42,785 bases of DNA from assembly GCA_030656555.1 (NCBI GenBank), contig JAUSPN010000033.1, positions 1 to 42,785 of the forward strand, written 5' to 3'. Under the pieces are notes generated by a model. It had not been told where the DNA came from and made no database searches. It worked only from the letters and a program-made list of their open reading frames with translations. Shown here piece after piece: positions 1-42,785 of this stretch. The position numbers were made by a program, and so were the translations under genes. Within the stretch, counting starts at the first letter, position 1. The number at the start of each line of letters is the position of its first letter. The stretch comes from Candidatus Desulfaltia sp. Lineage in GTDB: Bacteria; Desulfobacterota; Desulfobacteria; Desulfobacterales; ETH-SRB1.

Positions 1-489
1 GGACTGATAGTAAAGCTGACTTCCAAAGGCACTGCTTTATACTGGTCGGACAGGGTGGGGATCAATAACAGCATATTCAGGATGCCAAAGTTTCGGACCA
101 TGCGCGTTGACACCCCGGCTGTCGCAACGCATCTCATGAAAAATCCCGATGATTTTCTTACGCCGGTTGGGTCTTTTCTGCGCAAGTTCAGTCTGGATGA
201 ATTGCCGCAGTTGTATAGTGTTTTAAAGGGAGACATAAGTTTTGTGGGGCCACGTCCGGCTCTGTATAACCAGGATGATCTGGTTGAGCTTAGAACAGGG
301 AAGGGGATACATAAGCTTATTCCGGGGATCACCGGCTGGGCGCAGGTAAACGGCAGGGATGAATTGCCGATTCCGGTGAAGGTTGAGTTTGATGAGTATT
401 ATCTGAAAAACAGGTCTTTTATTTTTGATATTAAGATATTATGGATGACAGTTGTAAAGGTTGTTAGGAGGGAAGGGGTTAGTCACTGA
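1..489 (+). CDS. Sugar transferase (polyisoprenyl-phosphate hexose-1-phosphate transferase family), 5' end cut by window
   Basis: The frame is open from base 1, so this is the C-terminal part of a longer protein. It reads through a YWSDRVG segment, then MPKFRTM, the SLDELPQL segment, SFVGPRPAL and PGITGWAQVNGRD, which are the hallmark blocks of the bacterial sugar transferase family (WcaJ/WbaP/PglC catalytic domain). Family members move a sugar-1-phosphate from a nucleotide sugar to undecaprenyl phosphate at the inner face of the cytoplasmic membrane and so start a polysaccharide or glycan repeat unit. The domain ends normally about 50 residues after GWAQVNGRD, in a hydrophobic and basic tail. 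An internal ATG at 55 is not the start, because conserved residues precede it. The sugar substrate cannot be told. A decayed copy of part of this gene lies at 979-1029. Confidence 0.93.
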   Translation, partial: GLIVKLTSKGTALYWSDRVGINNSIFRMPKFRTMRVDTPAVATHLMKNPDDFLTPVGSFLRKFSLDELPQLYSVLKGDISFVGPRPALYNQDDLVELRTGKGIHKLIPGITGWAQVNGRDELPIPVKVEFDEYYLKNRSFIFDIKILWMTVVKVVRREGVSH

Positions 490-680
490 ACGGAGACAGG
501 GGACAGGAGGCAGGAAACCGGAGACGGGAGAAAAGACGGGCTCACGCAAAGGCGCAAAAATGCGAAGGGTTATATTTTTTTCCTGATCGGAACCCGGGTT
601 AAATACGCTTTGCTATCATTAAAATGAATCTAACAGGGCAGGCAGGTCAGATCTTTTAACGTCCGGATGGTATTTGAATC

Positions 681-908
681 TTAAGACCATACATCATCAT
701 GGCTTAGTGCTTTAGAGTCATTCCATGATTTTTCCCTTTTTTCGGCAAATCCAGAAAGTGCGATATCCTCTTGAATTTCCAGGGCCTCTTTGAGCAAATC
801 CCTGACTTTAGCTGACAATGAGACATTATCCTTTTCTGCCAGAAGTCGGACATCCTGGTAAAGCAAATTGTTCAGGACTACATTTATACGTGGATTTTGA
901 GCCGGCAT
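681..908 (-). CDS. Ribbon-helix-helix antitoxin-like protein (orphan)
   Basis: A 75-residue protein opening MPAQNPRINVVL followed by two predicted helices. This is the pattern of short MetJ/Arc-type ribbon-helix-helix proteins that act as DNA-binding antitoxins, where the N-terminal beta strand (PRINVVL) inserts in the DNA major groove. The acidic, tryptophan-containing tail (HDDVWS) is typical of the toxin-binding end. The start is the ATG at 908, because a GGAGG ribosome site sits 8 bases before it. A longer TTG start at 923 would overlap that site. No RelE/ParE-like gene follows it, since 490-680 holds no frame, so the cognate toxin is missing or elsewhere. A good promoter with an inverted repeat lies upstream at 939-967. 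Confidence 0.75.
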   Translation of the reverse strand: MPAQNPRINVVLNNLLYQDVRLLAEKDNVSLSAKVRDLLKEALEIQEDIALSGFAEKREKSWNDSKALSHDDVWS

Positions 909-938
909 AGTCTTTTCCTCCAAATAAAATTGAACTTA

Positions 939-967
939 AGTGTAACTGTGGTGACACACCATGTCAA
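939..967 (-). promoter_or_regulatory. Sigma70-type promoter with palindromic operator for the RHH antitoxin gene
   Basis: Read on the minus strand, TTGACA (962-967), a 17-base spacer and TACACT (939-944) form a near-consensus promoter about 30 bases upstream of the RHH gene start. The spacer holds the inverted repeat TGGTG-TGT-CACCA (949-961), placed as expected for an autorepression operator bound by a ribbon-helix-helix dimer. The promoter elements are visible in the sequence. The operator role is inferred. Confidence 0.6.
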
Positions 968-978
968 ATTAAAAATGG

Positions 979-1029
979 GTTATCACAACCCATCTTATGA
1001 AAAATCCTGATGTTTACCTTACGCCGATT
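979..1029 (+). pseudogene. Remnant fragment of a sugar transferase gene
   Basis: On the + strand this 51-base stretch translates as VITTHLMKNPDVYLTPI. This closely matches VATHLMKNPDDFLTPV in the intact sugar transferase at 121-171, and the DNA itself is also similar. No homology to that gene is visible on either side, so it is a decayed fragment of a second copy or an old duplication. The RHH antitoxin lies to its left and the HigBA-like pair to its right. The fragment also carries a 7-bp inverted repeat (ATGGGTT/AACCCAT, 975-993). Confidence 0.65.
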
Positions 1030-1146
1030 ATATCATCATGTTATATGAAAAATGGAACGAAGGCGGGACAAAACTGAAAACGGAGAATGCAATAGATAAA
1101 AAAGTTTTGAGAGGTGATAGGCCGTGGGGGTTTGAGTTTATAGTTT

Positions 1147-1497
1147 TTAAGAGAAACTTGTCTCGTCTATTCCAAAGACTTTCGCTAACTTTTGTCTGGT
1201 TGTCTTGCGATAAACAGCGCCTTTCCGTTCCCATTTTGCCACGGTTGCCTGTTTTACTCCGATTCGATTGGCAAGTTCTTTCTGTGTCCATCCCTTTTCA
1301 AGGCGCTCCCGTTTGACAGGATTCATAAAGATATAGTCTTCCGCTTCGTTCTGATCATATAGCGGTTCAGGCTTAGCCTCACGAATGTCACGCAGATCGG
1401 ATTCATCTTCTATACGATCAAGGATGCTCAGGAATGACTTGAAGGGTAGTACCACAAATTTTACTTTTCCATTTTCCTTAATTGTCTGGTATTCCAT
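1147..1497 (-). CDS. HTH (Xre family) antitoxin of a HigBA-like toxin-antitoxin pair
   Basis: A 116-residue protein with a variable N-terminal half and a helix-turn-helix of the Xre/Cro type near residues 60-110 (RLEKGWTQKELANRIGVKQATVAKWER). Its start lies 2 bases after the stop of the upstream toxin gene, and an AGAGG-like ribosome site lies inside the toxin end, so the two are co-transcribed and probably translationally coupled. The toxin-first gene order is that of HigBA-type systems, where the second gene neutralises the toxin and represses the shared promoter. Family membership is clear from the HTH. The pairing is inferred from position. Confidence 0.85.
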   Translation of the reverse strand: MEYQTIKENGKVKFVVLPFKSFLSILDRIEDESDLRDIREAKPEPLYDQNEAEDYIFMNPVKRERLEKGWTQKELANRIGVKQATVAKWERKGAVYRKTTRQKLAKVFGIDETSFS

Positions 1498-1499
1498 AG

Positions 1500-1760
1500 T
1501 TACCTCTTGTAAATGTCGCCCCGTGGGCGTATTTTTACTACTTCTATTATTAGCCGTTCATCCTGGCGTGTATAAATGACACGATACTGCCCTACTCTGA
1601 GACGAAATCCCTCTCGTCCCTTTAAGATGTCGATATTGAGAGAGGGGTTGTCAGGATTTGCCGCAAGCTCGTGCAAATTATTCACGATGACCGATTTTAT
1701 TTTCAGCGGCAGGCGTGCCAGATAGTTTCTGGCCTGCCGCCTGTATTTCAATTCATACAC
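1500..1760 (-). CDS. RelE/ParE-superfamily toxin (mRNA interferase-like)
   Basis: An 86-residue basic protein, MYELKYRRQARNYLARLP at the start and GREGFRLRVGQYRVIYTRQ in the middle. That central block is the signature of RelE/ParE/HigB-type toxins (a strand pair with the conserved R-x-R-x-G-x-Y-R-V-I-Y run). The length is normal for the family. Family members usually cleave mRNA on the ribosome, or poison gyrase in the ParE branch. The C-terminal EVVKIRPRGDIYKR fits the catalytic basic tail of the RelE branch. It is the first gene of the pair with the HTH antitoxin at 1147-1497. No ribosome binding site is seen, and the promoter at 1768-1795 places the transcript start almost on the ATG, so it may be translated from a leaderless message. 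Confidence 0.87.
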   Translation of the reverse strand: MYELKYRRQARNYLARLPLKIKSVIVNNLHELAANPDNPSLNIDILKGREGFRLRVGQYRVIYTRQDERLIIEVVKIRPRGDIYKR

Positions 1761-1767
1761 AATTTAT

Positions 1768-1795
1768 ATTATAGCTTTAAAGGATATATTGTCAA
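1768..1795 (-). promoter_or_regulatory. Consensus sigma70-type promoter of the toxin-antitoxin operon
   Basis: On the minus strand TTGACA (1790-1795), a 16-base spacer and TATAAT (1768-1773) are both perfect consensus hexamers. The expected transcription start is about 1760-1762 and the toxin ATG begins at 1760, so almost no 5' leader is possible. Confidence 0.75.
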
Positions 1796-1862
1796 GATGA
1801 AAAAAATAAGCTGAAAATTTCAAGATATTAAAAGGGGCATTGGGGAGGGGGGAGGAAACAGG

Positions 1863-2069
1863 ATGACAACTATCAAGATCAAAGGAATGTCTTGCAACCA
1901 CTGCGTGATGGCCGTGACCAGGGCCATGGAAGAGATCAGCACAGTCAAGAATGTCAAGGTAGATCTCAAAAAAGGAGGGGCTACGTTTGATGAAATCGGA
2001 GCGGTTGACATGGATGCAATCCGGGAAAAAATAAAAAAGTCTGGATATGAAGTCGAAAACAACAGTTGA
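1863..2069 (+). CDS. copZ: Copper chaperone, heavy-metal-associated (HMA) domain protein
   Basis: A 68-residue single HMA domain with the metal-binding motif GMSCNHC (residues 8-14), in which the two cysteines bind Cu(I). The beta-alpha-beta-beta-alpha-beta pattern and length are those of CopZ, the cytosolic chaperone that hands copper to CopA-type ATPases. It is preceded by a very G-rich stretch (1834-1855) that includes the ribosome site GGAGGAAACAGG. Its last 23 bases overlap the start of copA in another frame, which suggests translational coupling and fits delivery of metal to that pump. No copper-responsive repressor gene is seen nearby. Confidence 0.9.
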
Positions 2070-4314
2070 ACATGATACATCTCAAAAAATCACCATCTCC
2101 ATTGGAGGGATGACATGTGCGGCGTGTGTCCGCAGGGTAGAGTCCGCCTTGAAATTGACCAAAGGAGTAAAGGATGCTTCGGTCAACTTTGCTACGGCAC
2201 GGGCCACGATTATTTACAGCCTGGATTGGGCCGGGGTAGAAGAAGTAAAGAAGGTGATTGCCGACACAGGGTATGAATTTTTAGGTGTGGTCGGCGAAAC
2301 CCTCGAGGACCCTGTAGAGGCGGCCCGTCAAAGAGATGTGAAGGAGCTTAAGCTCAAGTTCGTTGTTGGCGTAGTTCTCAGCGTACTTATTTTTATGGGG
2401 TCCATGCAGCATTGGTTTCCCTTCCTGAGGACTATACCCAGGCAGATCATGTTAGTAGCTCTTTTTGTTCTGACTACCCTGGTGGTCTTCTGGGTGGGAA
2501 GCAGATTTTACAGGGGTGCTTTCAAGGCGGCAAAGCAAAAAACCACGGACATGAACACCCTGGTTGCCGTGGGCGCCCTGTCAGCTTATCTTTATTCTAC
2601 ATTGACCACATTTCGGCCTCAATTTTTCGCGGGCTCGGGCATTACCCCGCATGTCTATTTTGACGGCGCGGCCATGATTATCACCCTTGTTCTTTTGGGA
2701 CGTCTTTTGGAAGCCAGGACAAAGGGAAAGACCTCGATGGCCATCAAGAGGTTGATGGGGCTCAAGCCAAAGACCGCGCGCGTAATAAGAAACGGCGAGG
2801 AGACCGATATCCCGATTGAAAATGTTGTGAAGGGCGATCTGATTCTGGTTCGGCCCGGGGAAAAGATTCCCACGGACGGCGTGATTGTTTCGGGCGGATC
2901 TTCAATAGACGAATCAATGCTCACCGGAGAAAGCATCCCTGTTTCCAAGGAAAAGGGGAATGACGTATTTGCCGCTACTTTAAACAAAAGCGGGAGCTTT
3001 ACCTTTACGGCAACCAAGGTAGGGGCCGAGACAGTGCTGGCACAAATCATAAGGTTGGTCGAAGAGGCGCAAGGCTCAAAGGCGCCTATCCAGCGTGTGG
3101 CAGACAAGGTGGCATCAATATTTGTACCTGTGGTGTTCTGCATAGCAGCGCTTACGTTCATAATATGGTATTTCATTGTGCCGGAGCCGATATTCAGTCG
3201 GGCCCTCTTAAACTTTGTGTCTGTTCTTATCATTGCCTGTCCATGTGCTATGGGCCTTGCAACTCCGACCGCAGTGATGGTGGGAACTGGTCTGGGTGCT
3301 GAAAATGGGATTTTAATAAAAGGGGGCGAAAGCCTGGAAAAGGCGCACAAGCTTACCACAATTGTCTTTGATAAAACCGGAACCTTGACCAGGGGAGAAC
3401 CTGAGGTCACGGACATCGTGCCGGCAGAGGGAGTCGTCCTGAAAGATCTCCTTGAAATCGTCGCTTCTATTGAAGCTGTTTCAGAACACCCCCTGGCACA
3501 GGCCATTGTCAAAAAAGCTCGTCAGGAACATGTTGCATTTTCTCCTGTCCACAATTTTGAAGCGCTTTCCGGCCTCGGGGCCAGAGGAGTCGTCAATAAC
3601 ATGGAGGTCTTTGTAGGAAATCAGCGGCTTATGAAAAAAGAGGAGATCGAATTTCACGGTCTTGACCAGAAAGCAAAAACCCTTGCAAATGAGGGCAAAA
3701 CATCTATTTTTGTGGCGGGTTCTGGGCGGGTTATGGGCGTGATTGCCCTCTCAGACGTACCCAGGGAATCGGCCCGAGAAACAGTTGCTACGCTGAAAAA
3801 CATAGGACTTAACGTGGTCATGATTACCGGGGATAACGAGAAGACTGCTCGTGCTATTGGTGATGCCGTCGGGATCGATAAGGTTCTGGCCGAAGTTCTT
3901 CCAGGCGATAAGGCAAGCGAGATACGCAGACTCAAGGAGGAAGGTTATATCGTTGCCATGGTCGGAGACGGGATTAATGATGCTCCGGCTTTGACTACAG
4001 CCGACATCGGGATTGCGATCGGAGCGGGCACTGATGTGGCCCTGGAGGCGAGTGATATCACTTTGATGACCGATGACTTACGTGCGGTTCCTATGGCAAT
4101 AAAGCTATCGTTTCAGACTATGCGGGTAATTAAACAGAATCTTTTTTGGGCATTTTTCTACAACAGCCTCGGGATTCCAATCGCTGCGGGAATATTATAT
4201 CCGATCTTCGGGATTCTCTTGAATCCTGTATTTGCGGCGGCTGCCATGGCCATGAGTTCGGTCTCAGTGGTTAGCAATTCGTTGCGGTTACGGAGGATGT
4301 GGGCAAAGCTATGA
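2047..4314 (+). CDS. copA: Copper-exporting P1B-type ATPase
   Basis: 755 residues with the full P-type ATPase layout: one N-terminal HMA domain with GMTCAAC (21-27), membrane helices, the actuator motif TGES (293-296), the CPC metal motif in the membrane (398-400), the phosphorylation site DKTGTLT (D442), the SEHPLAQ nucleotide-domain motif, and the hinge GDGINDAP (640-647). The CPC motif with HMA CxxC marks the Cu(I)/Ag(I) subgroup. The protein uses ATP to export monovalent copper from the cytoplasm. It starts inside copZ (23-base overlap). The next in-frame ATG would remove half of the HMA domain, so 2047 is kept. The long antisense frame at 2655-3512 is a shadow of this gene. Confidence 0.96.
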
Positions 4315-4371
4315 AAATACTCCGGCGATTGATCTTGGTGAATGCGTTGAGCGTTAGTGGAAGGAGAAAAA

Positions 4372-4875
4372 ATGGAGCCTGAAACATTTCACATGCTTAG
4401 TTATGGAATGTATATTGTAAGTTCAAAAAAAGATAAAAGGTTTAATGGACAGATCGCCAATACGGTTTTTCAAATAACGTCAAAACCTCCCACAGTCGCT
4501 GTAAGCATAAATAAGGATAATTTGACCCACGACTTTATTCTTGAAAGCAAATTGTTTTCAGTTTCGATACTTTCCATTGAAACTCCCATGAAATTTATCG
4601 GTCGTTTTGGATTTAAGTCCGGCAGGGAGATCGACAAGTTCGAAAGTATAGATTACAAGATCGGAGCTACTGGTACACCCATAGTTCTGGAGAACTCCAT
4701 CGGATACTTAGAAGCAGAAATTATTAACACTCTTGATGTGGGAACACATGTTGTCTTTGTGGGAAAGGTGGTTGACGCTCAAATCCTTAAAGATGGAGAA
4801 CCTATGACCTATGCCTATTACCGCGAAATAAAAGGTGGAAAGGCGCCAAAGGCAGCTCCAACATACATTGGGTAG
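4372..4875 (+). CDS. Flavin reductase-like FMN-binding protein
   Basis: A 167-residue protein of the flavin reductase-like split-barrel family (DIM6/NTAB type). The opening MLSYGMYIVSSK, then FNGQIANTVFQITSKPPTVAVSINKDNLTHDFI and FSVSILS, is the usual FMN-binding half, and the C-terminal part carries the second beta half. Such proteins bind FMN and reduce it or pass electrons to a partner, and in anaerobes they often occur as a domain of rubredoxin-linked flavoproteins. The start is the ATG at 4372, which has AAGGAG 5 bases upstream. A GTG at 4357 would place that site inside the gene. It follows copA by 57 bases and may share its transcript. A link to copper stress is only suggested by position. 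Confidence 0.82.
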   Translation: MEPETFHMLSYGMYIVSSKKDKRFNGQIANTVFQITSKPPTVAVSINKDNLTHDFILESKLFSVSILSIETPMKFIGRFGFKSGREIDKFESIDYKIGATGTPIVLENSIGYLEAEIINTLDVGTHVVFVGKVVDAQILKDGEPMTYAYYREIKGGKAPKAAPTYIG

Positions 4876-4942
4876 AAAAAACGTAACTATTCAGCCACAG
4901 ATTCACACAGATGAACGCAGATAGTTTTAAATACAAGTAACC

Positions 4943-5010
4943 GTTCACGGTTCAGAGGTTCAAAGTTCAAGGTTAAACTTCAGAAAGTGATTAACCTCTG
5001 AACCGTGAAC
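4943..5010. repeat. Inverted repeat built of GAACCGTGAAC-type phrases
   Basis: An 18-base arm (4943-4960) is exactly complementary to 4993-5010, with a 32-base loop, and the right side continues with one more CGTGAACC unit. No T-run follows, so it is not a standard terminator. It lies in the 397-base gap 4876-5272, which holds only repeats: this hairpin, the insertion at 5115-5150, a G-rich array at 5178-5209 and the 42-base segment at 5210-5251. I see no gene in that gap. Confidence 0.7.
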
Positions 5011-5114
5011 CGTGAACCGTTACAGGCCGTGTGAGCGACCTGGCTAAGGGCTCGCTGGTATAGTGGAAAGAGGGTAGAGTATAGAGGAAATAGGATTGGA
5101 ATGAACATCGAACA

Positions 5115-5150
5115 CCTGCCCGCCTCGCAAGCGAGAGCGTTGCGGGCAGG
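5115..5150. repeat. 36-bp hairpin insertion inside another intergenic repeat
   Basis: The ends CCTGCCCGC (5115-5123) and GCGGGCAGG (5142-5150) are perfect inverted repeats, and the inner part contains CTCGC-AA-GCGAG, so the whole unit folds on itself. The flanks are a near-exact match to the uninterrupted repeat at 18149-18195. Relative to that copy these 36 bases are an added block. Confidence 0.7.
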
Positions 5151-5177
5151 TCGAACGTCCAACATCGAATGTTGAAT

Positions 5178-5209
5178 GGGGGAAAGATTAGGGATTAGGG
5201 GATTAAGGG
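5178..5209 (+). repeat. G-rich GATTAGGG array
   Basis: Four G-tracts (5178-5182, 5191-5193, 5198-5201, 5207-5209) separated by A/T-rich loops of 8, 4 and 5 bases. Similar GATTAGGG or GATTAAGGG runs occur after many genes here (for example 6039, 8052, 9433, 9666, 14049, 15383, 18090, 20110). A G-quadruplex is possible but untested. Confidence 0.5.
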
Positions 5210-5251
5210 ATTAATTTCTTTGTGTTCTTCGTGGTGAAATATATATGGAAA
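5210..5251 (+). repeat. 42-bp segment shared with 9761-9802, just upstream of a start codon
   Basis: The two segments differ at 2 of 42 bases and both end in GGTGAAATATATATGGAAA. The first sits 21 bases before the gene at 5273 and the second 8 bases before the gene at 9811, so each forms most of the immediate 5' region of its gene. Confidence 0.75.
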
Positions 5252-5272
5252 GAGTATAGAGGATAGAGAAAG

Positions 5273-6040
5273 ATGTTTTTATTTAAGAAAATAGTTTCGC
5301 CGTTATTTTTTCCATTATCGATTATTCTTGAAATTCTGATACTTGGGATTTTTCTGCTCTGGTTTACCCGCAGACAAAAGACCGGGAAAGTCCTTGTTTT
5401 TATTGGCACTCTTTTACTTGGCCTGTTAAGCTACAGCAGCATATCTGATATTTGTTTGAAATCTCTGGAAGACAAATATCCTCCTCTTGTTGAGATACAA
5501 ACATTTTCCGATGTTAAATGGGTAGTTGTTTTAGGCGGCGGCCATATTTCGGACCCAAAACTTCCTGTTACATCACAGATTTCTGATTCTGCCCTGATGC
5601 GCCTTATAGAGGGAATAAGGATTCACAAACTCCTGCCGGAAAGCAAACTTGTCTTGTCCGGCAGCGGTGTTTTTGATCCGGTGCCGGAATCAAAAGTAAT
5701 GGCGGATATTGCAAAACTTTTGGGCATAGAAGAAAGCAGGATGGTTTTAGAGGGGCTTTCAAGAGACACTAAAGATCAGGCACGGTTAATTTACAAAATA
5801 GTCGGGGATGAAAGATTCATATTAGTAACATCCGCTTCTCATATGCCTCGCTCAATGGCTCTTTTTCAAAAATTAGGCATGAAGCCGATACCTGCTCCAA
5901 CAAATTATGTGGTTAAAGAAAGACAGGGAATCAGTTTTGGCATATTTTTCCCAAGCGCCGGCAGTCTGCAAAAGATGGAAATGGTATTTCATGAATATCT
6001 TGGGTTGGGATGGGCATGGCTTAGAGGGCAAATAAATTAG
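5273..6040 (+). CDS. ElyC/SanA/YdcF family (DUF218) envelope protein
   Basis: A 255-residue protein with two N-terminal membrane helices (about residues 10-28 and 38-55), then a soluble DUF218 domain. Family signatures are VVVLGGGH (about 83-90), KLVLSGSGV, a run of small residues in ALMRLIEGIRIHKLLPESKL, and ILVTSASHMPRSMALFQKLG, the conserved block with the catalytic-looking S-x-x-H-x-x-R. ElyC in Escherichia coli affects envelope integrity and undecaprenyl-phosphate use. The biochemical activity of the family is poorly defined. Placement before a nucleotide-sugar dehydratase fits an envelope role. The gene ends just before a GATTAGGG repeat. Confidence 0.85.
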   Translation: MFLFKKIVSPLFFPLSIILEILILGIFLLWFTRRQKTGKVLVFIGTLLLGLLSYSSISDICLKSLEDKYPPLVEIQTFSDVKWVVVLGGGHISDPKLPVTSQISDSALMRLIEGIRIHKLLPESKLVLSGSGVFDPVPESKVMADIAKLLGIEESRMVLEGLSRDTKDQARLIYKIVGDERFILVTSASHMPRSMALFQKLGMKPIPAPTNYVVKERQGISFGIFFPSAGSLQKMEMVFHEYLGLGWAWLRGQIN

Positions 6041-6157
6041 GGATTAGAGGATTAAGGGATAATTTTGAGTTTTTAATTTTTAATTTTGAATGAAGGAAAA
6101 ATGGAAACCGGAAATTTCTTTGCATTATTTGCGGCGTTGCGATAAAGAAAAAAGGTT

Positions 6158-8050
6158 ATGAAATTCAGACCACTTTATAAAAACTTCTTTGTTATTCTAA
6201 TAATAGATATTTTTCTCTTGACCGGCTCTTTATATGCCGCCCACCTTGTGCGATTTGATTTTGTTATTGATGGTAAAACATTACAGACATTCAAGAAGAT
6301 ATTGCCTTTTATATTGATAACCAAGTTTGTCTGTTTTTATTTCTTTGACCTGTATCGCGGCATGTGGCGCTATACAAGCATTGCCGATCTGATAAATATC
6401 ATCAAGGCATCAACCATAGCCTCTCTCCTTATTATCAGTATTATTCTTTTAAAAACCAGGTTTGAAGGCTTTGCCCGTTCGGTTTTTATTATTGACTGGT
6501 GTTTCACGATTCTTTTTATTTCCGCATTCAGGCTGATCGTCCGTTTGTATTTTGAGCATTTCGGCAATGATAAATTCTGGAAAGTTATAAAACAGAATCT
6601 TTTGACCCCCTTTATAAAAAAAGTATCGAGCAGAAAGAGGCTGCTTATTATCGGCGCCGGCGACTGCGCGGAAAAGATATTCAGAGAACTAAGGGATAAT
6701 GCGCGGCTTAAGTATAATGTGGTTGGATTCCTTGACGATAATCCTGTTAAGATCGGCAAAAAGATCCACGGCATTGCGGTGCTTGGTTGCATAAAAGATA
6801 TCAAGACAGTTGTAAGGCAGGCAGGGGTTCATGAAATCCTTATAGCAATTTCGTCAGCCACCTCAAACCAGATGCGAACCATTGTGGCTCATTGCAAGAA
6901 AAGCGGTATCGCATTTAAGACCGTGCCCGGCATGGGAGAGCTGATTGACGGCAGGGTGACAATAAACGCGATTCGAGAGGTAGCATACAGAGACCTGCTG
7001 GGACGAGAAGCAGTCGTACTGGACGAAGAACAGATAGGCGCTCACATTGGGGGGCAACATGTTATGGTGACCGGCGCGGGCGGTTCTATCGGTTCTGAAC
7101 TTTGCAGGCAGATTTGCCGGTTTCGACCAAAACTGGTTATGCTTTATGATATAGCCGAAAGCCCGTTGTATGAAATTGAACTGGAGCTTAAACAGAGTTT
7201 CAGCAATGTAATAGTTGTGCCTGTGCTGGCAAATATTCAGGATAAACATGAGCTTGAAAAAGCAATTGAAGATTACAAACCACAGATAATTTTTCATGCC
7301 GCTGCATACAAGCATGTGCCAATGCTTGAGCTGCAACCCTGGAAGGCTGTTGATAACAATATTGTGGGCAGCGCAAATCTGATGGATGCTGCAAAAAAAT
7401 TTAATGTTAAGCGGTTTGTTTTTGTGTCAACCGACAAAGCGGTAAGACCGACAAATGTCATGGGCGCTTCAAAGCGGGTGGCTGAAATGCTGGTGCAGAG
7501 TCATAATGGATTGAGCACATCCGCGACACAATTTATTATTGTTCGCTTTGGCAATGTTATTGGAAGTGTCGGAAGCGTGGTGCCTCTTTTCAAAAAGCAG
7601 ATAGCAAAAGGCGGACCTGTTACAGTTACTCATCCTGATGTTACCCGCTATTTTATGACTATTCCGGAAGCAAGCCAGCTTATTTTGCAGGCCGGCGCCA
7701 TGGGCAATGGAGGAGAAATATTGCTGCTGAACATGGGTGTGCCGATTAAGATTGACGACATGGCAAGAGATCTGATCCGTCTTTCCGGATTTGAGCCTGA
7801 TGAGGATATCATGATTGATTATATCGGGCTCAGGCCTGGAGAAAAACTTTATGAGGAATTGATTACCGAAGGAGAGGGCATTATCCCGACAAAGCATAAA
7901 AAGATTATGGTTCTTAAGGGAAACGGATACGATCAGACGATTTTAAATAATAAAATAAACGAATTGATCAAGCTTGCCAAAGATCAGGATGATAAAGGCA
8001 TAAAGACGAAATTGCAGGAGATTGTGCCGGAATATAAACCGCAGTTTTGA
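6158..8050 (+). CDS. Membrane-bound nucleotide-sugar 4,6-dehydratase/epimerase (FlaA1/WbpM/CapD family)
   Basis: 630 residues. The N-terminal third has about four membrane helices. A CoA-binding-like Rossmann domain follows (LLIIGAGDCAEKIFREL, near 165-180), then the catalytic extended-SDR domain with NAD(P) motif GAGGSIG (306-312), VSTDKA (423-428) and NVMGASKR (M435, K439). This is the long WbpM/CapD form, which makes 4-keto-6-deoxy intermediates from UDP-N-acetylhexosamines for O-antigen, capsule or exopolysaccharide. The usual catalytic tyrosine of the YxxxK motif is a methionine here, a feature known in WbpM-type large dehydratases. The exact substrate is not predictable. It belongs with the sugar transferase and ElyC genes as an envelope polysaccharide set. 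Confidence 0.92.
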   Translation: MKFRPLYKNFFVILIIDIFLLTGSLYAAHLVRFDFVIDGKTLQTFKKILPFILITKFVCFYFFDLYRGMWRYTSIADLINIIKASTIASLLIISIILLKTRFEGFARSVFIIDWCFTILFISAFRLIVRLYFEHFGNDKFWKVIKQNLLTPFIKKVSSRKRLLIIGAGDCAEKIFRELRDNARLKYNVVGFLDDNPVKIGKKIHGIAVLGCIKDIKTVVRQAGVHEILIAISSATSNQMRTIVAHCKKSGIAFKTVPGMGELIDGRVTINAIREVAYRDLLGREAVVLDEEQIGAHIGGQHVMVTGAGGSIGSELCRQICRFRPKLVMLYDIAESPLYEIELELKQSFSNVIVVPVLANIQDKHELEKAIEDYKPQIIFHAAAYKHVPMLELQPWKAVDNNIVGSANLMDAAKKFNVKRFVFVSTDKAVRPTNVMGASKRVAEMLVQSHNGLSTSATQFIIVRFGNVIGSVGSVVPLFKKQIAKGGPVTVTHPDVTRYFMTIPEASQLILQAGAMGNGGEILLLNMGVPIKIDDMARDLIRLSGFEPDEDIMIDYIGLRPGEKLYEELITEGEGIIPTKHKKIMVLKGNGYDQTILNNKINELIKLAKDQDDKGIKTKLQEIVPEYKPQF

Positions 8051-8129
8051 ATGGGGATTAGGGGATTGGAATGCTGGAATATTGGAATGAACCCTGAACC
8101 GTGAACCCTGAACGGTCAAGTAGGTTATA

Positions 8130-8170
8130 AGCCATGATCACGGGTTGTTGCCATGACCATGGCTTTTTAT
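8130..8170 (+). terminator. Putative Rho-independent terminator after the nucleotide-sugar dehydratase
   Basis: Arms AGCCATG (8130-8136) and CATGGCT (8158-8164) are followed by a T-rich tract (8164-8174). The loop is long (21 bases) and contains a further CCATG copy, so an alternative shorter hairpin is possible. It sits 80 bases after the gene and just before the oppositely oriented tRNA. Confidence 0.5.
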
Positions 8171-8193
8171 TTTTCACTTCAGGCACTTTTTTG

Positions 8194-8270
<77 letters not shown>

Positions 8271-8533
8271 AAAACTTTTTTGACAAGATTAACAGGATAT
8301 AAAAAACTAAGATACTAACAAATATTATTTTTTATGTCTATCAAAATTTTTACGAAATATGTTAAGTATTAGGTGCTAAGTGCTAAGAGCTTTATAAAAC
8401 AAACAATTATTTTCATTGACATGTTTTGTTTAAATTGAGATTTTTATTAGATCTTTATTGATAAACTTCTTTGAACCGCAAAAGCGAATGACAAAACTCA
8501 AAGGTTTCACAAGGTAAAACATCAGCGCTTAAA

Positions 8534-9433
8534 ATGAATATTGATAAAAAAGAAAAGAAAGAAAAAACCGCCGGCAACTCTCTTGTCAAGTTTGATCCTC
8601 TTCAGCGATATCTATTTGATATAGGCAAATACAAGCTGTTAACCCGGGAGCAGGAAAGAGAGCTTGGAATAAGGGTCCAGGAACATGATGATGCGGAAGC
8701 GGCTTATGCTTTAGTGACTTCAAACCTCAGGCTTGTTGTAAAGATAGCTTTGGATTTTCAGCGTGTATGGATGCAGAATCTTTTAGATCTGATCCAGGAG
8801 GGAAATATAGGGCTTATGCAGGCTGTAAGAAAATTTGATCCTTACAAGAATGTTAAGTTCTCATATTATGCCTCTTTCTGGATAAAGGCATATATCCTCA
8901 AATTTATCATGGATAACTGGCGTCTTGTGAAAATCGGTACCACGCAAGGGCAGCGAAAACTTTTTTTTAAGTTAAAAAAGGAAAAACAAAAACTGATCGA
9001 AGAGGGTTTTGACCCAAAACCAAAGTTGCTTTCTGAAAGATTGGGTGTATCTGAGCGGGAAATTGTGGATATGGACCAGCGGCTTGATGGCTGGGATATA
9101 TCTCTGGATGCTCCCTTAAAAGATGATACAGATACGGAAAGGATAGAGATTCTGAAGATGCCGTCCGACTCTATGGAAGAAGGGGTGGCAAAGAAGGAAA
9201 TAAAATCGCTTCTTAGTAATAAAATTGCCGGGTTCAGAAAAAAATTGACGAAAAGAGAGCTCGAAATATTTGATTTGCGCATTTTTTCAGATTCACCTGT
9301 TACTCTGCAGGAAATCGGTGACCGTTATGGCATATCAAGGGAGCGCGTCCGCCAGGTTGAAAAGAATGTAATAAATAAAATAAAGGAATATTTTAAGCAG
9401 GAACTACCTGACTTTAAATCTTATATTGATTAA
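8534..9433 (+). CDS. rpoH: RNA polymerase sigma factor, RpoH (sigma-32) type
   Basis: 299 residues of the sigma70 family lacking region 1.1. Regions 1.2-2.4 run from about 20 to 135, with the core-binding segment LLDLIQEGNIGLMQAVRKFDP (83-103) and the -10 recognition and melting segment SYYASFWIKAYILKFIMDNW. The RpoH-box-like sequence QRKLFFKL lies at 140-147 and the helix-turn-helix of region 4.2 near 255-285 (TLQEIGDRYGISRERVRQVEK). The RpoH box makes a heat-shock-type sigma factor the best reading. The lysine-rich N-terminus is extended. Its stop codon TAA lies inside a GATTAAGGG repeat that follows directly. Confidence 0.9.
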   Translation: MNIDKKEKKEKTAGNSLVKFDPLQRYLFDIGKYKLLTREQERELGIRVQEHDDAEAAYALVTSNLRLVVKIALDFQRVWMQNLLDLIQEGNIGLMQAVRKFDPYKNVKFSYYASFWIKAYILKFIMDNWRLVKIGTTQGQRKLFFKLKKEKQKLIEEGFDPKPKLLSERLGVSEREIVDMDQRLDGWDISLDAPLKDDTDTERIEILKMPSDSMEEGVAKKEIKSLLSNKIAGFRKKLTKRELEIFDLRIFSDSPVTLQEIGDRYGISRERVRQVEKNVINKIKEYFKQELPDFKSYID

Positions 9434-9515
9434 GGGATTAAGGGATTGGGGGATTAAGGATAATTTTGAATGTTGAATTTTGAATGCTGAATGAAAATAA
9501 ATAGAAACAGAAATC
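9433..9515 (+). repeat. 83-bp direct repeat, copy 1 (copy 2 at 9666-9748)
   Basis: The two copies are 233 bases apart and differ at one base. Each starts with an AGGGATTAAGGG run and continues with TTTGAATGTTGAATTTTG phrases. The gap 9434-9810 holds only these copies, the 150-base repeat at 9504-9652 and the 42-base segment at 9761-9802. I see no gene in it. Confidence 0.9.
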
Positions 9516-9652
9516 AGAGGTCAGATGCCAGAGGTCGGAAAAACAGCAACCCTGAACCTTTGTTTCTCATTTAGTATTTATTTTTTCATTCGATTTTAGA
9601 ATAATTTGAGGAGCAAAGCGACATCATTATTCGATGTTGGATGTTCATCTTT
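9504..9652 (+). repeat. Dispersed ~150-bp repeat, copy 1 (copy 2 at 18207-18376)
   Basis: The first ~130 bases match copy 2 with only about three differences. The two copies then differ in the number of TTCGATG/TTCGACG units, with copy 2 about 20 bases longer. It contains no convincing frame and does not resemble a known insertion sequence. Confidence 0.85.
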
Positions 9653-9665
9653 CAAAATAGGGGTC

Positions 9666-9748
9666 AGGGATTAAGGGATTGGGGGATTAAGGATAATTTT
9701 GAATGTTGAATTTTGAATGCTGAATGAAAATAAATAGAAACAAAAATC
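9666..9748 (+). repeat. 83-bp direct repeat, copy 2
   Basis: Matches 9433-9515 at 82 of 83 bases. Together the two copies bracket the 150-bp dispersed repeat, as a local duplication or recombination would leave them. Confidence 0.9.
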
Positions 9749-9760
9749 GGAGATTGGTGG

Positions 9761-9802
9761 ATTAATTTTTTCGTGTTCTTCGTGGTGAAATATATATGGA
9801 AA
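9761..9802 (+). repeat. 42-bp segment shared with 5210-5251
   Basis: Matches 40 of 42 bases of the segment upstream of the ElyC-like gene. It ends 8 bases before the TPR lipoprotein start and supplies its 5' region (GGAAACAGG before the ATG). Confidence 0.75.
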
Positions 9803-9810
9803 CAGGATAA

Positions 9811-11514
9811 ATGAGAGCTTATTTTTTAAAACCGATCCTTTGTTTTATGGTTGTCTTGTTATCTTCAGGCTGCGCTTTGCATATTAAGACAGTAGAGCCG
9901 GTTGCAAAAAAGCCGCCCGACACATATAAATCTGATGGATCCTATTATTACTATGTAGAGTCGCAGCTGCAAAGGAGAATGGGCAACCCGGATAACGCTG
10001 TTTCATGTCTCAGAAAAGCAATAGAAAGGGATCCGGATTCTTCATATTTGCGAGGAGAGCTCGCCGATCTTTATTTTATCCTTAAAGAAAAAGAAAAAGC
10101 ATTAAGCGTCATAGAAGAGGCGCTGAAAAAAGATCCTGAAAATATTGCAATCCTTATTATGTATGGAAGGATAAAGCAGGATTTAAAACATATTAATGAT
10201 GCGGAAAAAGCATATAAAAAGATTATTGCCGCTGATCCAAAACAGAAAAACACCTATTTATTGCTTGGCGGTCTTTATATTGAAGAAGGCAACCTCGCTG
10301 AAGCTTTGCAGGTATATGAGCGCCTTATTGAAAATTTTCCAGGTTTCTATGCAGGCCATTTTTTTATGGGAAAGATTTATGCAGAGCAGGGGAATCTGTT
10401 AAATGCTGAAAGAGAATTCAAAAAAACATTAGAGCTCAAACCCGAACTTGAAGAACCGCAATTTGAATTGATAAATCTGTATAAAAAGACAGGAAAGGAT
10501 GAAAGTATTATTCAGATATGCAAGGATATCCTGGAGAGAAATCCAAAAAACATATCGGCTGCCATTGAGCTTGGCTATTATTATTACAAAAACGGGATGC
10601 AAGAGGAATCTGAAAAATTATTAAAGGAGCTTGGCGCAAAGAGTTTATCTGATACAGATATTATAGCTGAGGTTGTTCAGATATATCTGGATAAAAAGAA
10701 ATATGACGAAGCTTTGATTGTTTTAAATGGCATGTTAAAAGGCGCTCCTGACAGCTCAGATATAAATTATGTTATGGGCGCAGTTTGTGATGGTAAGGAA
10801 GATAATACGGCAGCCATCATGTATTTTAAAAAGGTGATACCTGATTCAAGGTTTTATAAGAATGCTGTTATTAATATTGCCTTTTTATACCAGAAGCAGG
10901 GAAAGATTAAGGATGCTATAATTTATTTAAATGATATTATTAAAAGTAATCCTGACGATCCTGAGCTTATGCTCTATCTCGGCACATTTTATGAGGAGAT
11001 CAAAGAATATGAAAACGCGGAAAAAACGCTTAAACGGGCTCTTGAAATCGATTTAGATAACAGCAAGCTCCATTTTCGTTTGGGCATTGTTTATGACAAG
11101 TGGGGCAGAAAAGATGATTCGATAAAAGAGATGAAGGCCGCGATAAGTCTTGATCCGAAAAACGCCAACGCATTGAACTATCTTGGCTATACTTATGCTG
11201 ATTTGGGAGAAAATCTTGATGAGGCGGAACGTCTAATCAAAGAGGCATTAAAACACAAGCCTGACGACGGCTACATTATAGACAGCCTTGGATGGGTATA
11301 TTTTAAAAAAGGGGATTTCAAAAAGGCGCTGAAATATCTGGAAAAGGCGGTCGATCTGGTTTCTGATGATCCTGTTATACTGGAGCACCTTGGAGATGCC
11401 TACATGAAAACAGACAACAGGGCAAATGCTCTTAAATTTTACAAGCAGTCTCTTTTAAATAAAAAAGATGATAAAACAGGTCTTGAAAAGAAGATACAGG
11501 AGTTAATGCGTTAG
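9811..11514 (+). CDS. TPR-repeat outer-envelope lipoprotein
   Basis: 567 residues. The N-terminus is a lipoprotein signal ending LLSSGC (C21 as the acylated residue). The rest is a chain of tetratricopeptide repeats from about residue 45 to the C-terminus, with clear units such as NPDNAVSCLRKAIERDPDSSYLRGELADLYF, GNLLNAEREFKKTLELKPELEEP and GDFKKALKYLEKAVDLVSDDPVILEHLGDAYMK. Such proteins are scaffolds for protein assemblies in the periplasm. Here a large helical superhelix anchored to a membrane is expected. The following gene is a DUF4292-like lipoprotein, and similar TPR/DUF4292 pairs suggest a shared outer-membrane job, though that pairing is inferred. Its stop codon TAG lies in a GTTAGGTGTTAAG phrase. 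Confidence 0.9.
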   Translation: MRAYFLKPILCFMVVLLSSGCALHIKTVEPVAKKPPDTYKSDGSYYYYVESQLQRRMGNPDNAVSCLRKAIERDPDSSYLRGELADLYFILKEKEKALSVIEEALKKDPENIAILIMYGRIKQDLKHINDAEKAYKKIIAADPKQKNTYLLLGGLYIEEGNLAEALQVYERLIENFPGFYAGHFFMGKIYAEQGNLLNAEREFKKTLELKPELEEPQFELINLYKKTGKDESIIQICKDILERNPKNISAAIELGYYYYKNGMQEESEKLLKELGAKSLSDTDIIAEVVQIYLDKKKYDEALIVLNGMLKGAPDSSDINYVMGAVCDGKEDNTAAIMYFKKVIPDSRFYKNAVINIAFLYQKQGKIKDAIIYLNDIIKSNPDDPELMLYLGTFYEEIKEYENAEKTLKRALEIDLDNSKLHFRLGIVYDKWGRKDDSIKEMKAAISLDPKNANALNYLGYTYADLGENLDEAERLIKEALKHKPDDGYIIDSLGWVYFKKGDFKKALKYLEKAVDLVSDDPVILEHLGDAYMKTDNRANALKFYKQSLLNKKDDKTGLEKKIQELMR

Positions 11515-11557
11515 GTGTTAAGTGTGTTAAGAGCAAGCGGATGAAAGGATTATGGAT

Positions 11558-11762
11558 TTCACCGCTGAGACGCAAAGAACGCAAAGGTTAAAGATTTTTT
11601 GTTTTCCGTTGAGAGGACGGAAAACAAAAAGAAACTCATTATTAAGATTATCATATCAAAGATATATTGTATTTAGTTGAACAGCTTAGTTTTCAAATTG
11701 TCGCCTCTCACGACAATTTGAAAAATTAAACGTCTCTGCGTTCTCTGCGACTCTGCGGTGAA
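11558..11762 (+). mobile_element. MITE-like element, copy A: terminal inverted repeats and two hairpins with complementary loops
   Basis: The left end (TTCACCGCTGAGACGC, from 11558) and right end (ending GACTCTGCGGTGAA at 11762) are inverted repeats of about 30 bases with some mismatches. Inside are hairpin 1 (arms 11596-11609 and 11617-11630, 14 bp, loop TGAGAGG) and hairpin 2 (arms 11690-11703 and 11711-11724, 14 bp, loop CCTCTCA). The loops are exact reverse complements. There is no coding frame. A further ~48 bases after the right end (to 11810) are also shared with copy B. The gap 11515-11810 contains nothing else I can name. Confidence 0.75.
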
Positions 11763-11810
11763 TAAAAAATATATAAATGCTAAGGCGATAAGGCGCCAGA
11801 TAAAACAAAA

Positions 11811-12602
11811 ATGCGATATACGATTATTATTCTTTTTGCTGCTGTTTTTCTTCTTTCTGCCTGCGCCGGAATTTCAGGGGTGGCTTCTAAAAAAGCATCG
11901 GTTTCCGAAGATTTACATGAAGCTGCAAACCTGCTTTTATCTCTGAAAAATAAAAACAATGGGTTGAAAACATTCAAGGGCGCTGGGAAGGTCACGTTTT
12001 GGGGAAAAGGTAAAAAAGGGCTTATTTCCAATATTGCATGGGTCGGATCAGAGCCTGATAAAATCAGGTTTGCAATGCGCAGCCTTTCCGGACAGCCGGT
12101 TGTCACCCTTGCATGCGACGGCACGTGGTTGTATTTTTTATCGCATATGGATGAGCAGCGTTTTTATAAAAAACCTTCCAAAAATTCCACCCTGAAACAA
12201 TTCATTTCAATCCCGATCAAATCCAGCGACATTGTTTCGATTTTAGCCGGCCAAATCCCGGTTGCTGAACATGATTCCGCAATAATTAAAAAAAACAGAT
12301 CTAAAGATGGATACGTCATTATTTTAAAAAAGGATTGGGAGAATGTTATTGAGATGATATACCTTGATGAAACCAGAACAACTGTGCGAAAAATCGAGAT
12401 GTTTGATCTAAGCGGCTTATTATTGTACAGGGCAGAGTTCGCCGGCATGCAAAATATTAACGGCTATCTTGTTCCATCGCGGCTTTTTTTTTCAGGCGCA
12501 AATGGAGACAGCTTTCATCTTGATATCAACAGATACTGGGCAGATGTTTCAATTTTGCCGTCAGTATTTGTTTTGACTCCACAGAAAGGAATTGGGGATT
12601 AG
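11811..12602 (+). CDS. DUF4292/LolB-like lipoprotein
   Basis: 263 residues with a lipoprotein signal MRYTIIILFAAVFLLSAC (C18 acylated) followed by a soluble domain with LKTFKGAGKVTFWGKGKKGLISNIAWVGSEPDKIRFAMRS and DGTWLYFLS. This is the strand pattern of DUF4292/LolB-like beta-barrel-half proteins that carry lipids or lipoproteins across the periplasm. A localisation-factor role is possible but unproven. It follows the TPR lipoprotein and is bracketed by the two copies of the MITE-like element, so its 5' region is made of element-linked sequence. No strong ribosome site is seen before ATG 11811. Its stop is in a GGATTAG phrase. Confidence 0.72.
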   Translation: MRYTIIILFAAVFLLSACAGISGVASKKASVSEDLHEAANLLLSLKNKNNGLKTFKGAGKVTFWGKGKKGLISNIAWVGSEPDKIRFAMRSLSGQPVVTLACDGTWLYFLSHMDEQRFYKKPSKNSTLKQFISIPIKSSDIVSILAGQIPVAEHDSAIIKKNRSKDGYVIILKKDWENVIEMIYLDETRTTVRKIEMFDLSGLLLYRAEFAGMQNINGYLVPSRLFFSGANGDSFHLDINRYWADVSILPSVFVLTPQKGIGD

Positions 12603-12606
12603 AAAT

Positions 12607-12851
12607 TTCACCGCGGAGACGCAGAGAACGCAAAGGTTAAAGGTTTTTTGTTTTCCGTTGAGAGGACGGAAAACAAAAAGAAACTCATTGTTAAGATTGA
12701 TGAACTCGTAAAGTCGAAAGTCGAGTCACTCCCAAGATTATCATTCGAAAATATATTGTATTTAGTTAAACAGCTTGGTTTTTAAATTGTCGCCTCTCAC
12801 GACAATTTAAAAAATTAAACGTCTCTGCGTTCTCTGCGACTCTGCGGTGAA
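12607..12851 (+). mobile_element. MITE-like element, copy B (with a 41-bp internal insertion)
   Basis: Same layout as copy A. The terminal inverted repeats start TTCACCGCGGAGACGC at 12607 and end at 12851. Hairpin 1 has arms 12645-12658 and 12666-12679 with loop TGAGAGG. Hairpin 2 has arms 12779-12792 and 12800-12813 with loop CCTCTCA. Hairpin 2 differs from copy A by a paired C-G to T-A change, so the stem is kept. A 41-base block at 12699-12739 is absent from copy A. The gap 12603-12908 holds only this element and a shared ~48-base 3' flank. Confidence 0.75.
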
Positions 12852-12908
12852 TAAAAAATATATAAATGCTAAGGCGATAAGTCGCCTAATAAAACAAAAA
12901 GGCCAAAC

Positions 12909-14069
12909 TTGAGCAATAAAAATACGCCGAATATTATAAGGGATGCCTTAAATAAGCGTGAAACAGAAACCATGTCGCATATGGCAACGCTTAGCTCTCA
13001 TGGCTTGCGACGTCTGCAGGAAGATCGTTTGAAGGGCGGATATCGCCAGGCTTTTTCTGTGGATGTTGATCGCATTCTTCATTCTCTCGCATATACACGA
13101 TATATCGATAAAACCCAGGTCTTTTATCTTATTAAAAACGATCACATTACACACAGGGTACTTCATGTTCAGCTTGTATCAAAAATTGCCAGGACTATCG
13201 GACGTTTTTTGGGATTAAACGAGGATCTTATCGAGGCAATAGCCCTTGGTCATGATATCGGCCACCCGCCTTTTGGACATGATGGCGAAAGGTTTTTGTC
13301 CGAACTTTGCAGAGCGTGCAATATTGGACATTTCGTGCACAGCGTTCAGAGCGTTCAGTTTTTAGACAGTGTCGAGCGCAAAGGAAAAGGATGGAATTTG
13401 TGTCTTCAAACCCTTGACGGGATACTGTGCCATGACGGCGAAATACATGATCAAACGCTTGAACCTGAAAGGAATAAGGCCTTTGATAAATTGGATAAAG
13501 AGACAGCCCTGAAAAAAACTGACCCAGGGATCCAATTAATGCCGATGACCATGGAAGGATGTATTGTACGGATGGCGGATACAATAAGTTATATTGGACG
13601 TGATATTGAGGATGCCATCCGGCTGAACATAATTAAAAGGGCTGACATTCCGGATGAAAGCGTAAAACTGCTCGGGGATACAAACGGTACAATCGTATAT
13701 AATCTTGTAACCGATATTATTGAAAACAGCTTTAAGAAGAACTGTATCGCCTTTAGCGGGGAAATGTCAGGCGCTTTGAAAAGGTTAAAAGATTTCAATC
13801 TTGAACATATCTATTTCAATCCAAAGATTAAAAGGCATTCGCATGTTATAAAAAGACTTTTTGAAATTCTTTTTGAAAGATATTTAAAAGATATTGAAAA
13901 AGAAAATCACTCTTCAGTGATATTTACACGTTTTTTAAAAGATATGTCTGAAGAATATATTAACAATCATTGCAAAGAGGAAATTGTCAGGGATTTTATC
14001 GCCGGTATGACAGATCAGTATTTTTTGAGACAGTCGCCGCAGGATGAAGGATTAGGGATTAAGGATTAG
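12909..14069 (+). CDS. dgt: dGTPase-like HD-domain triphosphohydrolase
   Basis: 386 residues. It carries the conserved N-terminal block IRDALNKRETETMSHMATLS, the HD-domain residues THR (H82) and GHDIGHPPFGHDGE (H115, D116), and a later D (RMADTISYIGRDIED) for metal binding. The family hydrolyses dNTPs to nucleoside and triphosphate, controlling dNTP pools. Length and architecture match the dGTPase-like type 2/3 proteins. The start is TTG at 12909. The first ATG (12972) would cut the conserved N-terminal block, and an AAAAAGG ribosome site lies upstream. The last residues (EGLGIKD) and the stop are encoded by a GATTAGGGATTAAGG repeat, so the C-terminus has probably been altered by repeat insertion. 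Confidence 0.88.
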   Translation: MSNKNTPNIIRDALNKRETETMSHMATLSSHGLRRLQEDRLKGGYRQAFSVDVDRILHSLAYTRYIDKTQVFYLIKNDHITHRVLHVQLVSKIARTIGRFLGLNEDLIEAIALGHDIGHPPFGHDGERFLSELCRACNIGHFVHSVQSVQFLDSVERKGKGWNLCLQTLDGILCHDGEIHDQTLEPERNKAFDKLDKETALKKTDPGIQLMPMTMEGCIVRMADTISYIGRDIEDAIRLNIIKRADIPDESVKLLGDTNGTIVYNLVTDIIENSFKKNCIAFSGEMSGALKRLKDFNLEHIYFNPKIKRHSHVIKRLFEILFERYLKDIEKENHSSVIFTRFLKDMSEEYINNHCKEEIVRDFIAGMTDQYFLRQSPQDEGLGIKD

Positions 14070-14175
14070 GGGATAATTTTGAGTTTTGAGTGTTGGGTTT
14101 TGAGTTGAAGGGGTTATGAAAAGATAGCAGGGTTAAGAAACCGAAAACCGTGAACTGTGAACTGTGAACCTGGAA

Positions 14176-14913
14176 ATGTATAAGGAACGCGCTTATCGAA
14201 ATCTTGTGGCCCGGAATAATCTGGTTTCCTTTCGGGTAGCTGTAAAGGAGACAGATCTGTTTGTACATGCCGTAAAACATCTCGAGGATGTTACAAGGGA
14301 TCTGGTCCTTAAGCATAGAGGGTATATTGAAGCATATATACAGGAAAACCAGGAATTTGCAAAGACCCTCAATCCGTATCGTATAAACGGCCCCGCGCCG
14401 ATCATAATAAAAGACATGGCAACAGCCGGCGAAAAAACAGGCGTAGGCCCGATGGCTGCCGTTGCAGGCGCAATTGCCGAGCATGTAGGCAAAGATCTTT
14501 TATCATATACGGATGAGGTGGTTGTAGAAAACGGCGGGGATATTTTTATAAAAACCGATTCTCCTGTTACAGCCGGTATTTTTGCCGGACGATCACCTTT
14601 TAGCATGCATATTGGATTGCGTGTTGATCCAATGGGGAAACCTGTTTCAATTTGTACATCATCCGGCACAATAGGTCATTCATTAAGTATGGGAAAGGCT
14701 GATGCGGTTTGCGTTATATCGGAGTCCGCTTCCCTGGCTGATGCGGCTGCGACATCAATCGGCAACCATGTAGCATCAAAGACAGATATTCAAAAAGCAA
14801 TAGAGTTTGGAAAAAATATCGATGGGGTTACAGGACTTGTTATTATTATGGGTGATAGGATTGGGCTATATGGAAAGGTAGAGATAGTACCGCTAAAAGC
14901 AAAAAAAGGTTGA
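14176..14913 (+). CDS. UPF0280 family protein (ApbE-like fold)
   Basis: About 245 residues. The opening MYKERAYRNLVARNNLVSFRVAVKETDLFV, then GPMAAVAGAIAEHVG, VENGGDIFI and ICTSSGTIGHSLSMGKADAVCVISESASLADAAATSIGN, is the conserved core of the UPF0280 family. It has the ENGGD and TSSGTxGHS motifs of ApbE-type FMN transferases. The exact function is unknown, and a flavin- or thiamine-linked role has been suggested for relatives. The start is taken as ATG 14176. The GTG at 14164 lies in a GTGAACTGTGAAC repeat. No clear ribosome site is seen. It follows the dgt gene after a short repeat-filled spacer. Confidence 0.8.
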   Translation: MYKERAYRNLVARNNLVSFRVAVKETDLFVHAVKHLEDVTRDLVLKHRGYIEAYIQENQEFAKTLNPYRINGPAPIIIKDMATAGEKTGVGPMAAVAGAIAEHVGKDLLSYTDEVVVENGGDIFIKTDSPVTAGIFAGRSPFSMHIGLRVDPMGKPVSICTSSGTIGHSLSMGKADAVCVISESASLADAAATSIGNHVASKTDIQKAIEFGKNIDGVTGLVIIMGDRIGLYGKVEIVPLKAKKG

Positions 14914-15013
14914 GTTTCAGAATAAAAGTGTTAAGTGTTAGGTCTTAGGGATCCGGGAGTTAGTAGATCTAAACTATTGCGATCCAACTATTTGATTATA
15001 AAGGAGAAACAAT

Positions 15014-15379
15014 ATGAGAAATATCAAGATTATTTTATGGATAATTATTGTCGGGTTTATTGTTTTGCTTTTGTTTCAAAATCAGGAAATTATTCTTGCA
15101 AAACAGAGTTTTAAATTAGATCTGATGGTTGCAGATGAGTATCACAGTCCGGAAATGCCCAATGGAACCATATACTTTGTATGTTTATTGACAGGCTTCT
15201 TTATCGCCTTTTTTGCCGGTCTTGCAGACAGATTTAAATCCAAAAAGAAGATAAGAACCCTTAAAGCCGCCAATGCTTCACAACTTGAAGAAATATCGAC
15301 CCTAAAAAGTAAAGTAGAATTAATGCAAAGTGTTTCTGCCAGGCCAGTTCAAACAGTAGTGGAAGACGCAGAGGATTAA
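15014..15379 (+). CDS. LapA-like (DUF1049) small membrane protein
   Basis: 121 residues with two membrane helices (about 5-22 and 50-68) separated by a polar loop, then a charged coiled-coil-like tail (KIRTLKAANASQLEEISTLKSKVELM). The arrangement QNQE after helix 1 and GFFIAFFAGLADRFKSKKKIRTLK in helix 2 is that of LapA-domain proteins, which help regulate lipopolysaccharide assembly in enterobacteria. An AAAGGAG ribosome site precedes the ATG. The following spacer contains an inverted pair of GATTAGGG phrases. The function in this organism is inferred from family only. Confidence 0.78.
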   Translation: MRNIKIILWIIIVGFIVLLLFQNQEIILAKQSFKLDLMVADEYHSPEMPNGTIYFVCLLTGFFIAFFAGLADRFKSKKKIRTLKAANASQLEEISTLKSKVELMQSVSARPVQTVVEDAED

Positions 15380-15465
15380 TGATAGGGATTAGGGGTTAAT
15401 CCTCTAATCCTCTAATCCTATTAATTCGGGTAGCTCTTAACACCTTACACCGAACACATTTCTTT

Positions 15466-18090
15466 ATGCATCCTTTAAAAGCAACGCCTATGATAAAGCA
15501 GTATCTGTCCATTAAGGGCAAATACCCTGATGCAATTCTATTTTATCGGATGGGTGATTTTTATGAAATGTTTTTCGATGACGCCAAGCTTGCCTCCAGA
15601 ATACTTGAAATCACCTTAACCTCCAGAAACAAGAATGATGAATCTCCCATTCCCATGTGCGGCATACCTTTTCGGGCAGCCCAGGGTTATATTTCGCGTT
15701 TGATAGGGGCGGGCTGTAAGGTTGCAATATGTGATCAGGTTGAGGATCCGTCAACAGCAAAAGGGCTTGTAAAAAGGGAGGTCGTACGCGTCATAACCCC
15801 GGGCATGATTATTGACAATGAGCTTTTAGATGAAAAATCAAATAATTATGTCTTTGCCCTGTCCAAAAATAACGATGTTGCCGGAATTTCATATCTTGAT
15901 CTTTCAACAGGGACATTTCGTCTGTCAGAATCTACAGATTTGCGTTTTATTATTGATGAAATCCAGAGAGTCGCGCCAAGTGAAATTATTTTACCTGAAT
16001 CATCAAAAACCGACCGGTTTTTCTCACCAATAATGAACCTGCTGCCTGAAAAATCCATAACTTTTTTGGATGATAATGCATTTGAATATAAAAAAGGATA
16101 TGAAAGCCTTATTGATCAATTCAATACTATTTCTCTTAAGGGGTTTGGATGTGAAAACTTAAAGGCAGGCATAAAAGCGGCAGGTGCTTTAATATTTTAT
16201 GTCCGGGAAACCCAAAAACAAAAAATCGAACATATTAATACTGTTGAGACATATTCATTAACCAATAACCTTATAGTTGATGATTTAACATGCCGAAATC
16301 TCGAGCTAATTACAAATATCTTCTCCGGCAGTAAACAGGGGGCGCTTCTTGGAATAATAGACAGGACCATAACTTCCATGGGAGGAAGGCTGCTTAAAAG
16401 ATGGATCAGATATCCCCTTATTGATGATCGTGAAATCAGGTTAAGGCTTGATGCTGTTGAAGATGCAAAGAATAATATTCAGATTCGCAGAGATATCATG
16501 GAGAGTTTAAAATCTGTATATGATCTTGAACGTCTTGGCAGCAAGATTTCCATGGGATATTCAAACGCAAGGGATCTTTTTGCAATAAAGCGCTCCATAA
16601 ATAGTCTCCCGGATATATTTTCCAGCCTTTCACATCTTAAAGCAGAGCTTTTAAAGTGGAATGAGGATGTTGACAATTTATATAAACTGGCAGAGCTGAT
16701 CGAAAGGGCGATTCGAGAAGATGCGCCCCCAACGATTAACGAGGGCGGTATAATCAAACCGGATTTTAATCAAGAGCTCTCCGAACTTATTGAAATCAGC
16801 CGGCAGGGTAAAAGCTGGCTTGCAAAGCTGGAAGCACATGAAAAGAAAACTACAGGAATAACCTCACTTAAAGTCAGGTATAACAGGGTGTTTGGATACT
16901 ATATAGAGGTCCCCAAAGCACGCCTTGAGGCTGTTCCGGATCACTATATCCGGAAACAAACCCTGGTAAATGCCGAACGTTTTATTACCGATGAACTTAA
17001 AAAATATGAAGATGATATTTTAGGCGCACATGACAAGACAGCTTTGCTTGAGTATAAAATATTTAATGATATCAGGCAGGAAGTTATAAAAAACAACACA
17101 TCTATTCAAAAGATTGCCAAATTTTTAGCTGATCTGGATGTTTTGTGCGCTCTTGCCGAAGTTGCCGATCAAAATGGTTACAACAGGCCTGAAATTACAA
17201 CAGACGGGATTATTCTGTTTGAAGACGGACGTCATCCGGTAGTGGAAAAGATGATTTTGGGGGAACGTTTTGTTCCGAACAGCATTAAAATGGATAATGA
17301 TGAAAACCAGATGCTTATTATAACCGGCCCCAATATGGCAGGAAAATCTACGATTCTTCGGCAGGTGGCGCTTCTGGTTATCATGGCACAGATGGGTTCT
17401 TTTGTGCCCGCAAAAAAGGCTTCAATCAGCATTACAGACAGGATATTTACCAGGGTTGGAGCCTTGGACAACCTTTCTCAGGGCCAGAGTACCTTTATGG
17501 TGGAAATGCAGGAGACAGCTAATATTTTAAATAATGCAACCGGACAAAGTCTCGTTATTATGGATGAGATAGGCAGAGGCACAAGCACATTTGACGGTCT
17601 TAGCATTGCCTGGGCGGTTGCAGAATACCTTCATGATATAAAGGCCGGTGGTGTGAAAACCCTTTTTGCCACCCACTACCATGAGTTGACAGAGTTAGCC
17701 AAAACAAAAGAACGGGTAAAAAACTATAATATCGAGGTAACCGAATGGAATGATGAAATAATCTTTTTAAGAAAGCTGGTTGAAGGGAGTACTAATCGAA
17801 GCTACGGCATTCAGGTTGCCAGACTTGCAGGCATTCCAGACACAGTTATAAATCGGGCAAAAAAGATCCTTTTTAATATAGAAAACAGGGAGAGCAAATT
17901 AAACGAATCCCATCTTTTTCCAAATGCGAATAATTTTGTAAAAAAAGGGCAGGTCCAGTTAAATCTATTTCGCAGGCCGGAGTCTTTTGTAATAGAGAAG
18001 CTGCAAAAGCTTGACACATTAAAAATGACTCCGCTTGAAGCATTGAACTATTTGCATAAACTGCAAAAGGAATTAAATGTCAGGAATTGA
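15466..18090 (+). CDS. mutS: DNA mismatch repair protein MutS
   Basis: 874 residues, normal length. The mismatch-binding Phe-x-Glu lies at F32-E34 (MGDFYEMF) and is followed by the connector and lever domains. The ATPase has Walker A GPNMAGKST at 621-629, then the DNLSQGQSTFMVEM and VIMDEIGRGTSTFDG (Walker B) blocks and THYHELTEL. The C-terminal EALNYLHKLQKEL is the usual dimer tail. MutS binds base mismatches and small loops and recruits MutL. No mutL lies in the window. The start at ATG 15466 keeps the conserved N-terminus (TPMIKQYLSIK). The stop TGA immediately precedes a GATTAAGG repeat. Confidence 0.97.
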   Translation: MHPLKATPMIKQYLSIKGKYPDAILFYRMGDFYEMFFDDAKLASRILEITLTSRNKNDESPIPMCGIPFRAAQGYISRLIGAGCKVAICDQVEDPSTAKGLVKREVVRVITPGMIIDNELLDEKSNNYVFALSKNNDVAGISYLDLSTGTFRLSESTDLRFIIDEIQRVAPSEIILPESSKTDRFFSPIMNLLPEKSITFLDDNAFEYKKGYESLIDQFNTISLKGFGCENLKAGIKAAGALIFYVRETQKQKIEHINTVETYSLTNNLIVDDLTCRNLELITNIFSGSKQGALLGIIDRTITSMGGRLLKRWIRYPLIDDREIRLRLDAVEDAKNNIQIRRDIMESLKSVYDLERLGSKISMGYSNARDLFAIKRSINSLPDIFSSLSHLKAELLKWNEDVDNLYKLAELIERAIREDAPPTINEGGIIKPDFNQELSELIEISRQGKSWLAKLEAHEKKTTGITSLKVRYNRVFGYYIEVPKARLEAVPDHYIRKQTLVNAERFITDELKKYEDDILGAHDKTALLEYKIFNDIRQEVIKNNTSIQKIAKFLADLDVLCALAEVADQNGYNRPEITTDGIILFEDGRHPVVEKMILGERFVPNSIKMDNDENQMLIITGPNMAGKSTILRQVALLVIMAQMGSFVPAKKASISITDRIFTRVGALDNLSQGQSTFMVEMQETANILNNATGQSLVIMDEIGRGTSTFDGLSIAWAVAEYLHDIKAGGVKTLFATHYHELTELAKTKERVKNYNIEVTEWNDEIIFLRKLVEGSTNRSYGIQVARLAGIPDTVINRAKKILFNIENRESKLNESHLFPNANNFVKKGQVQLNLFRRPESFVIEKLQKLDTLKMTPLEALNYLHKLQKELNVRN

Positions 18091-18206
18091 GGGATTAAGG
18101 ATCGGCTCACGCAAAGGCGCTAAGGCGCTAAGATAGAGGAAATAGGATTGGAATGAACATCGAACATCGAACGTCCAACATCGAATGTTGAATGGAAAAA
18201 GCAGAA

Positions 18207-18376
18207 GAAACAGAAATCAGAGGTCAGATGCCAGAGGTCGGAAAAACAACAACCCTGAACCTTTGTTTCTCGTTTAGCATTTATTTTTTCATTCGATTTT
18301 AGAATAATTTGAGGAGCAAAGCGACATCATTATTCGATGTTCGACGTTCGATGTTCGATGTTGGACGTTCATCTTT
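18207..18376 (+). repeat. Dispersed ~150-bp repeat, copy 2
   Basis: Near-identical to 9504-9652 over its first ~130 bases. The 3' part has extra TTCGACG/TTCGATG units. Confidence 0.85.
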
Positions 18377-18462
18377 TAATATATTCGATATTCAGGTAGA
18401 GGCTTTAGGGATTAATTTTGGAGCTGAGCTAATTCGCGATGGTATTTCAAGAGTAGTCAATG

Positions 18463-18471
18463 TGTTATAAT
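18463..18471 (+). promoter_or_regulatory. Candidate extended -10 promoter for the amidase gene
   Basis: TGTTATAAT is a perfect TATAAT with the TG extension one base upstream. No good -35 is seen. It lies 42 bases before the TTG start at 18513. Confidence 0.4.
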
Positions 18472-18512
18472 TTTAAAATCTTTGCGCCTTTGCGTGAAAA
18501 GTGTGATAAAAT

Positions 18513-20117
18513 TTGATTAAAAAATCATTCATATTATTATATTTTCTTGTTTGCTGTGTCATTTTGATTATGCAGCCTGACATATCATCGGCTGTTATGG
18601 CAAGAGATAAGTATATTAAGGCTGAAGCCTGTTATAACAATCTTTGCAAAAACCCCGAAAAGCAAAAATACAGGCATAACTGGCTGAATTGCATAGAAAA
18701 ATTTCAAGCTGTTTACAAGCATGACCCTTCAGATCCGTGGGCTGCAGCAGGGCTTTATATGTCTGGAAAGCTTTATCAGGAGCTTTACAAAAGATCGTAT
18801 AAAAAATCGGACAAAAAGGAGGCCCTTGATTTATTTGAGCGTATTGTAAAACGTTTCCCGGAAAGCAGATATAAATATAAGGCCGGCCTGGCTATAAGAG
18901 CTCTTTCAATACCCGGGAATCAAATTAAAGAAACCACCAGTGACGACACTTCAAATCCGGAAAATCTTTCCATTATAACCGGTCTTCGATTCTGGTCCAA
19001 TCCAAACTATACCAGAATTGTTATCGACGCTGACAAGGAAACTTCATACGTTCACAGACTTCTTAGAAAAGACCCTTCAATCAAAAAGCCCCAGCGTCTG
19101 TATGTTGATTTAAAAAGCTCGATTTTAGAGAAAAACACGGAAAAGAGAATCCCTATTAACGACAATATGCTCAGCGATACGCGAGCCGGCCAGCATACAT
19201 CCGATTCGGTCAGGGTGGTTATAGATATAAAATCGTTTAAGACTTACAAAATCTTTTCATTGAAGAACCCATTCAGGATCGTCATAGATGTATGGGGGGA
19301 AGACACAAACGCAAAATATAAGGCAGACTCTAAGCTTATACCATCAAAACAGAATGAAAAACTTACTGCAAGCGCTCTGGCGAAGCAGTTGGCCCTTGGT
19401 GTTAACACAATTGTTATCGATTCCGGACACGGCGGCCGTGATTATGGAGCGCCGGGCTATTTAAGGGGTGTTCACGAAAGAAATGTGACGCTTAATATCG
19501 GGAAAAAACTTGCGAAAACAATTCGCGAAAACCTGGGTTGCAAAGTAATCATGACCCGCAATGGAAATAAATATCTTACACTTGAGGAGCGAACGGCGAT
19601 TGCAAATACAAAGAATGCGGATCTTTTTATATCCATTCACACAAATGCCGCCAGGGACAGAAGGGCTTTTGGTATCGAGACCTTTTTCTTAAACCTTGCC
19701 ACAGATGATGATGCCATATTGGTTGCCGCACGTGAAAACGCCACATCAACTAAGAATATCAGCGATCTGCAGACTATTTTAAGCGATCTTATGCAAAATG
19801 CCAAGATCAATGAATCGAGCCGTCTGGCATACCATGTCCAGGAGTCTATGTATGAACATATGAAAAAGAAATACAGCCAGATAAAGAATAAAGGGGTGAA
19901 ACAGGCGCCGTTTTATGTTCTCCTTGGAGCCCAGATGCCTTCCATACTGATAGAAACATCCTTTATAAGCAATCCCAGGGAATGCAAAAGATTAATCGAT
20001 TCAAAATACCAGGAACATTTATGCGATGCTATCGTAGAAGGTATCAAAAGCTACATCAAGGAGACGAATCCAACCGCTTTTTTAAAAACAGATACTGAAA
20101 AGGACTCAAAGGGGTAA
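18513..20117 (+). CDS. N-acetylmuramoyl-L-alanine amidase with AMIN domain
   Basis: 534 residues. A signal peptide (MIKKSFILLYFLVCCVILIMQPDISSA) leads into a short TPR-like helical region (about 30-130) with LDLFERIVKRFPESRYKYKAGLA. An AMIN domain follows (about 155-260; ITGLRFWSNPNYTRIVIDADK), and then the catalytic Amidase_3 domain with the zinc ligands in IDSGHGGRDYGAPG, VHERNVTLNIG and ISIHTNA and the catalytic glutamate in LIETSFISN. It cleaves the peptide stem from murein in the periplasm and is needed for cell separation (AmiC type). The start is TTG at 18513, the only one that keeps the signal peptide. Confidence 0.92.
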   Translation: MIKKSFILLYFLVCCVILIMQPDISSAVMARDKYIKAEACYNNLCKNPEKQKYRHNWLNCIEKFQAVYKHDPSDPWAAAGLYMSGKLYQELYKRSYKKSDKKEALDLFERIVKRFPESRYKYKAGLAIRALSIPGNQIKETTSDDTSNPENLSIITGLRFWSNPNYTRIVIDADKETSYVHRLLRKDPSIKKPQRLYVDLKSSILEKNTEKRIPINDNMLSDTRAGQHTSDSVRVVIDIKSFKTYKIFSLKNPFRIVIDVWGEDTNAKYKADSKLIPSKQNEKLTASALAKQLALGVNTIVIDSGHGGRDYGAPGYLRGVHERNVTLNIGKKLAKTIRENLGCKVIMTRNGNKYLTLEERTAIANTKNADLFISIHTNAARDRRAFGIETFFLNLATDDDAILVAARENATSTKNISDLQTILSDLMQNAKINESSRLAYHVQESMYEHMKKKYSQIKNKGVKQAPFYVLLGAQMPSILIETSFISNPRECKRLIDSKYQEHLCDAIVEGIKSYIKETNPTAFLKTDTEKDSKG

Positions 20118-20263
20118 ATGTTAGGATTAAGGGAATTAGCTTATTAGACTGTAGGCCGTTAGGAAGGGATTAAAGGTTTAAGGATTAAGGATTAAGGGAA
20201 TGGAGAACGAAAAACCCAAAAAAATAAGCTTTTTGTATTTATAGTTGAGCGAAGCGAATCCTT

Positions 20264-20307
20264 AACTTTAGGCACTTTAATATACTTTAGCTCACTTTAG
20301 GCACCTT
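20264..20307. repeat. CTTTAGGCA / CTTTAGCTCA tandem phrases
   Basis: Several 9-11 base units such as CTTTAGGCA and CTTTAGCTCA in a row. The same phrases recur at 31441-31481 (inverted), 31612-31657 and 33154-33173. The gap 20118-20352 also holds GGATTAAGG runs and no gene. Confidence 0.65.
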
Positions 20308-20352
20308 AATAATCTTAACACCTAACACTTAAGACATTTATGGGAGGTTATT

Positions 20353-21141
20353 ATGGAATATAAAAACATTGTATTCGAAGTAAAAGATGGCATTGCAATA
20401 ATTACATTCAACAGGCCTGAGGTATTAAATGCCTTAAACGATAATCTGCTTAATGAGCTGTCCCATGCTCTTGACAAAATCGCCGAAAATAAAGATATCA
20501 GGGTTCTTATCATTACCGGAGCCGGTGAAAAATCGTTTGTCGCAGGAGCCGATATCAAGGAGATAGCCACTTTTGACGCGCTGGATGCAAAATCGTTTGC
20601 TCAAACCGGTCAATCAACGATAAACAGATTTCAGGAATTGCCGATACCGGTTATTGCCGCAGTAAACGGCTTTGCCCTTGGGGGAGGATGCGAGATAGCA
20701 CTTGCGTGCGATTTTATTTATGCTTCTGAAAATGCACTGTTTGGCTTGCCTGAAGTTAATCTCGGGCTTATACCCGGCATGGGAGGTACACAAAGACTGC
20801 CGAGATTGATAGGAAAAAACATGGCTAAGGAAATGATATTTACCGGAAAGATAATTCCAGCGGCCGAAGCTGAAAAAATCGGAATAGTTAACAGGGTCTG
20901 TTCTCAAAAATCGCTTATGGAGGAAACCATCAAGGTTGCCGGAGTCATTGCTTCAAAAGGAAAGGTCTCTATCCGTGCAGCAAAACAGGCTATTGACATT
21001 GGAGCAAATGTCGATCTTTATTCAGGCTGCAAGATTGAAATTGATGCATTTGCTTTATGCATGGCCAGCGAGGACGCTAAAGAGGGAACGATTGCTTTTA
21101 TTGAAAAGAGAGAAGCAAATTTCAAGGGGAGTCTTAATTGA
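20353..21141 (+). CDS. Enoyl-CoA hydratase/crotonase family protein
   Basis: 262 residues, standard length for a crotonase. The oxyanion-hole and active-site blocks are SFVAGADIKEI, ALGGGCEIALACD (E114) and GLPEVNLGLIPGMGGTQRL (E134). The two glutamates line up with the catalytic pair of enoyl-CoA hydratases that add water across a 2,3-enoyl-CoA. It is probably used for short-chain acyl-CoA turnover (crotonyl-CoA or amino-acid-derived acyl-CoA). A GGGAGG ribosome site precedes the ATG. A two-hairpin terminator region follows before the next gene, so it is likely a separate unit. Confidence 0.92.
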   Translation: MEYKNIVFEVKDGIAIITFNRPEVLNALNDNLLNELSHALDKIAENKDIRVLIITGAGEKSFVAGADIKEIATFDALDAKSFAQTGQSTINRFQELPIPVIAAVNGFALGGGCEIALACDFIYASENALFGLPEVNLGLIPGMGGTQRLPRLIGKNMAKEMIFTGKIIPAAEAEKIGIVNRVCSQKSLMEETIKVAGVIASKGKVSIRAAKQAIDIGANVDLYSGCKIEIDAFALCMASEDAKEGTIAFIEKREANFKGSLN

Positions 21142-21345
21142 AACCTTGTTTTTTCTTGACACCTTTTTTTTGATCAGTTATAAATTAAAGACTTTATATA
21201 TAGATTAGGAAAAGGATGTATGATAGTTCAATTTTTCTACTTTAGCTATTTTAACTTGTATGGAAGATTCTTTTTCAGGGAGTCTATCCATGGGATGGCA
21301 AGGTAAGGGCTGGCAAGGTAAAAAATGCCAAACTTAATATAACAT

Positions 21346-21388
21346 AAAACCATGGGTAGATAAAACAAAACGGAACTCATGGTTTTTT
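21346..21388 (+). terminator. Putative Rho-independent terminator (first of a tandem pair)
   Basis: Arms AAAACCATG (21346-21354) and CATGGTTTT (21378-21386) with a 23-base loop, ending in six T. The gap 21142-21443 (302 bases) has no gene. Apart from the two hairpins I see only GGCAAGGTAA near-repeats at 21297-21320. Confidence 0.5.
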
Positions 21389-21425
21389 AAAAGGCTGTGA
21401 GTTTTACTCGCAGCCTTTTTTATTG
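21389..21425 (+). terminator. Strong Rho-independent terminator just upstream of paaK
   Basis: A 13-bp stem (21389-21401 with 21407-21419, one G-U pair), a 5-base loop, and a run of six T after the GC-rich part. It lies only about 20 bases before the paaK start, so it may act as an attenuator of paaK rather than only ending the crotonase transcript. Confidence 0.7.
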
Positions 21426-21443
21426 TTTGAAAGGAGTGTTGGA

Positions 21444-22745
21444 ATGATTCTCGATATAGGATTTGAAACCATGCCAAGGGAAGATCTGGAGGCAATCATA
21501 CTGCGACGGCTCAAGGCTACCATTAATCGTGTCTATGCAAATGTTCCTTTTTACAGGAAAAAGTTTGAAGAAAATCATATCATGCCCAAGGATATCAAGT
21601 CGTTAGAAGATTTAAAACAAATTCCTTTCACTACAAAAGCGGATTTGCGCGATAATTATCCCTTTGGAATGTTTGCGGTCCCCATGGATAATGTTGTGCG
21701 TATTCATGCCTCATCCGGAACAACCGGCCAACCTACCGCAGTCGGTTATACTGCAAGGGATATAAACACCTGGGCTGAGCTTATGGCCCGTGCTCTTGCC
21801 GCAGGCGGGGCAACTCGCGGAGACATTATTCATAATGCTTATGGATATGGTCTCTTTACCGGAGGCCTGGGTGTTCATTACGGCGCTGAAAAGCTTGGCG
21901 CTTCGGTTATTCCTGTTTCAGGCGGAAATACAAAAAGACAGATTATTATTATGAAAGATTTTGGCCCGACTATACTGGCGGCAACGCCTTCTTATACTCT
22001 TCATCTCGCAGAGGTGGCAGAAGAAATGGGTGTTTCTTTTCATGATTTAAAATTCAAATTCGGGATATTCGGCGCTGAACCATGGTCGGAAAATATGAGG
22101 CAGGAGATAGAACACAAACTCAATATAACTGCGGTAGATATTTACGGTTTGAGCGAGATTATGGGCCCGGGAGTTGCAATTGAATGCCATGAAGCAAAAA
22201 AAGGTCTCCATATCTTTGAAGATCACTTTATACCGGAGATTATCGATCCGGAAACAGAGGAAGTGCTTCCTTATGGTGAAACCGGAGAGCTTGTTTTTAC
22301 AACCATAACCAAGGAAGCTTTCCCTGTCATACGGTATAGAACTCGTGACATAACCTCACTCAATCCGGAGCCGTGTATATGCGGCCGGACACATATACGC
22401 ATGAACAGGGTCACCGGTCGTACTGACGATATGCTGATTATCCGCGGTGTCAATGTGTTTCCGTCGCAGATTGAAAGTGTTCTCATGGAAATGGATGAAG
22501 TTGAACCTTACTATCAGCTTGTTGTTGACAGAGAAGGCAATCTTGATACCCTCACGGTTCTGGTAGAGGTTGGAGAACGTCTTTTTTCTGACGAGGTAAA
22601 AGTCCTGCAGAACATGGAAAGGAAAATATCAAATAATATAAAAGAATATCTTGGCGTTTCCGCAAAAGTAAAATTGGTGGAACCAAAGGTGATTGCTCGC
22701 AGCCAGGGAAAAGCTGTGCGGGTGATTGACAATCGAAAGATATAA
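21444..22745 (+). CDS. paaK: Phenylacetate-CoA ligase-type AMP-forming enzyme
   Basis: 433 residues. Family blocks are [26 protein letters not shown], the ATP-binding [31 protein letters not shown] (adenylate-forming motif), [21 protein letters not shown] and the C-terminal [13 protein letters not shown]. The enzyme activates an aryl acid such as phenylacetate or indoleacetate to its CoA thioester. The start is ATG 21444, which has AAGGAG upstream. A TTG at 21423 lies within that leader. It forms a run with the ACT-domain gene and the Liv transporter, a grouping that fits oxidation of aromatic or branched amino acids through their 2-oxoacids. The true substrate is not shown. Confidence 0.93.
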
Positions 22746-22763
22746 GGAGAATGGGGGCAAGAT

Positions 22764-23195
22764 ATGCGGGCGGAACAAATTTCAGTATTTTTGGAAAACA
22801 AGGCTGGACGTTTGGCTGAAGTTGCAGCTATTCTTACAGAAGCGGATGTGAATATCAGGGCGCTGGCCCTGGCAGACACATCCGATTTTGGCGTGTTGCG
22901 ACTGATCGTAAATGACAATCAAAAGGCCATACAAGCATTAAAAAACCGTGGTTTTACCGTGAGCAAAACCGATGTTGTGGCAGTAGAAGTGGAAGACAGG
23001 CCTGGAGGCCTGAATCGAATACTCGATATTTTGCACCAGGCTGGAATTAACGTGGAGTATATGTATGCTTTTGTACAGCATAGCGGAAAAAATGCGGTAA
23101 TGATCTTTAAAATCGATGCGATCGATGAGGCCATAAAATTACTTCAAAAGAACAACGTAACAGTAATTGAGGGAAGCAAAGTGTATACGATGTAA
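22764..23195 (+). CDS. Double ACT-domain protein
   Basis: 143 residues made of two ACT domains in tandem (about 1-68 and 70-143). The first opens [32 protein letters not shown] and the second [30 protein letters not shown]. Each is the beta-alpha-beta-beta-alpha-beta fold that binds an amino acid at a dimer interface. No catalytic domain is attached, so a sensor or regulator of the neighbouring amino-acid genes is likely. It follows paaK by 18 bases. Confidence 0.88.
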
Positions 23196-23222
23196 ATAAA
23201 GACATCAAATAGCTTTTAGCAG

Positions 23223-23258
23223 TTAGCCTTTAGCTAAGAGCTAACCGCTAAAGGCTAA
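23223..23258. repeat. Perfect 12-bp inverted repeat upstream of the Liv operon
   Basis: TTAGCCTTTAGC (23223-23234) and GCTAAAGGCTAA (23247-23258) are exactly complementary around a 12-base loop. It is not followed by a T-run. It could be an operator or transcript hairpin ahead of livK. It is built of the same GCTAAG-type phrases seen elsewhere in the window. Confidence 0.5.
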
Positions 23259-23300
23259 TCGCTCAACTTAGGTTAAAGGCAGAAACAAATGGAGGAAAAA

Positions 23301-24473
23301 ATGAGACTTAGGAGATTTATTATTTTGGCAACAATCTGTCTATTTGGCATTGGCCTACTGGTCAGTCCGGCACAAGCCTTTAAAGGGTCCTATAAAGTGG
23401 GTGCCGTTTTTGCAGTAACTGGCGGTGCTTCTTTTTTAGGAGATCCTGAAAAAAAGACGGTTGAAATGATGGCCGAAGAAATCAATAAGGCCGGTGGCAT
23501 TAACGGGTATAAGCTAGAACTTATTATTTATGACACAGAAGGGGATGCCACCAAATGTAATCTGGCTGTTAAAAAACTCATAACCCAGGATAAGGTATGT
23601 GCCATTATTGGTCCTTCCTTGAGTGGAACCTCTCTTGCGGTGATACCGGTTGCTGAACAATATAAAATCCCTCTGGTTTCATGTGCAGCCAGTTACAAAA
23701 TTGTTTACGATGAAAAAACGGGCAAGCCGTATCAATGGGTTTTTAAAACCCCCCAGTCGGACAGTATGGCAGTGGAGGCCCTATATACCCATCTTAAAAA
23801 CAGAGGAATCAATAAAATCGCCATCATGAGCGTAACCTCCGGATTTGGGGCCAGTGGACGTTCAGAGTTGATCAGGCTTGCACCCGAGTATGATATGAAG
23901 GTTGTCGCCGATGAAAAATATGGGCCAAAAGATACGGATATGATGGCCCAGTTGACCAAGATTAAAGGAATAGTTCCTCAGGCAATTATCAATTGGTCTA
24001 TAGGACCAACCCAGGTTTTGGTGCTTCGTAACTGGAAAGACCTGGGCATGACAAGCATTCCATTTTATCAGAGTCATGGTTTTGGAAGCCGCGAAAACAT
24101 CAAGATGGCCGCAGGAGCTGCCGAAGGTGTTGCTGCCCCCTTAGGCGCCTGTAACACTCCCGAAGCGCTGCCGGCGAATCATCCTCAAAAAAACGTAACA
24201 ATGAATTATCTGAATAGCTATACTGCCAAATACAATGAACCTTTGAGTTCATTTGGCGGTCACGCCTGGGACGCCCTGACCCTGGTTGTCAAAGCTCTTA
24301 AAGCCGTTGGTTGTGACAAGGCCGGCATCAGGGATTATATTGAAAATACAAAAAACTTTGTCGGTCAGCATGGTATATTTAACTTTTCAACAGAAGATCA
24401 CAACGGCTTGACGTGGGAACAGTCTTTTAATATGATAACGGTTAAAAACGGGGACTGGGTCATAATAAAATAA
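23301..24473 (+). CDS. livK: Branched-chain amino-acid ABC transporter, periplasmic substrate-binding protein
   Basis: 390 residues. A signal peptide MRLRRFIILATICLFGIGLLVSPAQA leads into a type I periplasmic-binding fold: KVGAVFAVTGGASFLGDPEKKTVEMMAEEINKAGGINGYKLELIIYDTEGDATK and AIIGPSLSGTSLAVIPVAE, the Leu/Ile/Val-binding family pattern. It captures the ligand for the LivHMGF transporter that follows. The start is ATG 23301, because the GGAGG at 23291 sits before it. The in-frame ATG at 23289 overlaps that site. A strong terminator after the gene allows excess production of the binding protein over the membrane subunits. The ligand may be an aromatic or branched amino acid. Confidence 0.94.
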   Translation: MRLRRFIILATICLFGIGLLVSPAQAFKGSYKVGAVFAVTGGASFLGDPEKKTVEMMAEEINKAGGINGYKLELIIYDTEGDATKCNLAVKKLITQDKVCAIIGPSLSGTSLAVIPVAEQYKIPLVSCAASYKIVYDEKTGKPYQWVFKTPQSDSMAVEALYTHLKNRGINKIAIMSVTSGFGASGRSELIRLAPEYDMKVVADEKYGPKDTDMMAQLTKIKGIVPQAIINWSIGPTQVLVLRNWKDLGMTSIPFYQSHGFGSRENIKMAAGAAEGVAAPLGACNTPEALPANHPQKNVTMNYLNSYTAKYNEPLSSFGGHAWDALTLVVKALKAVGCDKAGIRDYIENTKNFVGQHGIFNFSTEDHNGLTWEQSFNMITVKNGDWVIIK

Positions 24474-24501
24474 TCAACTGAATTACATTGACAAACCATT
24501 T

Positions 24502-24535
24502 GTGAGGACGGTGATTCTATCGTCCTCACTTTTTT
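24502..24535 (+). terminator. Rho-independent terminator/attenuator between livK and livH
   Basis: A 9-bp GC-rich stem GTGAGGACG/CGTCCTCAC (24502-24510, 24521-24529) with a 10-base loop and a run of six T. Placed inside the operon, it probably lowers expression of the membrane and ATPase genes relative to livK. Confidence 0.8.
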
Positions 24536-24550
24536 ATCCGATAAAGAGAT

Positions 24551-25453
24551 ATGGAAAAAATTACACTGGCAAGCCAGCTTTTACAATACCTCATTACAGG
24601 GCTGACCGTTGGCAGCGTTTATGCCATGGTAGCCGTGGGATTTAATATTATTTATAATGTAACCGAGATTATCAATTTTGCTCAGGGTGAATTTGTCATG
24701 CTGGGCGGATTGATAATGGTTTTTCTGCATGTTGCCATGGGGCTGCCCCTTATTCTGGCTTTTCCGGCTACAATTGTTCTGGTAACGGTGATCGGGATAC
24801 TTATCGACCGTCTTGCCATTCGCCATATCCGTCATCCATCCGTCTTTACGCTGATTATCGCAACAATTGCAGTGTCCATCATAATCAAGGGGATGGCTTC
24901 ATTTATTTGGGGCAAGGACCCTTTTGATCTTCCTGCGTTTTCCGGCCGCAATCCAATTAATATCCTTGGCGCCGTGATTCAACCCCAATATTTCTGGGTA
25001 ATCGGCTTTTTGGTCATCGCAGCCATTGCTCTGTCCATATTCTTTGATCGGACCATCATAGGCAAGGCCATGAGCGCCTGCGCCGATAATGCGGATGCGG
25101 CCAGTCTGGTGGGCATCAATGTCAAACAGATGGTTTTGTTGTCCTTTGCTCTTTCAGCCGCTATCGGAGCTGTGGCCGGTATTACTATAACCCCGATTTC
25201 CCTTATGGAATATGACCGTGGGGCCATGCTGGCGGTAAAGGGATTCGGGGCGGCCGTTCTAGGCGGTCTGGGAAGCTTTCCGGGCGCTATCCTGGGTGGC
25301 TTGATCATCGGAAGCATCGAATCATTTGGAGCAGGTCTTATTCACTCGGGATACAAAGACGCTTTTGCTTTGATTGTGCTTCTAATTATCTTGTTTTTTA
25401 AACCCAGCGGGCTTCTGGGCAGCACAGAGATCAGCAGAATCAAAAGGTTTTAG
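24551..25453 (+). CDS. livH: Branched-chain amino-acid ABC transporter permease LivH
   Basis: 300 residues, strongly hydrophobic with about eight membrane helices. Family motifs include GLTVGSVYAMVAVGFNIIYNVTEIINFAQGEFVMLGG near the start, DNADAASLVGINVKQMV and GAVLGGLGSFPGAILGGLIIGSIES. This is one of the two integral subunits of the high-affinity Liv uptake system. It is separated from livM by two bases. Confidence 0.95.
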   Translation: MEKITLASQLLQYLITGLTVGSVYAMVAVGFNIIYNVTEIINFAQGEFVMLGGLIMVFLHVAMGLPLILAFPATIVLVTVIGILIDRLAIRHIRHPSVFTLIIATIAVSIIIKGMASFIWGKDPFDLPAFSGRNPINILGAVIQPQYFWVIGFLVIAAIALSIFFDRTIIGKAMSACADNADAASLVGINVKQMVLLSFALSAAIGAVAGITITPISLMEYDRGAMLAVKGFGAAVLGGLGSFPGAILGGLIIGSIESFGAGLIHSGYKDAFALIVLLIILFFKPSGLLGSTEISRIKRF

Positions 25454-25455
25454 GT

Positions 25456-26427
25456 ATGTTACGAATCGCCAAACTCCCCATTGCCATCTTTGCTCTTTTT
25501 ATCATTGTTTTTCCATGGATTGCCCGCCAAATTCCCGCCATAGGAAACTATACCGATATTATGGTTTTTGTGGGCATTTATTGCCTGATTACTATTGGTC
25601 TCAGCCTTTTGATGGGGTATGCCGGACAGATATCCATCGGGCATGCGGCGTTTTTTGGTATCGGCGCATATATTTCGGGCGTCCTGACCGCAAAATATGG
25701 TATGAATGCCTGGGCATGTATGGTGATCGGAATGACTGTTGCCGCTGTCGTGGCTGCTTTGGTGGGTGCGCCTTCCCTCAAATTAAAGGGGCATTATCTG
25801 GCCATGGCAACCCTTGCCTTTGGAATCATCGTTTTTATAATCTTCAACGAAGAAATCGAATGGACCGGCGGTCCGGACGGCATGTCCGGCATTCCTGGGT
25901 TAAGTATTTTTGGCTTTGAGTTTGATTCTGTTGAACGCTATTACTACCTTGTCTGGGGTTTTGTTCTGGCGGCCTTTGTCTTTACTGTTAATGTAATTCA
26001 GTCAGGCACCGGCCGTGCTCTAAGGGCCATCCATGCCAGTGAACCGGCAGCCAGTGCCATGGGGGTAAATGTTTCCAGGTTCAAGATACTGGTTTTTGTC
26101 TACTCCGCTGTTTTGGCATCTTTGGCCGGAAGTTTTTATGCCCATTATCTTAATTTTATCAATCCATCTACATTTGATCTTTTCTTTTCCATAAAACTTC
26201 TGATCATGATCGCCCTGGGCGGGATGCATAGCATCTGGGGTGCGATCATGGGAACCGGTCTGATCACATTTTTGAGTTATGAATGGCTGCGGTATTTTGA
26301 GGAGTTTGAGATCATAGTGTATGGCGTCATACTCCTCTTTGTCACCGTTTTATTGCCGGATGGTCTGGCAGGGGTGCCGAAGATTGTAAAAGGCTGGTTC
26401 AGGAGAAAGGTATCTGATGAGCGCTGA
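25456..26427 (+). CDS. livM: Branched-chain amino-acid ABC transporter permease LivM
   Basis: 323 residues with many membrane helices. Typical motifs are GLSLLMGYAGQISIGHAAFFGIGAYISGVL, LKLKGHYLAMATLAFG, GPDGMSGIPG and RAIHASEPAASAMGVNVSRFKILVFVYSAVLASLAGSFYAHYLNFINPSTF. It pairs with LivH to form the membrane channel. Its 3' end overlaps livG by 11 bases, a sign of coupled translation. Confidence 0.95.
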   Translation: MLRIAKLPIAIFALFIIVFPWIARQIPAIGNYTDIMVFVGIYCLITIGLSLLMGYAGQISIGHAAFFGIGAYISGVLTAKYGMNAWACMVIGMTVAAVVAALVGAPSLKLKGHYLAMATLAFGIIVFIIFNEEIEWTGGPDGMSGIPGLSIFGFEFDSVERYYYLVWGFVLAAFVFTVNVIQSGTGRALRAIHASEPAASAMGVNVSRFKILVFVYSAVLASLAGSFYAHYLNFINPSTFDLFFSIKLLIMIALGGMHSIWGAIMGTGLITFLSYEWLRYFEEFEIIVYGVILLFVTVLLPDGLAGVPKIVKGWFRRKVSDER

Positions 26428-27196
26428 TATAGAGGAAAACGTTCTCGAGCTGCAAGGGGTGGTCGTGACCTTTGGCGGGCTAATGGCGCTCAGCGACCTT
26501 AATTTTAAAGTTCGAAGGGGGACGATTAAGGCGATTATCGGTCCCAATGGCGCTGGCAAGACAACCCTGTTTAATGTTATTACCGGATCTTTTCCGCCAA
26601 CAGAGGGAACAGTGAGGTTCAACGGTCGACCCATTCAGCATCTCAAGGCCCACAATATTGCGGCCCTGGGTATTTCCCGGACTTTCCAGACGGTTGAGCT
26701 GTTCGGGAATATGACTGTTATTGAAAATGTCATGCTGGGCTGTCATACTCGATTTCGGACATCCTTTATGGCTTCCGGGCTTGCTTTGCCTCAGTCAAGA
26801 CGTAAAGAAAAACAGATCAGGGAAAGCGCGTTGAAGATTCTAAAATTTATCGGGCTTGCCGATAAATTCAAAGATTCGGCGGACAGCCTGCCCCTGGGTG
26901 AACAAAAATTACTGGAGATCGGGCGGGCACTGGCCAGTGAGCCGGAACTTATTTGTCTGGACGAACCAGCGGCGGGTCTCAATGAGACAGAGACCTATGT
27001 GGCATCTTCCTTGATCAAGGCCATCAATGCAAAAGGGACGACCGTTTTACTGGTGGAACATGATATGAAGGTGGTGATGAATATCTCGGATGAAATTTTG
27101 GTGCTAAACTATGGCCAGAAGATCGCCGAAGGGCTGCCTGAAGATGTCCGGAACAACCACAGGGTTATTGATGCGTATTTAGGAGGAGTGGCCTGA
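26417..27196 (+). CDS. livG: Branched-chain amino-acid ABC transporter ATPase LivG
   Basis: 259 residues of the ABC ATPase fold. Walker A is GPNGAGKTT (about 42-50), the Q-loop region is ISRTFQTVELFGNMTV, and the signature region is LPLGEQKLLEIGRALA (LPLGEQ in place of LSGGQ, as usual for LivG). Walker B is LICLDEPAAGLNETE and the H-loop is VEHDMKVVM. It energises the Liv uptake complex. A ribosome site AGGAGAAAGG lies in the end of livM. Confidence 0.95.
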   Translation: MSADIEENVLELQGVVVTFGGLMALSDLNFKVRRGTIKAIIGPNGAGKTTLFNVITGSFPPTEGTVRFNGRPIQHLKAHNIAALGISRTFQTVELFGNMTVIENVMLGCHTRFRTSFMASGLALPQSRRKEKQIRESALKILKFIGLADKFKDSADSLPLGEQKLLEIGRALASEPELICLDEPAAGLNETETYVASSLIKAINAKGTTVLLVEHDMKVVMNISDEILVLNYGQKIAEGLPEDVRNNHRVIDAYLGGVA

Positions 27197-27197
27197 T

Positions 27198-27911
27198 ATG
27201 CTGAGGATTGATGGGCTCAACGCCTCTTATGGAAGTATCCGTGTGCTTAAAGATGTTACCATACAGGTTCCTGAGGGAAAGGTAGTTTCCATCATTGGAG
27301 CCAACGGGGCAGGCAAGTCGACTCTCTTAAAATCTATCTCCGGCATAATGAAGATCAATGGGGGGCGTATTCTTTATAAGGAGCGGAATATTGCCGGCAT
27401 GCCGGCAAACCGGATTGTGCGCCTGGGCATTTCACAGGTGCCGGAAGGGAGACAGCTTTTTACCCATCTGACCGTTCAGGATAATATCAATCTCGGGGCC
27501 TATCATTACTTTAAACGGAGCAACCGGCTTGAGATCAAGGAGAGAATGGCACGTGTCTATCAGATGTTTCCGATCCTGGAAAAACGTTCCAAACAGATCG
27601 CCGGCACCCTTTCAGGCGGTGAGCAGCAGATGTTAGCCATCGGCCGTGCCCTGATGGGGCGCCCCGAACTCCTGCTTTTGGACGAACCATCCATGGGTAT
27701 AGCCCCGTTGGTGGTCAGGGAAATTTTTAATGTCATTAAACAGCTAAACCAATCGGGTGTTACGATTCTGCTCGTGGAACAGAATGCAAGGGCTGCTCTC
27801 AAAGTGGCCCATCACTCCTACGTGATCGAGAGAGGTGAAATCGTTTTAGAAGGTTCAGCCGCAGAACTTTTGGACAACCCCAAGGTAAAAGAGCATTATC
27901 TGGGCGGATAA
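27198..27911 (+). CDS. livF: Branched-chain amino-acid ABC transporter ATPase LivF
   Basis: 237 residues. Walker A is GANGAGKST (about 34-42), the signature is TLSGGEQQMLAIGRALMG, Walker B is LLLLDEPSMGIAPLVV, and the H-loop region is VEQNARAALKVAHHSYVIERG, where the LivF branch typically has Gln in place of the H. It begins one base after livG, with GGAGGAG upstream. It closes the transporter operon. No clear terminator is seen after it. Confidence 0.95.
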   Translation: MLRIDGLNASYGSIRVLKDVTIQVPEGKVVSIIGANGAGKSTLLKSISGIMKINGGRILYKERNIAGMPANRIVRLGISQVPEGRQLFTHLTVQDNINLGAYHYFKRSNRLEIKERMARVYQMFPILEKRSKQIAGTLSGGEQQMLAIGRALMGRPELLLLDEPSMGIAPLVVREIFNVIKQLNQSGVTILLVEQNARAALKVAHHSYVIERGEIVLEGSAAELLDNPKVKEHYLGG

Positions 27912-27984
27912 CAAATAAAATCAAAGGCGATCCTTCCAGAATCATTCCTGCAAATTTGGATTACAGCCGACTTGAGTTAATTCT

Positions 27985-28014
27985 TTGACATTGCAAGTTA
28001 AATTAGTTTATATA
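27985..28014 (+). promoter_or_regulatory. Candidate sigma70-type promoter upstream of the small membrane protein
   Basis: TTGACA (27985-27990), an 18-base spacer and TATATA (28009-28014). It could drive the gene at 28137 and the GAF-PilB gene. A long imperfect hairpin (28039-28100) would lie in the leader. Confidence 0.5.
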
Positions 28015-28038
28015 TTATTAATAGAGTTTAGGGATTGG

Positions 28039-28100
28039 CTCGCGCAAAGCCGCAAAGGCGCTAAAATAAAAAACATAGCGCCTTAGCGCCTTTGCGCGAG
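28039..28100. repeat. Long imperfect palindrome of GCGCAAAGGCGC phrases
   Basis: 25-base arms (28039-28063 and 28076-28100) with two mismatches around a 12-base A/T loop. The outer sequence CGCGCAAAG...CTTTGCGCG matches the ends of the 18107-18497 cluster, with a single copy of the phrase at about 540. Confidence 0.7.
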
Positions 28101-28136
28101 GAAATGAATCTGGTTCTATTTATATAGGTTGTGATT

Positions 28137-28391
28137 ATGGCAAAAAATAAAAAAACCGTTCAATTAGTGTGGGGCATTGCCCTTGTTTTAGCCGGAATAG
28201 GGGTATTTTACAGAATACCTCAAGTTATGCCAAAAATAGAGCAGATCAAACAGTTTTCTTCAATAATGCTTTTCATACGTTTTTGTTTCTATTTTTTAGG
28301 AGTTTTGCTTATCGGCGGAGGAGCACAGAAGCTTTATAATAATTACAAAAGCCAAAAAGACTCAGATGAGAGACCTTCTCCTAACACCTAA
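28137..28391 (+). CDS. Small two-helix membrane protein of unknown function
   Basis: 84 residues with two membrane helices (about 8-24 and 42-62) and a short charged tail. No family is recognised. The start is ATG 28137. A GTG at 28131 is also possible, and no clear ribosome site is present. The last residues and stop (NT, TAA) are written by a CTAACACCTAA phrase. It directly precedes the GAF-PilB ATPase gene with 26 bases between, so a shared transcript is likely. A link to a secretion or pilus system is only a guess from that neighbour. Confidence 0.6.
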   Translation: MAKNKKTVQLVWGIALVLAGIGVFYRIPQVMPKIEQIKQFSSIMLFIRFCFYFLGVLLIGGGAQKLYNNYKSQKDSDERPSPNT

Positions 28392-28417
28392 CACCTTTTT
28401 ACTATTTGATAATAAAT

Positions 28418-30727
28418 ATGCTAAACGAAACTAATCAATTAGGCACAAAGCATGTAAGTGTCAGCAGCCTCAAACTTGAGGTAGAATACAGAACTAAACT
28501 CCAGGACATTTGCAACAAAATATATGCTGCATCTAATATAGATGAAATCCTGGTTGATCTGAAGGACGAAATCACAGGACTTTTTCAAGCAGAAAGACTT
28601 ACGGTTTATGTTGTGGACGGGGAAAAAAGGGAACTGGTGTCACGATTCAAGTCCGGCGATGAAATATCAGAAATACGTATTCCTATATCGGCAGCCAGCA
28701 TAGCCGGATATTCCGCTTTCAAGCAGAAACTGGTTAATATCAAAAATGCTTATGATGAAAAGGAGCTCTACGCAATCGATCCAGCCCTTAACTTTGATAA
28801 AAGATGGGATCAAAAAACAGGCTTTAAAACAAACCAGGTTTTAGTAATCCCAATCATCTTCAAAAAATATCTTCTTGGTGCTGTTCAACTGATAAACCAT
28901 ACAGCCGGAACTTCATTTGCCAAGCGGGACGAAGAGTCGGTAATCGAACTGGCCAAGATACTCGGGATCGCGCTGTATAATCAAAAACGGATAGCAAGGG
29001 CCAAGACAAATAAGTTCAGTTATCTCATCGCAAATCAAATTATTACCGAGAAAGAGCTTGATAAGACCATTATCGAAGCAAGACGAAGAAAAGAACCTGT
29101 TGAAAATATTTTGATGTCTGATCTTAAAATCACAAAAAATGACATAAGAAAATCGTTCTCTAAATATTACAATGTTCAATATGTTGAATACAATGCAAAA
29201 ACACCTATTCCCGGCGATCTTCTTATGGGCCTGAAGGTTCCTTTCATGCGCAATAATCTATGGGTACCTTTGCATGTTGATAAGGACGGAAATATCGTAA
29301 TAATGGTGGATAACCCGTATAATCTTCAGAAGATTGATGAAATAAAAGGGCTCTTCCCAGGAAAAAAACTGATGTTTCGCGTTGCATTAAAGGAAGATAT
29401 CCTGAATTATATTAAGCTGTTTACTCAGGACGCAAAAGAACTTGCCGAAATGGATGATATACTTAGGCAGCTTCACGATGAGGCAACAGAAATAGAGGAT
29501 ACCGAAGCCGGAGTAACAGAGGAAGCCAGCGCAGTGGTTCAGCTTGTGAACAAGATCATTATTGATGCTTACAATCGCGGCGCTTCAGATATTCATATTG
29601 AACCATATCCTGGAAAGGAAAACACGCGGGTACGCATAAGGATAGACGGAAGTTGCGAATTATATCAGAATATACCTTACAATTACAAAAGTGCTGTCGT
29701 GTCACGCTTAAAGATCATGTCCGACCTTGATATAGCGGAACGTCGCAAACCTCAGGACGGGAAGATTAAATTTAAAAAATACGGGGGCCCTGACATAGAG
29801 CTCAGGGTTGCGACCGTTCCGACTCAGGGGGGAATGGAAGATATTGTGATGCGTATCCTTGCGGCAGGTGAACCTATTCCACTTAACAAAATGGGCTTTT
29901 CAAAACAAAATTATGAAAACTTTGTAAGTGTTATTACAAAACCTTATGGAATCATATTTGTATGCGGCCCCACAGGTTCAGGTAAAACCACCACGCTTCA
30001 TTCAGCTTTGAGTTATATTAATAATATTGAAACCAAGATTTGGACTGCCGAAGATCCTGTTGAAATTACTCAGCCGGGCTTGAGACAGGTTCAGGTAAAA
30101 CCAAAGATAGGATTTGATTTTGCCGCTGCAATGCGAGCATTTCTAAGGGCGGATCCGGATATTATTATGGTTGGTGAAATGCGGGACAAGGAAACCACAT
30201 CGATAGGCATAGAAGCATCACTCACCGGTCACTTAGTATTTTCAACACTTCATACCAACAGCGCCCCGGAAAGCATAACAAGACTTCTTGATATGGGAAT
30301 GGATCCTTTTAATTTTGCAGACGCTATCCTGTGCATTCTTGCTCAACGACTGATTCGTACTATCTGCAAGGATTGCAAGAAGACCTATCATCCATCAAAA
30401 GAAGAATATGATGAACTTGTCAGAGAATACGGCATCGAAGCTTTTAAAAAAAACCTAAACATTCCTTACTCGGACAATTTGGTTCTATACAAACCTGTAG
30501 GGTGCCAGGCATGCAGTAATACCGGCTATCGTGGCCGTATGGGCATACACGAACTGTTAATGGGAACCGACGTGCAGAAAAGATTGATACAGGGCAGTGC
30601 AAAAATGGAGGATATTCGAAATCAGGCTGTAAAGGACGGCATGACTACACTTAAGCAGGATGGAATTGAAAAGATTTTTGCCGGATACTCCGATCTTCTT
30701 CAGGTCAGGAAAGTCTGTATTAATTAA
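28418..30727 (+). CDS. GspE/PilB-family secretion ATPase with N-terminal GAF domain
   Basis: 769 residues. Residues about 20-190 form a GAF-type sensor domain (IYAASNIDEILVDLKDEITGLFQAERLTVYVVDG...VLVIPIIFKKYLLGAVQLIN). About 200-330 resemble the N-terminal domain of type II secretion ATPases (MshEN/T2SSE_N). About 360-760 are the hexameric ATPase, with Walker A GPTGSGKT (517-524), the Asp-box/Walker B (FLRADPDIIMVGEMRD), the His-box (GHLVFSTLHTNSA) and a CxxC...CxxC zinc site (CKDCKK, CQAC). PilB/GspE ATPases power type IV pilus extension or type II secretion. No other pilus gene lies here, so its machine is elsewhere. The start at ATG 28418 is preferred over a TTG 12 bases upstream. Confidence 0.9.
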   Translation: MLNETNQLGTKHVSVSSLKLEVEYRTKLQDICNKIYAASNIDEILVDLKDEITGLFQAERLTVYVVDGEKRELVSRFKSGDEISEIRIPISAASIAGYSAFKQKLVNIKNAYDEKELYAIDPALNFDKRWDQKTGFKTNQVLVIPIIFKKYLLGAVQLINHTAGTSFAKRDEESVIELAKILGIALYNQKRIARAKTNKFSYLIANQIITEKELDKTIIEARRRKEPVENILMSDLKITKNDIRKSFSKYYNVQYVEYNAKTPIPGDLLMGLKVPFMRNNLWVPLHVDKDGNIVIMVDNPYNLQKIDEIKGLFPGKKLMFRVALKEDILNYIKLFTQDAKELAEMDDILRQLHDEATEIEDTEAGVTEEASAVVQLVNKIIIDAYNRGASDIHIEPYPGKENTRVRIRIDGSCELYQNIPYNYKSAVVSRLKIMSDLDIAERRKPQDGKIKFKKYGGPDIELRVATVPTQGGMEDIVMRILAAGEPIPLNKMGFSKQNYENFVSVITKPYGIIFVCGPTGSGKTTTLHSALSYINNIETKIWTAEDPVEITQPGLRQVQVKPKIGFDFAAAMRAFLRADPDIIMVGEMRDKETTSIGIEASLTGHLVFSTLHTNSAPESITRLLDMGMDPFNFADAILCILAQRLIRTICKDCKKTYHPSKEEYDELVREYGIEAFKKNLNIPYSDNLVLYKPVGCQACSNTGYRGRMGIHELLMGTDVQKRLIQGSAKMEDIRNQAVKDGMTTLKQDGIEKIFAGYSDLLQVRKVCIN

Positions 30728-30807
30728 TAGAAAACAGTGGTTTAGCTTGTCAGTCTGAAGGCTGTTTTTCCCTTCATTCAAAACTAAAAATTAAAAACTC
30801 AAAGTTA

Positions 30808-30949
30808 GAGACCTTTGAAAAATGCTCAATTTTGTTCAATTTCAAGGAAGGCGAAAATTTTAACCGCAGGAATACATTGAGTATTTTGAGGATTAAAATT
30901 TGAGCCTGACGCCGCAATTGGGCAAAAGGGGGCGATTTGCAAAGGTCTC
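30808..30949. mobile_element. 142-bp MITE-like element with 10-bp terminal inverted repeats
   Basis: The ends GAGACCTTTG (30808-30817) and CAAAGGTCTC (30940-30949) are perfect inverted repeats. Inside, AAAATTTTAA and TTAAAATTT blocks also pair. There is no coding frame. A lone copy of the end (GAGACCTTTG) is found at 33227-33236 without a partner. The element lies in the 5' region of ispF and should not be read as part of that gene. No clear target duplication is visible. Confidence 0.65.
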
Positions 30950-30972
30950 AATTATACTTAACACCTGACACT

Positions 30973-31449
30973 ATGCGTATAGGCATTGGATATGATATTC
31001 ACAGATTAGTACCTGGGCGTCAACTGGTTATCGGCGGGGTTGCGATTCCATTTGAAAAAGGCCTTCTCGGGCATTCAGATGCAGATGTACTTATTCATGC
31101 ATTGTGCGATGCACTTTTAGGCGCGGCAGGTTTAGGCGACATCGGTATATATTTTCCTGATACAGATAAGCAGTTTAAAGATATAAGCAGCATAAAACTC
31201 CTTGTTAAGACCTGTGAAATGGTCAGCAGTAAAGGTTTTACGATAAGCAATATAGATTCTACCGTTTTTGCCGAAGCCCCAAAGCTTTTACCATATAGAA
31301 AAGCAATGCAGAAAAACATTGCCAAAACAATTAAAATCGAAGTTGACAGAGTCAATATCAAAGCTACTACCACCGAGGGCCTTGGAATTATTGGAACGGG
31401 AGAAGGTATAGCCGCAATGTGCATTGCGATGCTAAAGGAAAGTGCCTAA
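30973..31449 (+). CDS. ispF: 2-C-methyl-D-erythritol 2,4-cyclodiphosphate synthase
   Basis: 158 residues, full family length. MRIGIGYDIHRL (metal-binding D8 and H10) is followed by GHSDADVLIHALCDALLGAAGLGDIGIYFPDTD and the C-terminal NIKATTTEGLGIIGTGEGIAAMCIAML, all standard IspF blocks. The enzyme makes MEcPP in the MEP isoprenoid pathway, as a trimer. The start is ATG 30973. The upstream in-frame codons fall in the repeat element. The stop TAA lies in a GTGCCTAAA phrase. No other MEP gene lies in the window. Confidence 0.96.
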   Translation: MRIGIGYDIHRLVPGRQLVIGGVAIPFEKGLLGHSDADVLIHALCDALLGAAGLGDIGIYFPDTDKQFKDISSIKLLVKTCEMVSSKGFTISNIDSTVFAEAPKLLPYRKAMQKNIAKTIKIEVDRVNIKATTTEGLGIIGTGEGIAAMCIAMLKESA

Positions 31450-31657
31450 AATGCCTAAAGTGAGCTAAAGTGCCTAAAGTTGTGGTACGCCTTCGGCGTG
31501 CTGATTTTAGCCATGGTTCCGACACGGTATATAGGCTTAAAAGATGAAAAGAGTTAAAGTCCACCATGTCTTAAAAAGACCCATAAAATTGATTGAGCGA
31601 AGCTATTTCTTAACTTTAGCTCACTTTAGCGCACTTTAATATACTTTAGGCACTTTA
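31441..31657. repeat. Inverted arrays of CTTTAGGCA-type phrases flanking a non-coding spacer
   Basis: The left array GTGCCTAAA/GTGAGCTAAA (31441-31481) is the inverse of the right array CTTTAGCTCA...CTTTAGGCAC (31612-31657). The spacer between them also contains TTGAGCGAAGC, shared with 20245. No gene is seen between ispF and cysS. Confidence 0.6.
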
Positions 31658-31664
31658 AAAAAAT

Positions 31665-33143
31665 ATGCCTCTTCGAATTTACAATACATTAAAAAGAAAA
31701 AAGGAGCTGTTTAAACCTGTCGAAAACGGCAGGGTAAGCATGTATGTTTGCGGCCCCACTGTTTATGATTCCTGTCACATAGGACATGCCAGGTCTGTTG
31801 TGACATTTGATGTTATAGCCCGCTATTTTAAAGAAAAAGGCTATGATGTAACCTATGTAAGAAATTTTACAGACATTGATGACAAAATAATCAACAGGGC
31901 CAATGAGCTTGGCATCGCCCCATTAACACTTGCAGAAAAATATATCAGTGAATTCCATGATGATATGGAAGCTCTGAATGTTGAAAGAGCTACAATTGAG
32001 CCGAGAGCCACTGAGCATATTGACAGTATAATAAAAGTTATTGAAATATTGATTGAGAAAGGCTTTGCATACATAATAGACGGCGATGTCTATTATGCGG
32101 TCGAGTTATTTAAAGACTATGGAAAACTTTCCGGGCGCAAGCTAAAGGATATGGAGGCAGGCGCAAGGGTGGATATTGACAAAAGGAAACACAATCCTTT
32201 TGATTTTGCTTTATGGAAATCGTCAAAGCCTGGAGAACCGGTCTGGGACAGCCCATGGGGCGGGGGCAGGCCCGGATGGCACATTGAATGTTCGGCCATG
32301 AGCGCCGAATATTTAGGGGAAACCTTTGATATCCATGGCGGAGGGAAAGATCTTATTTTTCCGCATCATGAAAATGAAATAGCCCAGTCAGAGGCCGCAT
32401 TTGGGAAAACTTTTGTAAGATACTGGATTCATAATGGTTTTGTGAATATTAATCAGGAAAAAATGTCAAAATCGCTTGGAAACTTTATCGTACTAAAAGA
32501 GATGATAAAGCATTATCATCCTGAAGCATTGCGGCTTTTTCTTCTTTCAAAGCATTATCGCAGCCCTGTTGACTTTACAGATAAAGCAATGGATGACGCT
32601 GTTGCCGGTCTTGATAAAATTTATGCGCTGCTTGAGCGTATTGAAAAACAATTCGGACCTGCATCAGGCCAGGATAAAACTCTCGATGCCACTGTGTTTT
32701 GGGGGCAATTCTGTAAAGCTATGGATGATGATTTCAATACCGCCCTTGGAATAGCCACGCTTTTTGAAGCTGTTCGCAGTATAAACCGTCTGCTCGATGA
32801 ACCGCAAAAGCGAACGCATTCCCCGCAGCTTCAAAACAAAAACAGCTTTCCTCAAGACGCTGAAGACAAAGTACACTCGGGTCGGGCAATTATCCTGAAA
32901 ATGGGCGCAATTTTAGGCATACTTAATGAATCACCTGAAGAATATTTTGTAAAAAAAAGATCTGCGGAACTTGAAAAAAAAACGATCGATTCTGAAATGA
33001 TTGACAAGATGATAATGGAGCGGATTGAGGCCAGAAAGGCAAAAAACTGGGCCATGGCCGATCAAATCAGAAAACAGCTCGAAGAAATGAATATAATTAT
33101 TGAAGATCGTCCCGAAGGCACAGTCTGGAAGGTGAAAAACTGA
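31665..33143 (+). CDS. cysS: Cysteinyl-tRNA synthetase
   Basis: 492 residues, class I synthetase. The zinc cysteine C29 lies in MYVCGPTVYD, the HIGH motif at 38-41 (HIGHARS), GWHIECSAMSAEYLG and FPHHENEIAQSEA supply the other zinc ligands, and KMSKS is at 266-270. The C-terminal helical domain is present. It charges tRNA-Cys. It is flanked by repeat-filled spacers, so its operon context is unclear. Confidence 0.97.
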   Translation: MPLRIYNTLKRKKELFKPVENGRVSMYVCGPTVYDSCHIGHARSVVTFDVIARYFKEKGYDVTYVRNFTDIDDKIINRANELGIAPLTLAEKYISEFHDDMEALNVERATIEPRATEHIDSIIKVIEILIEKGFAYIIDGDVYYAVELFKDYGKLSGRKLKDMEAGARVDIDKRKHNPFDFALWKSSKPGEPVWDSPWGGGRPGWHIECSAMSAEYLGETFDIHGGGKDLIFPHHENEIAQSEAAFGKTFVRYWIHNGFVNINQEKMSKSLGNFIVLKEMIKHYHPEALRLFLLSKHYRSPVDFTDKAMDDAVAGLDKIYALLERIEKQFGPASGQDKTLDATVFWGQFCKAMDDDFNTALGIATLFEAVRSINRLLDEPQKRTHSPQLQNKNSFPQDAEDKVHSGRAIILKMGAILGILNESPEEYFVKKRSAELEKKTIDSEMIDKMIMERIEARKAKNWAMADQIRKQLEEMNIIIEDRPEGTVWKVKN

Positions 33144-33410
33144 AGTTATAAGTGCCTAAAGTGAGCTAAAGTTGAAATAGGATTAGGGATTATAGGCTGT
33201 GAAAAAAGTGTGAACTGTTACTATCAGAGACCTTTGAATTTTGCCGGAAATAGTTTAAATTTATTAAAAAAACTGTAAACCGTTAACTGTGAACCGTGAA
33301 CGGCCACTAAAATTCTTCGCTCCTTTCGTGATAAAATATTCCTGAATTAAAAACGTTTTTTCTTTAATTCAAAATTAAAAATTAAAAACTCAAAATTATA
33401 CCTAACACCC

Positions 33411-35399
33411 ATGCCCCTTTTTAACCTTATATCAGATTTAACACCAAAGGGACACCAGCCAAATGCGATTAAATTATTAAGCAAGAGTATCTTGTCCGGC
33501 AACAAACACCATGTCCTTCTTGGAGTCACGGGATCGGGGAAAACGTTTACCGTGGCAAATATTATTAAAACAGTTGAAAGACCGACCCTTGTGCTGGCGC
33601 CCAACAAGACCCTTGCTGCCCAGCTTTATAGTGAGTTTAAATCACTCTTTCCTGAAAATAGTGTCGAATATTTTGTAAGCTACTATGATTATTACCAGCC
33701 TGAAGCCTATATTCCTGCCAGTGATACCTACATACAAAAAGATTCTTCAATAAACGAAATGATAGATAAATTGCGTCACAGCGCGACCAGATCCGTGCTT
33801 TCGCGCAGGGATGTTATTGTTGTTGCAAGCGTATCATGTATATTCGGACTTGGCGCTCCTGAAGACTATCTTTCTATGAGTGTTGAGCTGAAAACCGGTA
33901 TGGAGCTTGTTCGAAACAAGCTTCTGTCCAGGCTTGTTGCCATGCAATATGAGCGAAACGATATTGATTTTCACAGGGGAGTTTTCAGGGTAAGAGGTGA
34001 CAGGGTTGAGATATTTCCTTCATATGAAGAGGAGAGCGCGGTTCGCATCGATTTTTTCGGAGATCAGGTGGAAGCTGTTTCGAAATTTGACCCTTTAAGG
34101 GGGCTTGTTACGGACCGTTTGAAAAGAATTACAATATTTCCTGCCAGCCATTATGTAGCTAATAAGCAAACGCTTGAAAAAGCGATAAAAAGCATTAGAA
34201 ACGAGTTAAAGGAAAGGATTAATTATTTCAGAAACGAAAACAAACTGATAGAGGCTCAGCGTATTGAAGAGAGAACAAATTTTGATCTCGAGATGATGCT
34301 GGAATTAGGCTACTGCAACGGCATCGAGAATTATTCGAGGCATTTAACCGGAAGGACTCCCGGAGAACCGCCGCCGACCCTTTTTGATTATTTTCCTGAC
34401 GATTTACTCGTATGCATTGATGAAAGCCATATTGCCGTGCCACAGATTCGCGCCATGTATAAGGGTGACAGATCCCGCAAGACCACCCTTGTAGAATACG
34501 GGTTCAGGCTTCCATCTGCTCTTGATAACCGGCCTCTTAAATTTGAAGAGTTTGAATCAAAAACTTCACAGGTTCTTTATACATCCGCGACTCCTGCTGA
34601 ATACGAACTTGATAAGGCAAAGGGGGCTGTAGTTGAACAGATAGTAAGACCCACAGGCCTTGTTGATCCGCAAATTGATGTAAGAAAAGCACAGCATCAG
34701 GTTGATGATCTTTTTGAAGAGATTCAGTTATGCTGCAAAAAGGATGAAAGAGTCCTGGTTACTACCTTGACAAAGCGCATGGCTGAAGATCTTACAGAAT
34801 ATTATCAGGATCTTGGCATAAGGGTTCGCTATCTTCATGCAGACATAAACACCTTGGAAAGGGTGGATATTATAAGGGATCTCAGGGCCGGCAAATTTGA
34901 TGTTCTTATTGGAATAAATCTTCTTCGGGAAGGGCTTGACTTGCCGGAGGTTTCACTTGTAGCCATACTGGACGCAGACAAGGAAGGTTTTTTGCGTTCA
35001 GCAAGGTCTCTTATTCAAACATGCGGCAGAGCATCCAGAAATGTCAACGGCAGGGTAATAATGTATGCCGATCGTATAACAAAGTCAATGAAACAGGCAA
35101 TAGATGAGACAAACCGGCGCAGAAAAGTTCAGGAGGCTTTCAATAAAAAGAACAATATTATTCCAACAACCATCAAAAAAGATATTATACCTGTTTTTTA
35201 CTCAGCTTATGCTTCTGAAGATATATCCACAGACAAGGTTGCGGAAGCTATCACCGCATACGAGTCCCTGGACAAGATCGACGATATTATTAAATCCCTT
35301 GAAAAAGAAATGGCGCGGGTTGCAAAAGCACTTGAATTTGAAAAGGCTGGAGAGCTTCGTGATCAGATAAGAGCGCTGAAAAGGATAGCGCTTTATTAA
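33411..35399 (+). CDS. uvrB: Excinuclease ABC subunit B
   Basis: 662 residues. Walker A is GVTGSGKT (about 39-46), the beta-hairpin region is [12 protein letters not shown], and helicase motifs include CIDESH, YTSATP and QTCGRASRN. The C-terminal UVR domain ([14 protein letters not shown]) binds UvrC. It verifies DNA damage in nucleotide excision repair. The uvrC gene lies 3 kb downstream. The stop TAA is joined directly to the next gene's ATG (TAAATG). The gap 33144-33410 before it holds only repeat phrases and a lone end of the 30808 element. Confidence 0.97.
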
Positions 35400-36116
35400 A
35401 TGAGAAGCAAGGCGCTATATACACTTGGAACTGTTGCTTTGCTGATGATTGCTTCCTGCATAATCCATGTCAGTCTGTTCGTGCTTTCAAATCAAGGGAA
35501 AGACGCCTCTGATGTGTCCAATAATAATAGACCGATCGCTCTTTCTCGCCGCATACCAGGGTTCCAGATCATTGAGGGTATTCCAGATTACACCAACACG
35601 ATGAAAGTCTTTTCCAGGAACCGATCCTGCGCTGTGATTGCCTCTGCGGCAATCCTTGGGTACCTGGATAATAACGGATATCAAAATTTAATCCCAGAAG
35701 GTGGAAACCTTGATGGCAACCTGGACTACTTGTCCAAAGGGCTCTATCAAGAAATCGGCTGCAATTTCGGTCTTGGCGCGATAAACCACAAGATTACATC
35801 CGGGATAGAGGCTTACACACGCCGGCACGGTTATGTATTCGAGTGTACTGTCAAGCCGATCACATGGCTCAATATCAAAGAGGAAATCACAGCAGGCAGA
35901 CCTTTTTTGCTAAAAGTCGTTCTCAAGGACTATGGCATGGAAAATCATATGGTCGTTGTGGCAGGTTTGTGCGAAAAGCCAAAACAGGCTATTGTTGTTT
36001 TAGACAACTGGAATAACGGCAATCCAGAACATATTATAGAATGGGAAGCGATAAATATAAGCCGCCAATATGCGGGCACAGCCATGATTACCATAGTGGA
36101 TTCTGGTAAAAAGTGA
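35400..36116 (+). CDS. C39-like peptidase-domain protein with N-terminal membrane anchor
   Basis: 238 residues. Residues 1-30 form a signal anchor or signal peptide. The rest resembles C39-like papain-fold proteins: a cysteine in NRSCAVIASAAILGYL (C77) at the head of a helix, a histidine in MENHMVVVAGL (H183) and an Asp/Asn in VLDNWN (D202, N203) form a plausible Cys-His-Asp/Asn triad. The substrate is unknown. The gene starts in direct contact with the uvrB stop and overlaps the next gene by one base, so it is co-translated in an operon with them. The family assignment is tentative. Confidence 0.6.
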   Translation: MRSKALYTLGTVALLMIASCIIHVSLFVLSNQGKDASDVSNNNRPIALSRRIPGFQIIEGIPDYTNTMKVFSRNRSCAVIASAAILGYLDNNGYQNLIPEGGNLDGNLDYLSKGLYQEIGCNFGLGAINHKITSGIEAYTRRHGYVFECTVKPITWLNIKEEITAGRPFLLKVVLKDYGMENHMVVVAGLCEKPKQAIVVLDNWNNGNPEHIIEWEAINISRQYAGTAMITIVDSGKK

Positions 36117-37441
36117 TGAAAAAAAATAAAGCTATTTGGGGATGGGCAATGTACGACTGGGCAAATTCCGCTTTTGCCACGACTGTTATGGCTGGTTTTT
36201 TCCCCATTTTCTTCAAACAGTACTGGAGTTACGGGGCTGATGTTAATATGAGCACCGCTCAGCTTGGATTCGGCAATTCAATTGCCAGTTTAGTTGTAGC
36301 TTTAATGGCCCCTGTTCTGGGCGCTATTGCTGATAAAGGCTCGGCCAAGAAAAAGTTTCTGATCTTTTTTGCGTACCTTGGTGTTCTGATGACCGCCTCC
36401 TTATTTATGGTTCATAAAGGGGCATGGGCATGGGCTATCTTTTTGTATACCACTGGAATTATCGGATTTTTGGGCGCAAACATATTTTATGATGCTCTTC
36501 TGCCGAGTGTGGCGAGTGGAAACAACATCGATTATGTATCCACTTTCGGCTTTGCGCTTGGATATCTTGGCGGTGGCTTGCTGTTTCTTATCAATGTGTT
36601 AATGACATTAATGCCGGAAAAATTCGGATTGGCTGATGCCGGAACAGCTATCAGATACTCTTTTGTTTCTGTGGCCCTCTGGTGGGGTATTTTTACAATT
36701 TTTATTATACAGTGGGTGCCGGAAAATAAAACCGCCGGTACTTTGCCTGCCGGAGAAAGTTTTGTGAAGGCTGGTTTCATGCAATTCATTGAAACAATAA
36801 GAAAAATTCGTCGGTTAAAAACTGTTTGCCTGTTTTTGTTTGCGTATTGGTTTTACATCGACGGTGTGGATACCATCATACGGATGGCGGTAGATTATGG
36901 TATATCGCTCGGATTTGATTCAAATGATTTGATTGTTGCACTCTTGATCGTCCAGTTTGTTGGATTCCCCGCTGCATTAGTGTTCGGGAAACTGGGGCAA
37001 CAGTGGGGGGTGCGAAAGTCAATTTACCTGGCAATCGGCATTTATATGGTCATCACCGTATGGGGAACGATAATGACCAACACGCAGGAGTTTTACATTC
37101 TGGCGATAGCTATCGGTTCGGTCCAGGGCGGAATTCAAGCCCTCAGCCGTTCTTACTATGCACGCTTTATTCCCAGAGAGCAGGCCGCTGAGTATTATGG
37201 ATTCTATAATATGCTGGGTAAATTTGCGGCCATTTTCGGCCCGGCCTTGATGGGTATTGTCGGCCTGACTGCCAGGCGGGTATTGATGCCCTTGTCACCC
37301 ACCCCCGACCAGATCGTATCTGTTGGTCACTTAGCTTCCCGCTGGAGTATTGCATCTGTTCTAATACTCTTTATTGCCGGAGCGATTCTATTCTATTTTG
37401 TTGATGAAGAAAAAGGCAAAAGGGAATTACAGATCGACTGA
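36116..37441 (+). CDS. Major facilitator transporter, UMF1 (Atg22-like) family
   Basis: 441 residues, about 12 membrane helices. The opening KKNKAIWGWAMYDWANSAFATTVMAGFFPIFFKQYW is the strong signature of the UMF1/Atg22-like family, and APVLGAIADKGSAKKKFL is the MFS loop 2-3 motif. LSRSYYARFIPREQAAEYYGFYNMLGKFAAIFGP is also conserved. Atg22 exports amino acids from the yeast vacuole. Bacterial substrates are unknown. The start is the ATG at 36116, which shares one base with the upstream stop (TGATG). The 3' end overlaps the convergent GDPD-like gene by 49 bases. Confidence 0.88.
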   Translation: MKKNKAIWGWAMYDWANSAFATTVMAGFFPIFFKQYWSYGADVNMSTAQLGFGNSIASLVVALMAPVLGAIADKGSAKKKFLIFFAYLGVLMTASLFMVHKGAWAWAIFLYTTGIIGFLGANIFYDALLPSVASGNNIDYVSTFGFALGYLGGGLLFLINVLMTLMPEKFGLADAGTAIRYSFVSVALWWGIFTIFIIQWVPENKTAGTLPAGESFVKAGFMQFIETIRKIRRLKTVCLFLFAYWFYIDGVDTIIRMAVDYGISLGFDSNDLIVALLIVQFVGFPAALVFGKLGQQWGVRKSIYLAIGIYMVITVWGTIMTNTQEFYILAIAIGSVQGGIQALSRSYYARFIPREQAAEYYGFYNMLGKFAAIFGPALMGIVGLTARRVLMPLSPTPDQIVSVGHLASRWSIASVLILFIAGAILFYFVDEEKGKRELQID

Positions 37442-38283
37442 AGCTCAACCGCATTGTTTGAAAAAATCCAGTTTACCCCCCGATTAATTTCCCTGAACAG
37501 ACAATTTTTTGAATTAATAAAACCGGTACCAACCATCTGCCGGTGCTTTTTATGTTTCTTAACGATATTGTCTGTCAAAAACAGGTAATGCCCTGTAATA
37601 CCACCATAGTTTTTCCGGATTGACATTTCACTCAGGCTGCGGGCATTGAGCTGAGAAATAAGAAGAAAGGTTGTTGCTGGTATAAAGTCGATCAATGTAA
37701 GCATTTCCGGCATTATAGAAAGAAAGTGGAAATCGCTTTGAGGCTCTAAGGGAGAAAAAATATCTTGCAGCACCTGATTTTGAAAAACAGGATCATTATA
37801 AACTCCTTCTTTGATTTCAACCATGAGGTGCGATTTTTTGCCGTATCTGGAAACAACTTCATCGAGAGAAGGAATCATTGGGAAATTTGCTTGTAACTCC
37901 GCCAAAGTTACCTCGCTGATCTCAATACTTGAACCGAACACTCTTTTGAGGTTTCTGTCATGAAACACTACCGGCTGCAGATCCCTGGTCCAGCGGACAT
38001 CGAACTCGATGCCCCATATCCCTTGATCAATCACTGTGTCAAACGCAGGAAGGGTGTTCTCAAAAATGTTTTTGTTATCATGTTCTCCCCTGTGTGAAAT
38101 GATTTTACAATTACTCAGCTGTTCTTCGCCGGGAAGCGCTTGCGGCAGGTTTGCGTAAACACTATTAACAACCGAATGAAACGAGTTTTCCAGACATAAA
38201 GGTATATTCATATCTTTACAGAGTGCATGATTGACAATTATTATGTTCAAGAATACTGTAATCAAAAGAGCAATAAAATACAA
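37393..38283 (-). CDS. Glycerophosphodiester phosphodiesterase-like protein, exported
   Basis: 296 residues. The N-terminal hydrophobic segment (2-22) acts as a signal or anchor. The TIM-barrel phosphodiesterase motifs are ISHRGEHDNKNIFENTLPAF (H64, R65), GIEFDVRWTRD (E93, D95) and VVFHDRNL (H108), which together form the metal and catalytic site of GDPD enzymes. Later LMVEIKEG supplies another acidic ligand. It probably cleaves glycerophosphodiesters or a related lipid head group outside the cytoplasm. The C-terminal 16 codons overlap, antisense, the end of the UMF1 gene. It is divergent from uvrC. Confidence 0.85.
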   Translation of the reverse strand: MYFIALLITVFLNIIIVNHALCKDMNIPLCLENSFHSVVNSVYANLPQALPGEEQLSNCKIISHRGEHDNKNIFENTLPAFDTVIDQGIWGIEFDVRWTRDLQPVVFHDRNLKRVFGSSIEISEVTLAELQANFPMIPSLDEVVSRYGKKSHLMVEIKEGVYNDPVFQNQVLQDIFSPLEPQSDFHFLSIMPEMLTLIDFIPATTFLLISQLNARSLSEMSIRKNYGGITGHYLFLTDNIVKKHKKHRQMVGTGFINSKNCLFREINRGVNWIFSNNAVELQSICNSLLPFSSSTK

Positions 38284-38398
38284 GTGGTTAGTTAATACAG
38301 GGAATCTTCGACTTTAAGGAAGTTAGCCGTTTCTCTATTGCGGTTCAAGTTCAAGCCTGCCTGTGTGTTACATGCAGACAGGGACGGCGAAAATTTTA

Positions 38399-40213
38399 AT
38401 GGAAGCATATCCGGATAAAAAATTAGCTGCAGTTTCTTCAAAGCCCGGTGTTTACATAATGAAGGACGCCAATGGAAAGGTCGTTTACGTGGGCAAGGCC
38501 GGAAACCTTCATAAGCGTATTTCTTCATATTTTATGCAGCCGGCTCATCAGGACAACAAAACAAGGGCGCTGGTTAAGAAAATCTCAACCTTTGAGACAA
38601 TAATAACCAAAACCGAAAAGGAAGCGCTGATCCTTGAATCAACCCTGATCAAACAATATAAGCCAAGGTATAATGTTGTTTTAAAGGATGATAAGCAATA
38701 TCCATGTTTATGCCTGAATATTAATCAATCATATCCCAGCCTTTCCATAGTCCGGAAAATTAAAAAAGATGGTTCCATCTATTTTGGTCCATTCACTTCT
38801 TCCGGCGCTGTGCGTCAAACCCTTAATATAATAAATAAAACCTTCAAGCTTCGCAAATGTAAAACAAAGGAGTTTAAAAACAGGCCGCGTCCGTGTCTTA
38901 ACTTCCAGATAAAGACATGTCTTGCCCCATGCTGTCTGGATGTTGATAAAAACGCTTACGACGAGATGGTAAAAGAGGTAACACAGTTTTTAAAAGGGAA
39001 AACACCTGCTTTGATAAACAGGATAAAAAAGGAGATGTCAATCGCTGCTGAAGCGCTGGAATTTGAACGGGCTGCGGAACTCAGGGACAAGATATCGGAT
39101 CTTGAGGAAACCCTTGAAAAGCAGGTTGTGGTTTCAACCGATTTTATGGACAGAGATATACTTGGTATTGCCGGGGCAGATGAACTTTCCATAATCACCT
39201 TGCTTTTTGTTCGTGGAGGCTGTCTTTTTGGAATGCGGCATTTCAGTTTTTCTGAAACCATATTAACCAATGCGGAACTGATCAGATCCTTTATAGGGCA
39301 GTATTATGAAAAATCCCCTTTTATTCCCAGGGAGATCCTTGTACCCATATCCATAGAAGATGCTTCTCTGCTTGAAGATTGGCTCCGCTCGATTAAAGGT
39401 AAAAAAGTAAGCATTATACATCCAAAACAGGGAGAAAAGGTTCATCTGCTAAAGATGGCTTCTTTGAATGCGGAAAACAGGCTTAAAGAACAAATCACCT
39501 CTCTTGCCGATGAGATCGATTTGCTTGCCGGGCTTCAGAGACGATTGAAGATGGACAGGCTGCCGAAACGTATCGAGTGTTTTGACAACTCGAATATATC
39601 CGGCAAAGAACCTGTGGCAGGCATGGTTGTCTTTGAACAGGCAAAGCCGGAAAAATCATCATACAGAAAATACAGGATCAAAGGTGTTTTTAAACCAGAC
39701 GATTATGCCTGCATGTATGAGGTGTTGAAAAGGCGTTACGCCAAAGCAGAGGAATCTATGCCTTATCCCGATGCTTTGCTTGTTGATGGCGGCAAAGGCC
39801 AATTAAGCATTGCCGCAACAGTAATCAAAGAGCTGAAGCTTGAGGGAAAATTCTCAATAATCGGAATAGCCAAGAAGGATAAAAAAAGGGGAGAAATCAC
39901 AGACAAGATATATTTACCGGGCAGGGTTAACCCGGTTAATTTCGGCAGGGAAGGGGACCTTCTTCTTTTTCTGCAAAGGATCAGGGATGAAGCTCACCGT
40001 TTTGCCATCTCTTTTCACCGTAAGCGTCGAGGCAAAGCCTCTCTTCATTCTATTCTTGATGCCATTTCCTCGGTTGGGAAAAAAAGAAAAGCCATTCTGC
40101 TTAATCATTTTAAAAGCATTAAAAAAATCCAGGCAGCAACGCTTGAAGAACTCAGCGCTGTGCCTGGAATAAGTAATGCTGTAGCAAAGGCTGTAAAATC
40201 AGCTCTTAAATAA
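38399..40213 (+). CDS. uvrC: Excinuclease ABC subunit C
   Basis: About 604 residues. The N-terminal GIY-YIG nuclease domain includes SKPGVYIMKDANGKVVYVGKAGNLHKRISSYF. A UVR domain (ALEFERAAELRDKI) binds UvrB, an RNase H-like endonuclease domain has ECFDNSNISG, DGGKGQL and RDEAHRFAISFHRKRR, and a helix-hairpin-helix tail (VPGISNAVAKAVKSAL) closes the protein. It makes both incisions in nucleotide excision repair. The start is uncertain: ATG 38399 fits the family length best, while ATG 38372 and GTG 38363 are in frame upstream. No good ribosome site precedes any of them. Confidence 0.95.
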   Translation: MEAYPDKKLAAVSSKPGVYIMKDANGKVVYVGKAGNLHKRISSYFMQPAHQDNKTRALVKKISTFETIITKTEKEALILESTLIKQYKPRYNVVLKDDKQYPCLCLNINQSYPSLSIVRKIKKDGSIYFGPFTSSGAVRQTLNIINKTFKLRKCKTKEFKNRPRPCLNFQIKTCLAPCCLDVDKNAYDEMVKEVTQFLKGKTPALINRIKKEMSIAAEALEFERAAELRDKISDLEETLEKQVVVSTDFMDRDILGIAGADELSIITLLFVRGGCLFGMRHFSFSETILTNAELIRSFIGQYYEKSPFIPREILVPISIEDASLLEDWLRSIKGKKVSIIHPKQGEKVHLLKMASLNAENRLKEQITSLADEIDLLAGLQRRLKMDRLPKRIECFDNSNISGKEPVAGMVVFEQAKPEKSSYRKYRIKGVFKPDDYACMYEVLKRRYAKAEESMPYPDALLVDGGKGQLSIAATVIKELKLEGKFSIIGIAKKDKKRGEITDKIYLPGRVNPVNFGREGDLLLFLQRIRDEAHRFAISFHRKRRGKASLHSILDAISSVGKKRKAILLNHFKSIKKIQAATLEELSAVPGISNAVAKAVKSALK

Positions 40214-40269
40214 TTTTTTATATAATTTCTTTCTGTGATCTCTGTGTACTTTGTGGTGAAAATGTCCGG

Positions 40270-41214
<945 letters not shown>

Positions 41215-41281
41215 TTAATAATAATAACCAGTCAGCCACAGATATCTACGTTGCTTTAACCTGACACTTTAAATCTAACAC

Positions 41282-41313
41282 TTGATGAATTCGTTTTATT
41301 ACGAATTCATCAA
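41282..41313. repeat. Perfect 12-bp inverted repeat between divergent mdh and the selenoprotein operon
   Basis: TTGATGAATTCG (41282-41293) and CGAATTCATCAA (41302-41313) flank an 8-base loop. Neither side is followed by a T-run, so it is not a terminator for either strand. TTGATGAACTCG, close to this arm, also occurs at the insertion in MITE copy B (12697). The gap 41203-41476 holds nothing else I can name. Confidence 0.6.
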
Positions 41314-41476
41314 AATTATCTATCAATATTTGATTCGCACGGTCAAGGGATTTATAGGAGAGAGTACATGATATCATATATCTGATTCTCGGTTTACAGG
41401 GTTTTTTTGTGATTATTAGATTCTTGCTTTTTTATTCATCAGCATGCTATTTTAATATAAAAGGAGTTGTGAAAAA

Positions 41477-41662
41477 ATGACGGAAAAACATATTGCTGAT
41501 TGTCCAGCCTGCGGTAACGAACTGATTATAAAAAAAACGTGACGACGTGTTTACTTAACCTGCAAGTTTTGCGGGACAGAGTATCCTATAGAAAAGCTTG
41601 CTGATTTGATAAACGATTCTTTTGAGGAACAGGTTGCGAACACACGTTGTGACAGGTTATAA
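41477..41662 (+). CDS. Probable small dual-CxxC selenoprotein (in-frame TGA at 41540-41542)
   Basis: The 61-codon frame starts at ATG 41477, ten bases after AAAGGAG. It reads MTEKHIADCPACGNELIIKKT, then TGA, then RRVYLTCKFCGTEYPIEKL and on to a TAA at 41660-41662. The two CxxC motifs (C9-C12 and C29-C32) lie on opposite sides of the TGA at codon 22 and would form one zinc-ribbon-like or redox unit, so a stop at 22 would leave half a domain. A stem-loop at 41552-41583 fits a bacterial SECIS. I recall small dual-CxxC (seleno)proteins from related bacteria, but could not search. The alternative is a nonsense-mutated gene. The 3' end overlaps the exonuclease start. Confidence 0.7.
41543..41583 (+). 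promoter_or_regulatory. SECIS-like stem-loop downstream of the in-frame TGA
   Basis: The upper stem CCTGCAA (41559-41565) pairs with TTGCGGG (41569-41575) with one G-U pair. The apical loop GTT has a G in first place, and 23 bases separate the TGA from the loop. A lower stem TACTT (41552-41556) pairs with GAGTA (41579-41583). Loop G, stem length and spacing agree with the known bacterial SECIS rules (loop about 16-37 bases after TGA). Confidence 0.55.
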
Positions 41663-42176
41663 ATCAATAAATCGGTATGTAGCACTGGATGTGGAAACAA
41701 CCGGCCTTTCGCCCAAAAGCGGGGACAGGGTGATAGAGATCGGCGCTGTTGCTATCGAGAACCAGTGCATTATTGCCAAATTCAGCAGCCTTATCGATGT
41801 TGATAAAATGATCCCCTGGCAAGCTCAGAAGGTACACGGCATAACCAATGAAATGCTATATGGTGAACCAAAGCCGGATGAGGTCCTGCCGGAGTTTTAC
41901 AAATTCATTGCCGGAAGCATCCTGGTAGCCCACAATGCAAGCTTTGATATTGGATTTTTAACAAATGAATTTGCTTTATTAGGCATGAGTCTGAACAATC
42001 GATTTCTGTGCACACTAAAAATGAGCAGAAAGCTATATCCGCATCTGCCCAATCATAAACTGGAAACAGTGAGCCAATACCTGCTTGGAAAATCATGCAA
42101 ACAGATGCAAAGACACCGCGCCCTTGATGACGCAAAACTTGCAGCCATGATATGGCTTGAGATGGAAAAGATATAA
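41634..42176 (+). CDS. DEDDh 3'-5' exonuclease, DnaQ/PolC epsilon-like
   Basis: About 180 residues. The three exonuclease motifs are clear: VALDVETTG (D, E), SILVAHNASFDIGFL (D) and MQRHRALDDAKLAAM (H, D), giving the DEDDh type of DNA polymerase III epsilon-like enzymes. It is short and stand-alone, so a proofreading subunit or repair/RNA nuclease are both possible. The start is taken as TTG 41634, 5 bases after a GAGGA site. Other in-frame starts are TTG 41622 and GTG 41649. The first 29 bases overlap the selenoprotein gene, and the stop TAA abuts the next ATG, so the three genes form one tight operon. Confidence 0.88.
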   Translation: MRTHVVTGYKSINRYVALDVETTGLSPKSGDRVIEIGAVAIENQCIIAKFSSLIDVDKMIPWQAQKVHGITNEMLYGEPKPDEVLPEFYKFIAGSILVAHNASFDIGFLTNEFALLGMSLNNRFLCTLKMSRKLYPHLPNHKLETVSQYLLGKSCKQMQRHRALDDAKLAAMIWLEMEKI

Positions 42177-42785
42177 ATGAAAAGATCTCTTTCGTTAGTA
42201 CTTATAAGCATTGTTTTTGCAGTATCATTCATAGGTTGCGCCCACACTCAAACAGCAACCCATATCCCCCCAAAACACCTGGCCGCCAGAATGATTAAAA
42301 TAAGCAGTGAAGTGTCTGCCTGCATACAGCCCAAAACCAACCTGGAATATTATATATCAAACCACATCGAGCCTAACGCCTGGGTAACAGATGATAATCT
42401 TTACTTTACCGAAGGCATTTTTGTTTTTGATGATAATGTTCTTAAATTTGTTATGTCTCATGAAATCGCCCATAATAAGCTCGGCCATCTCGCGAAAGCA
42501 AGAACCGTAAGCTATATTACCACAGGCGTTATGCTGGTGGCTGATATTATTATTCCCGGCGCAGGGCTTCTAAACTATTTGGCCAACCCGGCTATTGTAA
42601 ATAATTTTAGCAAGACACAGGAATCCGAGGCTGATACAGAGGCCTCTAAAGCTTGTTTATGCCTTGGCATTTCAATTTCTGAGCAAATAGAAATATTAAA
42701 AGAACTAAAGTTTGCTATAGCTGACAGCGGCAAGTTTTGGGACAAACATCCTTCCTGGGATGAGCGTATTGAGAATATCAAAAAA
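42177..42785 (+). CDS. M48-family metalloprotease lipoprotein, 3' end cut by window
   Basis: 203 codons are visible and the frame runs off the window. The lipoprotein signal MKRSLSLVLISIVFAVSFIGC (C21) is followed by the zincin motif HEIAH (95-99; glutamate E96), the third ligand block ESEAD (E149), and the late DKHPSWDERIENI that is typical of M48 proteases near their end. Such proteins act at the membrane or in the periplasm in protein quality control (BepA/LoiP/YfgC type). The first bases follow directly after the exonuclease stop (TAAATG), so it is in the same operon. Confidence 0.85.
   Translation, partial: MKRSLSLVLISIVFAVSFIGCAHTQTATHIPPKHLAARMIKISSEVSACIQPKTNLEYYISNHIEPNAWVTDDNLYFTEGIFVFDDNVLKFVMSHEIAHNKLGHLAKARTVSYITTGVMLVADIIIPGAGLLNYLANPAIVNNFSKTQESEADTEASKACLCLGISISEQIEILKELKFAIADSGKFWDKHPSWDERIENIKK

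Follow-up and report, generated by a model that had tools for sequence, protein, structure and literature searches.

How is the in-frame UGA of a 61-codon gene near the end of a 42,785-nucleotide contig of Candidatus Desulfaltia sp. (the window, here meaning the whole stretch of DNA that was analysed) read: as selenocysteine, as cysteine, or as a stop? The gene lies at 41477..41662 on the forward strand, from its ATG (41477) to its TAA stop (41660-41662), and is preceded by a ribosome-binding site, AAAGGAG (41460..41466), that also precedes the orthologue in the sister genome G004. The translated frame 41477-41662(+) is MTEKHIADCPACGNELIIKKT-UGA-RRVYLTCKFCGTEYPIEKLADLINDSFEEQVANTRCDRL-stop. 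The UGA, a putative selenocysteine codon, is codon 22 (41540..41542). It falls between a first CxxC at residues 9-12 (41501..41512; Cys9 and Cys12, predicted metal ligands) and a second at residues 29-32 (41561..41572; Cys29 and Cys32), and Sec22 is not part of a CxxU pair. The protein ends in Cys58-Asp-Arg-Leu (41648..41659). The sequence-only reading of this DNA, which had described a 61-codon frame with an AAAGGAG site and one TGA at codon 22 between two CxxC motifs, was exact in these respects. The full two-CxxC pattern matched once in the window and in 0 of 100 shuffles, and the own genome carries a single copy of the gene. We conclude from sequence comparison that the UGA is in all probability read as selenocysteine (probability about 0.93), which would yield a 61-residue selenoprotein.

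A DnaQ-type 3'-5' exonuclease frame (41622..42176, forward strand; possible starts TTG 41634 and GTG 41649) overlaps the 3' end of the gene, beginning inside it (41622-41662). Because of this overlap, translation of the exonuclease could depend on ribosomes that pass the UGA.

With C in place of U, the read-through protein scored 69.2 bits against NCBIfam NF041197.2 (E 2.5e-19; cut-off 40), while Pfam returned no family at its cut-off for the 61 residues. The gene is a member of NF041197, "dual CXXC motif small (seleno)protein," also called OS_HP3, with which it shares the two CxxC motifs, the Sec between them, the length, and a score over the cut-off. The selenoprotein reading is not new, since the family is already catalogued. 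The available portion of a 2026 review (PMC13188914) lists NF041197 as OS_HP3 with the motif RxU, and cites for it its reference 60 (Nucleic Acids Res 35:4952), which is Zhang and Gladyshev 2007 according to the part available of a 2022 review (PMC9312934). The window protein differs from the family as presented in that portion of the 2026 review in having KxU, not RxU, before the Sec, and we found no other difference from that description. A literature search judged by title found no functional study of OS_HP3/NF041197. The window thus brings a further, well-supported member to a selenoprotein family that is catalogued but uncharacterised.

The family also contains a subfamily whose small dual-CxxC proteins show a GRU context, lack the C-terminal CDRL, and have the TGA as well (loci L049, L050, L057, L114, L115, and L118, in genomes G006, G007, G030, G064, G079, and G088). 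We considered this subfamily as a new family and rejected the idea, since three of four tested sequences, with C for U, passed the NF041197 cut-off. It may correspond to "hypothetical protein DW," which the deep-Sep paper (PMC12013277), in the sections available, reports from two Desulfosarcina strains; the same sections state that the new selenoproteins, DW included, have a number of Cys homologues. The 2026 review, as far as its available text goes, files DW under NF041197 too, with the motif GxU, and the GRU context fits this motif.

We examined the conservation of the TGA in a profile search of 144 genomes, comprising the own genome and relatives. NF041197 matches were present in 97 of these genomes and exceeded the cut-off in 88, of which 85, the own genome included, had one internal TGA at the same column. 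The three exceptions were G104, which has Cys, G129, which has Trp (TGG), and G005, whose gene lacks the 5' half. In the G129 member (L021 1501-1653), with TGG at the Sec codon, the leading Cys of the first CxxC is missing too, and we take this form to reflect decay or a sequencing error. In addition, a degenerate DNA pattern with TGN at codon 22 recovered at least 118 stretches from GTDB contigs; among the matches listed, codon 22 was TGA in 115, TGC in 2, and TGT in 1. The sequence-only reading had staked its claim on homologues that have Sec or Cys at position 22, and such homologues exist. By submitters' titles, 90 of the 119 rows (the window plus the matches listed) were Thermodesulfobacteriota, and another 20 were titled Deltaproteobacteria and filed under Myxococcota in the search resource. 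The three Cys forms among the matches listed came from one Succiniclasticum and two Desulfovibrio records, their scarcity being a property of the sampled sequences. The same pattern found no match in viral contigs, and a single-protein scan of genome contigs found no relative. Because the same TGA occurs in many separate genomes, a sequencing error at 41540-41542 is very unlikely. In the genomes examined, family members without Sec are few, which suggests a chemistry that Cys does poorly.

Several of these figures depend on how the sequences were found. The TGN, recoding, wobble, hairpin, and Cys-form counts come from the pattern-found loci (the Cys-form comparison adds G104), and L012, L065, L091, L048, and L051-L054 lie outside them; among these profile-found loci, L048 is not a clear family member and L051-L054 have no match. 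The invariance of Cys9, Cys12, Cys29, Cys32, Leu16, Glu50, and Arg60 is partly circular, as the pattern required these residues, and the profile-found (HMM) alignment is independent of those requirements. Relatives commonly end in Asp/Asn-Arg-Leu/Ile/Phe, an ending that in the pattern-found set was partly imposed by the pattern itself, which demanded the Arg and the class of the final residue. Residue 58 is variable among relatives, with V, I, L, M, A, or T instead of Cys. The 53-column family tree is poorly resolved and served for organism names alone.

The gene can be lost. Congeners G001, G002, and G003 (85 to 93% complete) had no family match, G006 has only a distant GRU paralogue, and G005 has lost the 5' half. 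Decay of the window gene itself, with the UGA a plain stop and the second half dead or of use only for starting the exonuclease, would agree with the retention of the exonuclease in G005 beside its truncated gene, with the absence of a match in three of six congeners, and with a dN/dS of about 0.45 to the nearest relative, G004 (52 codons). The values for five other relatives were 0.15 to 0.34 (52 codons). However, the relatives found with the HMM conserve the part of the protein that follows the TGA, and the G004 gene is intact even though most of the adjoining exonuclease has been deleted there. Together with the selection on the hairpin described below, this makes decay exceedingly improbable.

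Bacterial SECIS elements are hairpins that follow the UGA on its 3' side and have a G among the first two loop bases. The window has such a hairpin at 41559..41575 on the forward strand, bases 17 to 33 after the UGA. Its stem pairs 41559-41564 with 41570-41575 (six pairs), and its loop, 41565-41569 (AGUUU), carries the conserved G at 41566, so that both position and loop fit the bacterial type. The second CxxC is encoded inside the hairpin, which fixes wobble bases there.

We aligned this segment in 115 distinct TGA sequences, including the window, from among the matches listed. Paired cells made up 93.6% of the total versus 87.8% in shuffled alignments, cells changed on both sides numbered 40 versus 8.8, and the covariation score was 0.298 versus 0.191; none of these values was reached by any of 500 shuffles. 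Sliding the partner strand by 1 to 3 columns lowered pairing to 18 to 55%, and RNAalifold recovered five of the six pairs unaided. The compensatory changes were confined to the two outer pairs, with the four inner pairs varying on one side or not at all. There was no excess in the number of pairs with a change on both sides (494 of 500 shuffles reached the value) or in further pair types (82 of 500).

The wobble positions point the same way, in counts and a P value that treat related sequences as independent: among the matches listed, the third base of codon 30 was G in 114 of 115 sequences versus 298 of 881 other Arg/Lys codons (P 4e-47), AGG was used in 78 of 89 Arg codons at this position versus 81 of 574 elsewhere in these genes, and TGC encoded Cys29 in 111 and Cys32 in 106 of 115 versus 243 of 351 other Cys. 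Codon 30 reads AAA, CAG, CGT, and GGA in four Cys forms, three of which have thus lost the G; all six hairpin pairs still form in two of the four. Compared with synonymous recodings, the hairpin segment had a mean z of -1.06 over the 115 sequences from the matches listed, only 19 of which singly beat recoding at the 5% level, versus means of -0.33 to +0.06 for four other segments of the gene.

For the window alone, the segment gave a z of -2.6 (3 of 200 recodings folded as well). Three window stretches folded singly gave z values of -1.9 (8 of 200 shuffles as good), -1.2 (25 of 200), and -1.0 (29 of 200); for the longest, 41530-41610, the minimum-energy fold did not contain the hairpin. Thus, the SECIS-like hairpin that had been noted after the TGA is present, modest as a single sequence and backed in its pairs and wobble G by the alignment, from which the SECIS constraints (the wobble G and the covarying outer stem) can be read. 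From these comparisons, SelB carrying Sec-tRNA-Sec would bind this hairpin, which closely follows codon 22, and the UGA would then be translated as selenocysteine and not as a stop.

The genes for this decoding are all present in the own genome, an assembly of 107 contigs that is 100% complete and 0.12% contaminated. Profile searches identified selA (620 bits), two selB genes over the cut-off (380 and 303 bits), selD (381 bits), which has its own TGA in GSG-U-ASK, and two tRNA-Sec-type genes (75.9 and 52.5 bits), both with the anticodon UCA. Each of selA, selB, selC, and selD is on another contig than the window, in which Rfam at gathering scores found one tRNA and nothing else. Among the 144 genomes, selA was found in 138 and a tRNA-Sec over the cut-off in 122; since they occur nearly everywhere, co-occurrence with the family has little power. 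The proposal that the TGA is read as Sec, which had come with the advice to look for selA to selD in the same genome, is thus supported by the conserved TGA column, the selected hairpin, the wobble G, and the four sel genes.

The second UCA tRNA raises the question of cysteine. It lies on contig C31 of the own genome (G000:C31 = L039 4036-4127; 52.5 bits), and a second SelB gene (SelB*, L039 4159-6081) starts 31 bases after it. The tRNA begins AGGGGCAA and ends TTGCCCCT-T-CCA; with stems assigned by eye, it has an 8-bp acceptor with A1:U72, then U73, and a bulged A in its 4-bp T-stem. A selC* tRNA-Cys with these features, followed downstream by a second SelB (selB*), is reported from Desulfobacterales in the available part of PMC7609411, which attributes the selC* tRNA-Cys/SelB* opal system to Mukai et al. 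2017 and describes the gene order selC*-selB*-cysS*, where cysS* is a CysRS without the anticodon-binding domain. The C31 locus resembles the system as described there in its opal anticodon, A1:U72, U73, bulged T-stem, and downstream selB*, but differs from it in having no cysS*. We did not find cysS* elsewhere in the own genome either, where the CysRS matches over the cut-off were the standard enzyme (window 31671-33134) and a cysteinyl-tRNA synthetase fused to a PLP-dependent enzyme that looks cysteine synthase-like by eye (L238 1483-3771, reverse strand). Further, the own CysRS as a tblastn query (E 1e-10) had no match in the loci of 20 relatives, several of which are ended by contig ends. 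UGA may have three meanings in this organism.

A tRNA of the selC* build with its own SelB, of a kind reported from the same order in the part of PMC7609411 available, could in principle read codon 22 as Cys, or as either Sec or Cys by selenium supply. Against this, the selenoprotein gene of sister G004 (97% complete) still has its TGA and the same stem in a genome without the selC*/SelB* system, where we found one SelB (E 1e-40) and a single tRNA-Sec over the cut-off. Likewise, 35 of the 85 TGA genomes have a single SelB (E 1e-40) and none of the confirmed selC*/SelB* pairs, and 9 have a pair; the check for pairs covered 20 relatives' loci, and in G104 a SelB* fragment escapes the SelB count. 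The own genome also has no detected cysS*. Sec is much likelier than Cys for this codon, because G004 keeps the TGA yet shows only the canonical SelB/tRNA-Sec pair, and we regard decoding by the selC*-type tRNA as very improbable. Decoding as Sec or Cys according to selenium supply, taken separately, is a shade less probable again; if true, one gene would give rise to two chemically different proteins, the genome having two separate sets of UGA-decoding genes.

The surroundings of the opal tRNA are partly shared with relatives. A UCA tRNA stands beside a SelB*-like gene in 15 of the 20 relatives' loci (L241-L252 and L254-L256), and in G007 (L244) identical copies of the opal tRNA at 9926-10017 and 12252-12343 flank the SelB* gene. 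On C31, formate dehydrogenase-like genes (by eye) lie upstream of the tRNA, and positions 6205-13101 hold an HGD-D dehydratase subunit, a BadF-type ATPase, a TusA-domain protein, a sulphur transporter, and selD (Pfam; selD by profile). The dehydratase subunit and the ATPase likewise follow SelB* in G007 and G032.

To return to the selenoprotein itself, we modelled its structure from a 78-row alignment (the window and 77 of the 118 loci from the matches listed). The model, of medium confidence, had a mean pLDDT of 70 and a pTM of 0.46, with strands at 15-20, 25-29, and 35-37 and a helix at 38-53; pLDDT was 83 to 86 at residues 11-40 and 48 to 57 at residues 41-61. Sec22 sits in the turn between the first two modelled strands, apart from the four Cys. 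The top Foldseek matches in the PDB were zinc-ribbon subunits of RNA polymerase III (E 0.03), with no match under E 0.001, and profile matches included 2jrp_A (E 1e-5) and HypA (E 9e-4). The CxxC - hairpin - CxxC order and the modelled fold are like those of the RNA polymerase III subunit zinc ribbons, 2jrp, and 2jne (yfgJ), although those proteins are without Sec. As these matches are weak (Foldseek E 0.03; 2jrp and 2jne profile E 1e-5 and 1e-3), they speak for likeness of fold and not for membership.

We consider it quite probable that the protein is zinc-ribbon-like. The model shows the two Cys knuckles and the hairpin that joins them; a single metal ion would be bound between Cys9/Cys12 and Cys29/Cys32, Sec22 would stand at the hairpin tip away from the metal, and a helix and then a tail with Cys58 would follow the hairpin, the last third being poorly modelled. 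The product could be a small cytosolic protein with an exposed selenol for redox or for metal or electrophile chemistry, and we would give even odds to redox over metal or electrophile binding. Cys58 might perhaps be the partner thiol of the selenol, although many family members are without it. The protein is small enough for expression and assay.

Upstream of the gene, on the opposite strand, is a malate dehydrogenase gene. We surveyed neighbourhoods within about 4 kb at the window and at least 118 pattern-found loci, and no gene partner was constant across lineages among the matches listed. We read the recurring neighbourhoods as synteny rather than partnership. The clusters found near the gene among the matches listed included TruA (tRNA pseudouridine synthase; 43), S4/RNA pseudouridylate synthase (33), and ArgJ (30), for each of which one representative was checked with Pfam, other clusters being named by eye. 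An outer-membrane efflux protein cluster adjoins the gene in six loci among the matches listed.
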